This document shows, piece after piece, positions 1 through 44,384 of a stretch of DNA of 44,384 nucleotides. The notes under the pieces were generated by a model. It did not search any database. It saw nothing but the letters and a program-made list of their open reading frames with translations, and was not told the origin of the DNA. Where the stretch lies: the NCBI GenBank assembly GCA_902516345.1, contig CABXYJ010000006.1, forward strand, positions 1 to 44,384, in the 5' to 3' direction. The stretch is from an uncultured Pelagibacteraceae bacterium. Its GTDB lineage: Bacteria > Pseudomonadota > Alphaproteobacteria > Pelagibacterales > Pelagibacteraceae. Made by a program: the position numbers and the translations under genes. Positions within the stretch are counted from its first letter, which is position 1, and every line of letters begins with the position of its first letter.

Positions 1-180
1 GGTATTCTTGAAATAAGAGAATTTCTTGAGAAAAAAATTGATGAAAATAGATTAATCGAAAAAATATCAATAAAGACTAGACAATATGCAAAAAGACAAT
101 CTACTTGGGGGCGTGGAAAGATGTCTGACTGGATGAAAATTAACCTAAAAAATTCAAATAAATTTCTAAAAAAAATTTAG
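1..180 (+). CDS. miaA: tRNA dimethylallyltransferase MiaA, C-terminal fragment (5' end outside window)
   Basis: The frame is open from base 1 to the TAG at 178-180 and gives the last 59 residues. It holds the conserved MiaA tail TRQYAKRQSTW, the family's Arg/Lys-rich segment that contacts the tRNA anticodon arm. MiaA transfers a dimethylallyl group to A37 of tRNAs reading UNN codons. The gene sits directly upstream of ilvB, an arrangement I recall from other alphaproteobacteria. The TAG stop overlaps the TTTAGATA part of the leader element described below. The short fragment means the family call rests on one motif, but that motif is distinctive. Confidence 0.85.
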   Translation, partial: GILEIREFLEKKIDENRLIEKISIKTRQYAKRQSTWGRGKMSDWMKINLKNSNKFLKKI

Positions 181-233
181 ATATCTCCTTCTTAGCCTTG
201 ACCAATCAGTACAACTTCAGCTAGATTGGATAA
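176..233 (+). promoter_or_regulatory. ilvB leader with a motif shared with the LysE-type gene leader
   Basis: Positions 176-183 read TTTAGATA and 186-197 read TCCTTCTTAGCC. The same two blocks occur at 18077-18097 with one substitution and one 1-nt gap between them. In both places exactly 36 nt separate the motif from the ATG. Here the 36 nt contain an inverted repeat, CCAATC (202-207) with GATTGG (224-229), ending 4 nt before the ilvB start. TAGC (193-196) could also pair with GCTA (220-223), which would interlock with that stem, but this is unproven. A regulatory RNA or a protein-binding site are both possible. Confidence 0.45.
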
Positions 234-2000
234 ATGTCTAAATTATATTCAGGTGCAGAAATAGTATTTAAATGTCTTGAAGACCAAGATGTTAAGTTTA
301 TTTTTGGATACCCAGGAGGTGCAGTATTACCAATTTATGATGAGTTAAAAAACCATTCCACAATTAAGCATATTTTAGTTAGACATGAACAAGGAGCAGG
401 GCATGCTGCTGAGGGATATGCAAGATCATCAGGTAAACCAGGAGTGGTTTTGGTTACATCAGGACCTGGAGCAACCAATGTTGTTACTGCTTTAACTGAT
501 GCGTATATGGACTCAGTTCCATTAGTATGTATTTCAGGTCAAGTACCGACTCATTTAATCGGAACAGATGCATTCCAAGAATGTGATACCACAGGAATTA
601 CCAGACCTTGCACAAAGCATAACTGGTTAGTTAAAGATATAAAAGATTTATCTAAAATTTTACACGAGGCGTTTAAAGTTGCCACTACAGGTAGACCAGG
701 CCCTGTTTTAGTCGATATTCCTAAAGATATTCAATTTGCTAAAACAAATTATTTTAAACAAAAAAAAGAAAAAAAAATTAAAGAAAAAGTACATAATAGA
801 TTTTTTGAGAAAGAGATTGATAGTTTAATTGAATTAATTTCAAAAGCAAAAAAACCTGTAGTTTATTCTGGAGGTGGTGTCATAAACTCTGGTCCAAAAG
901 CAAGTGAAGCTCTAAGAGAATTTGTAAGACTAATTGGTTTTCCAATCACCTCCACATTGCAAGGCCTTGGCGCATTTCCAGGTGATGATAATCAATTTAT
1001 TGGGATGCTGGGTATGCATGGGACTTATGAGGCAAATAATGCAATGCATGATTGTGATTTACTTATCAATATAGGAGCAAGATTTGACGATAGGATAACT
1101 GGTAAAATTGATGAATTCTCCCCTAAATCAAAAAAAGTTCATATTGATATTGATCCATCATCAATTAATAAAATTATTAAAGTAGATTTAGCAATAGTAG
1201 GTGATGTGAATGAAGTTTTAAAGGCTACAATTAAAAAAATTAATAAAAAACAGAATGGGTTTAAAAACTCTAACAAACAAAATACATCTAAATGGTGGGA
1301 ACAGATACAAAAATGGCGTTTAAAAAATTCATTAGGTTTTATCAACAGCGATCAAACTATAAAACCACAACATGCTGTTCAAAGATTATATGAACTTACG
1401 AAAAAACAGGATACTTTTATTACGACGGAAGTAGGCCAGCATCAAATGTGGGCTGCTCAACATTACAAATTTAATAAACCTAATAGGTGGATGACTTCAG
1501 GTGGACTTGGAACTATGGGATACGGTCTTCCAGCTGCAGTAGGAGTACAAATAGCACATCCGGATAAGCTAGTAATTGACATAGCTGGCGAAGCCTCAGT
1601 TTTAATGACAATGCAAGAAATGTCTACTGCAGTTCAGTATAATTTACCCATAAAAATTTTTGTTTTGAACAATCAATATATGGGAATGGTCAGACAATGG
1701 CAGGAATTACTTCATGAAAAAAATTATTCAGAGAGTTATTCTGAAGCATTACCTGATTTTGTAAAATTGGCTGAAGCTTACGGATGTAAGGGAATAAAAG
1801 CTAATAATCCTAACGAATTAGACTCTAAAATAAAAGAGATGATTGATCACAATGGTCCAGTAATATTTGACTGCCAGGTAGATCCTAATGAAAACTGCTT
1901 TCCAATGATACCTTCAGGAAAACCTCATAATCAAATGATTTTAGGGCCAAACGACAAAGAAGAAAATAAGATTACTGGAAAAGGAAAAGCTTTAGTTTAA
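234..2000 (+). CDS. ilvB: acetolactate synthase large (catalytic) subunit
   Basis: This ThDP enzyme condenses two pyruvates to acetolactate, or pyruvate with 2-oxobutyrate, as the first common step of valine, leucine and isoleucine synthesis. At 588 residues it has normal family length. The N-terminal ThDP domain carries the catalytic Glu52 in VRHEQGAGHAAEGYA. The central domain spans about 195-335, and the C-terminal ThDP domain has TSGGLGTMGYGLPAA near 421-435 and the cofactor motif from Gly452 to Asn479-Asn480. That motif reads GEAS rather than the usual GDGS/GDAS, so the Mg2+ ligand Asp is Glu. The gene ends TAATG into ilvH, its regulatory subunit. An unusual leader precedes it. Confidence 0.97.
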   Translation: MSKLYSGAEIVFKCLEDQDVKFIFGYPGGAVLPIYDELKNHSTIKHILVRHEQGAGHAAEGYARSSGKPGVVLVTSGPGATNVVTALTDAYMDSVPLVCISGQVPTHLIGTDAFQECDTTGITRPCTKHNWLVKDIKDLSKILHEAFKVATTGRPGPVLVDIPKDIQFAKTNYFKQKKEKKIKEKVHNRFFEKEIDSLIELISKAKKPVVYSGGGVINSGPKASEALREFVRLIGFPITSTLQGLGAFPGDDNQFIGMLGMHGTYEANNAMHDCDLLINIGARFDDRITGKIDEFSPKSKKVHIDIDPSSINKIIKVDLAIVGDVNEVLKATIKKINKKQNGFKNSNKQNTSKWWEQIQKWRLKNSLGFINSDQTIKPQHAVQRLYELTKKQDTFITTEVGQHQMWAAQHYKFNKPNRWMTSGGLGTMGYGLPAAVGVQIAHPDKLVIDIAGEASVLMTMQEMSTAVQYNLPIKIFVLNNQYMGMVRQWQELLHEKNYSESYSEALPDFVKLAEAYGCKGIKANNPNELDSKIKEMIDHNGPVIFDCQVDPNENCFPMIPSGKPHNQMILGPNDKEENKITGKGKALV

Positions 2001-2548
2001 TGGCCAATCCCAAATCAGCTTATAGTATTCCAACAAAAATTGGCAAATTTGATACTCATATCTTTGTTGTGTGGGTTGATAATGAAGCTGGTGTATTAGC
2101 TCGAGTAGTGGGATTATTTTCAGGTAGAGGCTACAATATTGAGTCTTTGGCTGTAGCAGAAGTTGATGCAACTAAGAATATTTCTAGAATAACTATTGTG
2201 ACCACTGGTACTCCTCAAGTGATAGATCAGATAAAACTTCAATTGAAAAAATTAGTTCCTGTTCACAAAGTAGCTGACTTTAAAAGAGAGGATAAAAATG
2301 TGATATTTAAAGAAATGGCTTTATTAAAAGTTGTTGGAAATAAAAAAAAGATAGAAAAAACCCTTAAAGCCTGTAAAAGTTTTAATCCAGTAATACTGGA
2401 CAAAACAAAACAATCTGTTGTTATTCAAATAACTGCATTAAGAAGAGAAATTGATAAAATGAGTAAAAAATTAAAACCTCTTGGTTTAACAAGTACCTCT
2501 CGAACTGGAGCTATAGCAATGACCAGAGGTGCAGAAGTTTTTAAATAA
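2000..2548 (+). CDS. ilvH: acetolactate synthase small (regulatory) subunit
   Basis: This is the regulatory partner of IlvB that stimulates catalysis and, in characterised homologues, confers valine feedback inhibition. The 182 residues comprise an N-terminal ACT domain (about 20-95) with the hallmark run AGVLARVVGLFSGRGYNIES, followed by the ALS_ss_C domain, which in the family helps bind the catalytic subunit. There is a short N-terminal extension of about 18 residues before the ACT fold. The ATG at 2000 overlaps the ilvB stop by one base (TAATG), so translation is probably coupled and subunit ratio fixed. Thirteen bases separate it from ilvC. Confidence 0.96.
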   Translation: MANPKSAYSIPTKIGKFDTHIFVVWVDNEAGVLARVVGLFSGRGYNIESLAVAEVDATKNISRITIVTTGTPQVIDQIKLQLKKLVPVHKVADFKREDKNVIFKEMALLKVVGNKKKIEKTLKACKSFNPVILDKTKQSVVIQITALRREIDKMSKKLKPLGLTSTSRTGAIAMTRGAEVFK

Positions 2549-2552
2549 ATAG

Positions 2553-3584
<1,032 letters not shown>

Positions 3585-3638
3585 TTTTAAATAAACCCAA
3601 AAAAATCAATTAAATAAACAAAAAAACTGACATTTATT

Positions 3639-3666
3639 TTGCAATATCACTTATAGATTGTATTAT
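3639..3666 (+). promoter_or_regulatory. candidate sigma-70 promoter for leuA-mreBCD
   Basis: TTGCAA at 3639-3644, a 16-nt spacer, and TATTAT at 3661-3666 form a reasonable -35/-10 pair in the 103-nt gap between ilvC and leuA. Transcription would start about 15-20 nt before the ATG at 3688, giving a very short leader. No clear Shine-Dalgarno precedes that ATG. In such AT-rich DNA a match of this quality can arise by chance. Confidence 0.35.
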
Positions 3667-3687
3667 GTTTTTCTAAAAAAACTAGAC

Positions 3688-6301
<2,614 letters not shown>

Positions 6302-6306
6302 GAGCG

Positions 6307-7536
6307 ATGGCTGAAAGCAGAGATGATTTTATTATTGCAATCAGATCTGCTTTTTTAAAAAAAAGTACAAAACAAAAATTCTCACTTTTAACACTAGCTT
6401 TATTTTCAGTTTTAATAATTTCATTATCAAGTTTTGATTTTAAAATCATAAGATATTTAAAAATTGGAATAAATGAATTTGTTTACAGATCATCATTCAT
6501 AGTTTCTATTCCAGAAAATTTTATAAAAAATAGTTTTTTTGAAGTAAAAAGTTACACATCATTTTTTAAAGACTATAAGAAAAATAAAAACGAATTAGAA
6601 AGTTTAAAATCTAATTATATTTCCAATGAAATTATTCAGTTTGAAAATATAGAATTAAAGGAACTAATAAATGACTATGTATCTAGCTCAGACAAAATAT
6701 TGGCAAAGATTATAGTTGATCATGATAGTCCATATTTGAAAAGTATTATCATTAATAAAGGTAGCAAAGACAACATAAGAATTGGAACCTCTATATATGA
6801 TCAATCTTACTTGGTAGGAAGAGTAATTGAGGTTAATTATAAGACATCAAGAGTTTTGTTATTATCAGACTTAAATTCTAATGTTCCAGCTACTATTGCG
6901 CCTCAAAATATTCAAGCAATTATCACTGGATCAGGTGATTACTACGGGGAGATTAAATATACCAAGGAAAAAATTGATGATGAATTCAGTGAAGAGAGCA
7001 TCATATATACTTCAGGCACAGGAGCAATTTTTAAAAGTGGTGTTCCAATAGGGAAATTAAAGGCAAAAAAAAATGTGACAAACAAGTATTTTGTAGAATT
7101 TTTTTCAGATTTTTCACAACTTAAATATGTTTTTGCTGAAATTGAGACTAGGTCTCCTGTAATTAATTTAGATAAAGAGTTAAATGAAATAAATTCTAGA
7201 AATTTAGATACTACTTTGGAAACTAAGTTAAATATTCTTGAAGATGAAATTAAAATTATAGACGAAAGTAATTTAAAATTTAAAGAAGAAAATGAAAAAT
7301 TAAAAGGTGAGTTAAATTTTCTTAAATCAAACATTTCTAGAATGAAAAATGAGATTTTTATTCAAAAAAAAAAGATTAATCAATTCGATGTAGATAAAGA
7401 TGAAATAATTTTTTTAAGACTTAATTTAGAACACGGTCATAAGTGTAGAAAAAGTTTTCTTAATAATAAAGGTTTTGAAATTAACTCACCTGAATATAGA
7501 AATTGTGTACTAAGCAAGGAAATTAATAATGAGTAA
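6307..7536 (+). CDS. mreC: rod shape-determining protein MreC with a long C-terminal coiled-coil extension
   Basis: MreC is a bitopic periplasmic scaffold that activates PBP2. It has a short cytoplasmic tail, one TM helix at about 24-43, a helical segment at about 85-125, and the double beta-barrel at about 130-285 (ITGSGDYYGEIKY, TSGTGAIFKSGVPIG). At 409 residues it is longer than most homologues. The extra part, about 290-409, is strongly charged with heptad-like spacing (coiled coil about 300-360). It ends in a Cys-bracketed motif with C380, G389-F390, S394-P-E-Y397 and C400. The 3' end overlaps mreD by 8 nt. The core call is firm; the role of the extension is unknown. Confidence 0.92.
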   Translation: MAESRDDFIIAIRSAFLKKSTKQKFSLLTLALFSVLIISLSSFDFKIIRYLKIGINEFVYRSSFIVSIPENFIKNSFFEVKSYTSFFKDYKKNKNELESLKSNYISNEIIQFENIELKELINDYVSSSDKILAKIIVDHDSPYLKSIIINKGSKDNIRIGTSIYDQSYLVGRVIEVNYKTSRVLLLSDLNSNVPATIAPQNIQAIITGSGDYYGEIKYTKEKIDDEFSEESIIYTSGTGAIFKSGVPIGKLKAKKNVTNKYFVEFFSDFSQLKYVFAEIETRSPVINLDKELNEINSRNLDTTLETKLNILEDEIKIIDESNLKFKEENEKLKGELNFLKSNISRMKNEIFIQKKKINQFDVDKDEIIFLRLNLEHGHKCRKSFLNNKGFEINSPEYRNCVLSKEINNE

Positions 7537-8035
7537 ATTAAAATCAAAAAGCTTACTGTTTAAATTCTATGGTTTGATGCCACTGATTGTTTTGTTTATA
7601 TCAGTCTTAAATGAATTTGATTTTAACTATTTAAATCTTAAGTATTTTTCATTTAATTTTCCTTTTATCTTAATTTTTTTCTTCACTTTAAAGGATTTTA
7701 AACATTTTGATTATCTTTTGGTATTTATTGCAGGATTAATAAATGACACAGTTGTTGGTTTGCCTTTAGGTATCAGCAGCCTGTCATATATATTAATATG
7801 TATTGCAACGTCTTATATAAGGAATATTACAATTAGACCAAATCCTATTAAGGATTGGTTTTATTTTTTATTTATTATTTGCTTAATCAGCTCAATTAAT
7901 TATTCCATATTATCATTATTTTTTTCTTATAATCTTGAACTAAACAGTTTTTTAATAAATATTTTTTTTACTTTCATATTTTACATAGCCTTTGTTTTTA
8001 TTTTTAAATATTATATAAAAAGTTTAAATGATTAG
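7529..8035 (+). CDS. mreD: rod shape-determining membrane protein MreD
   Basis: This is a 168-residue, very hydrophobic protein with about five or six predicted membrane helices. Its central AGLINDTVVGLPLGISSLSY segment fits the conserved MreD core (the 'D...G.PLG' region). MreD is an integral membrane component of the elongasome. The call rests on that motif plus position between mreC and mrdA, with 8-nt overlaps on both sides that indicate translational coupling. MreD proteins diverge rapidly, so sequence alone would be weaker evidence than synteny. Confidence 0.88.
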   Translation: MSKLKSKSLLFKFYGLMPLIVLFISVLNEFDFNYLNLKYFSFNFPFILIFFFTLKDFKHFDYLLVFIAGLINDTVVGLPLGISSLSYILICIATSYIRNITIRPNPIKDWFYFLFIICLISSINYSILSLFFSYNLELNSFLINIFFTFIFYIAFVFIFKYYIKSLND

Positions 8036-9899
8036 TTCTTCTAGTGATAATGTTACAAAACTTAATTCGATAAACAGAAGAATGTTTATTACCAGCTCAC
8101 TTAAATTTTTTATAATGGTGGGTATAGTAAGTAGGTTATTTTTTTTACAGGTTAAAGAAAACAAAAAATATTTAACTCTTTCAGATAAAAATCGAATTCG
8201 TGAATGGAAACTTGCTCCAGTAAGAGGGGAATTTCGTGATTATTTTGGCAATGTGATTGCTGGTAACTTTGAAGCTTATCAATTACATGTAATTCCTGAA
8301 CAAGTTGAGGATTTTAGATATGTTATTTATCGACTAAAAGATTTGCTAGAGTTGTCAGACAGACAATTTAATAAAATATTAAAAAAAAAGAAAGAAAATA
8401 AACCTTGGGAAACTTTAATTGTTTCTGATAATTTGAGCTGGGAAAAATTTTCAAAAATTAATAACCATTTATATGATTTAAATGGTGTTAAACCTGTCAT
8501 CTCAATTTCTAGAAACTATCCTTATAAAGAGGATTTTACCCATGTTATTGGTTATGTCAGTCAAGCTAATGAAGTAGATATTGAAAATACCAGCATAATA
8601 AAGAAAAATTTTGTGCCGGGTCTTAAAGTTGGAAAAATTGGCTTAGAAAAAACTTTTGAGGAAAAACTAATTGGTTCAAATGATATAGAAAGATATGAAG
8701 TAAATGCCTATGGAAGAAGAATAAGTCAATTAGAGTTTCAAAAAGGTGAAAGAGGCAAAACCTTAAAATTAACTATCGATACCAAAGTCCAACAACTAGC
8801 TAATGAATTATTAAAAGACCAAGCTGGTTCTATTTGTGTCATGGACATTTATACGGGATCCATAATTGCTATGCATTCTTCACCGTCTTTTGATCCAAAT
8901 TTATTTGTTTTTGGAATAAGTCAAGACGAGTGGCAAATGATTAGAAACAACCCTATGAAGCCCCTGTTAAATAAAACTTTACAAGGAAACTATTCTCCTG
9001 GATCGACAATTAAACCAATTGTTGCACTTTCTGCTTTAGAAAACGGAATCATAAATCCAAATTTTACTGTTAGATGTACAGGAAAAACAGAAATGTATGA
9101 CCAAACATATCACTGTTGGAAAAAGGAGGGCCACGGTTATATGAACTTGAGAAATGCAATGAAACAGTCATGTGATACTTATTTTTATGAGATTGCAAGA
9201 AAACTTGGTGTAGATAAATTAAGTGAAACAGCAAAAAAATTTGGCTTAGGTAAAAAGGTTTTTGGAAATCTATTTGAAATTGAAAAAGATGGCTTAATAC
9301 CAAATACTCAATGGAAAAAAAATGCTCTAGGCAAAGGCTGGCTGTTAGGAGAAACCATGATTACAGGTATTGGCCAAGGTTATATCCAAACAACACCAAT
9401 TCAATTATGCTTAATGACTGCTCAAATAGCTAATGGAGGATATAAAATTTATCCTAATCTTGTAATTAATGAAAATAATTCAAAAAAATTAGATAAATTT
9501 ATCCCATTATATAAAAATTCAAAAAACATAAGAATTATACAAGATGCAATGTTCAGTTCAACGAATGAAGTCATGGGTACTTCTTATCGTTCAAGGATAG
9601 ATAATATAAAATATCAATTTGCTGGTAAAACAGGAACTGCACAAGTAAAAAAGATAACCGAAAAAGATAGAGAGTTAGATTTAAAGACTTTTCAAATTCC
9701 TTATGAGGAAAGAGATCACGCTTTATATGTTGCTTTTGGTCCTTACAAACAACCAAGATATGCACTTAGTATATTGGTAGAACACGGTGGAAATGGAAGT
9801 ACCACTGCTGCACCAATGGCTAAAAAATTATTTAAACTAGTTATTGACAGGCATGAATTAAGACAATCGATTAAAAATAAAAGATATATGGATATTTAA
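8028..9899 (+). CDS. mrdA: penicillin-binding protein 2 (elongasome transpeptidase)
   Basis: PBP2 is the class B transpeptidase that cross-links peptidoglycan during elongation, working with the glycosyltransferase RodA. In 623 residues there is one TM helix (about 23-41), a dimerisation/pedestal domain (about 60-240), and the transpeptidase domain from about 250. The active-site Ser326 and Lys329 lie in SPGSTIKP. The second motif is SCD at 381-383, as is typical of PBP2, and the third motif is in AGKTGTAQV. The start overlaps mreD by 8 nt, and the stop overlaps rodA (TAATG). Confidence 0.96.
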   Translation: MISSSSDNVTKLNSINRRMFITSSLKFFIMVGIVSRLFFLQVKENKKYLTLSDKNRIREWKLAPVRGEFRDYFGNVIAGNFEAYQLHVIPEQVEDFRYVIYRLKDLLELSDRQFNKILKKKKENKPWETLIVSDNLSWEKFSKINNHLYDLNGVKPVISISRNYPYKEDFTHVIGYVSQANEVDIENTSIIKKNFVPGLKVGKIGLEKTFEEKLIGSNDIERYEVNAYGRRISQLEFQKGERGKTLKLTIDTKVQQLANELLKDQAGSICVMDIYTGSIIAMHSSPSFDPNLFVFGISQDEWQMIRNNPMKPLLNKTLQGNYSPGSTIKPIVALSALENGIINPNFTVRCTGKTEMYDQTYHCWKKEGHGYMNLRNAMKQSCDTYFYEIARKLGVDKLSETAKKFGLGKKVFGNLFEIEKDGLIPNTQWKKNALGKGWLLGETMITGIGQGYIQTTPIQLCLMTAQIANGGYKIYPNLVINENNSKKLDKFIPLYKNSKNIRIIQDAMFSSTNEVMGTSYRSRIDNIKYQFAGKTGTAQVKKITEKDRELDLKTFQIPYEERDHALYVAFGPYKQPRYALSILVEHGGNGSTTAAPMAKKLFKLVIDRHELRQSIKNKRYMDI

Positions 9900-11026
9900 T
9901 GTACCAGCATTCAAGACTTAACAAAAATAATTTGGATATATTACAAAAAGTTAAAAATTTTGATTATATATTATTGATTTGTATTTTGTTACTTGGCTTT
10001 ATTAGTCTTGCTACAATGTATTCTACTGATGGTGGTCAGATATTATTTCACACAAAAAGTCATTTTATAAAATTGGCTGTTTTTACAGTTATGATGATAT
10101 TTTTTTCATTTATAAATATTAAATATTGGTTTTCCATCGGATATTTATCATATTTAGGAATTGCTATATTATTAATCTGTACATATTTTTTTGGAATTTC
10201 ATCATCTGGATCAAAGAGATGGATAGATTTATATTTCATCAATTTACAACCTTCAGAACTAATGAAAATTTTTATTATTTTATGTCTTGCAAAATACTTT
10301 CATAGAATGAAGTTACAAAATGTGAATTCAATTTATACGATTTTAACTTCTTTGATTATTATTCTCTTACCAATGGGTCTAGTAATTGTCCAACCAGATT
10401 TAGGAACCTCAATTTTAATTGCAATAAGCGGTATTGCAGTTTTGTGGTTTGCGGGTGTGAATTATAAGTACTTTATTTATACTTTATTAGGTTTTGTTAT
10501 TTCATTACCTTTTATTATAGCATTTTTAAAACCTTATCAAAAATTGAGAGTTTTAAGTTTTTTAAATCCAGATAGAGACCCCTTGGGCGCTGGTTACCAG
10601 ATTATTCAATCGAAAATTGCTGTAGGTTCAGGAGGGGTATTTGGAAAGGGTTTTTTAAAAGGAACACAAAGTTACTTAGAATTTTTACCTGAAAAACACA
10701 CTGACTTTATTTTTACACTTTTTTCTGAAGAATTTGGTTTTATTGGTTCAGCAGTTTTACTTTTAATTTATGCAATAATAATTTATCGAATTGTTGTAAT
10801 TGGAGCTAATTCAAGAAGTTATTTTGCTAAAATATTTTGTTATAGTTTTGGTGCTTCAATCTTTGTTTATATCACAATAAATATGAGTATGGTTTTAGGC
10901 TTATTGCCTATTGTTGGATCTCCATTACCAATCATGTCCTATGGAGGCTCATCAATGTTAGCAACCATGACTGGTTTTGGTATCGTTATGAGCTCAAGAG
11001 TTCATAATCAACAATCCATTGCTTGA
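9899..11026 (+). CDS. rodA: peptidoglycan glycosyltransferase RodA (SEDS family)
   Basis: RodA polymerises lipid II into glycan strands in the elongasome. The 375 residues contain about ten membrane helices. SEDS signatures are present: GSKRWIDL and LQPSELMK in the first half, VIVQPDLGTS, the large periplasmic loop with PEKHTDFIFTLFSEEFG, and GLLPIVGSPLPIMSYGGSS near the end. The catalytic Asp is expected in the PEKHTDFIF loop. The TAATG junction couples it to mrdA, its transpeptidase partner. It closes the shape operon; 50 nt follow before the next gene, without a recognisable terminator. Confidence 0.96.
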   Translation: MYQHSRLNKNNLDILQKVKNFDYILLICILLLGFISLATMYSTDGGQILFHTKSHFIKLAVFTVMMIFFSFINIKYWFSIGYLSYLGIAILLICTYFFGISSSGSKRWIDLYFINLQPSELMKIFIILCLAKYFHRMKLQNVNSIYTILTSLIIILLPMGLVIVQPDLGTSILIAISGIAVLWFAGVNYKYFIYTLLGFVISLPFIIAFLKPYQKLRVLSFLNPDRDPLGAGYQIIQSKIAVGSGGVFGKGFLKGTQSYLEFLPEKHTDFIFTLFSEEFGFIGSAVLLLIYAIIIYRIVVIGANSRSYFAKIFCYSFGASIFVYITINMSMVLGLLPIVGSPLPIMSYGGSSMLATMTGFGIVMSSRVHNQQSIA

Positions 11027-11076
11027 GTATAATTTGTCGCTTAAATTATTTAATAAAATAATTGTATACATTTTTT

Positions 11077-12318
11077 ATGAATAATAATTTAAAAGTAGGA
11101 ATTGTAGGAGCTGGAATACAAGGAATTTCGAATGCACTATTTCTTCAAAAAAAAGGATTTGATGTAACAATTTTTGATCGTGAGAGCCCGGGCAGTCCTG
11201 CAGCATCTTACGGTAATGCGGGCCATTTTTCACCCTATGCATCTTTATCTCTCAATAGAACAGATATTCTAACAGATGTGCCAGCAATGCTAATGAGTTC
11301 AACTGGACCTCTAGCGCTTAAATGGAATTATGTTCCAAAAATGATTCCATGGTTTATTAAATTTATTTTAAATACTTCAAAAAATAAAATGATGCATACT
11401 GCAAAAAATATGCACCAAATATTAGATTTAGCATTACCAGCATACGATGAATTATTTGACGAAATAAATTTGGATGGTTTGGTTGAAAATAAAGGCATTT
11501 TATATATTTGGAATAATAAAGATTTAAAAAGCAGAGAACTTGAAATTAAAGTTAGAGACGAGTTAGGTGTTAAGCAACAATTAGTTAACAAAAGTGAAAT
11601 ACATGACTTAGAGCCTAATTTAAAACCATTCTATCATGCGGGTGTTTATTACCCCTATGCTAGACATGCAAGAAATCCAAAAAAAATTTTACTAAAGTTT
11701 TTTGAACTTTTTCTAAATAAAGGTGGAAAATTTAATAAGGTAAATATTAAAGATATAAAATTTGAGAACGAAAAACCAATTTTAATCAGTGATGAGGATG
11801 AATATTTATTTGATAAAATGGTAATAGCTTGTGGTGCTTTTTCAAAAAGATTGACTGATAATCTAGGAGAAAAAATTCCGCTTGATACTGAAAGAGGTTA
11901 CCATATACATTTTAAAGATTGTGATCATTTATTAAGCAGACCTGTAATTTTTTCTAATAGAGGTTTCGGTATTACGCCTATGGAACAAGGTTTAAGAGTG
12001 GTAGGTACAGTTGAGTTTGGAGGATTAGAAAATCCTCTCTCAAAATCAAGAATTAAAAATTTAATAGAAAATGCAAAATATATGATGGGAGACCTGCCAG
12101 AACATGAGGATGAGTGGTTAGGATTTAGACCAACTTTACCTGATTTTTTACCTGTAATGGGCCCCTCGAAAAATCACAAAAATGTATTTTATTGTTTTGG
12201 TCATCATCATTTGGGATGGACATTAGGACCAATATCTGGGAAAATTGTATCCGGAATGATTGCAAAAGAAAATACTAATCTGAACTTGAACCCTTATAGC
12301 TCTGTAAGATTTTCTTGA
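11077..12318 (+). CDS. FAD-dependent oxidoreductase of the DAO/DadA family
   Basis: The 413-residue protein opens with a Rossmann FAD motif, VGAGIQG, with glycines at 11, 13 and 16, followed by an acidic strand end in VTIFDRE. The C-terminal HHHLGWTLGPISGKIVSGMI closes the FAD site, as in D-amino-acid dehydrogenase (DadA) and related deaminating flavoenzymes. It probably oxidises an amino acid to its 2-oxo acid, passing electrons to the respiratory chain; the substrate is not evident. A TTG at 11062 is in frame, but the ATG at 11077 directly precedes the dinucleotide fold. It heads a tight run with a transporter and a 2-hydroxyacid dehydrogenase, suggesting amino/oxo-acid turnover. Confidence 0.85.
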   Translation: MNNNLKVGIVGAGIQGISNALFLQKKGFDVTIFDRESPGSPAASYGNAGHFSPYASLSLNRTDILTDVPAMLMSSTGPLALKWNYVPKMIPWFIKFILNTSKNKMMHTAKNMHQILDLALPAYDELFDEINLDGLVENKGILYIWNNKDLKSRELEIKVRDELGVKQQLVNKSEIHDLEPNLKPFYHAGVYYPYARHARNPKKILLKFFELFLNKGGKFNKVNIKDIKFENEKPILISDEDEYLFDKMVIACGAFSKRLTDNLGEKIPLDTERGYHIHFKDCDHLLSRPVIFSNRGFGITPMEQGLRVVGTVEFGGLENPLSKSRIKNLIENAKYMMGDLPEHEDEWLGFRPTLPDFLPVMGPSKNHKNVFYCFGHHHLGWTLGPISGKIVSGMIAKENTNLNLNPYSSVRFS

Positions 12319-12322
12319 TTTT

Positions 12323-13219
12323 GTGTCAAATAAAAATTATTTAGCTTATTTATTTTTGGTACTAGCCACATTGTGCTGGTCAGGTAATTTTATTGTAGGA
12401 AAATTTGCAACATTTTTTGAAATTCCACCTTTAACTCTTAATGTTTTCAGGTGGATTTCTGTTTGGTTTATTCTATTACCTTTTACTTACAAAGAAATTT
12501 ACAGAAATTTGCCATATATAAAAAAAAACTGGCTTGTAATTAGTTTTATGGGAGTAATTACGATTAGTACATTTAACTCGGTTGTTTACTTTGCACTTAA
12601 TTATACGCAAGTTATAAATGCTGTTCTAATGCTTGCTGCTATTCCTGCTGCCACAATAGTTCTTTCTTCATTAATGAAAATTGAAAAAACAAATATTTTT
12701 CAACTATTTGGATTAATACTTTCAATAATAGGAATTGGATCAATAATTTCAAATGGAGACATTCAAAAGATAATTTCTTTAAATTTTAATAAGGGGGATA
12801 TGTGGATGCTAGTTTGTGTAATTACTTGGTCGCTTTATTCAACTTTACTTAAAAAAAATAAATTTAAACTTTCACAGTTTACTTTGATACAATTAATGGT
12901 TTCAGTAGGAGTACTTTTTTTGATACCTCAATTTTTTTACGAGAAATCAATTGGATTAAAGCTAAATTTAAATAAAGAATTTTTATTAATACTTATTTAT
13001 GTAGCAGTTTTTCCAGCCATAGCTGCGTATTACTTTTGGCAAAAGGGAATTGAAATAATTGGTCCAAATCGATCAACTATGTTTATTCAACTAATGCCTT
13101 TATTTAGCGCCATTATGGCAATTATTTTTTTCAAAGAAAAATTTGAATTATATCATTTTGCAGGAGCAATCTTAATATTATCCGGTATCTATTTATCTAA
13201 TAGGAAAATTAATGCTTAA
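12323..13219 (+). CDS. EamA/DMT-superfamily transporter
   Basis: The 298-residue integral membrane protein has ten predicted helices in two EamA repeats (about 9-140 and 155-295). It starts LVLATLCWSGNFIVGKF, the classical EamA opening, and ends with FKEKFELYHFAGAILILSGIYLS, the classical repeat end. Many relatives export amino acids or other metabolites. The start is GTG at 12323, five bases after the previous stop; no ATG lies nearby in frame. It overlaps the following dehydrogenase gene by 8 nt, so the two are probably co-translated. Substrate unknown. Confidence 0.85.
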   Translation: MSNKNYLAYLFLVLATLCWSGNFIVGKFATFFEIPPLTLNVFRWISVWFILLPFTYKEIYRNLPYIKKNWLVISFMGVITISTFNSVVYFALNYTQVINAVLMLAAIPAATIVLSSLMKIEKTNIFQLFGLILSIIGIGSIISNGDIQKIISLNFNKGDMWMLVCVITWSLYSTLLKKNKFKLSQFTLIQLMVSVGVLFLIPQFFYEKSIGLKLNLNKEFLLILIYVAVFPAIAAYYFWQKGIEIIGPNRSTMFIQLMPLFSAIMAIIFFKEKFELYHFAGAILILSGIYLSNRKINA

Positions 13220-14162
13220 AGTTGCTATTTTAGATGATTATCAAAATATATTTCAACAATTTATTGATATTGAAAAATTATCAGGAAAATATGAGTTTAA
13301 AATTTTTAGTGAACCGTTTTTAGATGAAGCTGATGCTATTGATCAACTATCTGATTTTGAAGCATTACTTGTTATGCGTGAAAGAACTCCATTAACAAAA
13401 AATTTAATTGATAATTTAACTAGGCTTAAATTCATAATAACAAGTGGACTAAGAAATAAATCAATCGATCTTGAGACTGCAAAAAAAAGAAAAATCATTA
13501 TTTGTGGCACCGAGATGAATTCTAATCCTACACCTGAGTTGACATGGTCTTTGATATTAGGTTTAGCAAGAAATTTAAAAACTGAGATAGACAACATGTA
13601 TCAAGGATATTGGCAGACAACTGTTGGTGTTGAACTTAAAGGTAAAATTTTGGGATTGATTGGCTTAGGAAAAGTAGGCAGTCAAGTTGCTAAAATTGGA
13701 AAAGCTTTTGGAATGCAGATAATGGCATGGAGTGAAAATCTAAATCTAGATACTTGTAAAGAATTAGATGTTCTTCCTTGCTCAAAGGAAGATTTAATAA
13801 AAAATTCAGATTTTTTGTCTATTCATGTTCAGGGAGGTGACAGATACAAAGATTGTATTACGATCAAAGAGTTTGACAAAATGAAGAAAACATCTTTTTT
13901 GATTAATACTTCTAGAGGTCCAATTGTTAATGAGGATGATTTAATTATAGCTCTTTCAACAAATGAAATAGCCGGAGCAGGCTTAGATGTTTATGAAAAA
14001 GAACCCCTACCAGAAAATAATAAACTAAGATTTTTACCTAATGCTTTACTGACACCTCATATTGGATATGTGACTTCGGAAAATTATGAAATATTTTATA
14101 ATCAAATGATCGAGGCGCTAGAGAGTTGTGTAAATGGGAAACCTATTCGGGTGATAGAATAA
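13212..14162 (+). CDS. D-isomer-specific 2-hydroxyacid dehydrogenase (SerA/hydroxypyruvate-reductase-like)
   Basis: The 316 residues show the two-domain fold of NAD-dependent D-2-hydroxyacid dehydrogenases. The catalytic domain carries LKFIITSGLRNKSIDLETAKKR and ends with LTPHIGYVTSENYE. The nested nucleotide domain holds GLIGLGKVGSQVAKIG and INTSRGPIVNEDDLI. The active-site Arg (near LRNKS), Glu (in GLDVYEKEP) and His (PHIGY) can be recognised. It reduces a 2-oxo acid or oxidises a D-2-hydroxy acid; the substrate cannot be set from sequence. There is no ACT domain, so it is not the allosteric form of SerA. It follows an oxo-acid-producing flavoenzyme in the same operon. Confidence 0.9.
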   Translation: MLKVAILDDYQNIFQQFIDIEKLSGKYEFKIFSEPFLDEADAIDQLSDFEALLVMRERTPLTKNLIDNLTRLKFIITSGLRNKSIDLETAKKRKIIICGTEMNSNPTPELTWSLILGLARNLKTEIDNMYQGYWQTTVGVELKGKILGLIGLGKVGSQVAKIGKAFGMQIMAWSENLNLDTCKELDVLPCSKEDLIKNSDFLSIHVQGGDRYKDCITIKEFDKMKKTSFLINTSRGPIVNEDDLIIALSTNEIAGAGLDVYEKEPLPENNKLRFLPNALLTPHIGYVTSENYEIFYNQMIEALESCVNGKPIRVIE

Positions 14163-14164
14163 TA

Positions 14165-15058
14165 ATGGATTTGCCAGTTGTTAATCATAAGGATTATTTT
14201 GCTAAGATTGGCGATGATCATAAATTTCCTATTTATAAATTTGGTGATTTAGCAAAATTTTTATTAGATAAAAAAATTATCCAAAAATTTCACTTACCTT
14301 ATCCATGTTCTAATAAAACTTTAAAAAGAGCACATTCTGAAAAATATATTAACGACATCAAAAATAAAACATTAGATCAAAATGGAATAAAAAAAATTGG
14401 TTTCCCTTTAGTTGACAGTGTAATTCAGCGATCTCTAATTGCTACAGGTGGCACAGTGCTAGCTTCAAAATTAGCCTTTAATTATGGAATTGCATGCAAT
14501 ACTGCGGGTGGCAGTCATCATGCAAACTTTAATAGTGGAGCTGGTTATTGTGTATTTAATGATGTTGCCGTTGCTACACAATATTTATTAAATAAAAAAA
14601 TTGTAAAAAAAATATTAATTTTAGATTTAGATGTCCATCAAGGAAATGGTAATTCTGATATTTTTAAGGATAACAAAGATGTTTTTACTTTTAGTATGCA
14701 TTCCAAATCAAATTATCCTGCAAAAAAATCAATAAGTGATCTTGATATAGAACTTGAGGATAATATGGAAGATAAAAAGTATTTAAGTTTATTAAAAGAT
14801 AATCTTAAACAATTTGATGATAAGAATTTTGATTTTGTTTTTTACATAGCTGGAGTTGATATTCATTTTAATGATCGATTGGGCAAAATAAAAATTTCTG
14901 ACGAAGGTATAAAACAAAGAGATGAACTAGTGACACAAAATTTTTTTTCTAAAAATATTCCACTTTGTGGTGTTCTTGGGGGTGGTTATAATAATGATCC
15001 CAAAAAACTTGTTGAATTACATTCTTTTTTACATAGCTCATGTGCTAAACTAATTTAA
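14165..15058 (+). CDS. histone-deacetylase-family amidohydrolase
   Basis: This is a zinc hydrolase of the HDAC/AcuC/acetylpolyamine-amidohydrolase superfamily, 297 residues. The tandem His of the active site are H118-H119 in GGSHHANFNSGAGYCVFND. Zinc ligands D156 and H158 lie in LDLDVHQGNG, and the third Asp is in GVDIHFNDRLG. Bacterial members remove acyl groups from lysine side chains or small amines. The ATG at 14165 is chosen over an in-frame upstream start at 14126, which would lie inside the dehydrogenase gene. Two bases separate it from that gene, so it belongs to the same operon. The acyl substrate is unknown. Confidence 0.88.
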   Translation: MDLPVVNHKDYFAKIGDDHKFPIYKFGDLAKFLLDKKIIQKFHLPYPCSNKTLKRAHSEKYINDIKNKTLDQNGIKKIGFPLVDSVIQRSLIATGGTVLASKLAFNYGIACNTAGGSHHANFNSGAGYCVFNDVAVATQYLLNKKIVKKILILDLDVHQGNGNSDIFKDNKDVFTFSMHSKSNYPAKKSISDLDIELEDNMEDKKYLSLLKDNLKQFDDKNFDFVFYIAGVDIHFNDRLGKIKISDEGIKQRDELVTQNFFSKNIPLCGVLGGGYNNDPKKLVELHSFLHSSCAKLI

Positions 15059-15062
15059 TTTT

Positions 15063-15431
15063 ATGAAAAAGAAGAATCCTAACCTTTCTGCAGAACAAAA
15101 GTTAGTTATGTTTGAAGAAGGGACCGAACGACCAGGTAGTAGTGAATTAAATAACGAAAAAAGAGATGGAAGTTATCATTGCGCAAATTGCGATATAAAA
15201 CTCTTCGACTCAAAAACAAAATATGAAAGTGGTTCAGGTTGGCCATCTTTTTACGAATCGTTACCCGATGTCTTTGAAACAAAAACTGATCACATAATTG
15301 GTTACCCACGAACGGAATATCATTGTAAAAATTGTGGTGGTCATCACGGTCACATCTTCGAAGACGGACCGCAACCTACAGGAAAAAGATATTGTAATAA
15401 TGGAATTTGTTTAGTTTTTAAGGAAAAATAA
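15063..15431 (+). CDS. msrB: peptide-methionine (R)-S-oxide reductase MsrB
   Basis: MsrB repairs methionine-R-sulfoxide in oxidised proteins, regenerated by thioredoxin. The 122 residues are the single MsrB domain without a signal peptide. Two zinc-binding CxxC pairs are C40/C43 and C88/C91. The core motif SGSGWPSF follows, and the catalytic Cys is C111 in GKRYCNNG. C116 lies five residues further. The start ATG at 15063 is four bases after the deacetylase-like gene, so it is the last gene of that run. Confidence 0.95.
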   Translation: MKKKNPNLSAEQKLVMFEEGTERPGSSELNNEKRDGSYHCANCDIKLFDSKTKYESGSGWPSFYESLPDVFETKTDHIIGYPRTEYHCKNCGGHHGHIFEDGPQPTGKRYCNNGICLVFKEK

Positions 15432-15478
15432 GAAAAGTTTTTCTATACATATATAACTAATTATTTTAAAAGGATTTA

Positions 15479-16318
15479 ATGAAAAAAATATTATCAATCA
15501 TTTTTACTTTATTTTTATTTTCTTCAGTAAACGCTGAAGATATTTCAAAAAAAGTTTCAGAATATGTCAGCAATATAATTCCGGGTGAGGGTGATACAGA
15601 AGTCAGTATTGATTTAAGGGAAAATTATGAGCCTGACTATAGTATTTTAGCTGTAAGAGAAATCTCAAATACAGATAATGGAAACCTTTTTACACAATTC
15701 TCATTATTTAATGCTGATAAGAATAATGATGAGAGAATAATTGGAAATCTTGGTTTTGGTAAAAGAATATTAAATGGTGATAAAACTACGATGACAGGTT
15801 TTAATGCCTTTTTTGATTATGATGATATTGGTAATGCTAGATCTAGTTTAGGCTTAGAGGCTAGAAATGCAACTTTAGATTTTGGATATAACTATTATTT
15901 TAAAATTGATGATGGAACGGATGAAAAAGTTTTAGATGGGTATGATTTAAGATTAGCTTCACAGATACCATTCATGCATTGGGCCAATTTATTCGTAAAT
16001 AATTATGAATGGGAAGGAAGAGATCGAGACGATATTAAAGGTATGAAAATAGGTTCTGAACTCTTGTTATCACCAACCTTGAATTTAGAATTGGCATTTG
16101 ACGATAAAGATAAAGATGGTCTAGAAGATGAGTGGTACGCAAATATTACATTTGTGCACCCACCAAGGTCAGGCCCTTCATTGCAAGATGGTTTTTTAAG
16201 TGATAGCGCATGGAAAGAAGAGAAAGATATGTCAGGAGAACTATTAACAAAAGTAAATCGAAATAATAAAATAGTGGTCGAATTTAAGGGACTCTCAACA
16301 ATCTCAAGAACTGATTAA
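15479..16318 (+). CDS. stand-alone inverse-autotransporter (intimin/invasin-type) beta-barrel protein
   Basis: The 279-residue product begins with a signal peptide (cleavage after about VNA, residue 19). After a short helix (DISKKVSEYVSN) comes a series of amphipathic strands matching the IAT_beta family in order: 'LFTQFSLF', 'GNLGFGKRI', 'TGFNAFFDYD', 'SSLGLEARN', 'LDGYDLRLASQIP', 'GSELLLSPTLNLELAFDDKD'. It ends with the KVNRNNKIVVEF strand typical of the barrel end. Normally this barrel exports a C-terminal passenger of Ig-like domains; here the protein stops at the barrel end. The ATG follows an AAAGGA Shine-Dalgarno. The next gene starts one base after the stop. Confidence 0.72.
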   Translation: MKKILSIIFTLFLFSSVNAEDISKKVSEYVSNIIPGEGDTEVSIDLRENYEPDYSILAVREISNTDNGNLFTQFSLFNADKNNDERIIGNLGFGKRILNGDKTTMTGFNAFFDYDDIGNARSSLGLEARNATLDFGYNYYFKIDDGTDEKVLDGYDLRLASQIPFMHWANLFVNNYEWEGRDRDDIKGMKIGSELLLSPTLNLELAFDDKDKDGLEDEWYANITFVHPPRSGPSLQDGFLSDSAWKEEKDMSGELLTKVNRNNKIVVEFKGLSTISRTD

Positions 16319-16319
16319 T

Positions 16320-17090
16320 ATGAAAAATATTTTTAATATCATTATTCTTTCTTTAATTTTATGGGTTGGTTCTATACAAATATCCTTTGCAGCAAGTGGC
16401 CCTGCAGATATTTACAAAGTTACAATGAGAAAAGTAGAATTATGCACAGCGAGCACAGGAGTTACGAGTTGTGAAAATGCAGTTGTAATTGGAAGTGGTG
16501 ATCGTACTATAGACATTGCAGCCGTTGGTGAAGGTGCAGTTGCAGCAGCTTATGGTGATCCAGCTTTATTACCTCTGGGAACAACTTACACTCATATGAG
16601 AGTTACAATTGACAGAAAGTTTTCAGTTAGATCAAAAACTGCAATTAGTGGTGGGGATGGAAATACAGATGAATGTGTTACAATCGCAACAACCGATGAC
16701 ATGTACGCAGGTGATCAAGATGCAAATAAATACACTCATAAGCCTGCGGTAGCAGAAGGTGGAACAAGAGCTGAAATGAATATGTATTTAATTAACGATC
16801 AATTTACTAGGTGTAACAATGCAGATTGTGACGATGTAGACGCTGATCAAAGTCAAGAGTATGATCAAGGAGTTGGTACATCAAAACATCAAACTCAACA
16901 TGCAGATGGTAGTTCAGATGATGATCATATACTTATCTACGAATTAACATCACCCTATACTGTAGCACTAATTGCACCAACGATTGATATATCTTTTGGT
17001 ACATCTGAAGCGATCTCTGTTAATAATAATGGCAGTAATTTATGTCAAATATGGGCTGAAGAACCTGTAGTAACTATTACTCTTAAGTAA
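16320..17090 (+). CDS. secreted cysteine-containing protein of unknown function, coupled to the barrel gene
   Basis: I do not recognise this 256-residue protein. It has a clear signal peptide (hydrophobic 5-22, cleavage near SFA-ASG). The mature part is acidic, rich in Asp, Thr and Gly, has few Lys compared with its neighbours, and has six Cys (VELCT, TSCEN, DECVT, TRCNNADC, NLCQIW), suggesting disulfides and export. Asp-rich stretches (CDDVDADQ, SDDDH) could bind calcium. The C-terminal half reads as beta-strands (PTIDISFGTSEAISVNN, EPVVTITLK). The ATG lies one base after the barrel stop, so the two are almost certainly co-translated. It may be a surface ligand, or cargo, of the barrel; this is inference. 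Confidence 0.6.
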   Translation: MKNIFNIIILSLILWVGSIQISFAASGPADIYKVTMRKVELCTASTGVTSCENAVVIGSGDRTIDIAAVGEGAVAAAYGDPALLPLGTTYTHMRVTIDRKFSVRSKTAISGGDGNTDECVTIATTDDMYAGDQDANKYTHKPAVAEGGTRAEMNMYLINDQFTRCNNADCDDVDADQSQEYDQGVGTSKHQTQHADGSSDDDHILIYELTSPYTVALIAPTIDISFGTSEAISVNNNGSNLCQIWAEEPVVTITLK

Positions 17091-17129
17091 CTTTTCTAAA
17101 ACTAAATAAATCTGTTACGCTAATTAATA

Positions 17130-17471
17130 ATGTTAATTAAATATATTAGTTTTTTAATAGGAATTATTTGGTCATACTCCATAATAAAAACTCAGTCAGT
17201 ATTTAGCAAAAAGGCTGGTATTCTATTTAAAATATTTATTACCAAAGTTTCTTGGCTCACTTTTGTAGTAGCTTGTTACTTTGGTTATAAAAATTTCACA
17301 ATTAAGTCTGTTATTATCGGTGTTGTAATTGGAATTTTGTTAGTAAATATCGGTTTTTATTTTCTAAAAAAATATATAAATCAAAAGTTTAATGAAAAAC
17401 AAATAATAATTTTCAAAAGTTTTTTCGAATATACCTTGATTTTTTTAGTAATTTACTTCGTTTTATTTTAA
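17130..17471 (+). CDS. small integral membrane protein, unknown
   Basis: The 113-residue product has about four predicted membrane helices (roughly 2-20, 40-56, 60-82, 92-113) separated by short basic loops (KKYINQKFNEK). I see no family motif. It starts 39 nt after the secreted-protein gene on the same strand, so it may be the third gene of that group or independent. Its stop overlaps the 3' end of the convergent glutaredoxin gene by 9 nt. Hydrophobicity spread over the whole frame supports a real gene, but no function can be given. Confidence 0.6.
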   Translation: MLIKYISFLIGIIWSYSIIKTQSVFSKKAGILFKIFITKVSWLTFVVACYFGYKNFTIKSVIIGVVIGILLVNIGFYFLKKYINQKFNEKQIIIFKSFFEYTLIFLVIYFVLF

Positions 17472-17717
17472 GAGATCTTGTAATTTATTTTCTTTCTCTA
17501 AAGCCCTTACTTCATCATAGCCACCAATATGTTCGTCATTAAAAAAAATTTGTGGAATAGTTCTTTTTCCATTTGCTTTCTTAATCATTTCATCCATTGC
17601 ACCATCTACTTTACCAATATTAATTTCATTATATTGAGCGTTATTTCTAGTTAATAATCTTTTAGCGGCATCACAGTAATTGCAAAATGGCCCAGTATAA
17701 ATTGTAACTTTTTTCAT
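17463..17717 (-). CDS. grxC: glutaredoxin 3 (GrxC type)
   Basis: This is a dithiol glutaredoxin of 84 residues that reduces disulfides and glutathione mixed disulfides with GSH. The active site is CNYC at residues 12-15 (most GrxC have CPYC). The GSH-binding TIPQIF motif with its cis-Pro and the GGYDE motif are both present. It starts 3 nt after the DUF2805 gene on the minus strand, forming a two-gene unit. The Pro-to-Asn change within the active site should shift redox potential but keeps both cysteines. Confidence 0.92.
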   Translation of the reverse strand: MKKVTIYTGPFCNYCDAAKRLLTRNNAQYNEINIGKVDGAMDEMIKKANGKRTIPQIFFNDEHIGGYDEVRALEKENKLQDLLK

Positions 17718-17720
17718 ATT

Positions 17721-18017
17721 TTATAAATAATCACCTTTTCGAATTTTACCAGACAATTGTTTTCTAGAATATTCAAATTTTTTTCGGTGTTTAATACTTT
17801 TTTGATGTACTCTTTTTCTCCATAATCTAAAAGAGGAAGGTTTAAGAGATCTTCTCATGATCTTAATAACATCAGACTCTCGATATCCAGTTTTTTTCTC
17901 TATTTCCTCAAAAGTGATCCTATCGGCCCAGGCCGCCCAGATGACCCAGTCTGGATCTTCGATATTTGGCTGTGGATTTTTGACACGGGTAATAGGCCTG
18001 TGACCTTTTTTTTTCAT
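17721..18017 (-). CDS. DUF2805 / TIGR03643 family protein
   Basis: The 98-residue basic protein matches the DUF2805 pattern: DWVIWAAWADRITFEEIEKK, then a predicted helix-turn-helix-like segment TGYRESDVIKIMRRSLKPSS, then FRLWRKRVHQKSIKHRKKF. I know no established function; the basic tail and HTH-like core suggest nucleic-acid contact, but that is inference. The start at 18017 is chosen because AAGGA lies 7 nt upstream on this strand; the longer frame from 18044 lacks such a site. It is followed by grxC. The leader hairpin of the divergent LysE-type gene lies just upstream. Confidence 0.82.
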   Translation of the reverse strand: MKKKGHRPITRVKNPQPNIEDPDWVIWAAWADRITFEEIEKKTGYRESDVIKIMRRSLKPSSFRLWRKRVHQKSIKHRKKFEYSRKQLSGKIRKGDYL

Positions 18018-18076
18018 AAAATCCTTATATTTGAAAAAAATCAATAATGCATTTTTTTTTGATTCTGTTATATTAC

Positions 18077-18133
18077 TTTAGATAGTCCTTCTTAGCCATC
18101 TTTAGCTCCCGGTTTTTAAGGACTATCCTTTTC
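18077..18133 (+). promoter_or_regulatory. leader of LysE-type gene: shared motif plus hairpin that sequesters the ribosome-binding site
   Basis: TTTAGATA (18077-18084) and TCCTTCTTAGCC (18086-18097) repeat the blocks seen before ilvB, with the same 36-nt distance to the ATG. GATAGTCCTT (18081-18090) and AAGGACTATC (18118-18127) are a perfect 10-bp inverted repeat around a 27-nt loop. AAGGA at 18118-18122 is the only good Shine-Dalgarno for the ATG at 18134, and it is paired in the stem. This is the layout of a translational switch. No T-tract follows the stem, so it is not a standard terminator. Confidence 0.6.
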
Positions 18134-18748
18134 ATGCTCCCCCTAGATTTTATCCTCTTTTTACAAATCATTTTTTTTCTTTTTATTACTCCAGGGACAC
18201 CAAGGATAGTGATTATTTCTTATTCAATGAATTATGGGGTGCAAAAGTGTGTGTGGACAGCTTTAGGAGATATTACTGCAAATATTGTTCAAGCAACTTT
18301 AGTAATCTTTGTATTAGGAGCTTTTTTATCTAATAACCCAATTTTTTTAAATGTGATCAAATGGGTTGGAATATTTTATTTACTTTATTTAGCTTACGAC
18401 GTTTATAAATCAAAACCTAAATCAATTAATTCAAAGAAAGTTTATTCAAAAAGTATTTTTTCATTTTTTAGAGATGGTTTTTTAGTTGCAGGCACAAGCC
18501 CCAAAGCATGGTTATTTTTTCCACTAATATTCCCACAATTCATTGATTTTAATTCAAATTATATAATTCAATTTTTTATTTTAATCGGTACTTATGTTGT
18601 TTTAGATTTTCTATCTTTGATTGGTTACGCCATACTTGCACAAAAATTAATCGTATGGATAAAAGCTAATCCAAAAACTATCAATACAATCTCAGCGAGT
18701 GTTTTAATTATAATTGCTCTAATTATTATTGTGTCACAACAATATTAA
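18134..18748 (+). CDS. LysE/RhtB-family amino-acid exporter
   Basis: The 204-residue membrane protein has about six helices. It carries the family opening FITPGTPRIVIISYSMNYGVQK (the usual PGP read as PGT) followed by ALGDITANIVQATLVIF. The mid-segment DGFLVAGTSPKAWLFFPLIFPQF matches the RhtB 'NPKA..FF....PQF' motif. Relatives export lysine/arginine, threonine, homoserine or leucine to avoid toxic pools. Expression is probably controlled by the hairpin leader that hides its Shine-Dalgarno. It stands just upstream of the Liv cluster, 87 nt before the binding-protein gene. Exact substrate unknown. Confidence 0.82.
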   Translation: MLPLDFILFLQIIFFLFITPGTPRIVIISYSMNYGVQKCVWTALGDITANIVQATLVIFVLGAFLSNNPIFLNVIKWVGIFYLLYLAYDVYKSKPKSINSKKVYSKSIFSFFRDGFLVAGTSPKAWLFFPLIFPQFIDFNSNYIIQFFILIGTYVVLDFLSLIGYAILAQKLIVWIKANPKTINTISASVLIIIALIIIVSQQY

Positions 18749-18772
18749 TAGAATCGAATGTCTTTTTGTCAC

Positions 18773-18801
18773 TTGCAATATTTTTAAATTCTTTATTTAA
18801 T
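18773..18801 (+). promoter_or_regulatory. weak candidate promoter for the binding-protein gene
   Basis: TTGCAA (18773-18778) and TTTAAT (18796-18801) are spaced by 17 nt in the 87-nt gap before the ATG at 18836. Each hexamer has two mismatches to consensus. A strong Shine-Dalgarno (AGAGGA) follows further down. The background is very AT-rich, so this remains only a candidate. Confidence 0.25.
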
Positions 18802-18835
18802 TGCTTATTAATTAATTAATCAAAGAGGAAATAAA

Positions 18836-20074
18836 ATGAAAATAAATAAAATAATCTTGAGTTTTATTTCTGCATTAGCAATATTATTATCTACGTCTGT
18901 AACATCTTTTGCAAAAGTAGTTGGAGATAAGATAATTTTAGGATCTGCTATTTCATTAACTGGAAAATATTCTTCCAATGGTGTTCATACTCAAAATGGC
19001 TATAACATGGCCGTTGACAGAATTAACAGCATGGGCGGAGTTAAAGTTGGTGGAAAAACTTATAAGTTTGAAATTATTTATTATGATGATGAGTCAAACC
19101 CAAAAAGAGCAGCGCAACTTGCAGAAAGATTAATCTCACAAGATGGTGTTGAGTTTATGCTTGGTCCATACAGTTCTGGATTAACAAAAGCAATTGCTCC
19201 GGTAACAGAAAAATATGGTGTACCAATGGTTGAGGCAAATGGTGCTTCTAGATCTTTGTTTACTAAAGGTTACAAATATCTATTTGCAGTTTTAGCTCCA
19301 GCTAACTTATATCTTGATGTAGCAATTAGAACAGCAGTTGAGTTAAATGGTGGAAAAGGTGTTAGAATTGCACAAGCATTTGAACAAGATGCTTTTTCAC
19401 AAGACGTTAGATTAGGTATTTTAGATGCAGCAAAAGAGACTGGATCTGAAATCATAATCGACGATAAACTGCCTAAAGAGCTTAATGATATGGCTGCTAC
19501 ATTGGTTAAAGTAAAACAAATGAAGCCAGACGTTTTAGTTGTTTCAGGACATACAAAAGGAGCATTAACTGCAGTCAGACAAATTGCTGAAATGAAAGTA
19601 GATGTTCCGATGTTAGCGATGACACACTGCGATGCTGCGAAATTATCAAAACAACATGGTAAAAATTCTCAGTACTCATTATGTGCATCTCAATGGCATA
19701 AAACACTAACTTATAAAGATGATTTTTTTAAAGATGGTATGACTTATGCGGCAGACTTTACAAAAGAGTTTGGCTACGATCCGCCATATCAAGCAGCTGA
19801 GTCGTCAGCAGCATTGTTAGTTTTTAAAGACGCTTTTGAAAGAGCAAATTCTTTCGATCAAAAGAAAGTAAGAGATGCTCTTGCAGCAACTAACATGCAA
19901 ACTTTCTATGGAAACATAAAGTTCGCACCGGGTGGTCAAAATGTTGACAAGCCGATGGTTCTTTTCCAAGTTATGTGTGACGATGCAGGAAAATGTGAAA
20001 ATAAAGTTGTAGCTCCATTAAAGTGGGCTTCTGCTGAATTAATTCACCCAATTCCTAAGTGGTCTAAAAGATAA
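18836..20074 (+). CDS. Liv-type ABC transporter periplasmic substrate-binding protein
   Basis: The 412-residue precursor has a signal peptide (cleavage after about SFA, residue 26). The mature protein is a Peripla_BP_6/LivK-type bilobed receptor: GSAISLTGKYSSNGVHTQNGYNMAVDRIN at the start of lobe 1, YYDDESNPKRAAQLAERLIS, then GPYSSGLTKAIAPVTEKYGVPMVEANGAS. Members bind branched-chain amino acids, amides, urea or other small organics; the ligand cannot be assigned. Two Cys pairs (HCDAAK/SLCAS, MCDDAGKC) may form disulfides. A strong terminator separates it from livH, which would let it be made in excess over the membrane parts. Confidence 0.92.
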   Translation: MKINKIILSFISALAILLSTSVTSFAKVVGDKIILGSAISLTGKYSSNGVHTQNGYNMAVDRINSMGGVKVGGKTYKFEIIYYDDESNPKRAAQLAERLISQDGVEFMLGPYSSGLTKAIAPVTEKYGVPMVEANGASRSLFTKGYKYLFAVLAPANLYLDVAIRTAVELNGGKGVRIAQAFEQDAFSQDVRLGILDAAKETGSEIIIDDKLPKELNDMAATLVKVKQMKPDVLVVSGHTKGALTAVRQIAEMKVDVPMLAMTHCDAAKLSKQHGKNSQYSLCASQWHKTLTYKDDFFKDGMTYAADFTKEFGYDPPYQAAESSAALLVFKDAFERANSFDQKKVRDALAATNMQTFYGNIKFAPGGQNVDKPMVLFQVMCDDAGKCENKVVAPLKWASAELIHPIPKWSKR

Positions 20075-20087
20075 TAACTAATCTATA

Positions 20088-20122
20088 AATACCCCCTATA
20101 CTCTAGGGGGTATTTTTTTTTA
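20088..20122 (+). terminator. intrinsic terminator/attenuator between binding-protein gene and livH
   Basis: AATACCCCCT (20088-20097) pairs perfectly with AGGGGGTATT (20105-20114) around a 7-nt loop, followed by a T-run to 20122. It lies 14 nt after the stop and 11 nt before the livH start. Partial read-through would give high receptor and lower permease levels. Confidence 0.88.
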
Positions 20123-20132
20123 AGAGAACATT

Positions 20133-21026
20133 ATGGATTTCATGGTTTTTCAATATCCAATGATAAGTGTTCAAGCTTGCTTGGATGGAGTCCTTCTTGG
20201 AATTTTATTTGCACTAATTGCTTATGGTATGGCTTTGCAATGGGGTGTTATGAATATCATAAATATTGCACAAGGTGATTTAGTTATTCTTGGAGGATAC
20301 ATTGCATATTTTATGTATCTTTATGGAATTCATCCAGCATGGGGTGTAATCGTTGCGCCAATCATAATGTATTTTGTTGGTGTAGGTCTTTATAAATTAG
20401 TAATTAACAAAGTTGTTGATAGAGATTTATTCATCTCAATTCTTGCTACATTTGGCATAAGTATTCTTTTTATGCAGTTAATGAATTTTGCATTTGGAGC
20501 AGACGTTGTTTTAGCTAATTCAGGTTATGGAACAACATTCTTATTTGATAGTGCAGTAGTTTTACCAAATTCAAAAATATTTTCTGCATTTATTAGTATT
20601 TTATTTGCAATTTGCTTAGTAATTTACATGAAAAAGTCTAAGCTTGGTCGTGCAATTAGAGCGACCGCACAGAATGCAAGAGCAGCAAAGATTCTAGGAG
20701 TAGATACAGAGAAAGTCTATGCAGCAACATTTGGCATTAATGCAGCTCTTTGTGGTGTTGCCGGAGCATTAATTTCTATTACATTTACAATTCATCCCTA
20801 CATGGGATTACCCTATACAATTAGATCTTTTATGATTGTAATAGTTGCTGGATTAGGAAATTTACCAGGAGTAGCATTATCAGGTATGGGATTAGGAGTT
20901 TTTGAGGAATTCGCGGACTATATTTTAGGCACTGAATTTAGAATAGGTGCAGTATTTTTATTATTAGTTTTAATTTTGGTTTATAGAAGATTTAAATTAT
21001 CAAGAAAAAGAGAATATTTAAAATGA
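20133..21026 (+). CDS. livH: Liv-type ABC transporter permease LivH (first system)
   Basis: The 297-residue permease has about eight membrane helices. LivH signatures include LFALIAYGMALQWGVMNIINIAQGDLVILGGYIAY and the cytoplasmic coupling region KSKLGRAIRATAQNARAAKILGVDTEKVYAATFGINAALCGVAG. It should pair with the LivM at 22808 and the two ATPases at 23857-25382. The ATG at 20133 follows the terminator. The last 18 codons plus the stop lie in a perfect 58-bp repeat whose second copy sits at 22148-22205. The TGA overlaps the next ATG (ATGA). Confidence 0.93.
   Translation: MDFMVFQYPMISVQACLDGVLLGILFALIAYGMALQWGVMNIINIAQGDLVILGGYIAYFMYLYGIHPAWGVIVAPIIMYFVGVGLYKLVINKVVDRDLFISILATFGISILFMQLMNFAFGADVVLANSGYGTTFLFDSAVVLPNSKIFSAFISILFAICLVIYMKKSKLGRAIRATAQNARAAKILGVDTEKVYAATFGINAALCGVAGALISITFTIHPYMGLPYTIRSFMIVIVAGLGNLPGVALSGMGLGVFEEFADYILGTEFRIGAVFLLLVLILVYRRFKLSRKREYLK
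20969..21026 (+). repeat. 58-bp perfect direct repeat, copy 1 (3' end of livH)
   Basis: All 58 bases recur at 22148-22205, an offset of 1179 bp. This copy covers the last 18 livH codons, the TGA, and the overlapping ATGA start junction of the secreted hydrolase gene. Identity stops directly after ATGA and one base before the start of the shared codons. It is the original copy, because it forms the natural LivH C terminus. Confidence 0.95.
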
Positions 21027-22129
21027 TAAGAAAAATTATACTTTTAATTTTATTTTCAGTGTTTGTGTCATCGACAGTTCTTGCTTGCGAAGGTCGTGAA
21101 ATAAAGAAAAGTGGATTTTTATACTATAAGGACGGCAAAGGTAAATTTATTGAAGGTTATGACATTGAAAATCCTCAAGATAAAATAATTATGGTTTTTA
21201 ATCGTGGATCATGGCATGTAAAAAAAGGTTCTCGTTTTTGTATTCAAAAAAACAATAGTATGCAAAGTGTATTAGCCCAACTTTCAGGAACAATTATAGA
21301 TGGTAAAGAATTAGTTGTTTGGATTAATATGGAATTATGGAAAGCTGGTCTTTATACACATGAAAACAAGTGTGTAAAAGGGGAGCATATGTATAAGGGT
21401 AAAAAATTATATTTTACTCCACCATATTGGAAATGTATGTGGGGACCACCAACTTATATAAAAAAAGTAAAAACCTCTAAAGATGATATTTTACAAGTTC
21501 CAGAATATGTTAGTAATTTTCCCTTAAAAAATAGAGCAGCAATAAATAGTGCAATTGCGGATATATTTGTTAAAAAAGGAACACCAAGAAACCAACTTTT
21601 TATTTCAGGCCATTCATGTGGGGGTATTGGAAGTTTAAGAATGGAGGCTGTGTTTCCAGAAGTTTATAATGCTGCAATTTCTCTTAATCCGAATTGTTGG
21701 GATAATATTGATAATGATTTAATGAGAGAGTTTCAGTTAGATGAAATAAGAGGTGCAGAAAAATTAGACGCTTTAACTTTCCATGGAGAAATGGATGGAG
21801 CAAGTAGCTATTTAGGAATTTCAAGTTATATGAGGTGGATTGGAGATAAGCCTGGTGCTGAATGGGTTGAACTTCCAGTTCACAACAGTCCAAATGGAAA
21901 GGAATTTATAATTAATGGAGTAGAATGCAAAATAAAATATAGAATGAACAGTGGTTGGAAAATAAAGCATAATTGGGATTACGGCCATAAATCGAAAGCT
22001 TGGACTGTAGTAGATCCTAAAGAAAAAGCTGAAATGAAAAAAAAAGCTGCTGGACACAATATTGCATCTGATATGTGTTTTACGCCTTATCTAGAGGACA
22101 TCAAAAAATTTATAGCAAAAAAATTATAA
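21023..22129 (+). CDS. secreted alpha/beta-hydrolase-like esterase or depolymerase
   Basis: The 368-residue precursor has an N-terminal export signal. VLACEGRE at 19-26 could be a lipobox (C22) or a plain cleavage site. The core holds the nucleophile elbow GHSCGG with Ser198. A plausible acid is Asp258 (FHGEMDGAS) and a plausible His is H322 (WDYGHK), in the right order for a Ser-Asp-His triad. At least eight Cys suggest disulfides. Similar architecture occurs in secreted PHB depolymerase/feruloyl-esterase-like hydrolases; the substrate is unknown. The gene lies between livH and livM, coupled to livH by ATGA, so it may release the compound that the transporter imports. Confidence 0.65.
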   Translation: MIRKIILLILFSVFVSSTVLACEGREIKKSGFLYYKDGKGKFIEGYDIENPQDKIIMVFNRGSWHVKKGSRFCIQKNNSMQSVLAQLSGTIIDGKELVVWINMELWKAGLYTHENKCVKGEHMYKGKKLYFTPPYWKCMWGPPTYIKKVKTSKDDILQVPEYVSNFPLKNRAAINSAIADIFVKKGTPRNQLFISGHSCGGIGSLRMEAVFPEVYNAAISLNPNCWDNIDNDLMREFQLDEIRGAEKLDALTFHGEMDGASSYLGISSYMRWIGDKPGAEWVELPVHNSPNGKEFIINGVECKIKYRMNSGWKIKHNWDYGHKSKAWTVVDPKEKAEMKKKAAGHNIASDMCFTPYLEDIKKFIAKKL

Positions 22130-22133
22130 TATT

Positions 22134-22205
22134 ATGAATAAAAATAATTTAATTTTGGTTTATAGAAGATTTAAATTATCAAGAAAAAGAGAATATTTAA
22201 AATGA
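22134..22205 (+). pseudogene. 23-codon mini-ORF: duplicated LivH C-terminal tail used as a leader
   Basis: An ATG at 22134 opens a frame of five new codons (MNKNN) followed by the exact 18 terminal residues of LivH and its TGA at 22203-22205. That stop overlaps the ATG of the next gene as ATGA, just as livH does at 21023. The fragment is far too short for a permease. It may be only a scar, or it may act as a translated leader that couples ribosomes to the 22202 gene. Confidence 0.7.
22148..22205 (+). repeat. 58-bp perfect direct repeat, copy 2
   Basis: Identical base for base to 20969-21026. It lies in the 72-nt space between the hydrolase gene and the second secreted-protein gene. It carries the upstream purine-rich AAAAAGAGAA stretch and the ATGA junction. 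Identity of all 58 bases in AT-rich, non-essential sequence indicates a recent duplication or ongoing gene conversion. Confidence 0.95.
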
Positions 22206-22798
22206 GAAAAATATTACTAATGATATTATTGTTAACATTTCCAAATTTATCTTTGGGAAATGAAAGATTTATACCACTAGAACTTTTTACTGGCGGAGAG
22301 ATAAGAGATGATACTGAAATAAAATTTACTCCTGCTGATAAAATTTTTGGTGAAAAACGTAGAAAAAAAATTGTAGGTCCTATTGATTGGAGAGCTCCAG
22401 GATCTAAGGAAATTATCAAAGTTTACAAGAGAACGCAAAAAAATAGAGAGGGTAGAGTAAAAAAAACTCAACTTTTTACGGTTACTAATGACGGTCAGTG
22501 TATGGGAAGAGTATATGATCAAAGAAGATCAGGGACTAAATATATTAAAAATGGATGCAAGTTTCCCTTAGGTTTTTGGAAAAAAGGTGAAACTAGAACA
22601 TTCTCAGTTACAGATCGTGGAGCAAGAACTGTAGAACTTAAAATACTAAGTTTAGGAAAAAAACCAAAAGATTGTGTAAAATATAATTGGAAACTGTTTG
22701 ACGATGCGACTGGAAAAAAATTAGGAGATAATGACTATAAGTTTTGCAAAGGTAGAGCTATGACATATTTGAAAATAAGAAAGATTAAATCTAATTGA
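22202..22798 (+). CDS. secreted basic protein of unknown function inside the liv operon
   Basis: I do not recognise this 198-residue protein. It has a signal peptide (MRKILLMILLLTFPNLSLG, cleavage near residue 19). The mature part is Lys/Arg-rich with four Cys (GQCMG, NGCKF, KDCVK, KFCKG), which fits a small disulfide-bonded periplasmic domain. Alternating short polar and hydrophobic runs in the second half (TRTFSVTDRGARTVELKILSL) suggest beta structure. Its start codon and upstream region are inside the 58-bp repeat. It lies 9 nt before livM, so it is co-transcribed with the transporter. It may be an accessory to the hydrolase or receptor; this is inference. Confidence 0.6.
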   Translation: MRKILLMILLLTFPNLSLGNERFIPLELFTGGEIRDDTEIKFTPADKIFGEKRRKKIVGPIDWRAPGSKEIIKVYKRTQKNREGRVKKTQLFTVTNDGQCMGRVYDQRRSGTKYIKNGCKFPLGFWKKGETRTFSVTDRGARTVELKILSLGKKPKDCVKYNWKLFDDATGKKLGDNDYKFCKGRAMTYLKIRKIKSN

Positions 22799-22807
22799 TG
22801 TTTGAAA

Positions 22808-23860
22808 ATGATAAATAAAAATATTATTTTATATACTGCAATATTAGTTTTTGGAATAACAGCACCATTTATTTTTCCTGCTTTTAAAGTTCAATTATCA
22901 ATACTTTGTGTCTTAATTGTATTAGCTCTTACGTGGAATATTCAAGGTGGAGAAATGGGATATAATACATTTGGAAATATTTTATTTTATGGTTTGGGCA
23001 TGTACTTATGTGCGTCTGTTCAGGTTGGAATGTTTTTCCCTCTTGCGGAATGGACTGAGAGCGGTGGAGAAAAAACATTTGTACACACTCCTGCTCAATT
23101 TTTTCAAGGGATGGCGGTAGGTTTAGTAGTTGCTGCAATAGTTCCGACAATAGTTGCAGGATTGATTGGTTATGCAATTTTAGGATTAAGAGGTCATTAT
23201 TTTGCAATTTGTACTTTAGGTTTAGGAGTAGCTGCAGGAGAAATTTCTGGAGGAATAGAAATTATTGGGGCTGGCCAAGGTTTTACAACACCCCCATTTC
23301 CAGACGTAGGTGGCTTAGAAGCAAGAGGAGAATTTTTCTACTTATTAAGTTTTGTAGCTCTTGTACTAACATTCATTGCTGTAAGAGCAATTTATTCCAC
23401 AAGATTTAAATTGATACTAAATGCAATTAGAGACAATGAAGATAAAGCTGAAGCAATGGGAATTCAAACAATGAAGTATAAAATTATTGGGTGGATGATA
23501 TCAGCTTTCTTCTGTGGTTTAGCAGGAGGTATAATGGGAGGATTAGTTGGCTACATAGACTCAACAGATGTTGCATTTGATGGAAGAGAAATGGGAGTAT
23601 TTATGGTCTTGATGGCTATCTTAGGAGGTAAAGGAACTTTGTGGGGCCCTGTTATTGGAGCTACAGTTTTTCATATTTTTAAAGAAGGGTTTTGGACTTT
23701 CTTCCTAGGTTGGCAGTATGTGGCTCTAGGAGTTCTTATAGTTGTAATAGTAATTTATTTCCCTGAGGGAATAATGGGATGGTTAAGAGAGAAATTTCCA
23801 GAAAGATTTGGTGAAACAATAGATGAAGCGGACCGAAAAGCACAGGTAGAATTAAAATGA
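22808..23860 (+). CDS. livM: Liv-type ABC transporter permease LivM (first system)
   Basis: The 350-residue permease has about nine or ten membrane helices. It carries LivM signatures: ALTWNIQGGEMGYNTFGNILFYGLGMY, GLRGHYFAICTLGLGVAAGEI, and the coupling region LILNAIRDNEDKAEAMGIQTMKYKIIGWMISAFFCGLAGG. An in-frame TTG at 22802 is possible, but the ATG at 22808 fits better. It should form the heterodimeric channel with the LivH at 20133, from which it is split by two secreted-protein genes. It overlaps livG by 4 nt (ATGA). Confidence 0.92.
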   Translation: MINKNIILYTAILVFGITAPFIFPAFKVQLSILCVLIVLALTWNIQGGEMGYNTFGNILFYGLGMYLCASVQVGMFFPLAEWTESGGEKTFVHTPAQFFQGMAVGLVVAAIVPTIVAGLIGYAILGLRGHYFAICTLGLGVAAGEISGGIEIIGAGQGFTTPPFPDVGGLEARGEFFYLLSFVALVLTFIAVRAIYSTRFKLILNAIRDNEDKAEAMGIQTMKYKIIGWMISAFFCGLAGGIMGGLVGYIDSTDVAFDGREMGVFMVLMAILGGKGTLWGPVIGATVFHIFKEGFWTFFLGWQYVALGVLIVVIVIYFPEGIMGWLREKFPERFGETIDEADRKAQVELK

Positions 23861-24597
23861 GTATATTAGAAGTAAGTAATGTCAGCAAATCATTCGGGGG
23901 AGTAAAAGCAAATGTTGATATTTCAATGAATGTTGAGAAAGGTAAAATTGTCGGATTAATAGGACCAAATGGTTCGGGTAAGACAACTTTATTTAATTCC
24001 ATTGTAGGAACTTACCCAATAGATAATGGATCTATTAAATTTAATAATAAAGAGGTTTCAGAATTACCGGTTCCAGTTATAGCAAAACTTGGTTTGTTGA
24101 GAACTTTTCAACAAACAAGAATTTATGGAAAATTAAATTGTGTAGAAAATATGCTTATTAGCCATAAAGGAAGTGATGCAAGTATATTTACAATATTTTC
24201 TAAAATACCAAAAGACCTTACAGAAAAAGCAGAAAATTTATTAAATTTTGTTGGTTTGTACCAAAAAAGAAAATTACGAGCAGGGGATTTATCTTTTGGT
24301 CAACAAAAGTTATTAGAACTCGCCATGGCATTAATGAACGAACCAGAAATGTTATTATTAGATGAACCTACTGCTGGAATAAACCCAACGTTAATCAATG
24401 GAATTATTGATAGATTGATCAAGGTAAATCAAGATTTTGGCATCACACTTTTAGTAATTGAGCATAATATGAAAGTAATCATGCAATTAGCTGAAGATAT
24501 TTTTTGTTTAGCTCATGGAAAAATGCTTGCCAAAGGAACACCAGATGAAATCAAAAATGATAAGCGTGTGATAGATGCTTATTTAGGAGCTCAATAA
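23857..24597 (+). CDS. livG: Liv-type ABC transporter ATPase LivG (first system)
   Basis: The 246-residue ABC ATPase has a Walker A motif GPNGSGKTT near 34-42, a Q-loop in LLRTFQQTRIYG, a divergent signature LSFGQQK in place of LSGGQ, and Walker B LLLDEPTAG. His of the switch region is in LLVIEHNMKVIM. The C terminus GTPDEIKNDKRVIDAYLG is the LivG-type tail (BCA_ABC_TP_C). It pairs with LivF next door, the ATG overlapping livM and the stop overlapping livF by one base. Confidence 0.93.
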   Translation: MSILEVSNVSKSFGGVKANVDISMNVEKGKIVGLIGPNGSGKTTLFNSIVGTYPIDNGSIKFNNKEVSELPVPVIAKLGLLRTFQQTRIYGKLNCVENMLISHKGSDASIFTIFSKIPKDLTEKAENLLNFVGLYQKRKLRAGDLSFGQQKLLELAMALMNEPEMLLLDEPTAGINPTLINGIIDRLIKVNQDFGITLLVIEHNMKVIMQLAEDIFCLAHGKMLAKGTPDEIKNDKRVIDAYLGAQ

Positions 24598-25382
24598 TGT
24601 CAAATCAATATGAAGTCTTAGGTAAAGCGCCAGCAGCGGAAGATTTAAAAAATTTGTCTTCCAAAGATGTTCATCTAACAATTAAAAACCTTAACGCAGG
24701 TTATGGGAAAATGGAGATACTTCATAATTTTGATTTATTTGTTAGTAAGGCTCAATCGTTATGTTTAATTGGACCCAATGGTGCTGGTAAGTCAACAATA
24801 CTTCACTCTATATATGGGTTTACAAATATTTTTTCAGGAAAAATTGAAATTGATGGTAAAGAGATAACGTCTTTAACACCTGCCGAAAAATTAAAATCAG
24901 TTGGCATAGCATATATTTTGCAAGATAACTCTGTATTTCCAGATATGACCGTTGAGGAAAATTTATTGATGGGAGGTTTTATAAAAGATAAGACAGAAGA
25001 ATCTTTTGAAGAAGCTGAAAAAATCTTAAAAAAATATGATAGATTAGGCAATAGAAGAAATCAACCCGCCAAAGTTTTATCAGGTGGTGAAAGAAGATTA
25101 TTAGAAATTTCAAGAGCCCTAGTCATGAAGCCGTCAGTCTTGCTAGTCGATGAACCATCTATTGGACTAGAGCCAAGATATATAGAAATGGTATTTGAAA
25201 TTTTAAGAGATCTTCAAGAAAACGAAAAAAAAACAATTATTCTCGTAGAGCAGAACGCAAAAAAAGGATTAGAATTTGCTGACATTGGTTATGTTTTGGT
25301 ATCAGGGCAAACTGCAATAGCCGGTAAGGGAGATGAACTTTTAGATAATCCTGATGTTGGACGCCTATTCCTAGGCGGATAA
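24597..25382 (+). CDS. livF: Liv-type ABC transporter ATPase LivF (first system)
   Basis: The 261-residue ATPase has Walker A GPNGAGKST, signature LSGGERRLLEISRAL, Walker B LLVDEPSIGL and the LivF-type switch VEQNAKKGLEFADIGYVL. A 25-30 residue N-terminal extension (MSNQYEVLGKAPAAEDLKNL) precedes the usual LivF start and is not part of the nucleotide fold. It forms the ATPase heterodimer with the preceding LivG. TAATG junctions on both sides couple it to livG and azlC, which argues that the exporter genes after it belong to the same transcript. Confidence 0.93.
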   Translation: MSNQYEVLGKAPAAEDLKNLSSKDVHLTIKNLNAGYGKMEILHNFDLFVSKAQSLCLIGPNGAGKSTILHSIYGFTNIFSGKIEIDGKEITSLTPAEKLKSVGIAYILQDNSVFPDMTVEENLLMGGFIKDKTEESFEEAEKILKKYDRLGNRRNQPAKVLSGGERRLLEISRALVMKPSVLLVDEPSIGLEPRYIEMVFEILRDLQENEKKTIILVEQNAKKGLEFADIGYVLVSGQTAIAGKGDELLDNPDVGRLFLGG

Positions 25383-26086
25383 TGATTGATTCAAAATATT
25401 TTTTTAAAGGATTTGCTTCTATAAAGGGAGTTAGAAGTCCAGCCATAGCTTTAGGTGCGAGTTTTATTGCTATTGGAGCACTTTTAAAAAATATTGGATT
25501 TACAATTCAAGAAAGTATTTTTTCTACTTTTTTAACCTACGCATTACCTGGTTCATTGGTTATGGCAGAGTCTATGATCGTGGGAGCATCATTATTAAAT
25601 ATATTTATCGCCGTATGGTTAGTTAATGCAAGACTTTATCCAATGACAGTTTCTTTAATGCCATTGTTAATGCATAAATCACAACCTAAATGGAAATATT
25701 ACTTATCGTGTCATTTCATAGCCGTTTCTTCTTGGCTAATAATGAAAGATAATTATGATCAAATAAATAAAAAATCTAGAATTGATTTTTGGATTGGAAT
25801 CGGGGCCGCGACTTGGTCGGTGGCAATTATTTCAACTGTTATAGGATATTTTGCATCAGATTTTTTAAATAGAGAAATATTAATTGGATTAGCAATAATT
25901 AATCCCATTTACTTTACCTGTATGATGGTTGGAGCTATGAAAACCATAAAGATTAGTTTATCAATTATTTTAGGAACAATTCTTGGACCGGCTTTTTATT
26001 TTATATCACCTGAATGGTGCATTTTATTTGGAGGTGTAACAGCTGGCACTATCGCTTTTTTTATTGGAGAGATAAATGACCAGTAA
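25382..26086 (+). CDS. azlC: AzlC-family amino-acid exporter large subunit
   Basis: AzlC with AzlD forms a two-component exporter known for branched-chain amino acids (azaleucine resistance) and related compounds. The 234-residue protein has about six to seven membrane helices. It shows the family opening ALGASFIAIGALLKNIGFTIQESIFSTFLTYALPGSLVMAE and NARLYPMTVSLMPLL. The start at 25382 overlaps the livF stop, and its end overlaps azlD by 11 nt. An exporter translated from the same message as an uptake system is unusual and may balance the internal pool. Confidence 0.88.
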   Translation: MIDSKYFFKGFASIKGVRSPAIALGASFIAIGALLKNIGFTIQESIFSTFLTYALPGSLVMAESMIVGASLLNIFIAVWLVNARLYPMTVSLMPLLMHKSQPKWKYYLSCHFIAVSSWLIMKDNYDQINKKSRIDFWIGIGAATWSVAIISTVIGYFASDFLNREILIGLAIINPIYFTCMMVGAMKTIKISLSIILGTILGPAFYFISPEWCILFGGVTAGTIAFFIGEINDQ

Positions 26087-26399
26087 TATTTTTTTTATAA
26101 TTTTAGTTACTTCAGCAGCGACATTTTTATCCAGATTTTTAGGTGTTGTGAGCGCACAGAATATAAAAGAGTCTTCAAAAATATTTAGATGGTTTAATTG
26201 CTTAGCTTATTCGACCCTTGCTGCCTTGATAGCAAGAATAGTTATTTTTCCATCAGGTCTTTTGTCTGAGGTAGATTATTTTGTTAGAGTAATAGTAGTA
26301 GTTTTGTCTATAGGTCTATTTTATATAACAAAAAAAAATTTGGTTTACCCTACAATTTTCTCTGCTATCATATTAACACTATTTAACACTTACTTATGA
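26076..26399 (+). CDS. azlD: AzlD-family amino-acid exporter small subunit
   Basis: The 107-residue protein with three to four membrane helices matches AzlD. It has the N-terminal VTSAATFLSRFLGVVSAQNI (the T.L.R..P/G..A pattern) and the middle FRWFNCLAYSTLAALIARIVIFPSG. It is the obligate partner of AzlC in characterised systems. The gene overlaps azlC by 11 nt and its TGA overlaps the next ATG (ATGA). The identification rests equally on motif and on pairing with azlC. Confidence 0.86.
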   Translation: MTSNIFFIILVTSAATFLSRFLGVVSAQNIKESSKIFRWFNCLAYSTLAALIARIVIFPSGLLSEVDYFVRVIVVVLSIGLFYITKKNLVYPTIFSAIILTLFNTYL

Positions 26400-27310
26400 T
26401 AGATGAAATCAAAGGTTTTGATATAAAATTTAATGAAAAAACATCCAGAATTATAAATATAGATATTTCTGATGATATTATTGGTAAGTTAATTTTTCCT
26501 TTTAATAAATTTGATTTAACCGCATTAGAATATAAACCTTTTACAAGATTTACAATTGCTAAAAGTTTAGACGACTTAAGCAATAATAAATTATCTAAAT
26601 TTCTAAATAACATAATAAAAGATAGAAACACTGGATGTTTTATTATTAAACCAAAAAACATTACTCCTAAAATCAATGATATTTTTTTAGTAAAACTCTC
26701 AACCGCAGTTGCACATTTGATTGGTAACCCAAATCATGATGCGATGGCAGGGAAGTATTATGCTAGATTTCATGTTAAACATGTAGATAAAAGTGACTCA
26801 TATTTAAGAAAAGCCTATACAAACATGGATCTTCATACAGATGGTACATACGTTAAAGAAAAAACTGATTGGCTTTTAATGTCTAAAATTGAAGAAAAAA
26901 ATGTCGAAGGAGGTGAAACAGCAATGCTGCATCTTGATGACTGGGAGCATTGTGAGAAATTATATAATGATCCTGTTGCAAAAGAAGATTTTGTTTGGAG
27001 TTCTCCGAGAAGCAAAAATATAGATTATAAAGTTGAGCATCCAGTTTTTTCTTCAGATGATAAAGGTAGAGCGCAAATTTCTTACATAGATCAATTTCCT
27101 GAACCTAAGAATATGAAACAAGGGATTTTCCTTCAAAAATTGTCTGATAGTTTAGAGGAAAGTTCTAATAAAGTCATAACAGAACTACCTGTTGGCTCTG
27201 CAGTAGTTGCAAATAATTATTTTTGGCTTCATGGCAGAAAACCTTTCAAAGAAAATAAAGAATTAAGTAGAGAGTTATTGAGAATAAGAGGCTCTTTTTT
27301 TATTAATTAA
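26396..27310 (+). CDS. glaH: glutarate 2-hydroxylase-like Fe(II)/2-oxoglutarate dioxygenase (CsiD/GlaH family)
   Basis: The 304-residue protein resembles E. coli CsiD/GlaH along its length: ALEYKPFTRFTIAKSLDDL, STAVAHLIGNPNHDAMAGKY, DKSDSYLRKAYTNMDLHTDG, HLDDWEHC, and NNYFWLHGRKPF. The iron triad is H147, D149 (LHTDG) and H279 (WLHGR). Arg near 292-296 (SRELLRIRG) would bind 2-oxoglutarate. GlaH turns glutarate, from lysine breakdown, into L-2-hydroxyglutarate; the usual partner LhgO is not in this window. The ATGA junction with azlD places it in the transporter operon. A related dicarboxylate substrate remains possible. Confidence 0.83.
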   Translation: MIDEIKGFDIKFNEKTSRIINIDISDDIIGKLIFPFNKFDLTALEYKPFTRFTIAKSLDDLSNNKLSKFLNNIIKDRNTGCFIIKPKNITPKINDIFLVKLSTAVAHLIGNPNHDAMAGKYYARFHVKHVDKSDSYLRKAYTNMDLHTDGTYVKEKTDWLLMSKIEEKNVEGGETAMLHLDDWEHCEKLYNDPVAKEDFVWSSPRSKNIDYKVEHPVFSSDDKGRAQISYIDQFPEPKNMKQGIFLQKLSDSLEESSNKVITELPVGSAVVANNYFWLHGRKPFKENKELSRELLRIRGSFFIN

Positions 27311-27341
27311 TACTAAAATATTCATTATAAAGGGTTAGTTT

Positions 27342-28106
27342 ATGAAATTAGGTTTTATAGGAACAGGTAAAATATCATCTTCAGTCATTACTGGGATATG
27401 TGGTTCTTCCATTAAATATAATAAAATATTTATTTCATCACGTAACAGTGCAAATGCTAAAAAATTAAAGTCAAAGTTCAAAAAAATATATATTGAAAAG
27501 AATAATCAAAATATTATTGATAAATCTAACTGGGTTTTTCTCGCAGTCACTCCAAAAGTGGGTGAAAGAATTATAAAACAATTAAATTTTAGGTCCAACC
27601 AGATAATAATTAGTTTTATATCAACAATAACAATTCCAAATTTAAAAAGAATGATTAAGGTCAAAGCTCAAATTGTAAGAGCTATTCCACTTCCTCCTAT
27701 ATCACTTAAAAAAGGACCGGTTCCTATATGTCCTCCAAATAAAAAAGTTAAGAACTTTTTTAATAAAATTGGTTCAACTGTAGAAATTAAAAATGAAAAA
27801 TTATCAATTAATTTTTGGTCAACTTCTGGAATGATGGCAGCTTATTATGAAATCTTAAGAACTATGAGTGAGTGGTTGGTTATAAGAGGTATTAAAAGGG
27901 TTGACGCTCAAAAATATATTACTTCACTATTTTTAGCTTTATCAGAGGATGCGGTAGTAAATTCTAAAAAGAATTTAAAAAATTTGGTAAAAGAGTCCCA
28001 AACTCCAAAAGGACTTAATGAACAAGGCCTTAAAGAAATGTCTAAAAAGGGTATTTACAAAAATATTATAAAAACACTTAATACGATCTATAAAAGATTG
28101 AATTAA
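27342..28106 (+). CDS. divergent pyrroline-5-carboxylate reductase-like (ProC family) oxidoreductase
   Basis: The 254-residue protein starts with a dinucleotide fold, KLGFIGTGKISSSVITGI, and keeps the ProC layout (WVFLAVTPKVGERII, IISFISTITIPNLKR, QIVRAIPLPP). The usual active-site region RAMPNTP is replaced by RAIPLPPISLKKGPVPICPP. The C-terminal helix reads ESQTPKGLNEQGLKEM instead of the TPGGTT..G..L motif. The proline-binding surface therefore differs, so true P5C reductase activity is doubtful. It lies between glaH and the second livG (6-nt gap), suggesting reduction of a cyclic imine or an oxo/imino acid from the imported substrate. Confidence 0.7.
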   Translation: MKLGFIGTGKISSSVITGICGSSIKYNKIFISSRNSANAKKLKSKFKKIYIEKNNQNIIDKSNWVFLAVTPKVGERIIKQLNFRSNQIIISFISTITIPNLKRMIKVKAQIVRAIPLPPISLKKGPVPICPPNKKVKNFFNKIGSTVEIKNEKLSINFWSTSGMMAAYYEILRTMSEWLVIRGIKRVDAQKYITSLFLALSEDAVVNSKKNLKNLVKESQTPKGLNEQGLKEMSKKGIYKNIIKTLNTIYKRLN

Positions 28107-28112
28107 TCTAAG

Positions 28113-28898
28113 ATGTCTCAAAATATTTTAGAAATAAACAATTTATCTAAATATTTTGGGGGATTAGCTGCAGTCTCTGATTGTTCCTTAAAAGTAAAAA
28201 AAGGAACCATTACTGGAATAATTGGACCGAACGGTTCTGGTAAAACAACTTTATTTAATTTAATTGCAGGAAATTTAAAATCATCATCTGGAAACGTTTT
28301 ATTTAATAATGAAAACATTACTAATATGGAATCTTATGAATTATTTTCCAAAGGACTTCTCAGAACTTTTCAAATTGCACACGAATTTACTAATCTATCT
28401 GTATTAGAAAATCTTATGATGGTTCCTGGAAACCAATCTGGTGAGAAATTAATGAATACATTTTTAAAACCCTCATTAGTAGCTAGAGAGGAAGAAAAAA
28501 TTAAAGAAAAAGCAAAAGAAGTTGTAGAATTTTTAAATTTAGGTCATCTGTCTAATGAGTTAGCTGGAAATCTCTCAGGAGGTCAAAAAAAACTTTTAGA
28601 ACTTGGTAGAACAATGATGGTTGATGCAAAACTAGTTTTATTAGATGAAGTTGGAGCTGGAGTTAATAGAACATTACTTAAAGATCTAGGTTCAGCAATT
28701 GTTAAATTGAATAAAGAAAAAGGATATACTTTTTGTATGATTGAACATGATATGGATTTTATTGGAAGATTATGTGATCCGGTAATAGTTATGGCCGAAG
28801 GATCAGTTTTATTCGAAGGTACAGTCGAACAGGCAAAAAAAGATGAAAAAGTTATTGAAAGTTATTTAGGAAGAGGTTCGAGATTAAAAGATAATTGA
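28113..28898 (+). CDS. livG: Liv-type ABC transporter ATPase LivG (second system)
   Basis: The 261-residue ATPase has Walker A GPNGSGKTT, Q-loop LLRTFQIAHEF, signature LSGGQKKLLELGR, and Walker B LVLLDEVGAGVN with Val in place of the usual Pro, a variant seen in LivG-type proteins. Its C terminus VEQAKKDEKVIESYLG is the LivG tail. It shares the fold with the 23857 gene but differs in sequence, so it is a separate system and not a recent tandem copy. It begins the livG-livF-livH-livM order, which is reversed relative to the first set. Confidence 0.92.
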   Translation: MSQNILEINNLSKYFGGLAAVSDCSLKVKKGTITGIIGPNGSGKTTLFNLIAGNLKSSSGNVLFNNENITNMESYELFSKGLLRTFQIAHEFTNLSVLENLMMVPGNQSGEKLMNTFLKPSLVAREEEKIKEKAKEVVEFLNLGHLSNELAGNLSGGQKKLLELGRTMMVDAKLVLLDEVGAGVNRTLLKDLGSAIVKLNKEKGYTFCMIEHDMDFIGRLCDPVIVMAEGSVLFEGTVEQAKKDEKVIESYLGRGSRLKDN

Positions 28899-28900
28899 TT

Positions 28901-29608
28901 ATGGCATTTTTTGAAGGGACTAATATGACTGGTGGTTATGGTAATGGTCCCGATATTATTAATTCATGTTCTGTGAAAGTAAATAGAGGTGAAATAGTTT
29001 CTATACTTGGACCCAATGGAGCAGGTAAATCAACCGCTATGAAAGCAATGCTTGGATTATTAGATTTAAAAGCTGGTTCAGTAATAATTAATGGAAAAGA
29101 TATTTCGAACCTATCACCCCAAGATAGAGTTAAAGAGGGTATTTCATTTGTACCTCAAACAAAAAATGTTTTTGCAGGCATGACAGTTGAAGAAAATTTA
29201 GAGATGGGAGCATTTTTAATAGATAAAGATTATAAAGATGTGATTGATGAAATTTATGACTTGTTTCCAATTTTAAAAGAAAAAAGACGTCAGCTTGTTG
29301 GAGAATTATCAGGAGGCCAAAGACAACAAGTTGCTCTTGGTAGGGCTTTAATGATTAAACCCTCTGTTTTAATGTTAGATGAACCTACAGCTGGGGTGTC
29401 ACCCATTGTTATGGACGAATTATTTGATCATATTGTAAAAGTCAAAAGAACAAATGTTGCAATATTGATGGTAGAGCAGAATGCAAAACAAGCATTAAGT
29501 ATTTCAGATAGAGGCTATGTTTTAGTAACAGGTGAAAATCGTTATTCTGGCACTGGCCAAGAATTATTAAATGATTCAAGAGTAAGAAGCTCTTTTTTAG
29601 GTGGTTGA
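28901..29608 (+). CDS. livF: Liv-type ABC transporter ATPase LivF (second system)
   Basis: The 235-residue ATPase has Walker A GPNGAGKST, the Q-loop FVPQTKNVFAGMTVEENL, signature LSGGQRQQVALGR, Walker B LMLDEPTAG and the LivF switch VEQNAKQALSISDRGYVLVTG. The ATG at 28901 is preferred to the in-frame TTG at 28895, which overlaps the preceding stop. It pairs with the LivG just upstream. Two bases separate the genes. Confidence 0.92.
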   Translation: MAFFEGTNMTGGYGNGPDIINSCSVKVNRGEIVSILGPNGAGKSTAMKAMLGLLDLKAGSVIINGKDISNLSPQDRVKEGISFVPQTKNVFAGMTVEENLEMGAFLIDKDYKDVIDEIYDLFPILKEKRRQLVGELSGGQRQQVALGRALMIKPSVLMLDEPTAGVSPIVMDELFDHIVKVKRTNVAILMVEQNAKQALSISDRGYVLVTGENRYSGTGQELLNDSRVRSSFLGG

Positions 29609-29609
29609 T

Positions 29610-30620
29610 ATGGATTTTCTAAATGCAATTATACTCTTATTAAATTATATTTTTGTACCTGCATTAGCATATGGTTCCCAATTAGCTCTGGGTGCAATTT
29701 TTGTTACTCTAATATATGGAATACTAAGATTTGCAAACTTTGCAACTGGAGACATGATGTCTTTTGGAACTATGTTTACAATTTTGTTTACTTGGTATTT
29801 TCAATCCTTAGGTATTAGTCTAGGTGTTTTACCCACTGCGCTTTTAGCAATTCCTTTCGCTATAATATTCATGAGTGGCTATATGCTCTTAGTAGATAAA
29901 TTTGTCTTTAAGTATTATAGAGTAAATAAAAGCCCACCAGTTCAACTAGCAATGGTCAGTATCGGTGTGATGTTTGTAACTCAAGCTGTAGTGAGAATTA
30001 TAATTGGCCCTTCAGACAGAAGATTTTTTGACGGAGAAAAATTTATAATTAAAGCTGGAGAATTTAAAGAGTTGACGGGTTTAAATGAAGGCCTTGCAAT
30101 TAAATCAACGCAAGTAATCACAATTGTTGTAACTATGATCTTGGTTTCAATCCTTTTTTGGTTTTTAAATAAAACAAAAACTGGAAAAAGTATGAGAGCA
30201 TACTCAGATAACGAAGACTTAGCTTTACTCTCAGGAATAGATCCAAAAAAAATAGTTCTAATTACTTGGATTATAGCAGGTATCTTAGCTACAATTGGTG
30301 GAGCTTTGTATGGCTTAGATAAAAGTTTTAAGCCATTTACATATTTTAATAACATGCTTCCAATATTTGCAGCAGCTATTGTCGGAGGTATTGGAAATCC
30401 ATTTGGTGCATTCTTAGGAGGCTATGTAATTGCTTTTTCAGAAATACTTTTAACTTATGCCTATAGGAAATTTTTTATGTACATTTTGCCTGAAACTATG
30501 GAGCCAGGTGGTTTAGTTCAATTATTATCAACTGATTACAAATTTGCAGTATCATTTTCAATATTAGTGATTGTTTTGCTGTATCGACCTTCAGGAATAT
30601 TTAAAGGAAAAATATTATGA
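29610..30620 (+). CDS. livH: Liv-type ABC transporter permease LivH (second system)
   Basis: The 336-residue permease has about eight helices with LivH motifs: LALGAIFVTLIYGILRFANFATGDMMSFG and the coupling segment KTGKSMRAYSDNEDLALLSGIDPKKIVLITWIIAGILATIGG. An in-frame GTG at 29601 overlaps livF, so the ATG at 29610 (one base after the livF stop) is chosen. A 40-residue periplasmic insertion (FFDGEKFIIKAGEFKELTGLNE) distinguishes it from the first LivH. It is coupled by ATGA to the following livM. Confidence 0.91.
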   Translation: MDFLNAIILLLNYIFVPALAYGSQLALGAIFVTLIYGILRFANFATGDMMSFGTMFTILFTWYFQSLGISLGVLPTALLAIPFAIIFMSGYMLLVDKFVFKYYRVNKSPPVQLAMVSIGVMFVTQAVVRIIIGPSDRRFFDGEKFIIKAGEFKELTGLNEGLAIKSTQVITIVVTMILVSILFWFLNKTKTGKSMRAYSDNEDLALLSGIDPKKIVLITWIIAGILATIGGALYGLDKSFKPFTYFNNMLPIFAAAIVGGIGNPFGAFLGGYVIAFSEILLTYAYRKFFMYILPETMEPGGLVQLLSTDYKFAVSFSILVIVLLYRPSGIFKGKIL

Positions 30621-31987
30621 GAAAGAATTTAAATGTAATTACTGCTTATAGTATTATGATGGGTTTGATTATTTTAGTAGGTATTTTTCAATCATGGAAT
30701 ATAGCACTATCAATATTTAACCTGTGTTTGATATCAGCAGTGATGACTATGGGGGCGAACATTCAATGGGGCTATGCAGGCTTAATTAATTTTGGAATAA
30801 TGGGTTACACCGCTTTGGGAGGTTTGGCTGCAGTTTTAATCTCTGTTGATCCTGTTCAAGATGCTTGGAGCGCTGGTGGTTTTGATGTCTTAACATCTTT
30901 ATTTATTATCATTGGAATGATTGTAGCTATAAAGTTTATACTAAAGAGATATGAAAAATCTAAAATTCGAACCTATTTTATAGCCTCAATTATTATAGTA
31001 GGCATTATAATAATAAGAATTACAGCCGAGCCAGGCATCGAAGCTATTGAGGCAATAGACCCAGCGAAAACTGGTTTTTTAGGAGGTTTAGGTTTGCCAA
31101 TTGTTTTTTCTTGGATAGTTGGAGCTCTGTTTGCAGGAGGGTTAGCATTTGTAGTTGGAAAAGTAGCATTGGGATTAAGAGCTGATTATTTGGCGATAGC
31201 TACTTTGCTTATATCTGAAATTGTCATTGCTATTATTAAACATGAAGACTGGCTAACTAGGGGAGTAAAAAATGTAATTGGTTTAAAAAGACCAGCACCT
31301 TATGAAGTAGATCTTCAAACAACAGGATGGTTTATTGATTTAGTCGAAAAGTTTAATTCTGGAAAATTAGCTTTAATATCTGATTTAGCTGAAAGGCAAA
31401 GTGCATTAAACCAGCTAGTAATTGAAGGGTCTTCACTATTTGTAAAACTTTGTTACTCTGGATTATTTTTAATAGTAGTAATTATACTTTTAATTTTAAC
31501 TCAGAAAGCGCTTTATTCTCCTTGGGGAAGAATGATGAGAGCTATCAGAGATAATGAAGAAGCGGCTAATGCAATGGGAAAAAATGTTGTAAAGCAACAT
31601 CTTTTAATTTTTATTCTTGGTTCCGCAATTGTAGGGATAGCGGGGGCAATGCTTGTGACTCAAGATGGATTATTTACACCAGGAAGTTATAGGCCAATGA
31701 GATATACTTTTTTAATTTGGGTAATGGTAATTGTTGGTGGAAGTGGAAACAATTTTGGGGCAATTTTAGGTGGATTTGCTGTTTGGTTCTTGTGGATTGA
31801 AGCTGCACCAATAGCATTATTTTTAATAAATTTTTTCACCTCTGGTATGGCTGAAACTAACAGCTTTAAAGTTCATTTAATTGAAAGTGTCCCATATTTC
31901 AGATTTTTAATGATGGGAATAGGATTATTATTAATTATGAGGTATAGACCAAGAGGTATACTTCCGGAGAAAATAGAAATAAAATAA
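30617..31987 (+). CDS. livM: Liv-type ABC transporter permease LivM (second system)
   Basis: The 456-residue permease is long for LivM. It has the family motifs MGANIQWGYAGLINFGIMGYTALGG, GLRADYLAIATLLISEIVIAIIK, and the coupling region GRMMRAIRDNEEAANAMGKNVVKQHLLIFILGSAIVGIAGA. The extra length comes from an inserted basic loop plus hydrophobic segment (about 95-135) and a long hydrophilic stretch at about 215-275. It ends the second Liv set. A micro-ORF and a strong terminator follow within 110 nt. Confidence 0.91.
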   Translation: MRKNLNVITAYSIMMGLIILVGIFQSWNIALSIFNLCLISAVMTMGANIQWGYAGLINFGIMGYTALGGLAAVLISVDPVQDAWSAGGFDVLTSLFIIIGMIVAIKFILKRYEKSKIRTYFIASIIIVGIIIIRITAEPGIEAIEAIDPAKTGFLGGLGLPIVFSWIVGALFAGGLAFVVGKVALGLRADYLAIATLLISEIVIAIIKHEDWLTRGVKNVIGLKRPAPYEVDLQTTGWFIDLVEKFNSGKLALISDLAERQSALNQLVIEGSSLFVKLCYSGLFLIVVIILLILTQKALYSPWGRMMRAIRDNEEAANAMGKNVVKQHLLIFILGSAIVGIAGAMLVTQDGLFTPGSYRPMRYTFLIWVMVIVGGSGNNFGAILGGFAVWFLWIEAAPIALFLINFFTSGMAETNSFKVHLIESVPYFRFLMMGIGLLLIMRYRPRGILPEKIEIK

Positions 31988-31994
31988 TAATTAT

Positions 31995-32063
31995 ATGAAA
32001 TATATTATACTAGGAGCCGCAATAGCATGGGCTATGTATATGGCTGACAAATACATGTTCTAA
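31995..32063 (+). CDS. 22-residue putative membrane microprotein
   Basis: A short frame begins ATG at 31995, seven bases after the livM stop, and ends TAA at 32061-32063, four bases before the terminator stem. The product starts MKYIILGAAIAWAMYMADKY: a basic N terminus, one hydrophobic helix of about 14 residues with small-residue packing (GAAIA), and a polar end. No clear Shine-Dalgarno precedes it, so translation would rely on reinitiation after livM. Placement between the operon's last gene and its terminator, and a fully helical hydrophobic product, support it. Chance cannot be excluded at this length. Confidence 0.45.
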   Translation: MKYIILGAAIAWAMYMADKYMF

Positions 32064-32066
32064 AAA

Positions 32067-32100
32067 AAACCCCTAACAAATTAATGTTAGGGGTTTAATT
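32067..32100 (+). terminator. bidirectional intrinsic terminator between the Liv cluster and convergent binding-protein gene
   Basis: AAACCCCTAAC (32067-32077) pairs perfectly with GTTAGGGGTTT (32086-32096) around an 8-nt loop. The plus strand continues into T-rich sequence, and the minus strand reads into the complement of the A-run at 32062-32069. It can therefore stop both the + transporter operon and the - gene ending at 32113. Confidence 0.9.
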
Positions 32101-32112
32101 TTTTAAATTTAA

Positions 32113-33303
32113 TTATCTTTGTTTTTTAGTTTTAAATTTTCCGCCTTTAATTTCTTGTTCTAAGAAAGAGCCTTCAGCTTCACCGACGTTAGTAAAAGTA
32201 ACTCCAGTTGCACCTTCGTAATCAACTTTTTTACCTTTAGCTAATAAATCTAAACCTTTTTTGAGCTCACCTGGATAAATTTTTGTTCCAGGACCATTAG
32301 CAACATCCATTACATTTTTTGCAATTGATGCTCTATCAGCTGACCCACCTGCTTGCATAGCTAAAACAATTAAAGCAGCTGCATCATAAGACTCACCTGT
32401 GTATGGACCTGAGCTATCAATACCTGCCGCTTTCGCTACGCCTGAAAATACTCCTGCACCTTTTCCAGTCGAACCTGGCATAGAACCAAAAGATTTTTTC
32501 AAATCATTTCCAAAAGCATCAACTAAAGATTGTCCAATCATACCATCAGATAAAATAAATTTATCGAAAGCACCAGAGTCTAATGAAGCCTGTATAATTC
32601 CTTTTCCACCTTGGTCAAGATAACCAATTACAGCGACAGCATCACCACCTGCAGAAGCTAGAGTTGCTACTTCTGAAGAATAATCTGCTTTACCATCCTC
32701 GTGGGCAGTCACAGTAGTTACTTTAATACCATGAGACTCAACTGCAGCTTTATAAACATCTGCTAAACCTTTTCCATAGTCATTATTAGTGTAAGTAATT
32801 GCAACACTTTTAACTTTTCTATCTTTAGTAATATCAGCTAAAATTTGACCACCTCTAGCATCTGATGGAGCTGTTCTAAAAAAATATCCTTTATCATCAA
32901 GAGTAGTTAATCCTGGTGATGTAGCTGATGGTGAAATCATAACTACACCGTTTGGCACAGCAACATTTGAAGCTATTGCACCAGTTACACCTGAACAGTC
33001 TGCACCCATAATCGCAGCAACTCCTTGTGATATTACTCCTTCTGCAGCTGCAGTCGCTGCTGCTGAGTCAACACAAGTTGAGTCTGCTCTTATTACTGAA
33101 ATTTTTTTTCCACCTAAAAGCGATCCTGAATCTGAAGCTTCCTTAAAAGCAAGCTCTGCAGATGCAGCCATAGCTGGAGTAAGAGACTCAATAGGCCCAG
33201 TAAAACCTAAAATAATCCCCATCTTAATCCCATGACCATCAGCCATAACATTTGATCCAAAACTAGATACAAACATAAAAAAGGCTATAAATATTTTTCT
33301 CAT
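32113..33303 (-). CDS. Liv-type ABC transporter periplasmic substrate-binding protein (likely partner of second system)
   Basis: The 396-residue precursor has a signal peptide (MRKIFIAFFMFVSSFGSNVMA). The mature part is a Peripla_BP_6-type receptor: GIILGFTGPIESLTPAMAASAELAFKEA, then IRADSTCVDSAAATAAAEGVISQGVAAIMGADCSGVTGAIA, VMISPSATSPGLTTLDDKGYFFRTAPSD, and AITYTNNDYGKGLADVYK. The serine/alanine-rich, low-complexity lobe suits an abundant periplasmic protein. A good Shine-Dalgarno (AGAGGA) precedes the start. It faces the second livGFHM set, which lacks its own receptor gene, so it probably serves that system under its own promoter. Confidence 0.9.
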   Translation of the reverse strand: MRKIFIAFFMFVSSFGSNVMADGHGIKMGIILGFTGPIESLTPAMAASAELAFKEASDSGSLLGGKKISVIRADSTCVDSAAATAAAEGVISQGVAAIMGADCSGVTGAIASNVAVPNGVVMISPSATSPGLTTLDDKGYFFRTAPSDARGGQILADITKDRKVKSVAITYTNNDYGKGLADVYKAAVESHGIKVTTVTAHEDGKADYSSEVATLASAGGDAVAVIGYLDQGGKGIIQASLDSGAFDKFILSDGMIGQSLVDAFGNDLKKSFGSMPGSTGKGAGVFSGVAKAAGIDSSGPYTGESYDAAALIVLAMQAGGSADRASIAKNVMDVANGPGTKIYPGELKKGLDLLAKGKKVDYEGATGVTFTNVGEAEGSFLEQEIKGGKFKTKKQR

Positions 33304-33341
33304 TATTTTCCTCTATTAGTTAACAATTTATTAAAAGATAA

Positions 33342-33370
33342 ATTAAATCTAATTTCTCAATGATTTTCAA
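33342..33370 (-). promoter_or_regulatory. candidate promoter for the minus-strand binding-protein gene
   Basis: Reading the minus strand, TTGAAA (33365-33370) and TTTAAT (33342-33347) are separated by exactly 17 nt, ending 38 nt before the start codon. The 142-nt gap to 33446 must serve two divergent genes, so promoters are expected here. Confidence 0.4.
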
Positions 33371-33389
33371 CAAACAAATTATCTTATTT

Positions 33390-33395
33390 TATAAT
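33390..33395 (+). promoter_or_regulatory. candidate -10 box for the divergent racemase-like gene
   Basis: A perfect TATAAT lies 50 nt before the ATG at 33446. The best -35 match (TTCAAC, 33366-33371) is weak and overlaps the -35 of the opposite promoter, so the two promoters could interfere. Chance occurrence in AT-rich DNA is quite possible. Confidence 0.3.
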
Positions 33396-33445
33396 ATCTT
33401 TATTTAATTTAGACTATTTAATGAAGATATTTTATTAAATTTGCT

Positions 33446-34192
33446 ATGAAATCAAAAAAAATAGAACCTCAATTTGCAAAATATCAAAATCCAAGAATAG
33501 GATTAATAGCATTAGCAACAGATTTTATGATTGAGAGAGATTTTATCAAAGTAATTAAAGACAAAGAAATAGATTTTTTTGTAAATAGAATTGAGTGTTT
33601 TAATCCTTTAACTAAAGAAAATTTAATTAAGATGTCTGATAAAGTTACAGAAGTTACAAAAAATATTTTACCAGACGAGGATATTGATTGTGTAGTTTAT
33701 GGTTGTACCACAGGAACAATTGCTGCAGGGTATGACTCAATTAAAGATAAAGTAAGGGCAGCAAAACCCAATGCAAAATTGACCACGCCAAGTTTAGCAG
33801 CCATAAGAGCACTAAAAAAATTGAATGTAAAAAAATTAGCAATTTTTACTCCATATTCTAAAATATTAAATGATGAAGTATTAGATTATTTTAGTGAAGA
33901 AGGATTTATGATTTCATCTAATAGCTACCTAGATATATCTGCAGATTACGATATAGGAAAGGTAGAACAAGAATTTTTATTTGATGAGTTGTCAAAAATG
34001 GAAATGAACGGGGCTGATGCATTATTTATATCATGTACAGCATTACCAGTTTTAAATATTATAGATAGATTAGAAAAAAAAATTAATAAACCTGTACTCT
34101 CAAGTAATCAGGCTTTAATCTGGGACTCTTTACAAACGATTGGAGAAAATAAAGATATTAATGGTTTTGGAAAACTATTTAGTAAGAATTAA
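33446..34192 (+). CDS. Asp/Glu-racemase-superfamily protein (EutA / maleate isomerase-like)
   Basis: The 248-residue protein has the twin active-site cysteines of this superfamily: C87 in VVYGCTTGT and C197 in LFISCTALP. NQALIWDSLQTIG near the C terminus is typical of the arylmalonate decarboxylase/maleate cis-trans isomerase/EutA branch. Members racemise, isomerise or decarboxylate small acids. The next gene, 2 nt away, encodes an ectoine-hydrolase-like enzyme; in ectoine utilisation clusters the EutA protein has this fold, which supports that reading. No Shine-Dalgarno is visible before the ATG. Confidence 0.75.
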   Translation: MKSKKIEPQFAKYQNPRIGLIALATDFMIERDFIKVIKDKEIDFFVNRIECFNPLTKENLIKMSDKVTEVTKNILPDEDIDCVVYGCTTGTIAAGYDSIKDKVRAAKPNAKLTTPSLAAIRALKKLNVKKLAIFTPYSKILNDEVLDYFSEEGFMISSNSYLDISADYDIGKVEQEFLFDELSKMEMNGADALFISCTALPVLNIIDRLEKKINKPVLSSNQALIWDSLQTIGENKDINGFGKLFSKN

Positions 34193-34194
34193 AT

Positions 34195-35364
34195 ATGCTT
34201 TTTACTAAGGAAGAGTATAAACAAAGGCTTAAAAAAGTACAAAAAATGATGGAAAAAAAAGGTATTGACCTTTTGATTTCACATGACACGAACAACTTAA
34301 ACTATCTAACCGGATATGATGCTTGGTCATTTTATTATGCACAATGTGCATTAGTACATGTCAATGCAGAAGAACCAATATGTTTCGTAAGAGACCAAGA
34401 TGCTGGAGGAGCCCACATAAAAACTTACTTAAAAAAAGAGAATATAGTAGTTTATGATGAGGATTATATCCACACTTGGCCTAAACACCCTTATGATTAT
34501 TTAGTTAAAATTATTAAAGATAAAAAATGGGATAAAATTTGTATTGGATTAGAAATGGATGCTCATTACTTTACTGCGTATTGTTATGAAAAAATAAAAA
34601 ACGGTTTACCTGATGCAAAACTGAAAGACTCGGAGAGATTAGTCAATTGGGCAAGGTTAGTAAAATCTGATGCAGAGATAAATTTTATGAAGTCTGCTGC
34701 AAAAATTTCTGAACTCGGAATGAAAACTGCTTTTGAGGTAATTAATCCAGGTGTTAGACAATGTGATGCTGTCGGTGAAATCCAAAAAGCTTTGTTTTAC
34801 GGAACGCCAGAATTTGGCGGTGAGTATTCTAGTATTGCTACTTTACTTCCAACAGGAAAAGGAACATCAGCTTCCCATTTAACTGCAACTCAAGATAAAT
34901 TTATCAAGGGTGAAGCAACAATTATTGAACTTTCTGGTGTGTATAAGAGATATCACGCACCAATGGCTCGAACAATTTTACTGGGCAAACCTGATCAATT
35001 AAAGATTGATACCATGAAAAAGACTATTGAAGCTCTTCAAGCAGGCATTGATGTTGTTAAACCTGGCAATACAGTTAACGATGTTGCACAAGCATTTTGG
35101 AAAGTTTTAGATAAATATGGAATAGAAAAAAAATCTAGAACAGGTTATTCTATTGGAATAGGTTATCCACCTGATTGGGGCGAACATACGCTAAATATTT
35201 ACAAAGGCGATATGACTCTTTTAGAGCCAAATATTTGTTTTCATATGATTGCAGTTATGCAATTTGGAGATTGGGGAGTTGAAGCTTCTGAAGCAATAAG
35301 GGTTACAAACAAAGGTTCTGAATTATTTTGCAAATTTTCAAAAGAACTTCACGTTAAAAGCTAA
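34195..35364 (+). CDS. doeA: M24-family hydrolase resembling ectoine hydrolase DoeA/EutD
   Basis: The 389-residue protein has a creatinase-type N-terminal domain (FTKEEYKQRLKKVQKMMEKK, NYLTGYDAWSFYYAQCALV, DQDAGGAHIKTYL) and a C-terminal 'pita-bread' domain from about 160. The order of segments resembles DoeA, which opens the ectoine ring. The canonical five M24 metal ligands do not all stand out, as in creatinase-like members that work without metal. Neighbours are an EutA-like protein and a PotABCD-type transporter. Other eut/doe genes (eutB, eutC, doeB) are not in the window, so another amidine or N-acyl substrate remains possible. Confidence 0.68.
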   Translation: MLFTKEEYKQRLKKVQKMMEKKGIDLLISHDTNNLNYLTGYDAWSFYYAQCALVHVNAEEPICFVRDQDAGGAHIKTYLKKENIVVYDEDYIHTWPKHPYDYLVKIIKDKKWDKICIGLEMDAHYFTAYCYEKIKNGLPDAKLKDSERLVNWARLVKSDAEINFMKSAAKISELGMKTAFEVINPGVRQCDAVGEIQKALFYGTPEFGGEYSSIATLLPTGKGTSASHLTATQDKFIKGEATIIELSGVYKRYHAPMARTILLGKPDQLKIDTMKKTIEALQAGIDVVKPGNTVNDVAQAFWKVLDKYGIEKKSRTGYSIGIGYPPDWGEHTLNIYKGDMTLLEPNICFHMIAVMQFGDWGVEASEAIRVTNKGSELFCKFSKELHVKS

Positions 35365-35416
35365 TTTTTAACAGTTGATATTTATTCTCACAAATGTTTT
35401 AAAGTAATCTGTTTTT

Positions 35417-36502
35417 ATGTCAGTAAATAAAGAATTTGTAAAATTTGATAAAGTTGACAAAAGTTACGACGGAAAAGTCTTGGTTGTCAAAGATCTTCAA
35501 TTGGACATTGCAGAAGGTGAATTTATTACAATGTTAGGACCATCTGGTTCTGGTAAAACGACATGTTTAATGATGCTTGCAGGTTTTGAAACTCCAACTA
35601 ATGGAGAAATATATTTGGATGGAAATGCAATATCAAGTATCCCACCACATAAACGAGGGATAGGAATGGTATTTCAAAATTATGCGTTATTTCCTCACAT
35701 GACAGTTTATGAAAATTTAGCTTTTCCACTTAGAGTTAGAAAAATACCTAAGGATGAAGCTGACAAAAAAATTGATAAAGCATTATCAATGGTTTCTTTA
35801 CAAGGTTTTGCCCAAAGAATGCCAGGTCAATTATCAGGAGGACAACAACAAAGAGTAGCGGTAGCTCGATCATTAGTGTTCGATCCACAATTAGTTTTAA
35901 TGGATGAACCTTTAGGAGCTTTAGATAAAAATTTAAGAGAGAGTATGCAATACGAGATAAAACATATTCATGAGAATATTGGAGTTACAGTAGTTTATGT
36001 TACTCATGATCAAAGTGAAGCTTTAACAATGTCTAATCGTATAGCTGTATTTAATGACGGTAAAGTTCAACAACTTTCAAGTCCTGATGAATTATATGAG
36101 AAACCTGTAAACTCTTTTGTTGCAGAATTCATTGGAGAAAATAATACTTTTGCAGGTGAGGTTGTAGATATTTCAGATGGAAAATGTAAAGTAAAGTTAT
36201 CTACTGCAGAGATTTTAGCAAATCCTATTTCTGTTAATGGTAAAGGAGAGAAAACAACAATTTCTTTAAGACCTGAGAGAGCCTTAATTAATCCAAGCGA
36301 TAAAATGGACAATGTTCATAAAGGTAAAATTAAGGAAGTTATTTATCATGGAGATCATACTCGAGTAAGAATTGATATTTTAGGAAATTCAGAATTTATC
36401 CTTAAAGTTCCAAACAGTTCATCAAATCTTGATATTAAACTAGGTAATGAAATAAAGATTGGGTGGAATAGTGAGGATGCTAGAGCCCTAGATCCAAAAT
36501 AA
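35417..36502 (+). CDS. potA: PotA-type ABC transporter ATPase
   Basis: The 361-residue ATPase has Walker A GPSGSGKTT, Q-loop MVFQNYALFPHMTVYENLAFPL, signature LSGGQQQRVAVARSL, Walker B LVLMDEPLGALD and the switch His in VYVTHDQSEALTMS. A C-terminal TOBE_2 regulatory domain (about 245-360) includes FIGENNTFAGEV and ISLRPERALI. These features define the spermidine/putrescine/opine group of importers. The ligand cannot be set from the ATPase. It begins the transporter part of the cluster, 52 nt after the M24 enzyme. Confidence 0.9.
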   Translation: MSVNKEFVKFDKVDKSYDGKVLVVKDLQLDIAEGEFITMLGPSGSGKTTCLMMLAGFETPTNGEIYLDGNAISSIPPHKRGIGMVFQNYALFPHMTVYENLAFPLRVRKIPKDEADKKIDKALSMVSLQGFAQRMPGQLSGGQQQRVAVARSLVFDPQLVLMDEPLGALDKNLRESMQYEIKHIHENIGVTVVYVTHDQSEALTMSNRIAVFNDGKVQQLSSPDELYEKPVNSFVAEFIGENNTFAGEVVDISDGKCKVKLSTAEILANPISVNGKGEKTTISLRPERALINPSDKMDNVHKGKIKEVIYHGDHTRVRIDILGNSEFILKVPNSSSNLDIKLGNEIKIGWNSEDARALDPK

Positions 36503-36541
36503 ACATCAATTTAATCTTAATATTAGTACATAAAAGGCCTG

Positions 36542-36570
36542 TTGACTCTCATTATCGATCTTGCTGTAAT
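36542..36570 (+). promoter_or_regulatory. strong candidate sigma-70 promoter for the Pot-type binding-protein gene
   Basis: TTGACT (36542-36547), a 17-nt spacer, and TGTAAT (36565-36570) each differ from consensus by one base. It lies in the 102-nt gap before the binding-protein start, with a Shine-Dalgarno (GGAGG, 36596-36600) between. This is the best promoter match I see in the window and fits a highly expressed receptor. Confidence 0.6.
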
Positions 36571-36604
36571 AAGTTTTTATAAAAAACGTTTAAACGGAGG
36601 AAAA

Positions 36605-37720
36605 ATGAAAAAAATTAGTAAATTATTACTAGCCCTTTCTTTTGTATTTTCTATAACTACATCAGCGTTCGCAGTCACTGTTGCGTCGTGGGGTGGAGCT
36701 TATACTGAAAGTCAGAAGTTAGGATATGGTGATCCTACTGCTAAAAAATTAGGTATTCCGATCAATTGGGTCGATTACTCAGGTGGATTATCAGAGATCA
36801 AAGCACAAAAAGAAGCTGGCGCAATTACGTGGGATATAATGGACGTATTTGCAATGGATACTATTAATGGCTGTGATGAAGGATTATTTGTTAAATTTGA
36901 TTTTGATAAAGATTTCCCACCAGCACCAGATGGAACTCCAGCAAGTAAAGATTTCTTTACTGGAATGCCAAGTGAGTGTGCTGTAGGAAATATTTTATAT
37001 TCTTGGAACTACGCTTATAACTCAGATAATGTTAAAGGTACTCCAAAGACTATCAAGGATTTCTTTAACACAAAAAAATTCCCTGGAAAAAGAGCTATCT
37101 ACAAAGGCGCTCTAACTAATTTAGAGATTGCTTTAGCGGCAGATGGAGTAAAACCAGGAAAAGGTGGAGCAAAAATCTATAAAGCTTTAAATACTGAAAA
37201 AGGTGTTCAAAGAGCTATGGATAAGATCAAAAAACTTTGCACAGACCCTAAAGGTGGATGTGTATTTTGGTCTGCAGGTGCTCAACCACCAGAATTGCTA
37301 ATGAGTGGTGAAGTTGTTATGGCAACTGGCTGGAATGGTAGATTCTTTAATGCTACAGTTGGAGAAGGTGCTCCAATTGTTCAAGTTTGGGACGCACAAG
37401 GTCTTGACTATGAGTACTTTGTATTAGTTAAAGGTTCGCCAAATGAAGCAGAAGCTAAAAAAGCTTTAGCTGAGATGACAAGTACTGAAGGTTTAGCTGG
37501 AAGTGCAAAATATATTGCATATGCTCCTTGGAGAAAATCATCAATTTCAGTAATGGAAAAAGGTGAACCATGGTACAAAGATGGTAAGACTAACATGGTG
37601 CCAAATATGCCAACTGCACCAGCAAACACTAAAAATTACTTCTTAGTAGATCCACTTTACTGGGCTGATAACGGCACAGAACTTGGTGAAAAATGGGAAG
37701 CAATGAAAGCAGGATTTTAA
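36605..37720 (+). CDS. PotD-type periplasmic substrate-binding protein
   Basis: The 371-residue precursor has a signal peptide ending TTSAFA (residue 23). The mature protein opens VTVASWGGAYTESQ, the SBP_bac_8/PotD-type start, and has the family's IDWVD-like and WDIMDVFAMDTINGCDEGLF segments. LYSWNYAYNSD and DFFNTKKFPGKRAIY follow in the usual order. Such receptors bind polyamines, opines or other small cationic compounds. The start at 36605 is fixed by GGAGG just upstream; the longer in-frame reading from TTG at 36542 would begin in the promoter. A terminator follows before the permease genes. Confidence 0.9.
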   Translation: MKKISKLLLALSFVFSITTSAFAVTVASWGGAYTESQKLGYGDPTAKKLGIPINWVDYSGGLSEIKAQKEAGAITWDIMDVFAMDTINGCDEGLFVKFDFDKDFPPAPDGTPASKDFFTGMPSECAVGNILYSWNYAYNSDNVKGTPKTIKDFFNTKKFPGKRAIYKGALTNLEIALAADGVKPGKGGAKIYKALNTEKGVQRAMDKIKKLCTDPKGGCVFWSAGAQPPELLMSGEVVMATGWNGRFFNATVGEGAPIVQVWDAQGLDYEYFVLVKGSPNEAEAKKALAEMTSTEGLAGSAKYIAYAPWRKSSISVMEKGEPWYKDGKTNMVPNMPTAPANTKNYFLVDPLYWADNGTELGEKWEAMKAGF

Positions 37721-37759
37721 TTAAAAGTTTTAAAGATTAAAATTTTATATTATATTAAG

Positions 37760-37790
37760 AGGGCGGTTATTATTAACCGCCCTTTTTATT
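37760..37790 (+). terminator. intrinsic terminator/attenuator between binding-protein gene and potB
   Basis: AGGGCGGTTA (37760-37769) pairs perfectly with TAACCGCCCT (37774-37783) around TTAT, followed by TTTTATTT. The potB start is at 37792, directly after it. As at 20088, partial read-through would lower permease expression relative to the receptor. Confidence 0.88.
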
Positions 37791-37791
37791 T

Positions 37792-39045
37792 ATGAGCTCT
37801 GAAAATAAACAAATTTTAACGACTGATGGTATACCTTTAGAGGTTAGTCTAAAGAAAGCTGAGAAAAAAAATAAGATAAAAGCTTTTTTACTTGTTGCTC
37901 CTTTATTATTATTTATCATAATTACTTATGTTTTCCCTATTGGAGACATGCTCATGAGAAGCGTTGATGACAAAATGGTTACTGAAATGCTTCCTAAAAC
38001 TTATAAATCGATGGAAAAATGGGATGGAAAAGAATTACCTCCAGAAGAAGTATTCAAAGCCTTTTATACTGATTTTCAAAAACTAATTGAGGAAGAAAAA
38101 GAAGGAAAGTTATCTACTCAACTTAATTATACAAAAAATGGTTTTAAAAGCATTATTAAAAAATTAAGAAGAAAATCAAAATCTTTTGAAGAAGGGAATT
38201 ACAAAGAACAAATTATGGCTGTTCACAGAAGATGGGCAGATGTCGAATATTGGAGAGCAATTAAAAGACGAGCTCCAGCATATACTTATCAAAAATACTT
38301 AAAGGGTATGGATATGTATGAAAATGAAAAAGGAAAAATAGTAAACGTTCCTGAAGATAGGCGAGTTCATAGAATTTTATGGCTAAGGACTTTGGAGATT
38401 GCATTCTTTGTTACTGTGTTTTGTTTTTTGATGGCATATCCAATAGCACATTTGCTAGCTACATTGCCCATGAAGTACAGTAATTTATTAATGATCTGTG
38501 TCTTACTTCCTTTTTGGACATCATTACTAGTAAGAACTGCGAGTTGGATGATCCTTCTTCAACAACAAGGAATAGTTAATGATTTCTTTGTCATGATTGG
38601 ATTGGTAAGTGATGATAACAGGCTGGAAATGATGTTTAATAAAACAGGTAGTTATGTTGCTATGACTCAAATATTACTCCCTTTTATGGTTTTACCACTC
38701 TACAGTGTCATGAAAACAATCTCACCAAGCTTAATGAGGGCTGGAAAGTCTTTAGGGGGAACACCTTTCGTAGCCTTTTGGAAAGTTTATTTTCCATTAA
38801 CTATACCGGGAATAGGTGCAGGGTGTTTATTAGTTTTTATTTTAGCAATAGGTTATTACATCACTCCTGCATTAGTTGGTGGAGCATCAGGCACCTTGAT
38901 AAGTAATCAGATAGCATTTCATATGAAGAGTACACTTGATTGGAGTTTTGCCTCAGCAATGGGACTTATGTTGTTAAGTGGTGTATTAGTTATTTATTGG
39001 CTATACAATAAGCTAGTTGGAATAGATAATATTAAATTAGGATAA
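37792..39045 (+). CDS. potB: PotB-type ABC transporter permease with a long soluble insertion after TM1
   Basis: The 417-residue permease has TM1 at about 30-50 (FLLVAPLLLFIIITYVFPIG). About 140 charged residues (roughly 55-190) then intervene before the normal core begins at IAFFVTVFCFLMAYPIAHLLATLP. The EAA coupling loop is AGKSLGGTPFVAFWKVYFPLTIPGI. Typical PotB proteins are about 280 residues with only a short loop here. The insertion is helical and Lys/Glu-rich (FEEGNYKEQIMAVHRRWADVEYWRAIKRR) and should face the periplasm next to the receptor. The gene starts just after the terminator and ends 5 nt before potC. Confidence 0.88.
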   Translation: MSSENKQILTTDGIPLEVSLKKAEKKNKIKAFLLVAPLLLFIIITYVFPIGDMLMRSVDDKMVTEMLPKTYKSMEKWDGKELPPEEVFKAFYTDFQKLIEEEKEGKLSTQLNYTKNGFKSIIKKLRRKSKSFEEGNYKEQIMAVHRRWADVEYWRAIKRRAPAYTYQKYLKGMDMYENEKGKIVNVPEDRRVHRILWLRTLEIAFFVTVFCFLMAYPIAHLLATLPMKYSNLLMICVLLPFWTSLLVRTASWMILLQQQGIVNDFFVMIGLVSDDNRLEMMFNKTGSYVAMTQILLPFMVLPLYSVMKTISPSLMRAGKSLGGTPFVAFWKVYFPLTIPGIGAGCLLVFILAIGYYITPALVGGASGTLISNQIAFHMKSTLDWSFASAMGLMLLSGVLVIYWLYNKLVGIDNIKLG

Positions 39046-39050
39046 ATTAA

Positions 39051-39905
39051 ATGGCTTTACCCAAGTATACAGAACCGCATTATAGAATTTGGCACTATGT
39101 TTATTTGACAATCTGCTCAGCAGTATTCTTCTTTCTAATTGCACCATTGTTTGTAATTTTTCCATTATCATTTAATGCTGAAGAATTTTTAGTCTTTTCT
39201 GATGGAATGAAACGTTTAGATCCTGATGCGTTTTCTTTAAGATGGTATCAAGATATGATTTATGGAACTAAAAATCCCTGGGGCCTAGCAGCAAAAAATA
39301 GTTTTATCATTGCAATTTTTGCAACGATTGGTTCAGTCTTACTTGGAACAGTGGCAGCTTTAGGTTTGAGTAGTAGGCATATGCCTTATAAAGGTTTGAT
39401 TATGGCAGTTCTTATATCTCCTATGATAGTTCCTTTAATCATTTCTGGTGTAGCAATATTTTTCTTTATGGCAAAAGTTGGTCTAGCAGCAACACATACT
39501 GGAATAGTTCTTGCACACATTATCCTTGGAACACCATTTGTAGTTATAACTGTAACAGCTACTCTTTCAGGATTTGATCATAGTGTAACAAGAGCTGCTG
39601 CTAGTTTAGGAAGCAATCCTGTTAATACATTTATGAAAATAACTTTACCACTTATTTTGCCAGGAGTTATATCTGGAGGATTATTTGCATTTGTGACTTC
39701 TTTTGACGAGGTAGTAGTAGTTCTATTTTTAGCTGGACTTGAAAATACGACTATTCCTGTTCAAATGTGGACAGGTTTAAGAGAACAGTTAAGCCCAACT
39801 ATTCTTGCTGTTGCGACTTGTCTAATAATTTTATCAACATTAATATTAGTTACTGCTGAGCTCTTACGAAGAAGATCTGAGAGACTCAGAGGTATCAATC
39901 GATAG
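39051..39905 (+). CDS. potC: PotC-type ABC transporter permease
   Basis: The 284-residue permease has six membrane helices and the EAA loop AAASLGSNPVNTFMKITLPLILPGVISGG. It shows the PotC opening LFVIFPLSFNAEEFLVF and the closing SFDEVVVVLFLAGLENTTIPVQMW. It forms the channel with PotB. Normal length contrasts with the enlarged PotB. It is followed after 11 nt by the fused dehydrogenase/hydratase gene on the same strand. Confidence 0.91.
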   Translation: MALPKYTEPHYRIWHYVYLTICSAVFFFLIAPLFVIFPLSFNAEEFLVFSDGMKRLDPDAFSLRWYQDMIYGTKNPWGLAAKNSFIIAIFATIGSVLLGTVAALGLSSRHMPYKGLIMAVLISPMIVPLIISGVAIFFFMAKVGLAATHTGIVLAHIILGTPFVVITVTATLSGFDHSVTRAAASLGSNPVNTFMKITLPLILPGVISGGLFAFVTSFDEVVVVLFLAGLENTTIPVQMWTGLREQLSPTILAVATCLIILSTLILVTAELLRRRSERLRGINR

Positions 39906-39916
39906 TAAATCCTTTA

Positions 39917-42139
39917 ATGAAAATTAAGAACGTAGTAGTGATCGGTTCAGGAACAATGGGAAGTGGGATTGCAGCTCATTTATGTAATGCCAATGTTCCA
40001 GTTACTTTATTGGATCTTAAAACTGAAATTAGTGAAAAAGCCAGAGAAAGAATTCATAAATCAAGACCTCCTTTGTTGATTGATAAATCTAAGATTAACA
40101 ACATTAAAGTTGGAAATATAAGTGAAAATTTTGATGTGGTTAAAAATGCTGACTGGGTAGTCGAAGCAGTTGTAGAAAGAATTGATATTAAACATCAAAT
40201 TTATGAAAAAATATTTAAAGAAAGAAAAGAGGGCGCAATAGTTTCGTCAAATACGTCTTCAATTCCTATTAAAGTTTTATCAGAAAACTTAACAGTGTCT
40301 GAAAAAAAAGATTTTTGCATCACACATTTTTTTAATCCCGTTAGATATATGGGTTTGTTAGAAATAGTTAAAAATGAAAATAATGACCTAAACAAAATTA
40401 ATCAATTAAAAGAATTTTGTGAGATAGAGCTTGGTAAAGGAGCTATTGTTTGTAATGATACACCTGGTTTTTTAGGTAATAGAGTAGGCGTTTATGCTAT
40501 GCAAATAGCTATGACTGAGGCTTTCAAAATGAAGCTTTCAGTGGAGGAGGCAGATGCGATATTTGGAAGACCAATGGGAATTCCAAAAACAGGTGTATTC
40601 GGTCTATATGATTTAATTGGTATAGATTTGATGGCAGACGTTTTAAAAAGTTTTATTAAAGAATTACCAGAGACAGATAAATTTCACGAAGTCGCAAAAG
40701 AAATTCCATTAGTAAAAAAGCTGATAGAGACTGGTTACACCGGAAGAAAAGGCAAAGGTGGCTTTTATAGAATAAACAAAACTGGAGGAGCTAAAGTAAT
40801 GGAAGCAATAAATCTTGAGACTGGAGATTACTCACCAAGTAAAAAAATTGATTTAAAATCAGATAAAGTTGATCTGAAAAAGCTAATTGAAAGAAAAGAT
40901 AAATACGGTGAGTATGCTTGGTCAGTTATATCAAAAATAATTAAATATGCTTCATCATTGGTTCCTGGTATTACAAAAGAATTTAATGATATTGATGAAG
41001 CTATGAGACTTGGTTTTAATTGGTCTAAAGGTCCATTTGAAATGTTAGAGGAAATAGGTGTTAAAAGTTTTTTTGAAAAGGTTGATGATTTTAAAGGGAA
41101 TAGTTTCTTGGAAAATTTATTTAAAAGTAAAAATGAAAATTTTTATGGCGAAAGACAAAAATACACTAATATAGAAACTTTAGGAAAAGTTAAAAAGACC
41201 GCTAAAAGTTTAGATGGTAATGAGTCTGCAAAGATTTATAGGTTTCAAGATTATAATATTGTTGAGTTTACAACTAAGGCCAACGCTTTGGATTATGATT
41301 CAATGGATGCTCTTAAAAAAGCAACTGACAAACCTTTGATTATAATTAACGAAAGTATGCAATTTTCTGCAGGTGTTAATTTATCATACACAATGGAATT
41401 TGCAGATAAAAAAGATTTTAAATCGATTGAAAAATTTATAAAATATTTTCAAGAGACTTGTAAACACTTAAAATATTCAAAGTATCCTGTGATTTCAGCC
41501 CCATCCGGACTAACATTGGGCGGTGGTTTTGAAGTAATGGTTCAAAGTAATTTTGTTGCATCGCATACAAATATTGTAGTTGGATTAGTTGAAACTATTG
41601 TAGGTCTAATACCAGCTGGTGGAGGATGTAAGGAAATGTTATCTAGGTGGTCAGATACTGAAGAAGCCAAAAAAGATCCTAACTATGCTCCATTGAAAGT
41701 TTTTGATATAATTGGATACGGCAAAACTGCATCTTCTCCAGTTGAAGCGGAACCTATGAGGTATTTAAGACCAAGTGATAAAAGGATAATGAATAGAAAT
41801 AGTTTATTAGAAGTTTCTAAAAAAATTCTTTCAGATAATAAGGATTTTAAAGCCCCAGATGAATTAGAATTTAAACTTCCTGGAAAAACAGTCAGAACAG
41901 AAATGGATAAGATTTTAGAAAAACTTTATAATGATAAAGTGATATTAGAACACGGAGTTGAAGTTGCGAAAGAACTAGCTCATGTGTTAAGTGGCGGTGA
42001 TACGACTATAGATAAAACATTATCTGAAGATGACTTATTTAAATTGGAACTAGATGCTTTCATGAGATTAATCGAGACCCAAAAAACTCAAGATAGAATT
42101 AAACATACTCTTGCAACAGGAAAACCTCTAGTCAACTAA
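39917..42139 (+). CDS. fused 3-hydroxyacyl-CoA dehydrogenase / enoyl-CoA hydratase (FadN-like)
   Basis: The 740-residue enzyme has the NAD domain first: VVVIGSGTMGSGIAAHLCNANVPVTLLDL at about 5-33, and SNTSSIPI. The catalytic His is in CITHFFNPVRYMGLLEIV, with NDTPGFLGNRVGVYAM after it. A second 3HCDH_C part lies at about 335-410. The crotonase domain is C-terminal (about 445-640): an oxyanion loop FSAGVNLS, LTLGGGFEV, and VETIVGLIPAGGGCKEM with the Glu. This order is the reverse of FadB and FadJ but matches FadN-type proteins. It should oxidise a 3-hydroxyacyl-CoA. It is the last gene after the Pot-type transporter, overlapping the convergent cyclophilin gene by 12 nt. Confidence 0.88.
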   Translation: MKIKNVVVIGSGTMGSGIAAHLCNANVPVTLLDLKTEISEKARERIHKSRPPLLIDKSKINNIKVGNISENFDVVKNADWVVEAVVERIDIKHQIYEKIFKERKEGAIVSSNTSSIPIKVLSENLTVSEKKDFCITHFFNPVRYMGLLEIVKNENNDLNKINQLKEFCEIELGKGAIVCNDTPGFLGNRVGVYAMQIAMTEAFKMKLSVEEADAIFGRPMGIPKTGVFGLYDLIGIDLMADVLKSFIKELPETDKFHEVAKEIPLVKKLIETGYTGRKGKGGFYRINKTGGAKVMEAINLETGDYSPSKKIDLKSDKVDLKKLIERKDKYGEYAWSVISKIIKYASSLVPGITKEFNDIDEAMRLGFNWSKGPFEMLEEIGVKSFFEKVDDFKGNSFLENLFKSKNENFYGERQKYTNIETLGKVKKTAKSLDGNESAKIYRFQDYNIVEFTTKANALDYDSMDALKKATDKPLIIINESMQFSAGVNLSYTMEFADKKDFKSIEKFIKYFQETCKHLKYSKYPVISAPSGLTLGGGFEVMVQSNFVASHTNIVVGLVETIVGLIPAGGGCKEMLSRWSDTEEAKKDPNYAPLKVFDIIGYGKTASSPVEAEPMRYLRPSDKRIMNRNSLLEVSKKILSDNKDFKAPDELEFKLPGKTVRTEMDKILEKLYNDKVILEHGVEVAKELAHVLSGGDTTIDKTLSEDDLFKLELDAFMRLIETQKTQDRIKHTLATGKPLVN

Positions 42140-42775
42140 CATTCTCAAAGAATTTATAAAATCTGGTCTTAATACATACTCAGATTTATCAAGATATTTA
42201 ATCTTTTTTAAGGCCTCTAAACCATAAATTACTTTACCAATAGGTGTATATTCAGTCTCATAAAGCGGTTCGTCTCTGAGTATTATAAAAAATTGACTGT
42301 CCTCAGTATTATATCTTTGAGTTCTTGCTAATCCAACGCTGCCTTTATCAAAATTAAATGGTGTGTTGATTTCAGAACTGATAGTACCTAAACCTGATTT
42401 TCCTGTTCCAATTTTTCCATAGTCTATAGTTTCTTTTTTCCCAAATTCCAAATCTCCTGCTTGAACAATTACATCTTTAATTACTCTATGAAAAGCAACA
42501 TTGTCATATGATTTAGAGCGTACTAAAGTTTCAAACCTTTTGACTGCGTTAGGGGATATTTCTGGGTAAAGCTCAATTATTACATTGCCACATGGTACAT
42601 TTAATATTGCAATGTTTTTGGGATTATCAAACGTAATTTTTTTAGGATCATAATTTTTGATAAATAGGCACTTATTTTTGATATAAAAAAAAGAACCAAA
42701 AGAAAATAGAGCGAGAGTGATTATAAAAATGAGTATAATTTTTTCTGATCTTGAAGCCTTAATCTTTTTGATCAT
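42128..42775 (-). CDS. membrane-anchored cyclophilin-type peptidyl-prolyl isomerase
   Basis: The 215-residue protein has an uncleaved-looking N-terminal anchor (about 12-32) and a cyclophilin domain from about 52. The domain has FHRVIKDVIVQAGD (the Arg of FHRvI is catalytic), GSVGLARTQRYNTEDSQFFI (the Gln-Phe pair) and PIGKVIYGLEAL. It should assist folding of exported proteins in the periplasm. Its ATG overlaps the stop of the upstream metallopeptidase gene (ATGA on this strand), so both are coupled. The 3' end overlaps the convergent FadN-like gene. Confidence 0.9.
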   Translation of the reverse strand: MIKKIKASRSEKIILIFIITLALFSFGSFFYIKNKCLFIKNYDPKKITFDNPKNIAILNVPCGNVIIELYPEISPNAVKRFETLVRSKSYDNVAFHRVIKDVIVQAGDLEFGKKETIDYGKIGTGKSGLGTISSEINTPFNFDKGSVGLARTQRYNTEDSQFFIILRDEPLYETEYTPIGKVIYGLEALKKIKYLDKSEYVLRPDFINSLRMLVD

Positions 42776-43494
42776 AAGATAAAATTTTTATCAATTTTAA
42801 ACAGATTATTTTTTATAAATTCTATTTTTTTTTTTAAAATTGGATCAACTTTTACTTTATCTACTCCAATCATTAAATGAGAAAAAACTTCAGCCATATC
42901 TTCAGAAGCAGTTGATTGAGAATATTCAGAAAAAAAACCATTGGTATTCACGTAAGTTTCTAAACCCAACTTATCTGTACAAGTGGAACATTTTGCATAA
43001 TTAAAATTTTTAATATTGAAACTTGACCATATTTTTTCACTAAATAATTCTTTAAAACTGTCATTTATTATGTGAAATACTTCATGATGGATTACTCTTT
43101 CAAAGTATTTTTCATTAAATTTAATATCTAAAATAAGAGTTTTCATCATATTATCTGGAATTCCTGCAGTGTTAATATTTGATATAGATAGATCCTCACA
43201 TAAAACAATATATTTTAGATTAATTTTTTTAAGAAATTCTTGGTCGTACTTATCTAAGTTTTTTTTTATTATTTGATATTTTTTATCTAATAATGTTTTT
43301 TTTGAGTCATAGCAATTAATGTTGTTATCTAGACCAATAGTAAATGGTTGTTTGGCGTACAAATACCTAAGTTTATTTTCTGTTTTGGTCTCATAAATTT
43401 CTAAATTAGGAATCTTAATTAGATTATAAATTGTATCAGCTAGTGTTGTATTAAAAATAAATAAAGACAATATTATCAATCTAATTAAAATCAT
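42772..43494 (-). CDS. secreted HExxH zinc metallopeptidase-like protein
   Basis: The 240-residue precursor has a signal peptide (MILIRLIILSLFIFNTTLA). The zinc motif HEVFH is at 137-141 in RVIHHEVFHII. A third ligand is likely Glu in ASEDMAEVF (E198 or E202), about 60 residues on, as in gluzincin-like 'putative zinc-binding metallopeptidase' families. C169 and C172 (KCSTC) may form a disulfide or bind metal. There is no obvious pro-domain. It precedes the cyclophilin gene with an ATGA overlap, which suggests a role in envelope protein quality control. The substrate is unknown. Confidence 0.68.
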   Translation of the reverse strand: MILIRLIILSLFIFNTTLADTIYNLIKIPNLEIYETKTENKLRYLYAKQPFTIGLDNNINCYDSKKTLLDKKYQIIKKNLDKYDQEFLKKINLKYIVLCEDLSISNINTAGIPDNMMKTLILDIKFNEKYFERVIHHEVFHIINDSFKELFSEKIWSSFNIKNFNYAKCSTCTDKLGLETYVNTNGFFSEYSQSTASEDMAEVFSHLMIGVDKVKVDPILKKKIEFIKNNLFKIDKNFIL

Positions 43495-43546
43495 AAAACT
43501 ACATATAGAAGATATTCCAATTTAAAGGAATGTGGTACAATTTACT

Positions 43547-44384
43547 GTGAAAAAAAAAATAAATAAAGATCCAATCCAACCTGTAAGTGGTACGAAAGTA
43601 CCAAGGTTTGCAGGGCCTTCGACTTTTGCGAGATTACCAGAGTTAAGAGATGTAGAGAGTTGTGATGTAGCAATCGTGGGAATACCTTTTGATGCAGGAA
43701 CCAGCTATAGACCTGGAGCTAGATTTGGTCCCCAGAGCATCAGGCAGGCTTCTAGACATTTACGAACAAATTATCATCCGAATTATGATGTTGAGCCTTT
43801 TAAAGTTCAACAAGTTGCAGATGCAGGAGATATAACCTGTAATCCTTTTAATATAACAGAAGCAATAAAACAGATAGAGGTAGGAGCTGAGGAACTATTG
43901 AAAAAAGTTGGAGGAATTATAAGTCTTGGTGGTGATCATACAATTGCATTTCCACTCCTAAAGGCTGTAAATAAAATTAATAATGGCCCAGTCGCTTTGG
44001 TTCATTTTGATGCACATTTAGATACTTGGGACACTTATTTTGGTGCACCTTACACACACGGAACTCCTTTTAGAAGAGCAAGAGAGGAAAATTTATTTTT
44101 AGACGATGCTTCAATGCATGTAGGTATTAGAGGACCTTTATATAGTAGAGATGATATTAAAAATGATGAAAGCTTTGGATTTAAAATAATTCACTGTGAT
44201 GAATTTCAGACACAGGGTACTGATAAAATTGCTGAAAGAATAAAAAAAAGAGTAGGTAAAAATCCTTTATATTTATCTATTGATATAGATGTTTTAGACC
44301 CAGCATTTGCACCTGGCACGGGTACTCCAGAAATAGCTGGAATGACTTCAAGAGAAATGGTTAATGTAATAAGAGGTCTCTCAG
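43547..44384 (+). CDS. speB: agmatinase/arginase-family ureohydrolase, 3' end cut by the window
   Basis: The 279 visible residues cover most of a ureohydrolase. Manganese ligands lie in GGDHTIAFP, HFDAHLDTWD and SIDIDVLDPAFAPGTGTPE. GIPFDAGTSYRPGARFGPQSIR is the usual N-terminal motif. Members split agmatine, guanidinobutyrate or related guanidines to urea plus amine. No ATG is available; GTG at 43547 is the likely start. An in-frame GTG at 43532 would add five residues, but AAGGA (43525-43529) is then too close. It is divergent from the metallopeptidase gene, with 52 nt between. ATTCC...GGAAT (43514-43531) in that gap is a small dyad. Confidence 0.85.
   Translation, partial: MKKKINKDPIQPVSGTKVPRFAGPSTFARLPELRDVESCDVAIVGIPFDAGTSYRPGARFGPQSIRQASRHLRTNYHPNYDVEPFKVQQVADAGDITCNPFNITEAIKQIEVGAEELLKKVGGIISLGGDHTIAFPLLKAVNKINNGPVALVHFDAHLDTWDTYFGAPYTHGTPFRRAREENLFLDDASMHVGIRGPLYSRDDIKNDESFGFKIIHCDEFQTQGTDKIAERIKKRVGKNPLYLSIDIDVLDPAFAPGTGTPEIAGMTSREMVNVIRGLS

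Follow-up and report, generated by a model that had tools for sequence, protein, structure and literature searches.

The rhtB element (RF01814) of Pelagibacter is probably an antisense RNA against the translation start of an unlinked gene for a tiny basic protein

Introduction

What does a perfect hairpin directly upstream of an exporter gene control? The question is raised by a locus in the window, the whole 44,384-nucleotide stretch of DNA analysed here (contig CABXYJ010000006.1 of an uncultured Pelagibacteraceae bacterium), where such a hairpin occupies positions 18081-18127 of the plus strand between a LysE-type exporter gene and a divergent gene unit. A first-pass annotation, made from the letters of the DNA, had proposed that the hairpin is a riboswitch, thermosensor or protein-controlled leader of the exporter gene and that it belongs to no known class.

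The hairpin and its Rfam family

The outer stem consists of GATAGTCCTT (18081-18090, plus strand) and its exact reverse complement AAGGACTATC (18118-18127), separated by 27 nt, just as the annotation had described. Within it, AGCC (18094-18097) pairs with GGTT (18111-18114) in an inner helix that is backed by the pair counts given below and leaves a loop of 13 nt (18098-18110). The predicted fold of the region gives this hairpin at -17.1 kcal/mol (z -2.71), a value equaled by 2 of 200 shuffles. The 3′ arm holds AAGGA, which is paired in the fold and lies 11 nt 5′ of the ATG at 18134; since no second Shine-Dalgarno (SD)-like stretch was seen ahead of this ATG, the claim that the stem hides its sole good ribosome site stands. 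The gene that follows, rhtB (18134-18748, plus strand), is indeed of the LysE type (Pfam PF01810, E 1e-25). On the other side of the hairpin, both on the minus strand, are a DUF2805 gene (17721-18044; PF10985) and the next gene in the divergent unit, encoding a glutaredoxin (17463-17717; PF00462).

The class of the hairpin is known, contrary to the annotation. An Rfam scan identified it as RF01814, the “rhtB element,” with 81.4 bits (curated cut-off 55) over 18063-18145, the full model from 1 to 83; with E 7.7e-15 for this match, the hairpin is beyond chance. The traits of the family, a bulged hairpin with a conserved loop, are present here, and Rfam types the family as an sRNA. The element was described in ‘Candidatus Pelagibacter ubique’ by Meyer et al. 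2009 (PMC2704228), with the same sequence, structure and usual site before rhtB as found here. In the part of that article available to us, the element is a bulged hairpin with a conserved loop that stands mostly upstream of rhtB and carries 6-9 U in about half of the copies; a terminator or attenuator role and a DNA operator are both mentioned, no target is named, and the function is left open.

RF01814 was matched in 229 of the 397 genomes of the order, with 227 matches above the cut-off and 228 in the window's own genus. The sole match in another genus (locus L153 of genome G318) was sub-threshold, contained neither loop nor stem and was rejected. A class-wide sample gave matches in 4 of 385 genomes, three of them of the window's genus, its own genome included; the fourth (L063 of G501) was also sub-threshold, with a loop-like ATCTTTAGCTCC and no stem in the stretch shown, and was likewise discarded. 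With L063 and L153 left out, the hairpin was placed in 161 of 163 loci. A contig labelled as Cytophagales (L376, JAPYTU010000121.1) carries a complete Pelagibacter-type hairpin and an rhtB-like start, which is probably a binning error. Carriage by phages was considered and dropped: two IMG/VR contigs (L469 and L470) fit a 19-base loop pattern by chance, have no stem and represent the same phage structural-gene region, in which the match falls on a phage ribosome-binding site (RBS). The target pattern described below was found in none of the IMG/VR viral contigs.

Conservation of the RNA structure on the plus strand

In 33 distinct sequences, which came from a structure-aware search and had their arms placed by fewest mismatches, so that the statistics lean to pairing, 98.5% of the 461 pair cells were standard; in the same set, pairing dropped to 18.5-48.1% when the structure was slid as a control. 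In the stem, 10 pair cells were altered on both sides compared to 2.9 in shuffles, and 0 of 500 shuffles reached 10. The outer eight pairs of the stem are intact in 161/161 loci, and one pair of the inner helix occurs as GU, AU or GC among the relatives. A Pelagibacteraceae hairpin from Baikal deep water (L356) is identical to that of L149 in G125 and has two changes in the loop region (AACC and CTCTCGG).

Over the 14 pairs, we counted 37 G-U cells and no A-C cell on the plus strand; 27 of the 37 fall at one position of the inner helix and 10 elsewhere, and the selection bias toward pairing is not obviously one toward G-U over A-C. Because G-U keeps the pairs in the plus-strand RNA while the minus-strand RNA would lose them as A-C, the plus strand is indicated as the working strand. 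A conserved RNA structure on the plus strand is thus supported. The same counts bear on the DNA operator mentioned by Meyer et al., in which a regulator would bind the inverted repeat in the space separating two divergent genes. The hairpin does usually lie between divergent genes, and a DNA dyad would covary as well, but G-U substitutions break a DNA dyad and keep an RNA pair, and conservation is as high in the loop as in the arms; we regard this reading as extremely unlikely.

Neighboring genes and control of rhtB

Genes around the hairpin were called mechanically as ORFs and compared with the window proteins. On this basis, the DUF2805 gene is the nearest and commonest 5′ neighbor of the hairpin (148/161 loci), and rhtB is its usual but not obligatory 3′ neighbor, with a start within 60 nt in 123/161 loci. 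No rhtB was seen within this distance in the other 38: in 16 of these the first gene lies 120 nt or more away, in 13 a different plus-strand gene follows, in 7 the next gene is convergent, and 2 end at a contig edge. At one locus (L079), the hairpin precedes the glutaredoxin gene in the same orientation instead of diverging from it, as a local inversion would produce.

These counts bear on cis control of rhtB, in which the 3′ arm would hide AAGGA until a metabolite, heat or a protein opens the stem. The pairing of AAGGA just ahead of the ATG and the frequent proximity of rhtB speak for such a role. However, 36 of the 161 loci have no nearby rhtB, 7 of them with a convergent next gene, and in the 123 rhtB loci the distance varies from 4 to 14 nt between stem end and first ATG and from 9 to 19 nt between AAGGA and ATG. 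Moreover, a 4-base SD precedes just 14 of the 40 long window ORFs (read from the first ATG), and thus rhtB need not use one. This reading also leaves unexplained why the loop is antisense to the RBS of another gene (see below). We therefore consider it unlikely that control of rhtB in cis is what the hairpin does.

The more specific proposal of a riboswitch or thermosensor leader fails on the same observations, as such an element would be expected to be kept beside the gene it controls, and this one is not. In particular, an amino-acid riboswitch before the exporter was dropped because the element persists without rhtB, and no ligand is needed to account for a frozen loop whose exact complement is the RBS with start codon at another locus. 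From the annotation's idea of translational control, what holds is that initiation is the likely level; what is conserved is not control of the LysE gene, given the loci without it nearby. Cis control is thus not the conserved role of the hairpin, and a side effect on rhtB is possible. In the window, from 18134 on, and in relatives, rhtB begins with codons (ATGCTCCCCCTAGATTTT) that resemble the hairpin loop GCTCCC.

A terminator or attenuator of rhtB, consisting of hairpin and U-tract and considered by Meyer et al., was also weighed. At least 6 T follow directly after the stem (up to two C being tolerated ahead of the run) in 63/161 loci, and the U-runs given for about half of the copies in the available part of PMC2704228 go in the same direction. 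However, the other 98 loci have no such run, so that not every copy of the hairpin would terminate transcription. The window is one of them: its short U-rich tail CTTTT (18128-18132, plus strand) has one C and four T and would be a weak terminator tail, so that the annotated lack of a T-tract is accurate for the window and not for the 63 related loci. As termination, in addition, does not require an invariant loop, a terminator is improbable as the main role.

The loop is antisense to the start of a tiny gene

The loop of the hairpin, CAUCUUUAGCUCCC, hardly varies and is the exact antisense of GGGAGCUAAAGAUG, a stretch made up of the SD plus start codon of an unlinked gene; in the reverse orientation the loop reads CGGGAGCTAAAGATGGC, an SD with a start codon. 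An antisense search of the window's own genome gave AGGGAGCTAAAGATGCC as the best match besides the hairpin itself. It contains the exact 14-mer GGGAGCTAAAGATG, located outside the window at G000:C13:22923-22936, which is the RBS of a gene for MPKRRKKAKKAKKKAKKKAKKRRRR and the exact complement of the antisense core CATCTTTAGCTCCC (18097-18110, plus strand). In this genome (930 kb, 77% complete), the tiny-gene RBS is the sole non-hairpin site with two or fewer mismatches to the 17-mer antisense. Two further sites with three mismatches were rejected, as their start codons open frames of 2 and 12 codons and an open frame crosses each. In a set of loci read around such matches in the genus, all those other than the hairpin itself are the start of the same small gene. 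The duplex between loop region and target was predicted at -31.7 kcal/mol, compared to a mean of -14.0 and a best value of -25.6 in 1000 mononucleotide shuffles; the best of the 45 window ORF starts reached -19.5 kcal/mol with the same loop region.

The protein encoded by the target gene is 21-35 amino acids long, reaching 50 in other genera, and is rich in Lys and Arg as well as Ala. The gene is present in seven genera of the order, that of the window and six without the element. Where its flanks are shown, a TTGACA-type promoter-like box and a CGAATC/GATTCG hairpin are found 5′ and a terminator-like hairpin 3′; in two target loci, the gene is flanked by two others that, from reading the sequence, resemble those of a fatty-acyl-CoA ligase and of CarD. 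Three of the tiny proteins had no match in Pfam or NCBIfam at E up to 10, and five target loci had none in Rfam at the gathering score. With E up to 1, Rfam gave sub-threshold matches in four target loci, including RF01814 opposite the target strand in two. Another of the sub-threshold matches, at 1360-1405 of the own-genome target locus (L201), was to RF00489, a plasmid ctRNA family, with 26.1 bits against a cut-off of 50, a level at which matches are mostly chance. The protein may be a micro-protein associated with the nucleoid or with ribosomes.

Since the reversed loop is an SD with a start codon, the minus strand could itself be the working one, as an RBS and short leader ORF (MAKKDYLK*) before the DUF2805 gene that has a protein or RNA binding site in common with the tiny gene. 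The reverse orientation is a good SD with an ATG, DUF2805 is the commonest gene on that side, and a common binding factor would also yield the matched alleles described below. Yet the stem changes are G-U on the plus strand and never A-C (37 to 0), and the short ORF is cut down to MAK*, MAR* or MA* in many copies. On the strand test and the broken frames this reading was dropped as very improbable.

Conservation of the complementarity

An exact GGGAGCTAAARATG was found in 116 of 121 Pelagibacter genomes, two copies in 66, one in 47 and three in 3, and none in 5; its reversed control gave no match in the same 121 genomes. Extra matches in G855:C4 and G833:C16, similar coding-like stretches outside the leader, were set aside as chance, and with such matches in existence two copies are not always an element and a target. 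In a blind search, the pattern left the RBS free and fixed only the hairpin ahead of it, the ATG and, two bases after the ATG, a TAA. It found one leader each in 65 of 80 chosen genomes, and 65/65 of these read GGGAGCTAAA[G/A]ATG; the 15 genomes that the pattern did not read include two of other genera and several with a target-model match. In the sample, a single element and a single target are present in all seven single-contig Pelagibacter genomes.

The variable base of the pairing is matched between the two loci. Among the 57 genomes in which loop and target are both known, it is C in the loop and G in the target in 48, and U and A, respectively, in 9, with no discordant genome. On a tree of the flanking DNA this corresponds to three allele changes on the best tree, two of them forced by starred branches; such 2-3 independent changes are too few for significance in a sign test, and long branches join at the largest U-allele group. 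In addition, G352 has a loop U and no target found, G820 an A target and no element seen, and the altered loop base in G308 still pairs with its target as U-G. The complementarity is nevertheless imperfect in places: many targets, among them that of the window's genome, are of the MPK type and carry a single uncompensated mismatch adjoining the core, and the AACC-loop genomes G076, G107 and G325 keep ATGGCT targets, with one A-C mismatch outside the core.

Six genera without the element serve as a comparison. Among 29 tiny-gene leaders from the 30 genomes searched, found by a model built from leaders including the RBS, GGGAGCTAAA occurs in 0/29. GGAG is present in 29/29, and the spacer varies (GGGAGATAAAG, GGGAGAAAAG, GGGAGATAAG, GGGAGATAACG, GGGAGTTAAAG, GGGAGGAACGGAG and AGGAGACTAAAG are examples), being frozen only where the hairpin exists. 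RF01814 was not found at its cut-off in the searched genomes of these genera, and two other genera are represented by three single-contig genomes, each with the target gene and no element. Complementarity to the initiation region of the target, as is expected for an antisense sRNA, has thus been kept in evolution.

Element and gene do not always appear together within the genus. The exact target RBS is present in 16 of 20 listed same-genus genomes without an RF01814 match, and the element in 15 of 20 listed same-genus genomes without a target-model match (these 15 being 86-96% complete). As 18 of the 20 listed element-less genomes also had no close match to the neighboring glutaredoxin gene (8 of the 18 have weak, probably paralogous matches), the whole locus may be absent or unassembled there; in G114, the glutaredoxin gene is present and the element was not found, and in G251 that gene is at a contig edge. 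Losses and assembly gaps look alike in these genomes, which limits how far the pair of element and gene can be called obligatory.

Proposed mechanism

An extended -10 promoter-like element, TG-T-TATATT (18066-18074, plus strand), precedes the hairpin. In 144 distinct upstream sequences, related and hence not independent, a hexamer with 5 or 6 of the 6 bases of TATAAT was present in 135 (mean of 300 shuffles 54, highest 68) and a TG three bases ahead of the hexamer in 91 (mean 9, highest 18). The hexamer is most often located 12 nt 5′ of the stem (56/144), and no clear TTGACA-like -35 was seen in the upstream columns. From this spacing we infer that the transcript should start at the foot of the stem, near 18080-18081. 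The available main text of a SAR11 start-site mapping study (PMC5069720) does not contain “rhtB”.

The computed features, namely a plus-strand RNA structure, a complementarity that is exact in most genomes, a frozen target spacer and matched alleles, lead us to favor with good confidence a model in which the hairpin at 18081-18127 is the body of a self-promoted antisense sRNA, located at the 5′ end of the rhtB transcript, that blocks translation of the tiny protein. Transcription would begin at the hairpin's own promoter. Where U-rich sequence follows, many transcripts would end at the stem, as a small RNA of its own; in other copies the hairpin would form the 5′ end of the rhtB mRNA. The 13-nt loop and adjoining bases would then find the SD and start codon of the tiny-gene mRNA single-stranded, pair there over 14-19 nt and block ribosome binding. 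That the RNA is transcribed, that it pairs in the cell and that the effect is repression are all inferred from sequence, repression being likely because the pairing covers SD and start codon. With the Hfq model TIGR02383 at E 0.001, 13 Pelagibacteraceae genomes gave no match whereas 5 of 14 control genomes did, and a long exact loop may therefore stand in for a helper protein.

One could go further and propose a two-way switch, in which pairing between the loop and the tiny-gene mRNA silences the tiny protein and at the same time opens the hairpin, frees AAGGA and allows rhtB to be translated. We find this extension doubtful. If true, the gene of a micro-protein resembling nucleic-acid-binding ones and that of an amino-acid exporter would regulate each other by direct mRNA-mRNA pairing of unlinked genes, without Hfq, in abundant marine bacteria.

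Comparison with known systems

Described in 2009, RF01814 has had no known function, and the bacteria that carry it are among the most abundant groups on Earth. Where the available part of PMC2704228 leaves the function open, the present analysis proposes a target gene, a working strand and a mode of action. In the literature searched, we found no description of a pairing between the RF01814 loop and the tiny gene, or of the tiny protein; “RF01814” was not named, and the phrase “rhtB motif” occurred only in Meyer et al. Within this literature, what is new is therefore the proposed target, working strand and mode of action, the family itself being known. The element gains a concrete candidate target and mode of action in organisms without a detected Hfq, and the antisense sRNA model, if true, would be an instance of two unlinked loci of a streamlined genome connected by antisense regulation. 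It also draws attention to a tiny basic protein of seven genera that family models do not match in the three cases searched.

Several known systems share parts of this arrangement. The Hfq-dependent trans-acting sRNAs of enteric bacteria act on a distant mRNA by blocking its SD and start codon, as is proposed here, but the Pelagibacter element would do so by long exact pairing in a hairpin loop, in a family whose 13 searched genomes lack an Hfq match. RalA/RalR and IstR-1/TisB are trans-encoded type I antitoxin systems and, like the present pair, combine a trans-encoded RNA with a strong stretch of complementarity to the mRNA of a small protein. Type I toxins are small, hydrophobic and membrane-active, whereas the tiny protein is hyperbasic, rich in Lys/Arg; and a type I antitoxin RNA would be expected always to accompany its toxin gene, whereas the tiny gene also occurs in six genera where RF01814 reached its cut-off in none of the genomes searched. 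Finally, in Sok/hok and the plasmid copy-number ctRNAs, antisense RNAs meet their target through a hairpin loop with YUNR-type bases. The element resembles them in having a single strong hairpin and a loop that is complementary to a translation start and contains YUNR-type bases. It differs in that its target is at another locus and not on the opposite strand, and in that the two partners are a chromosomal gene pair kept across a genus.
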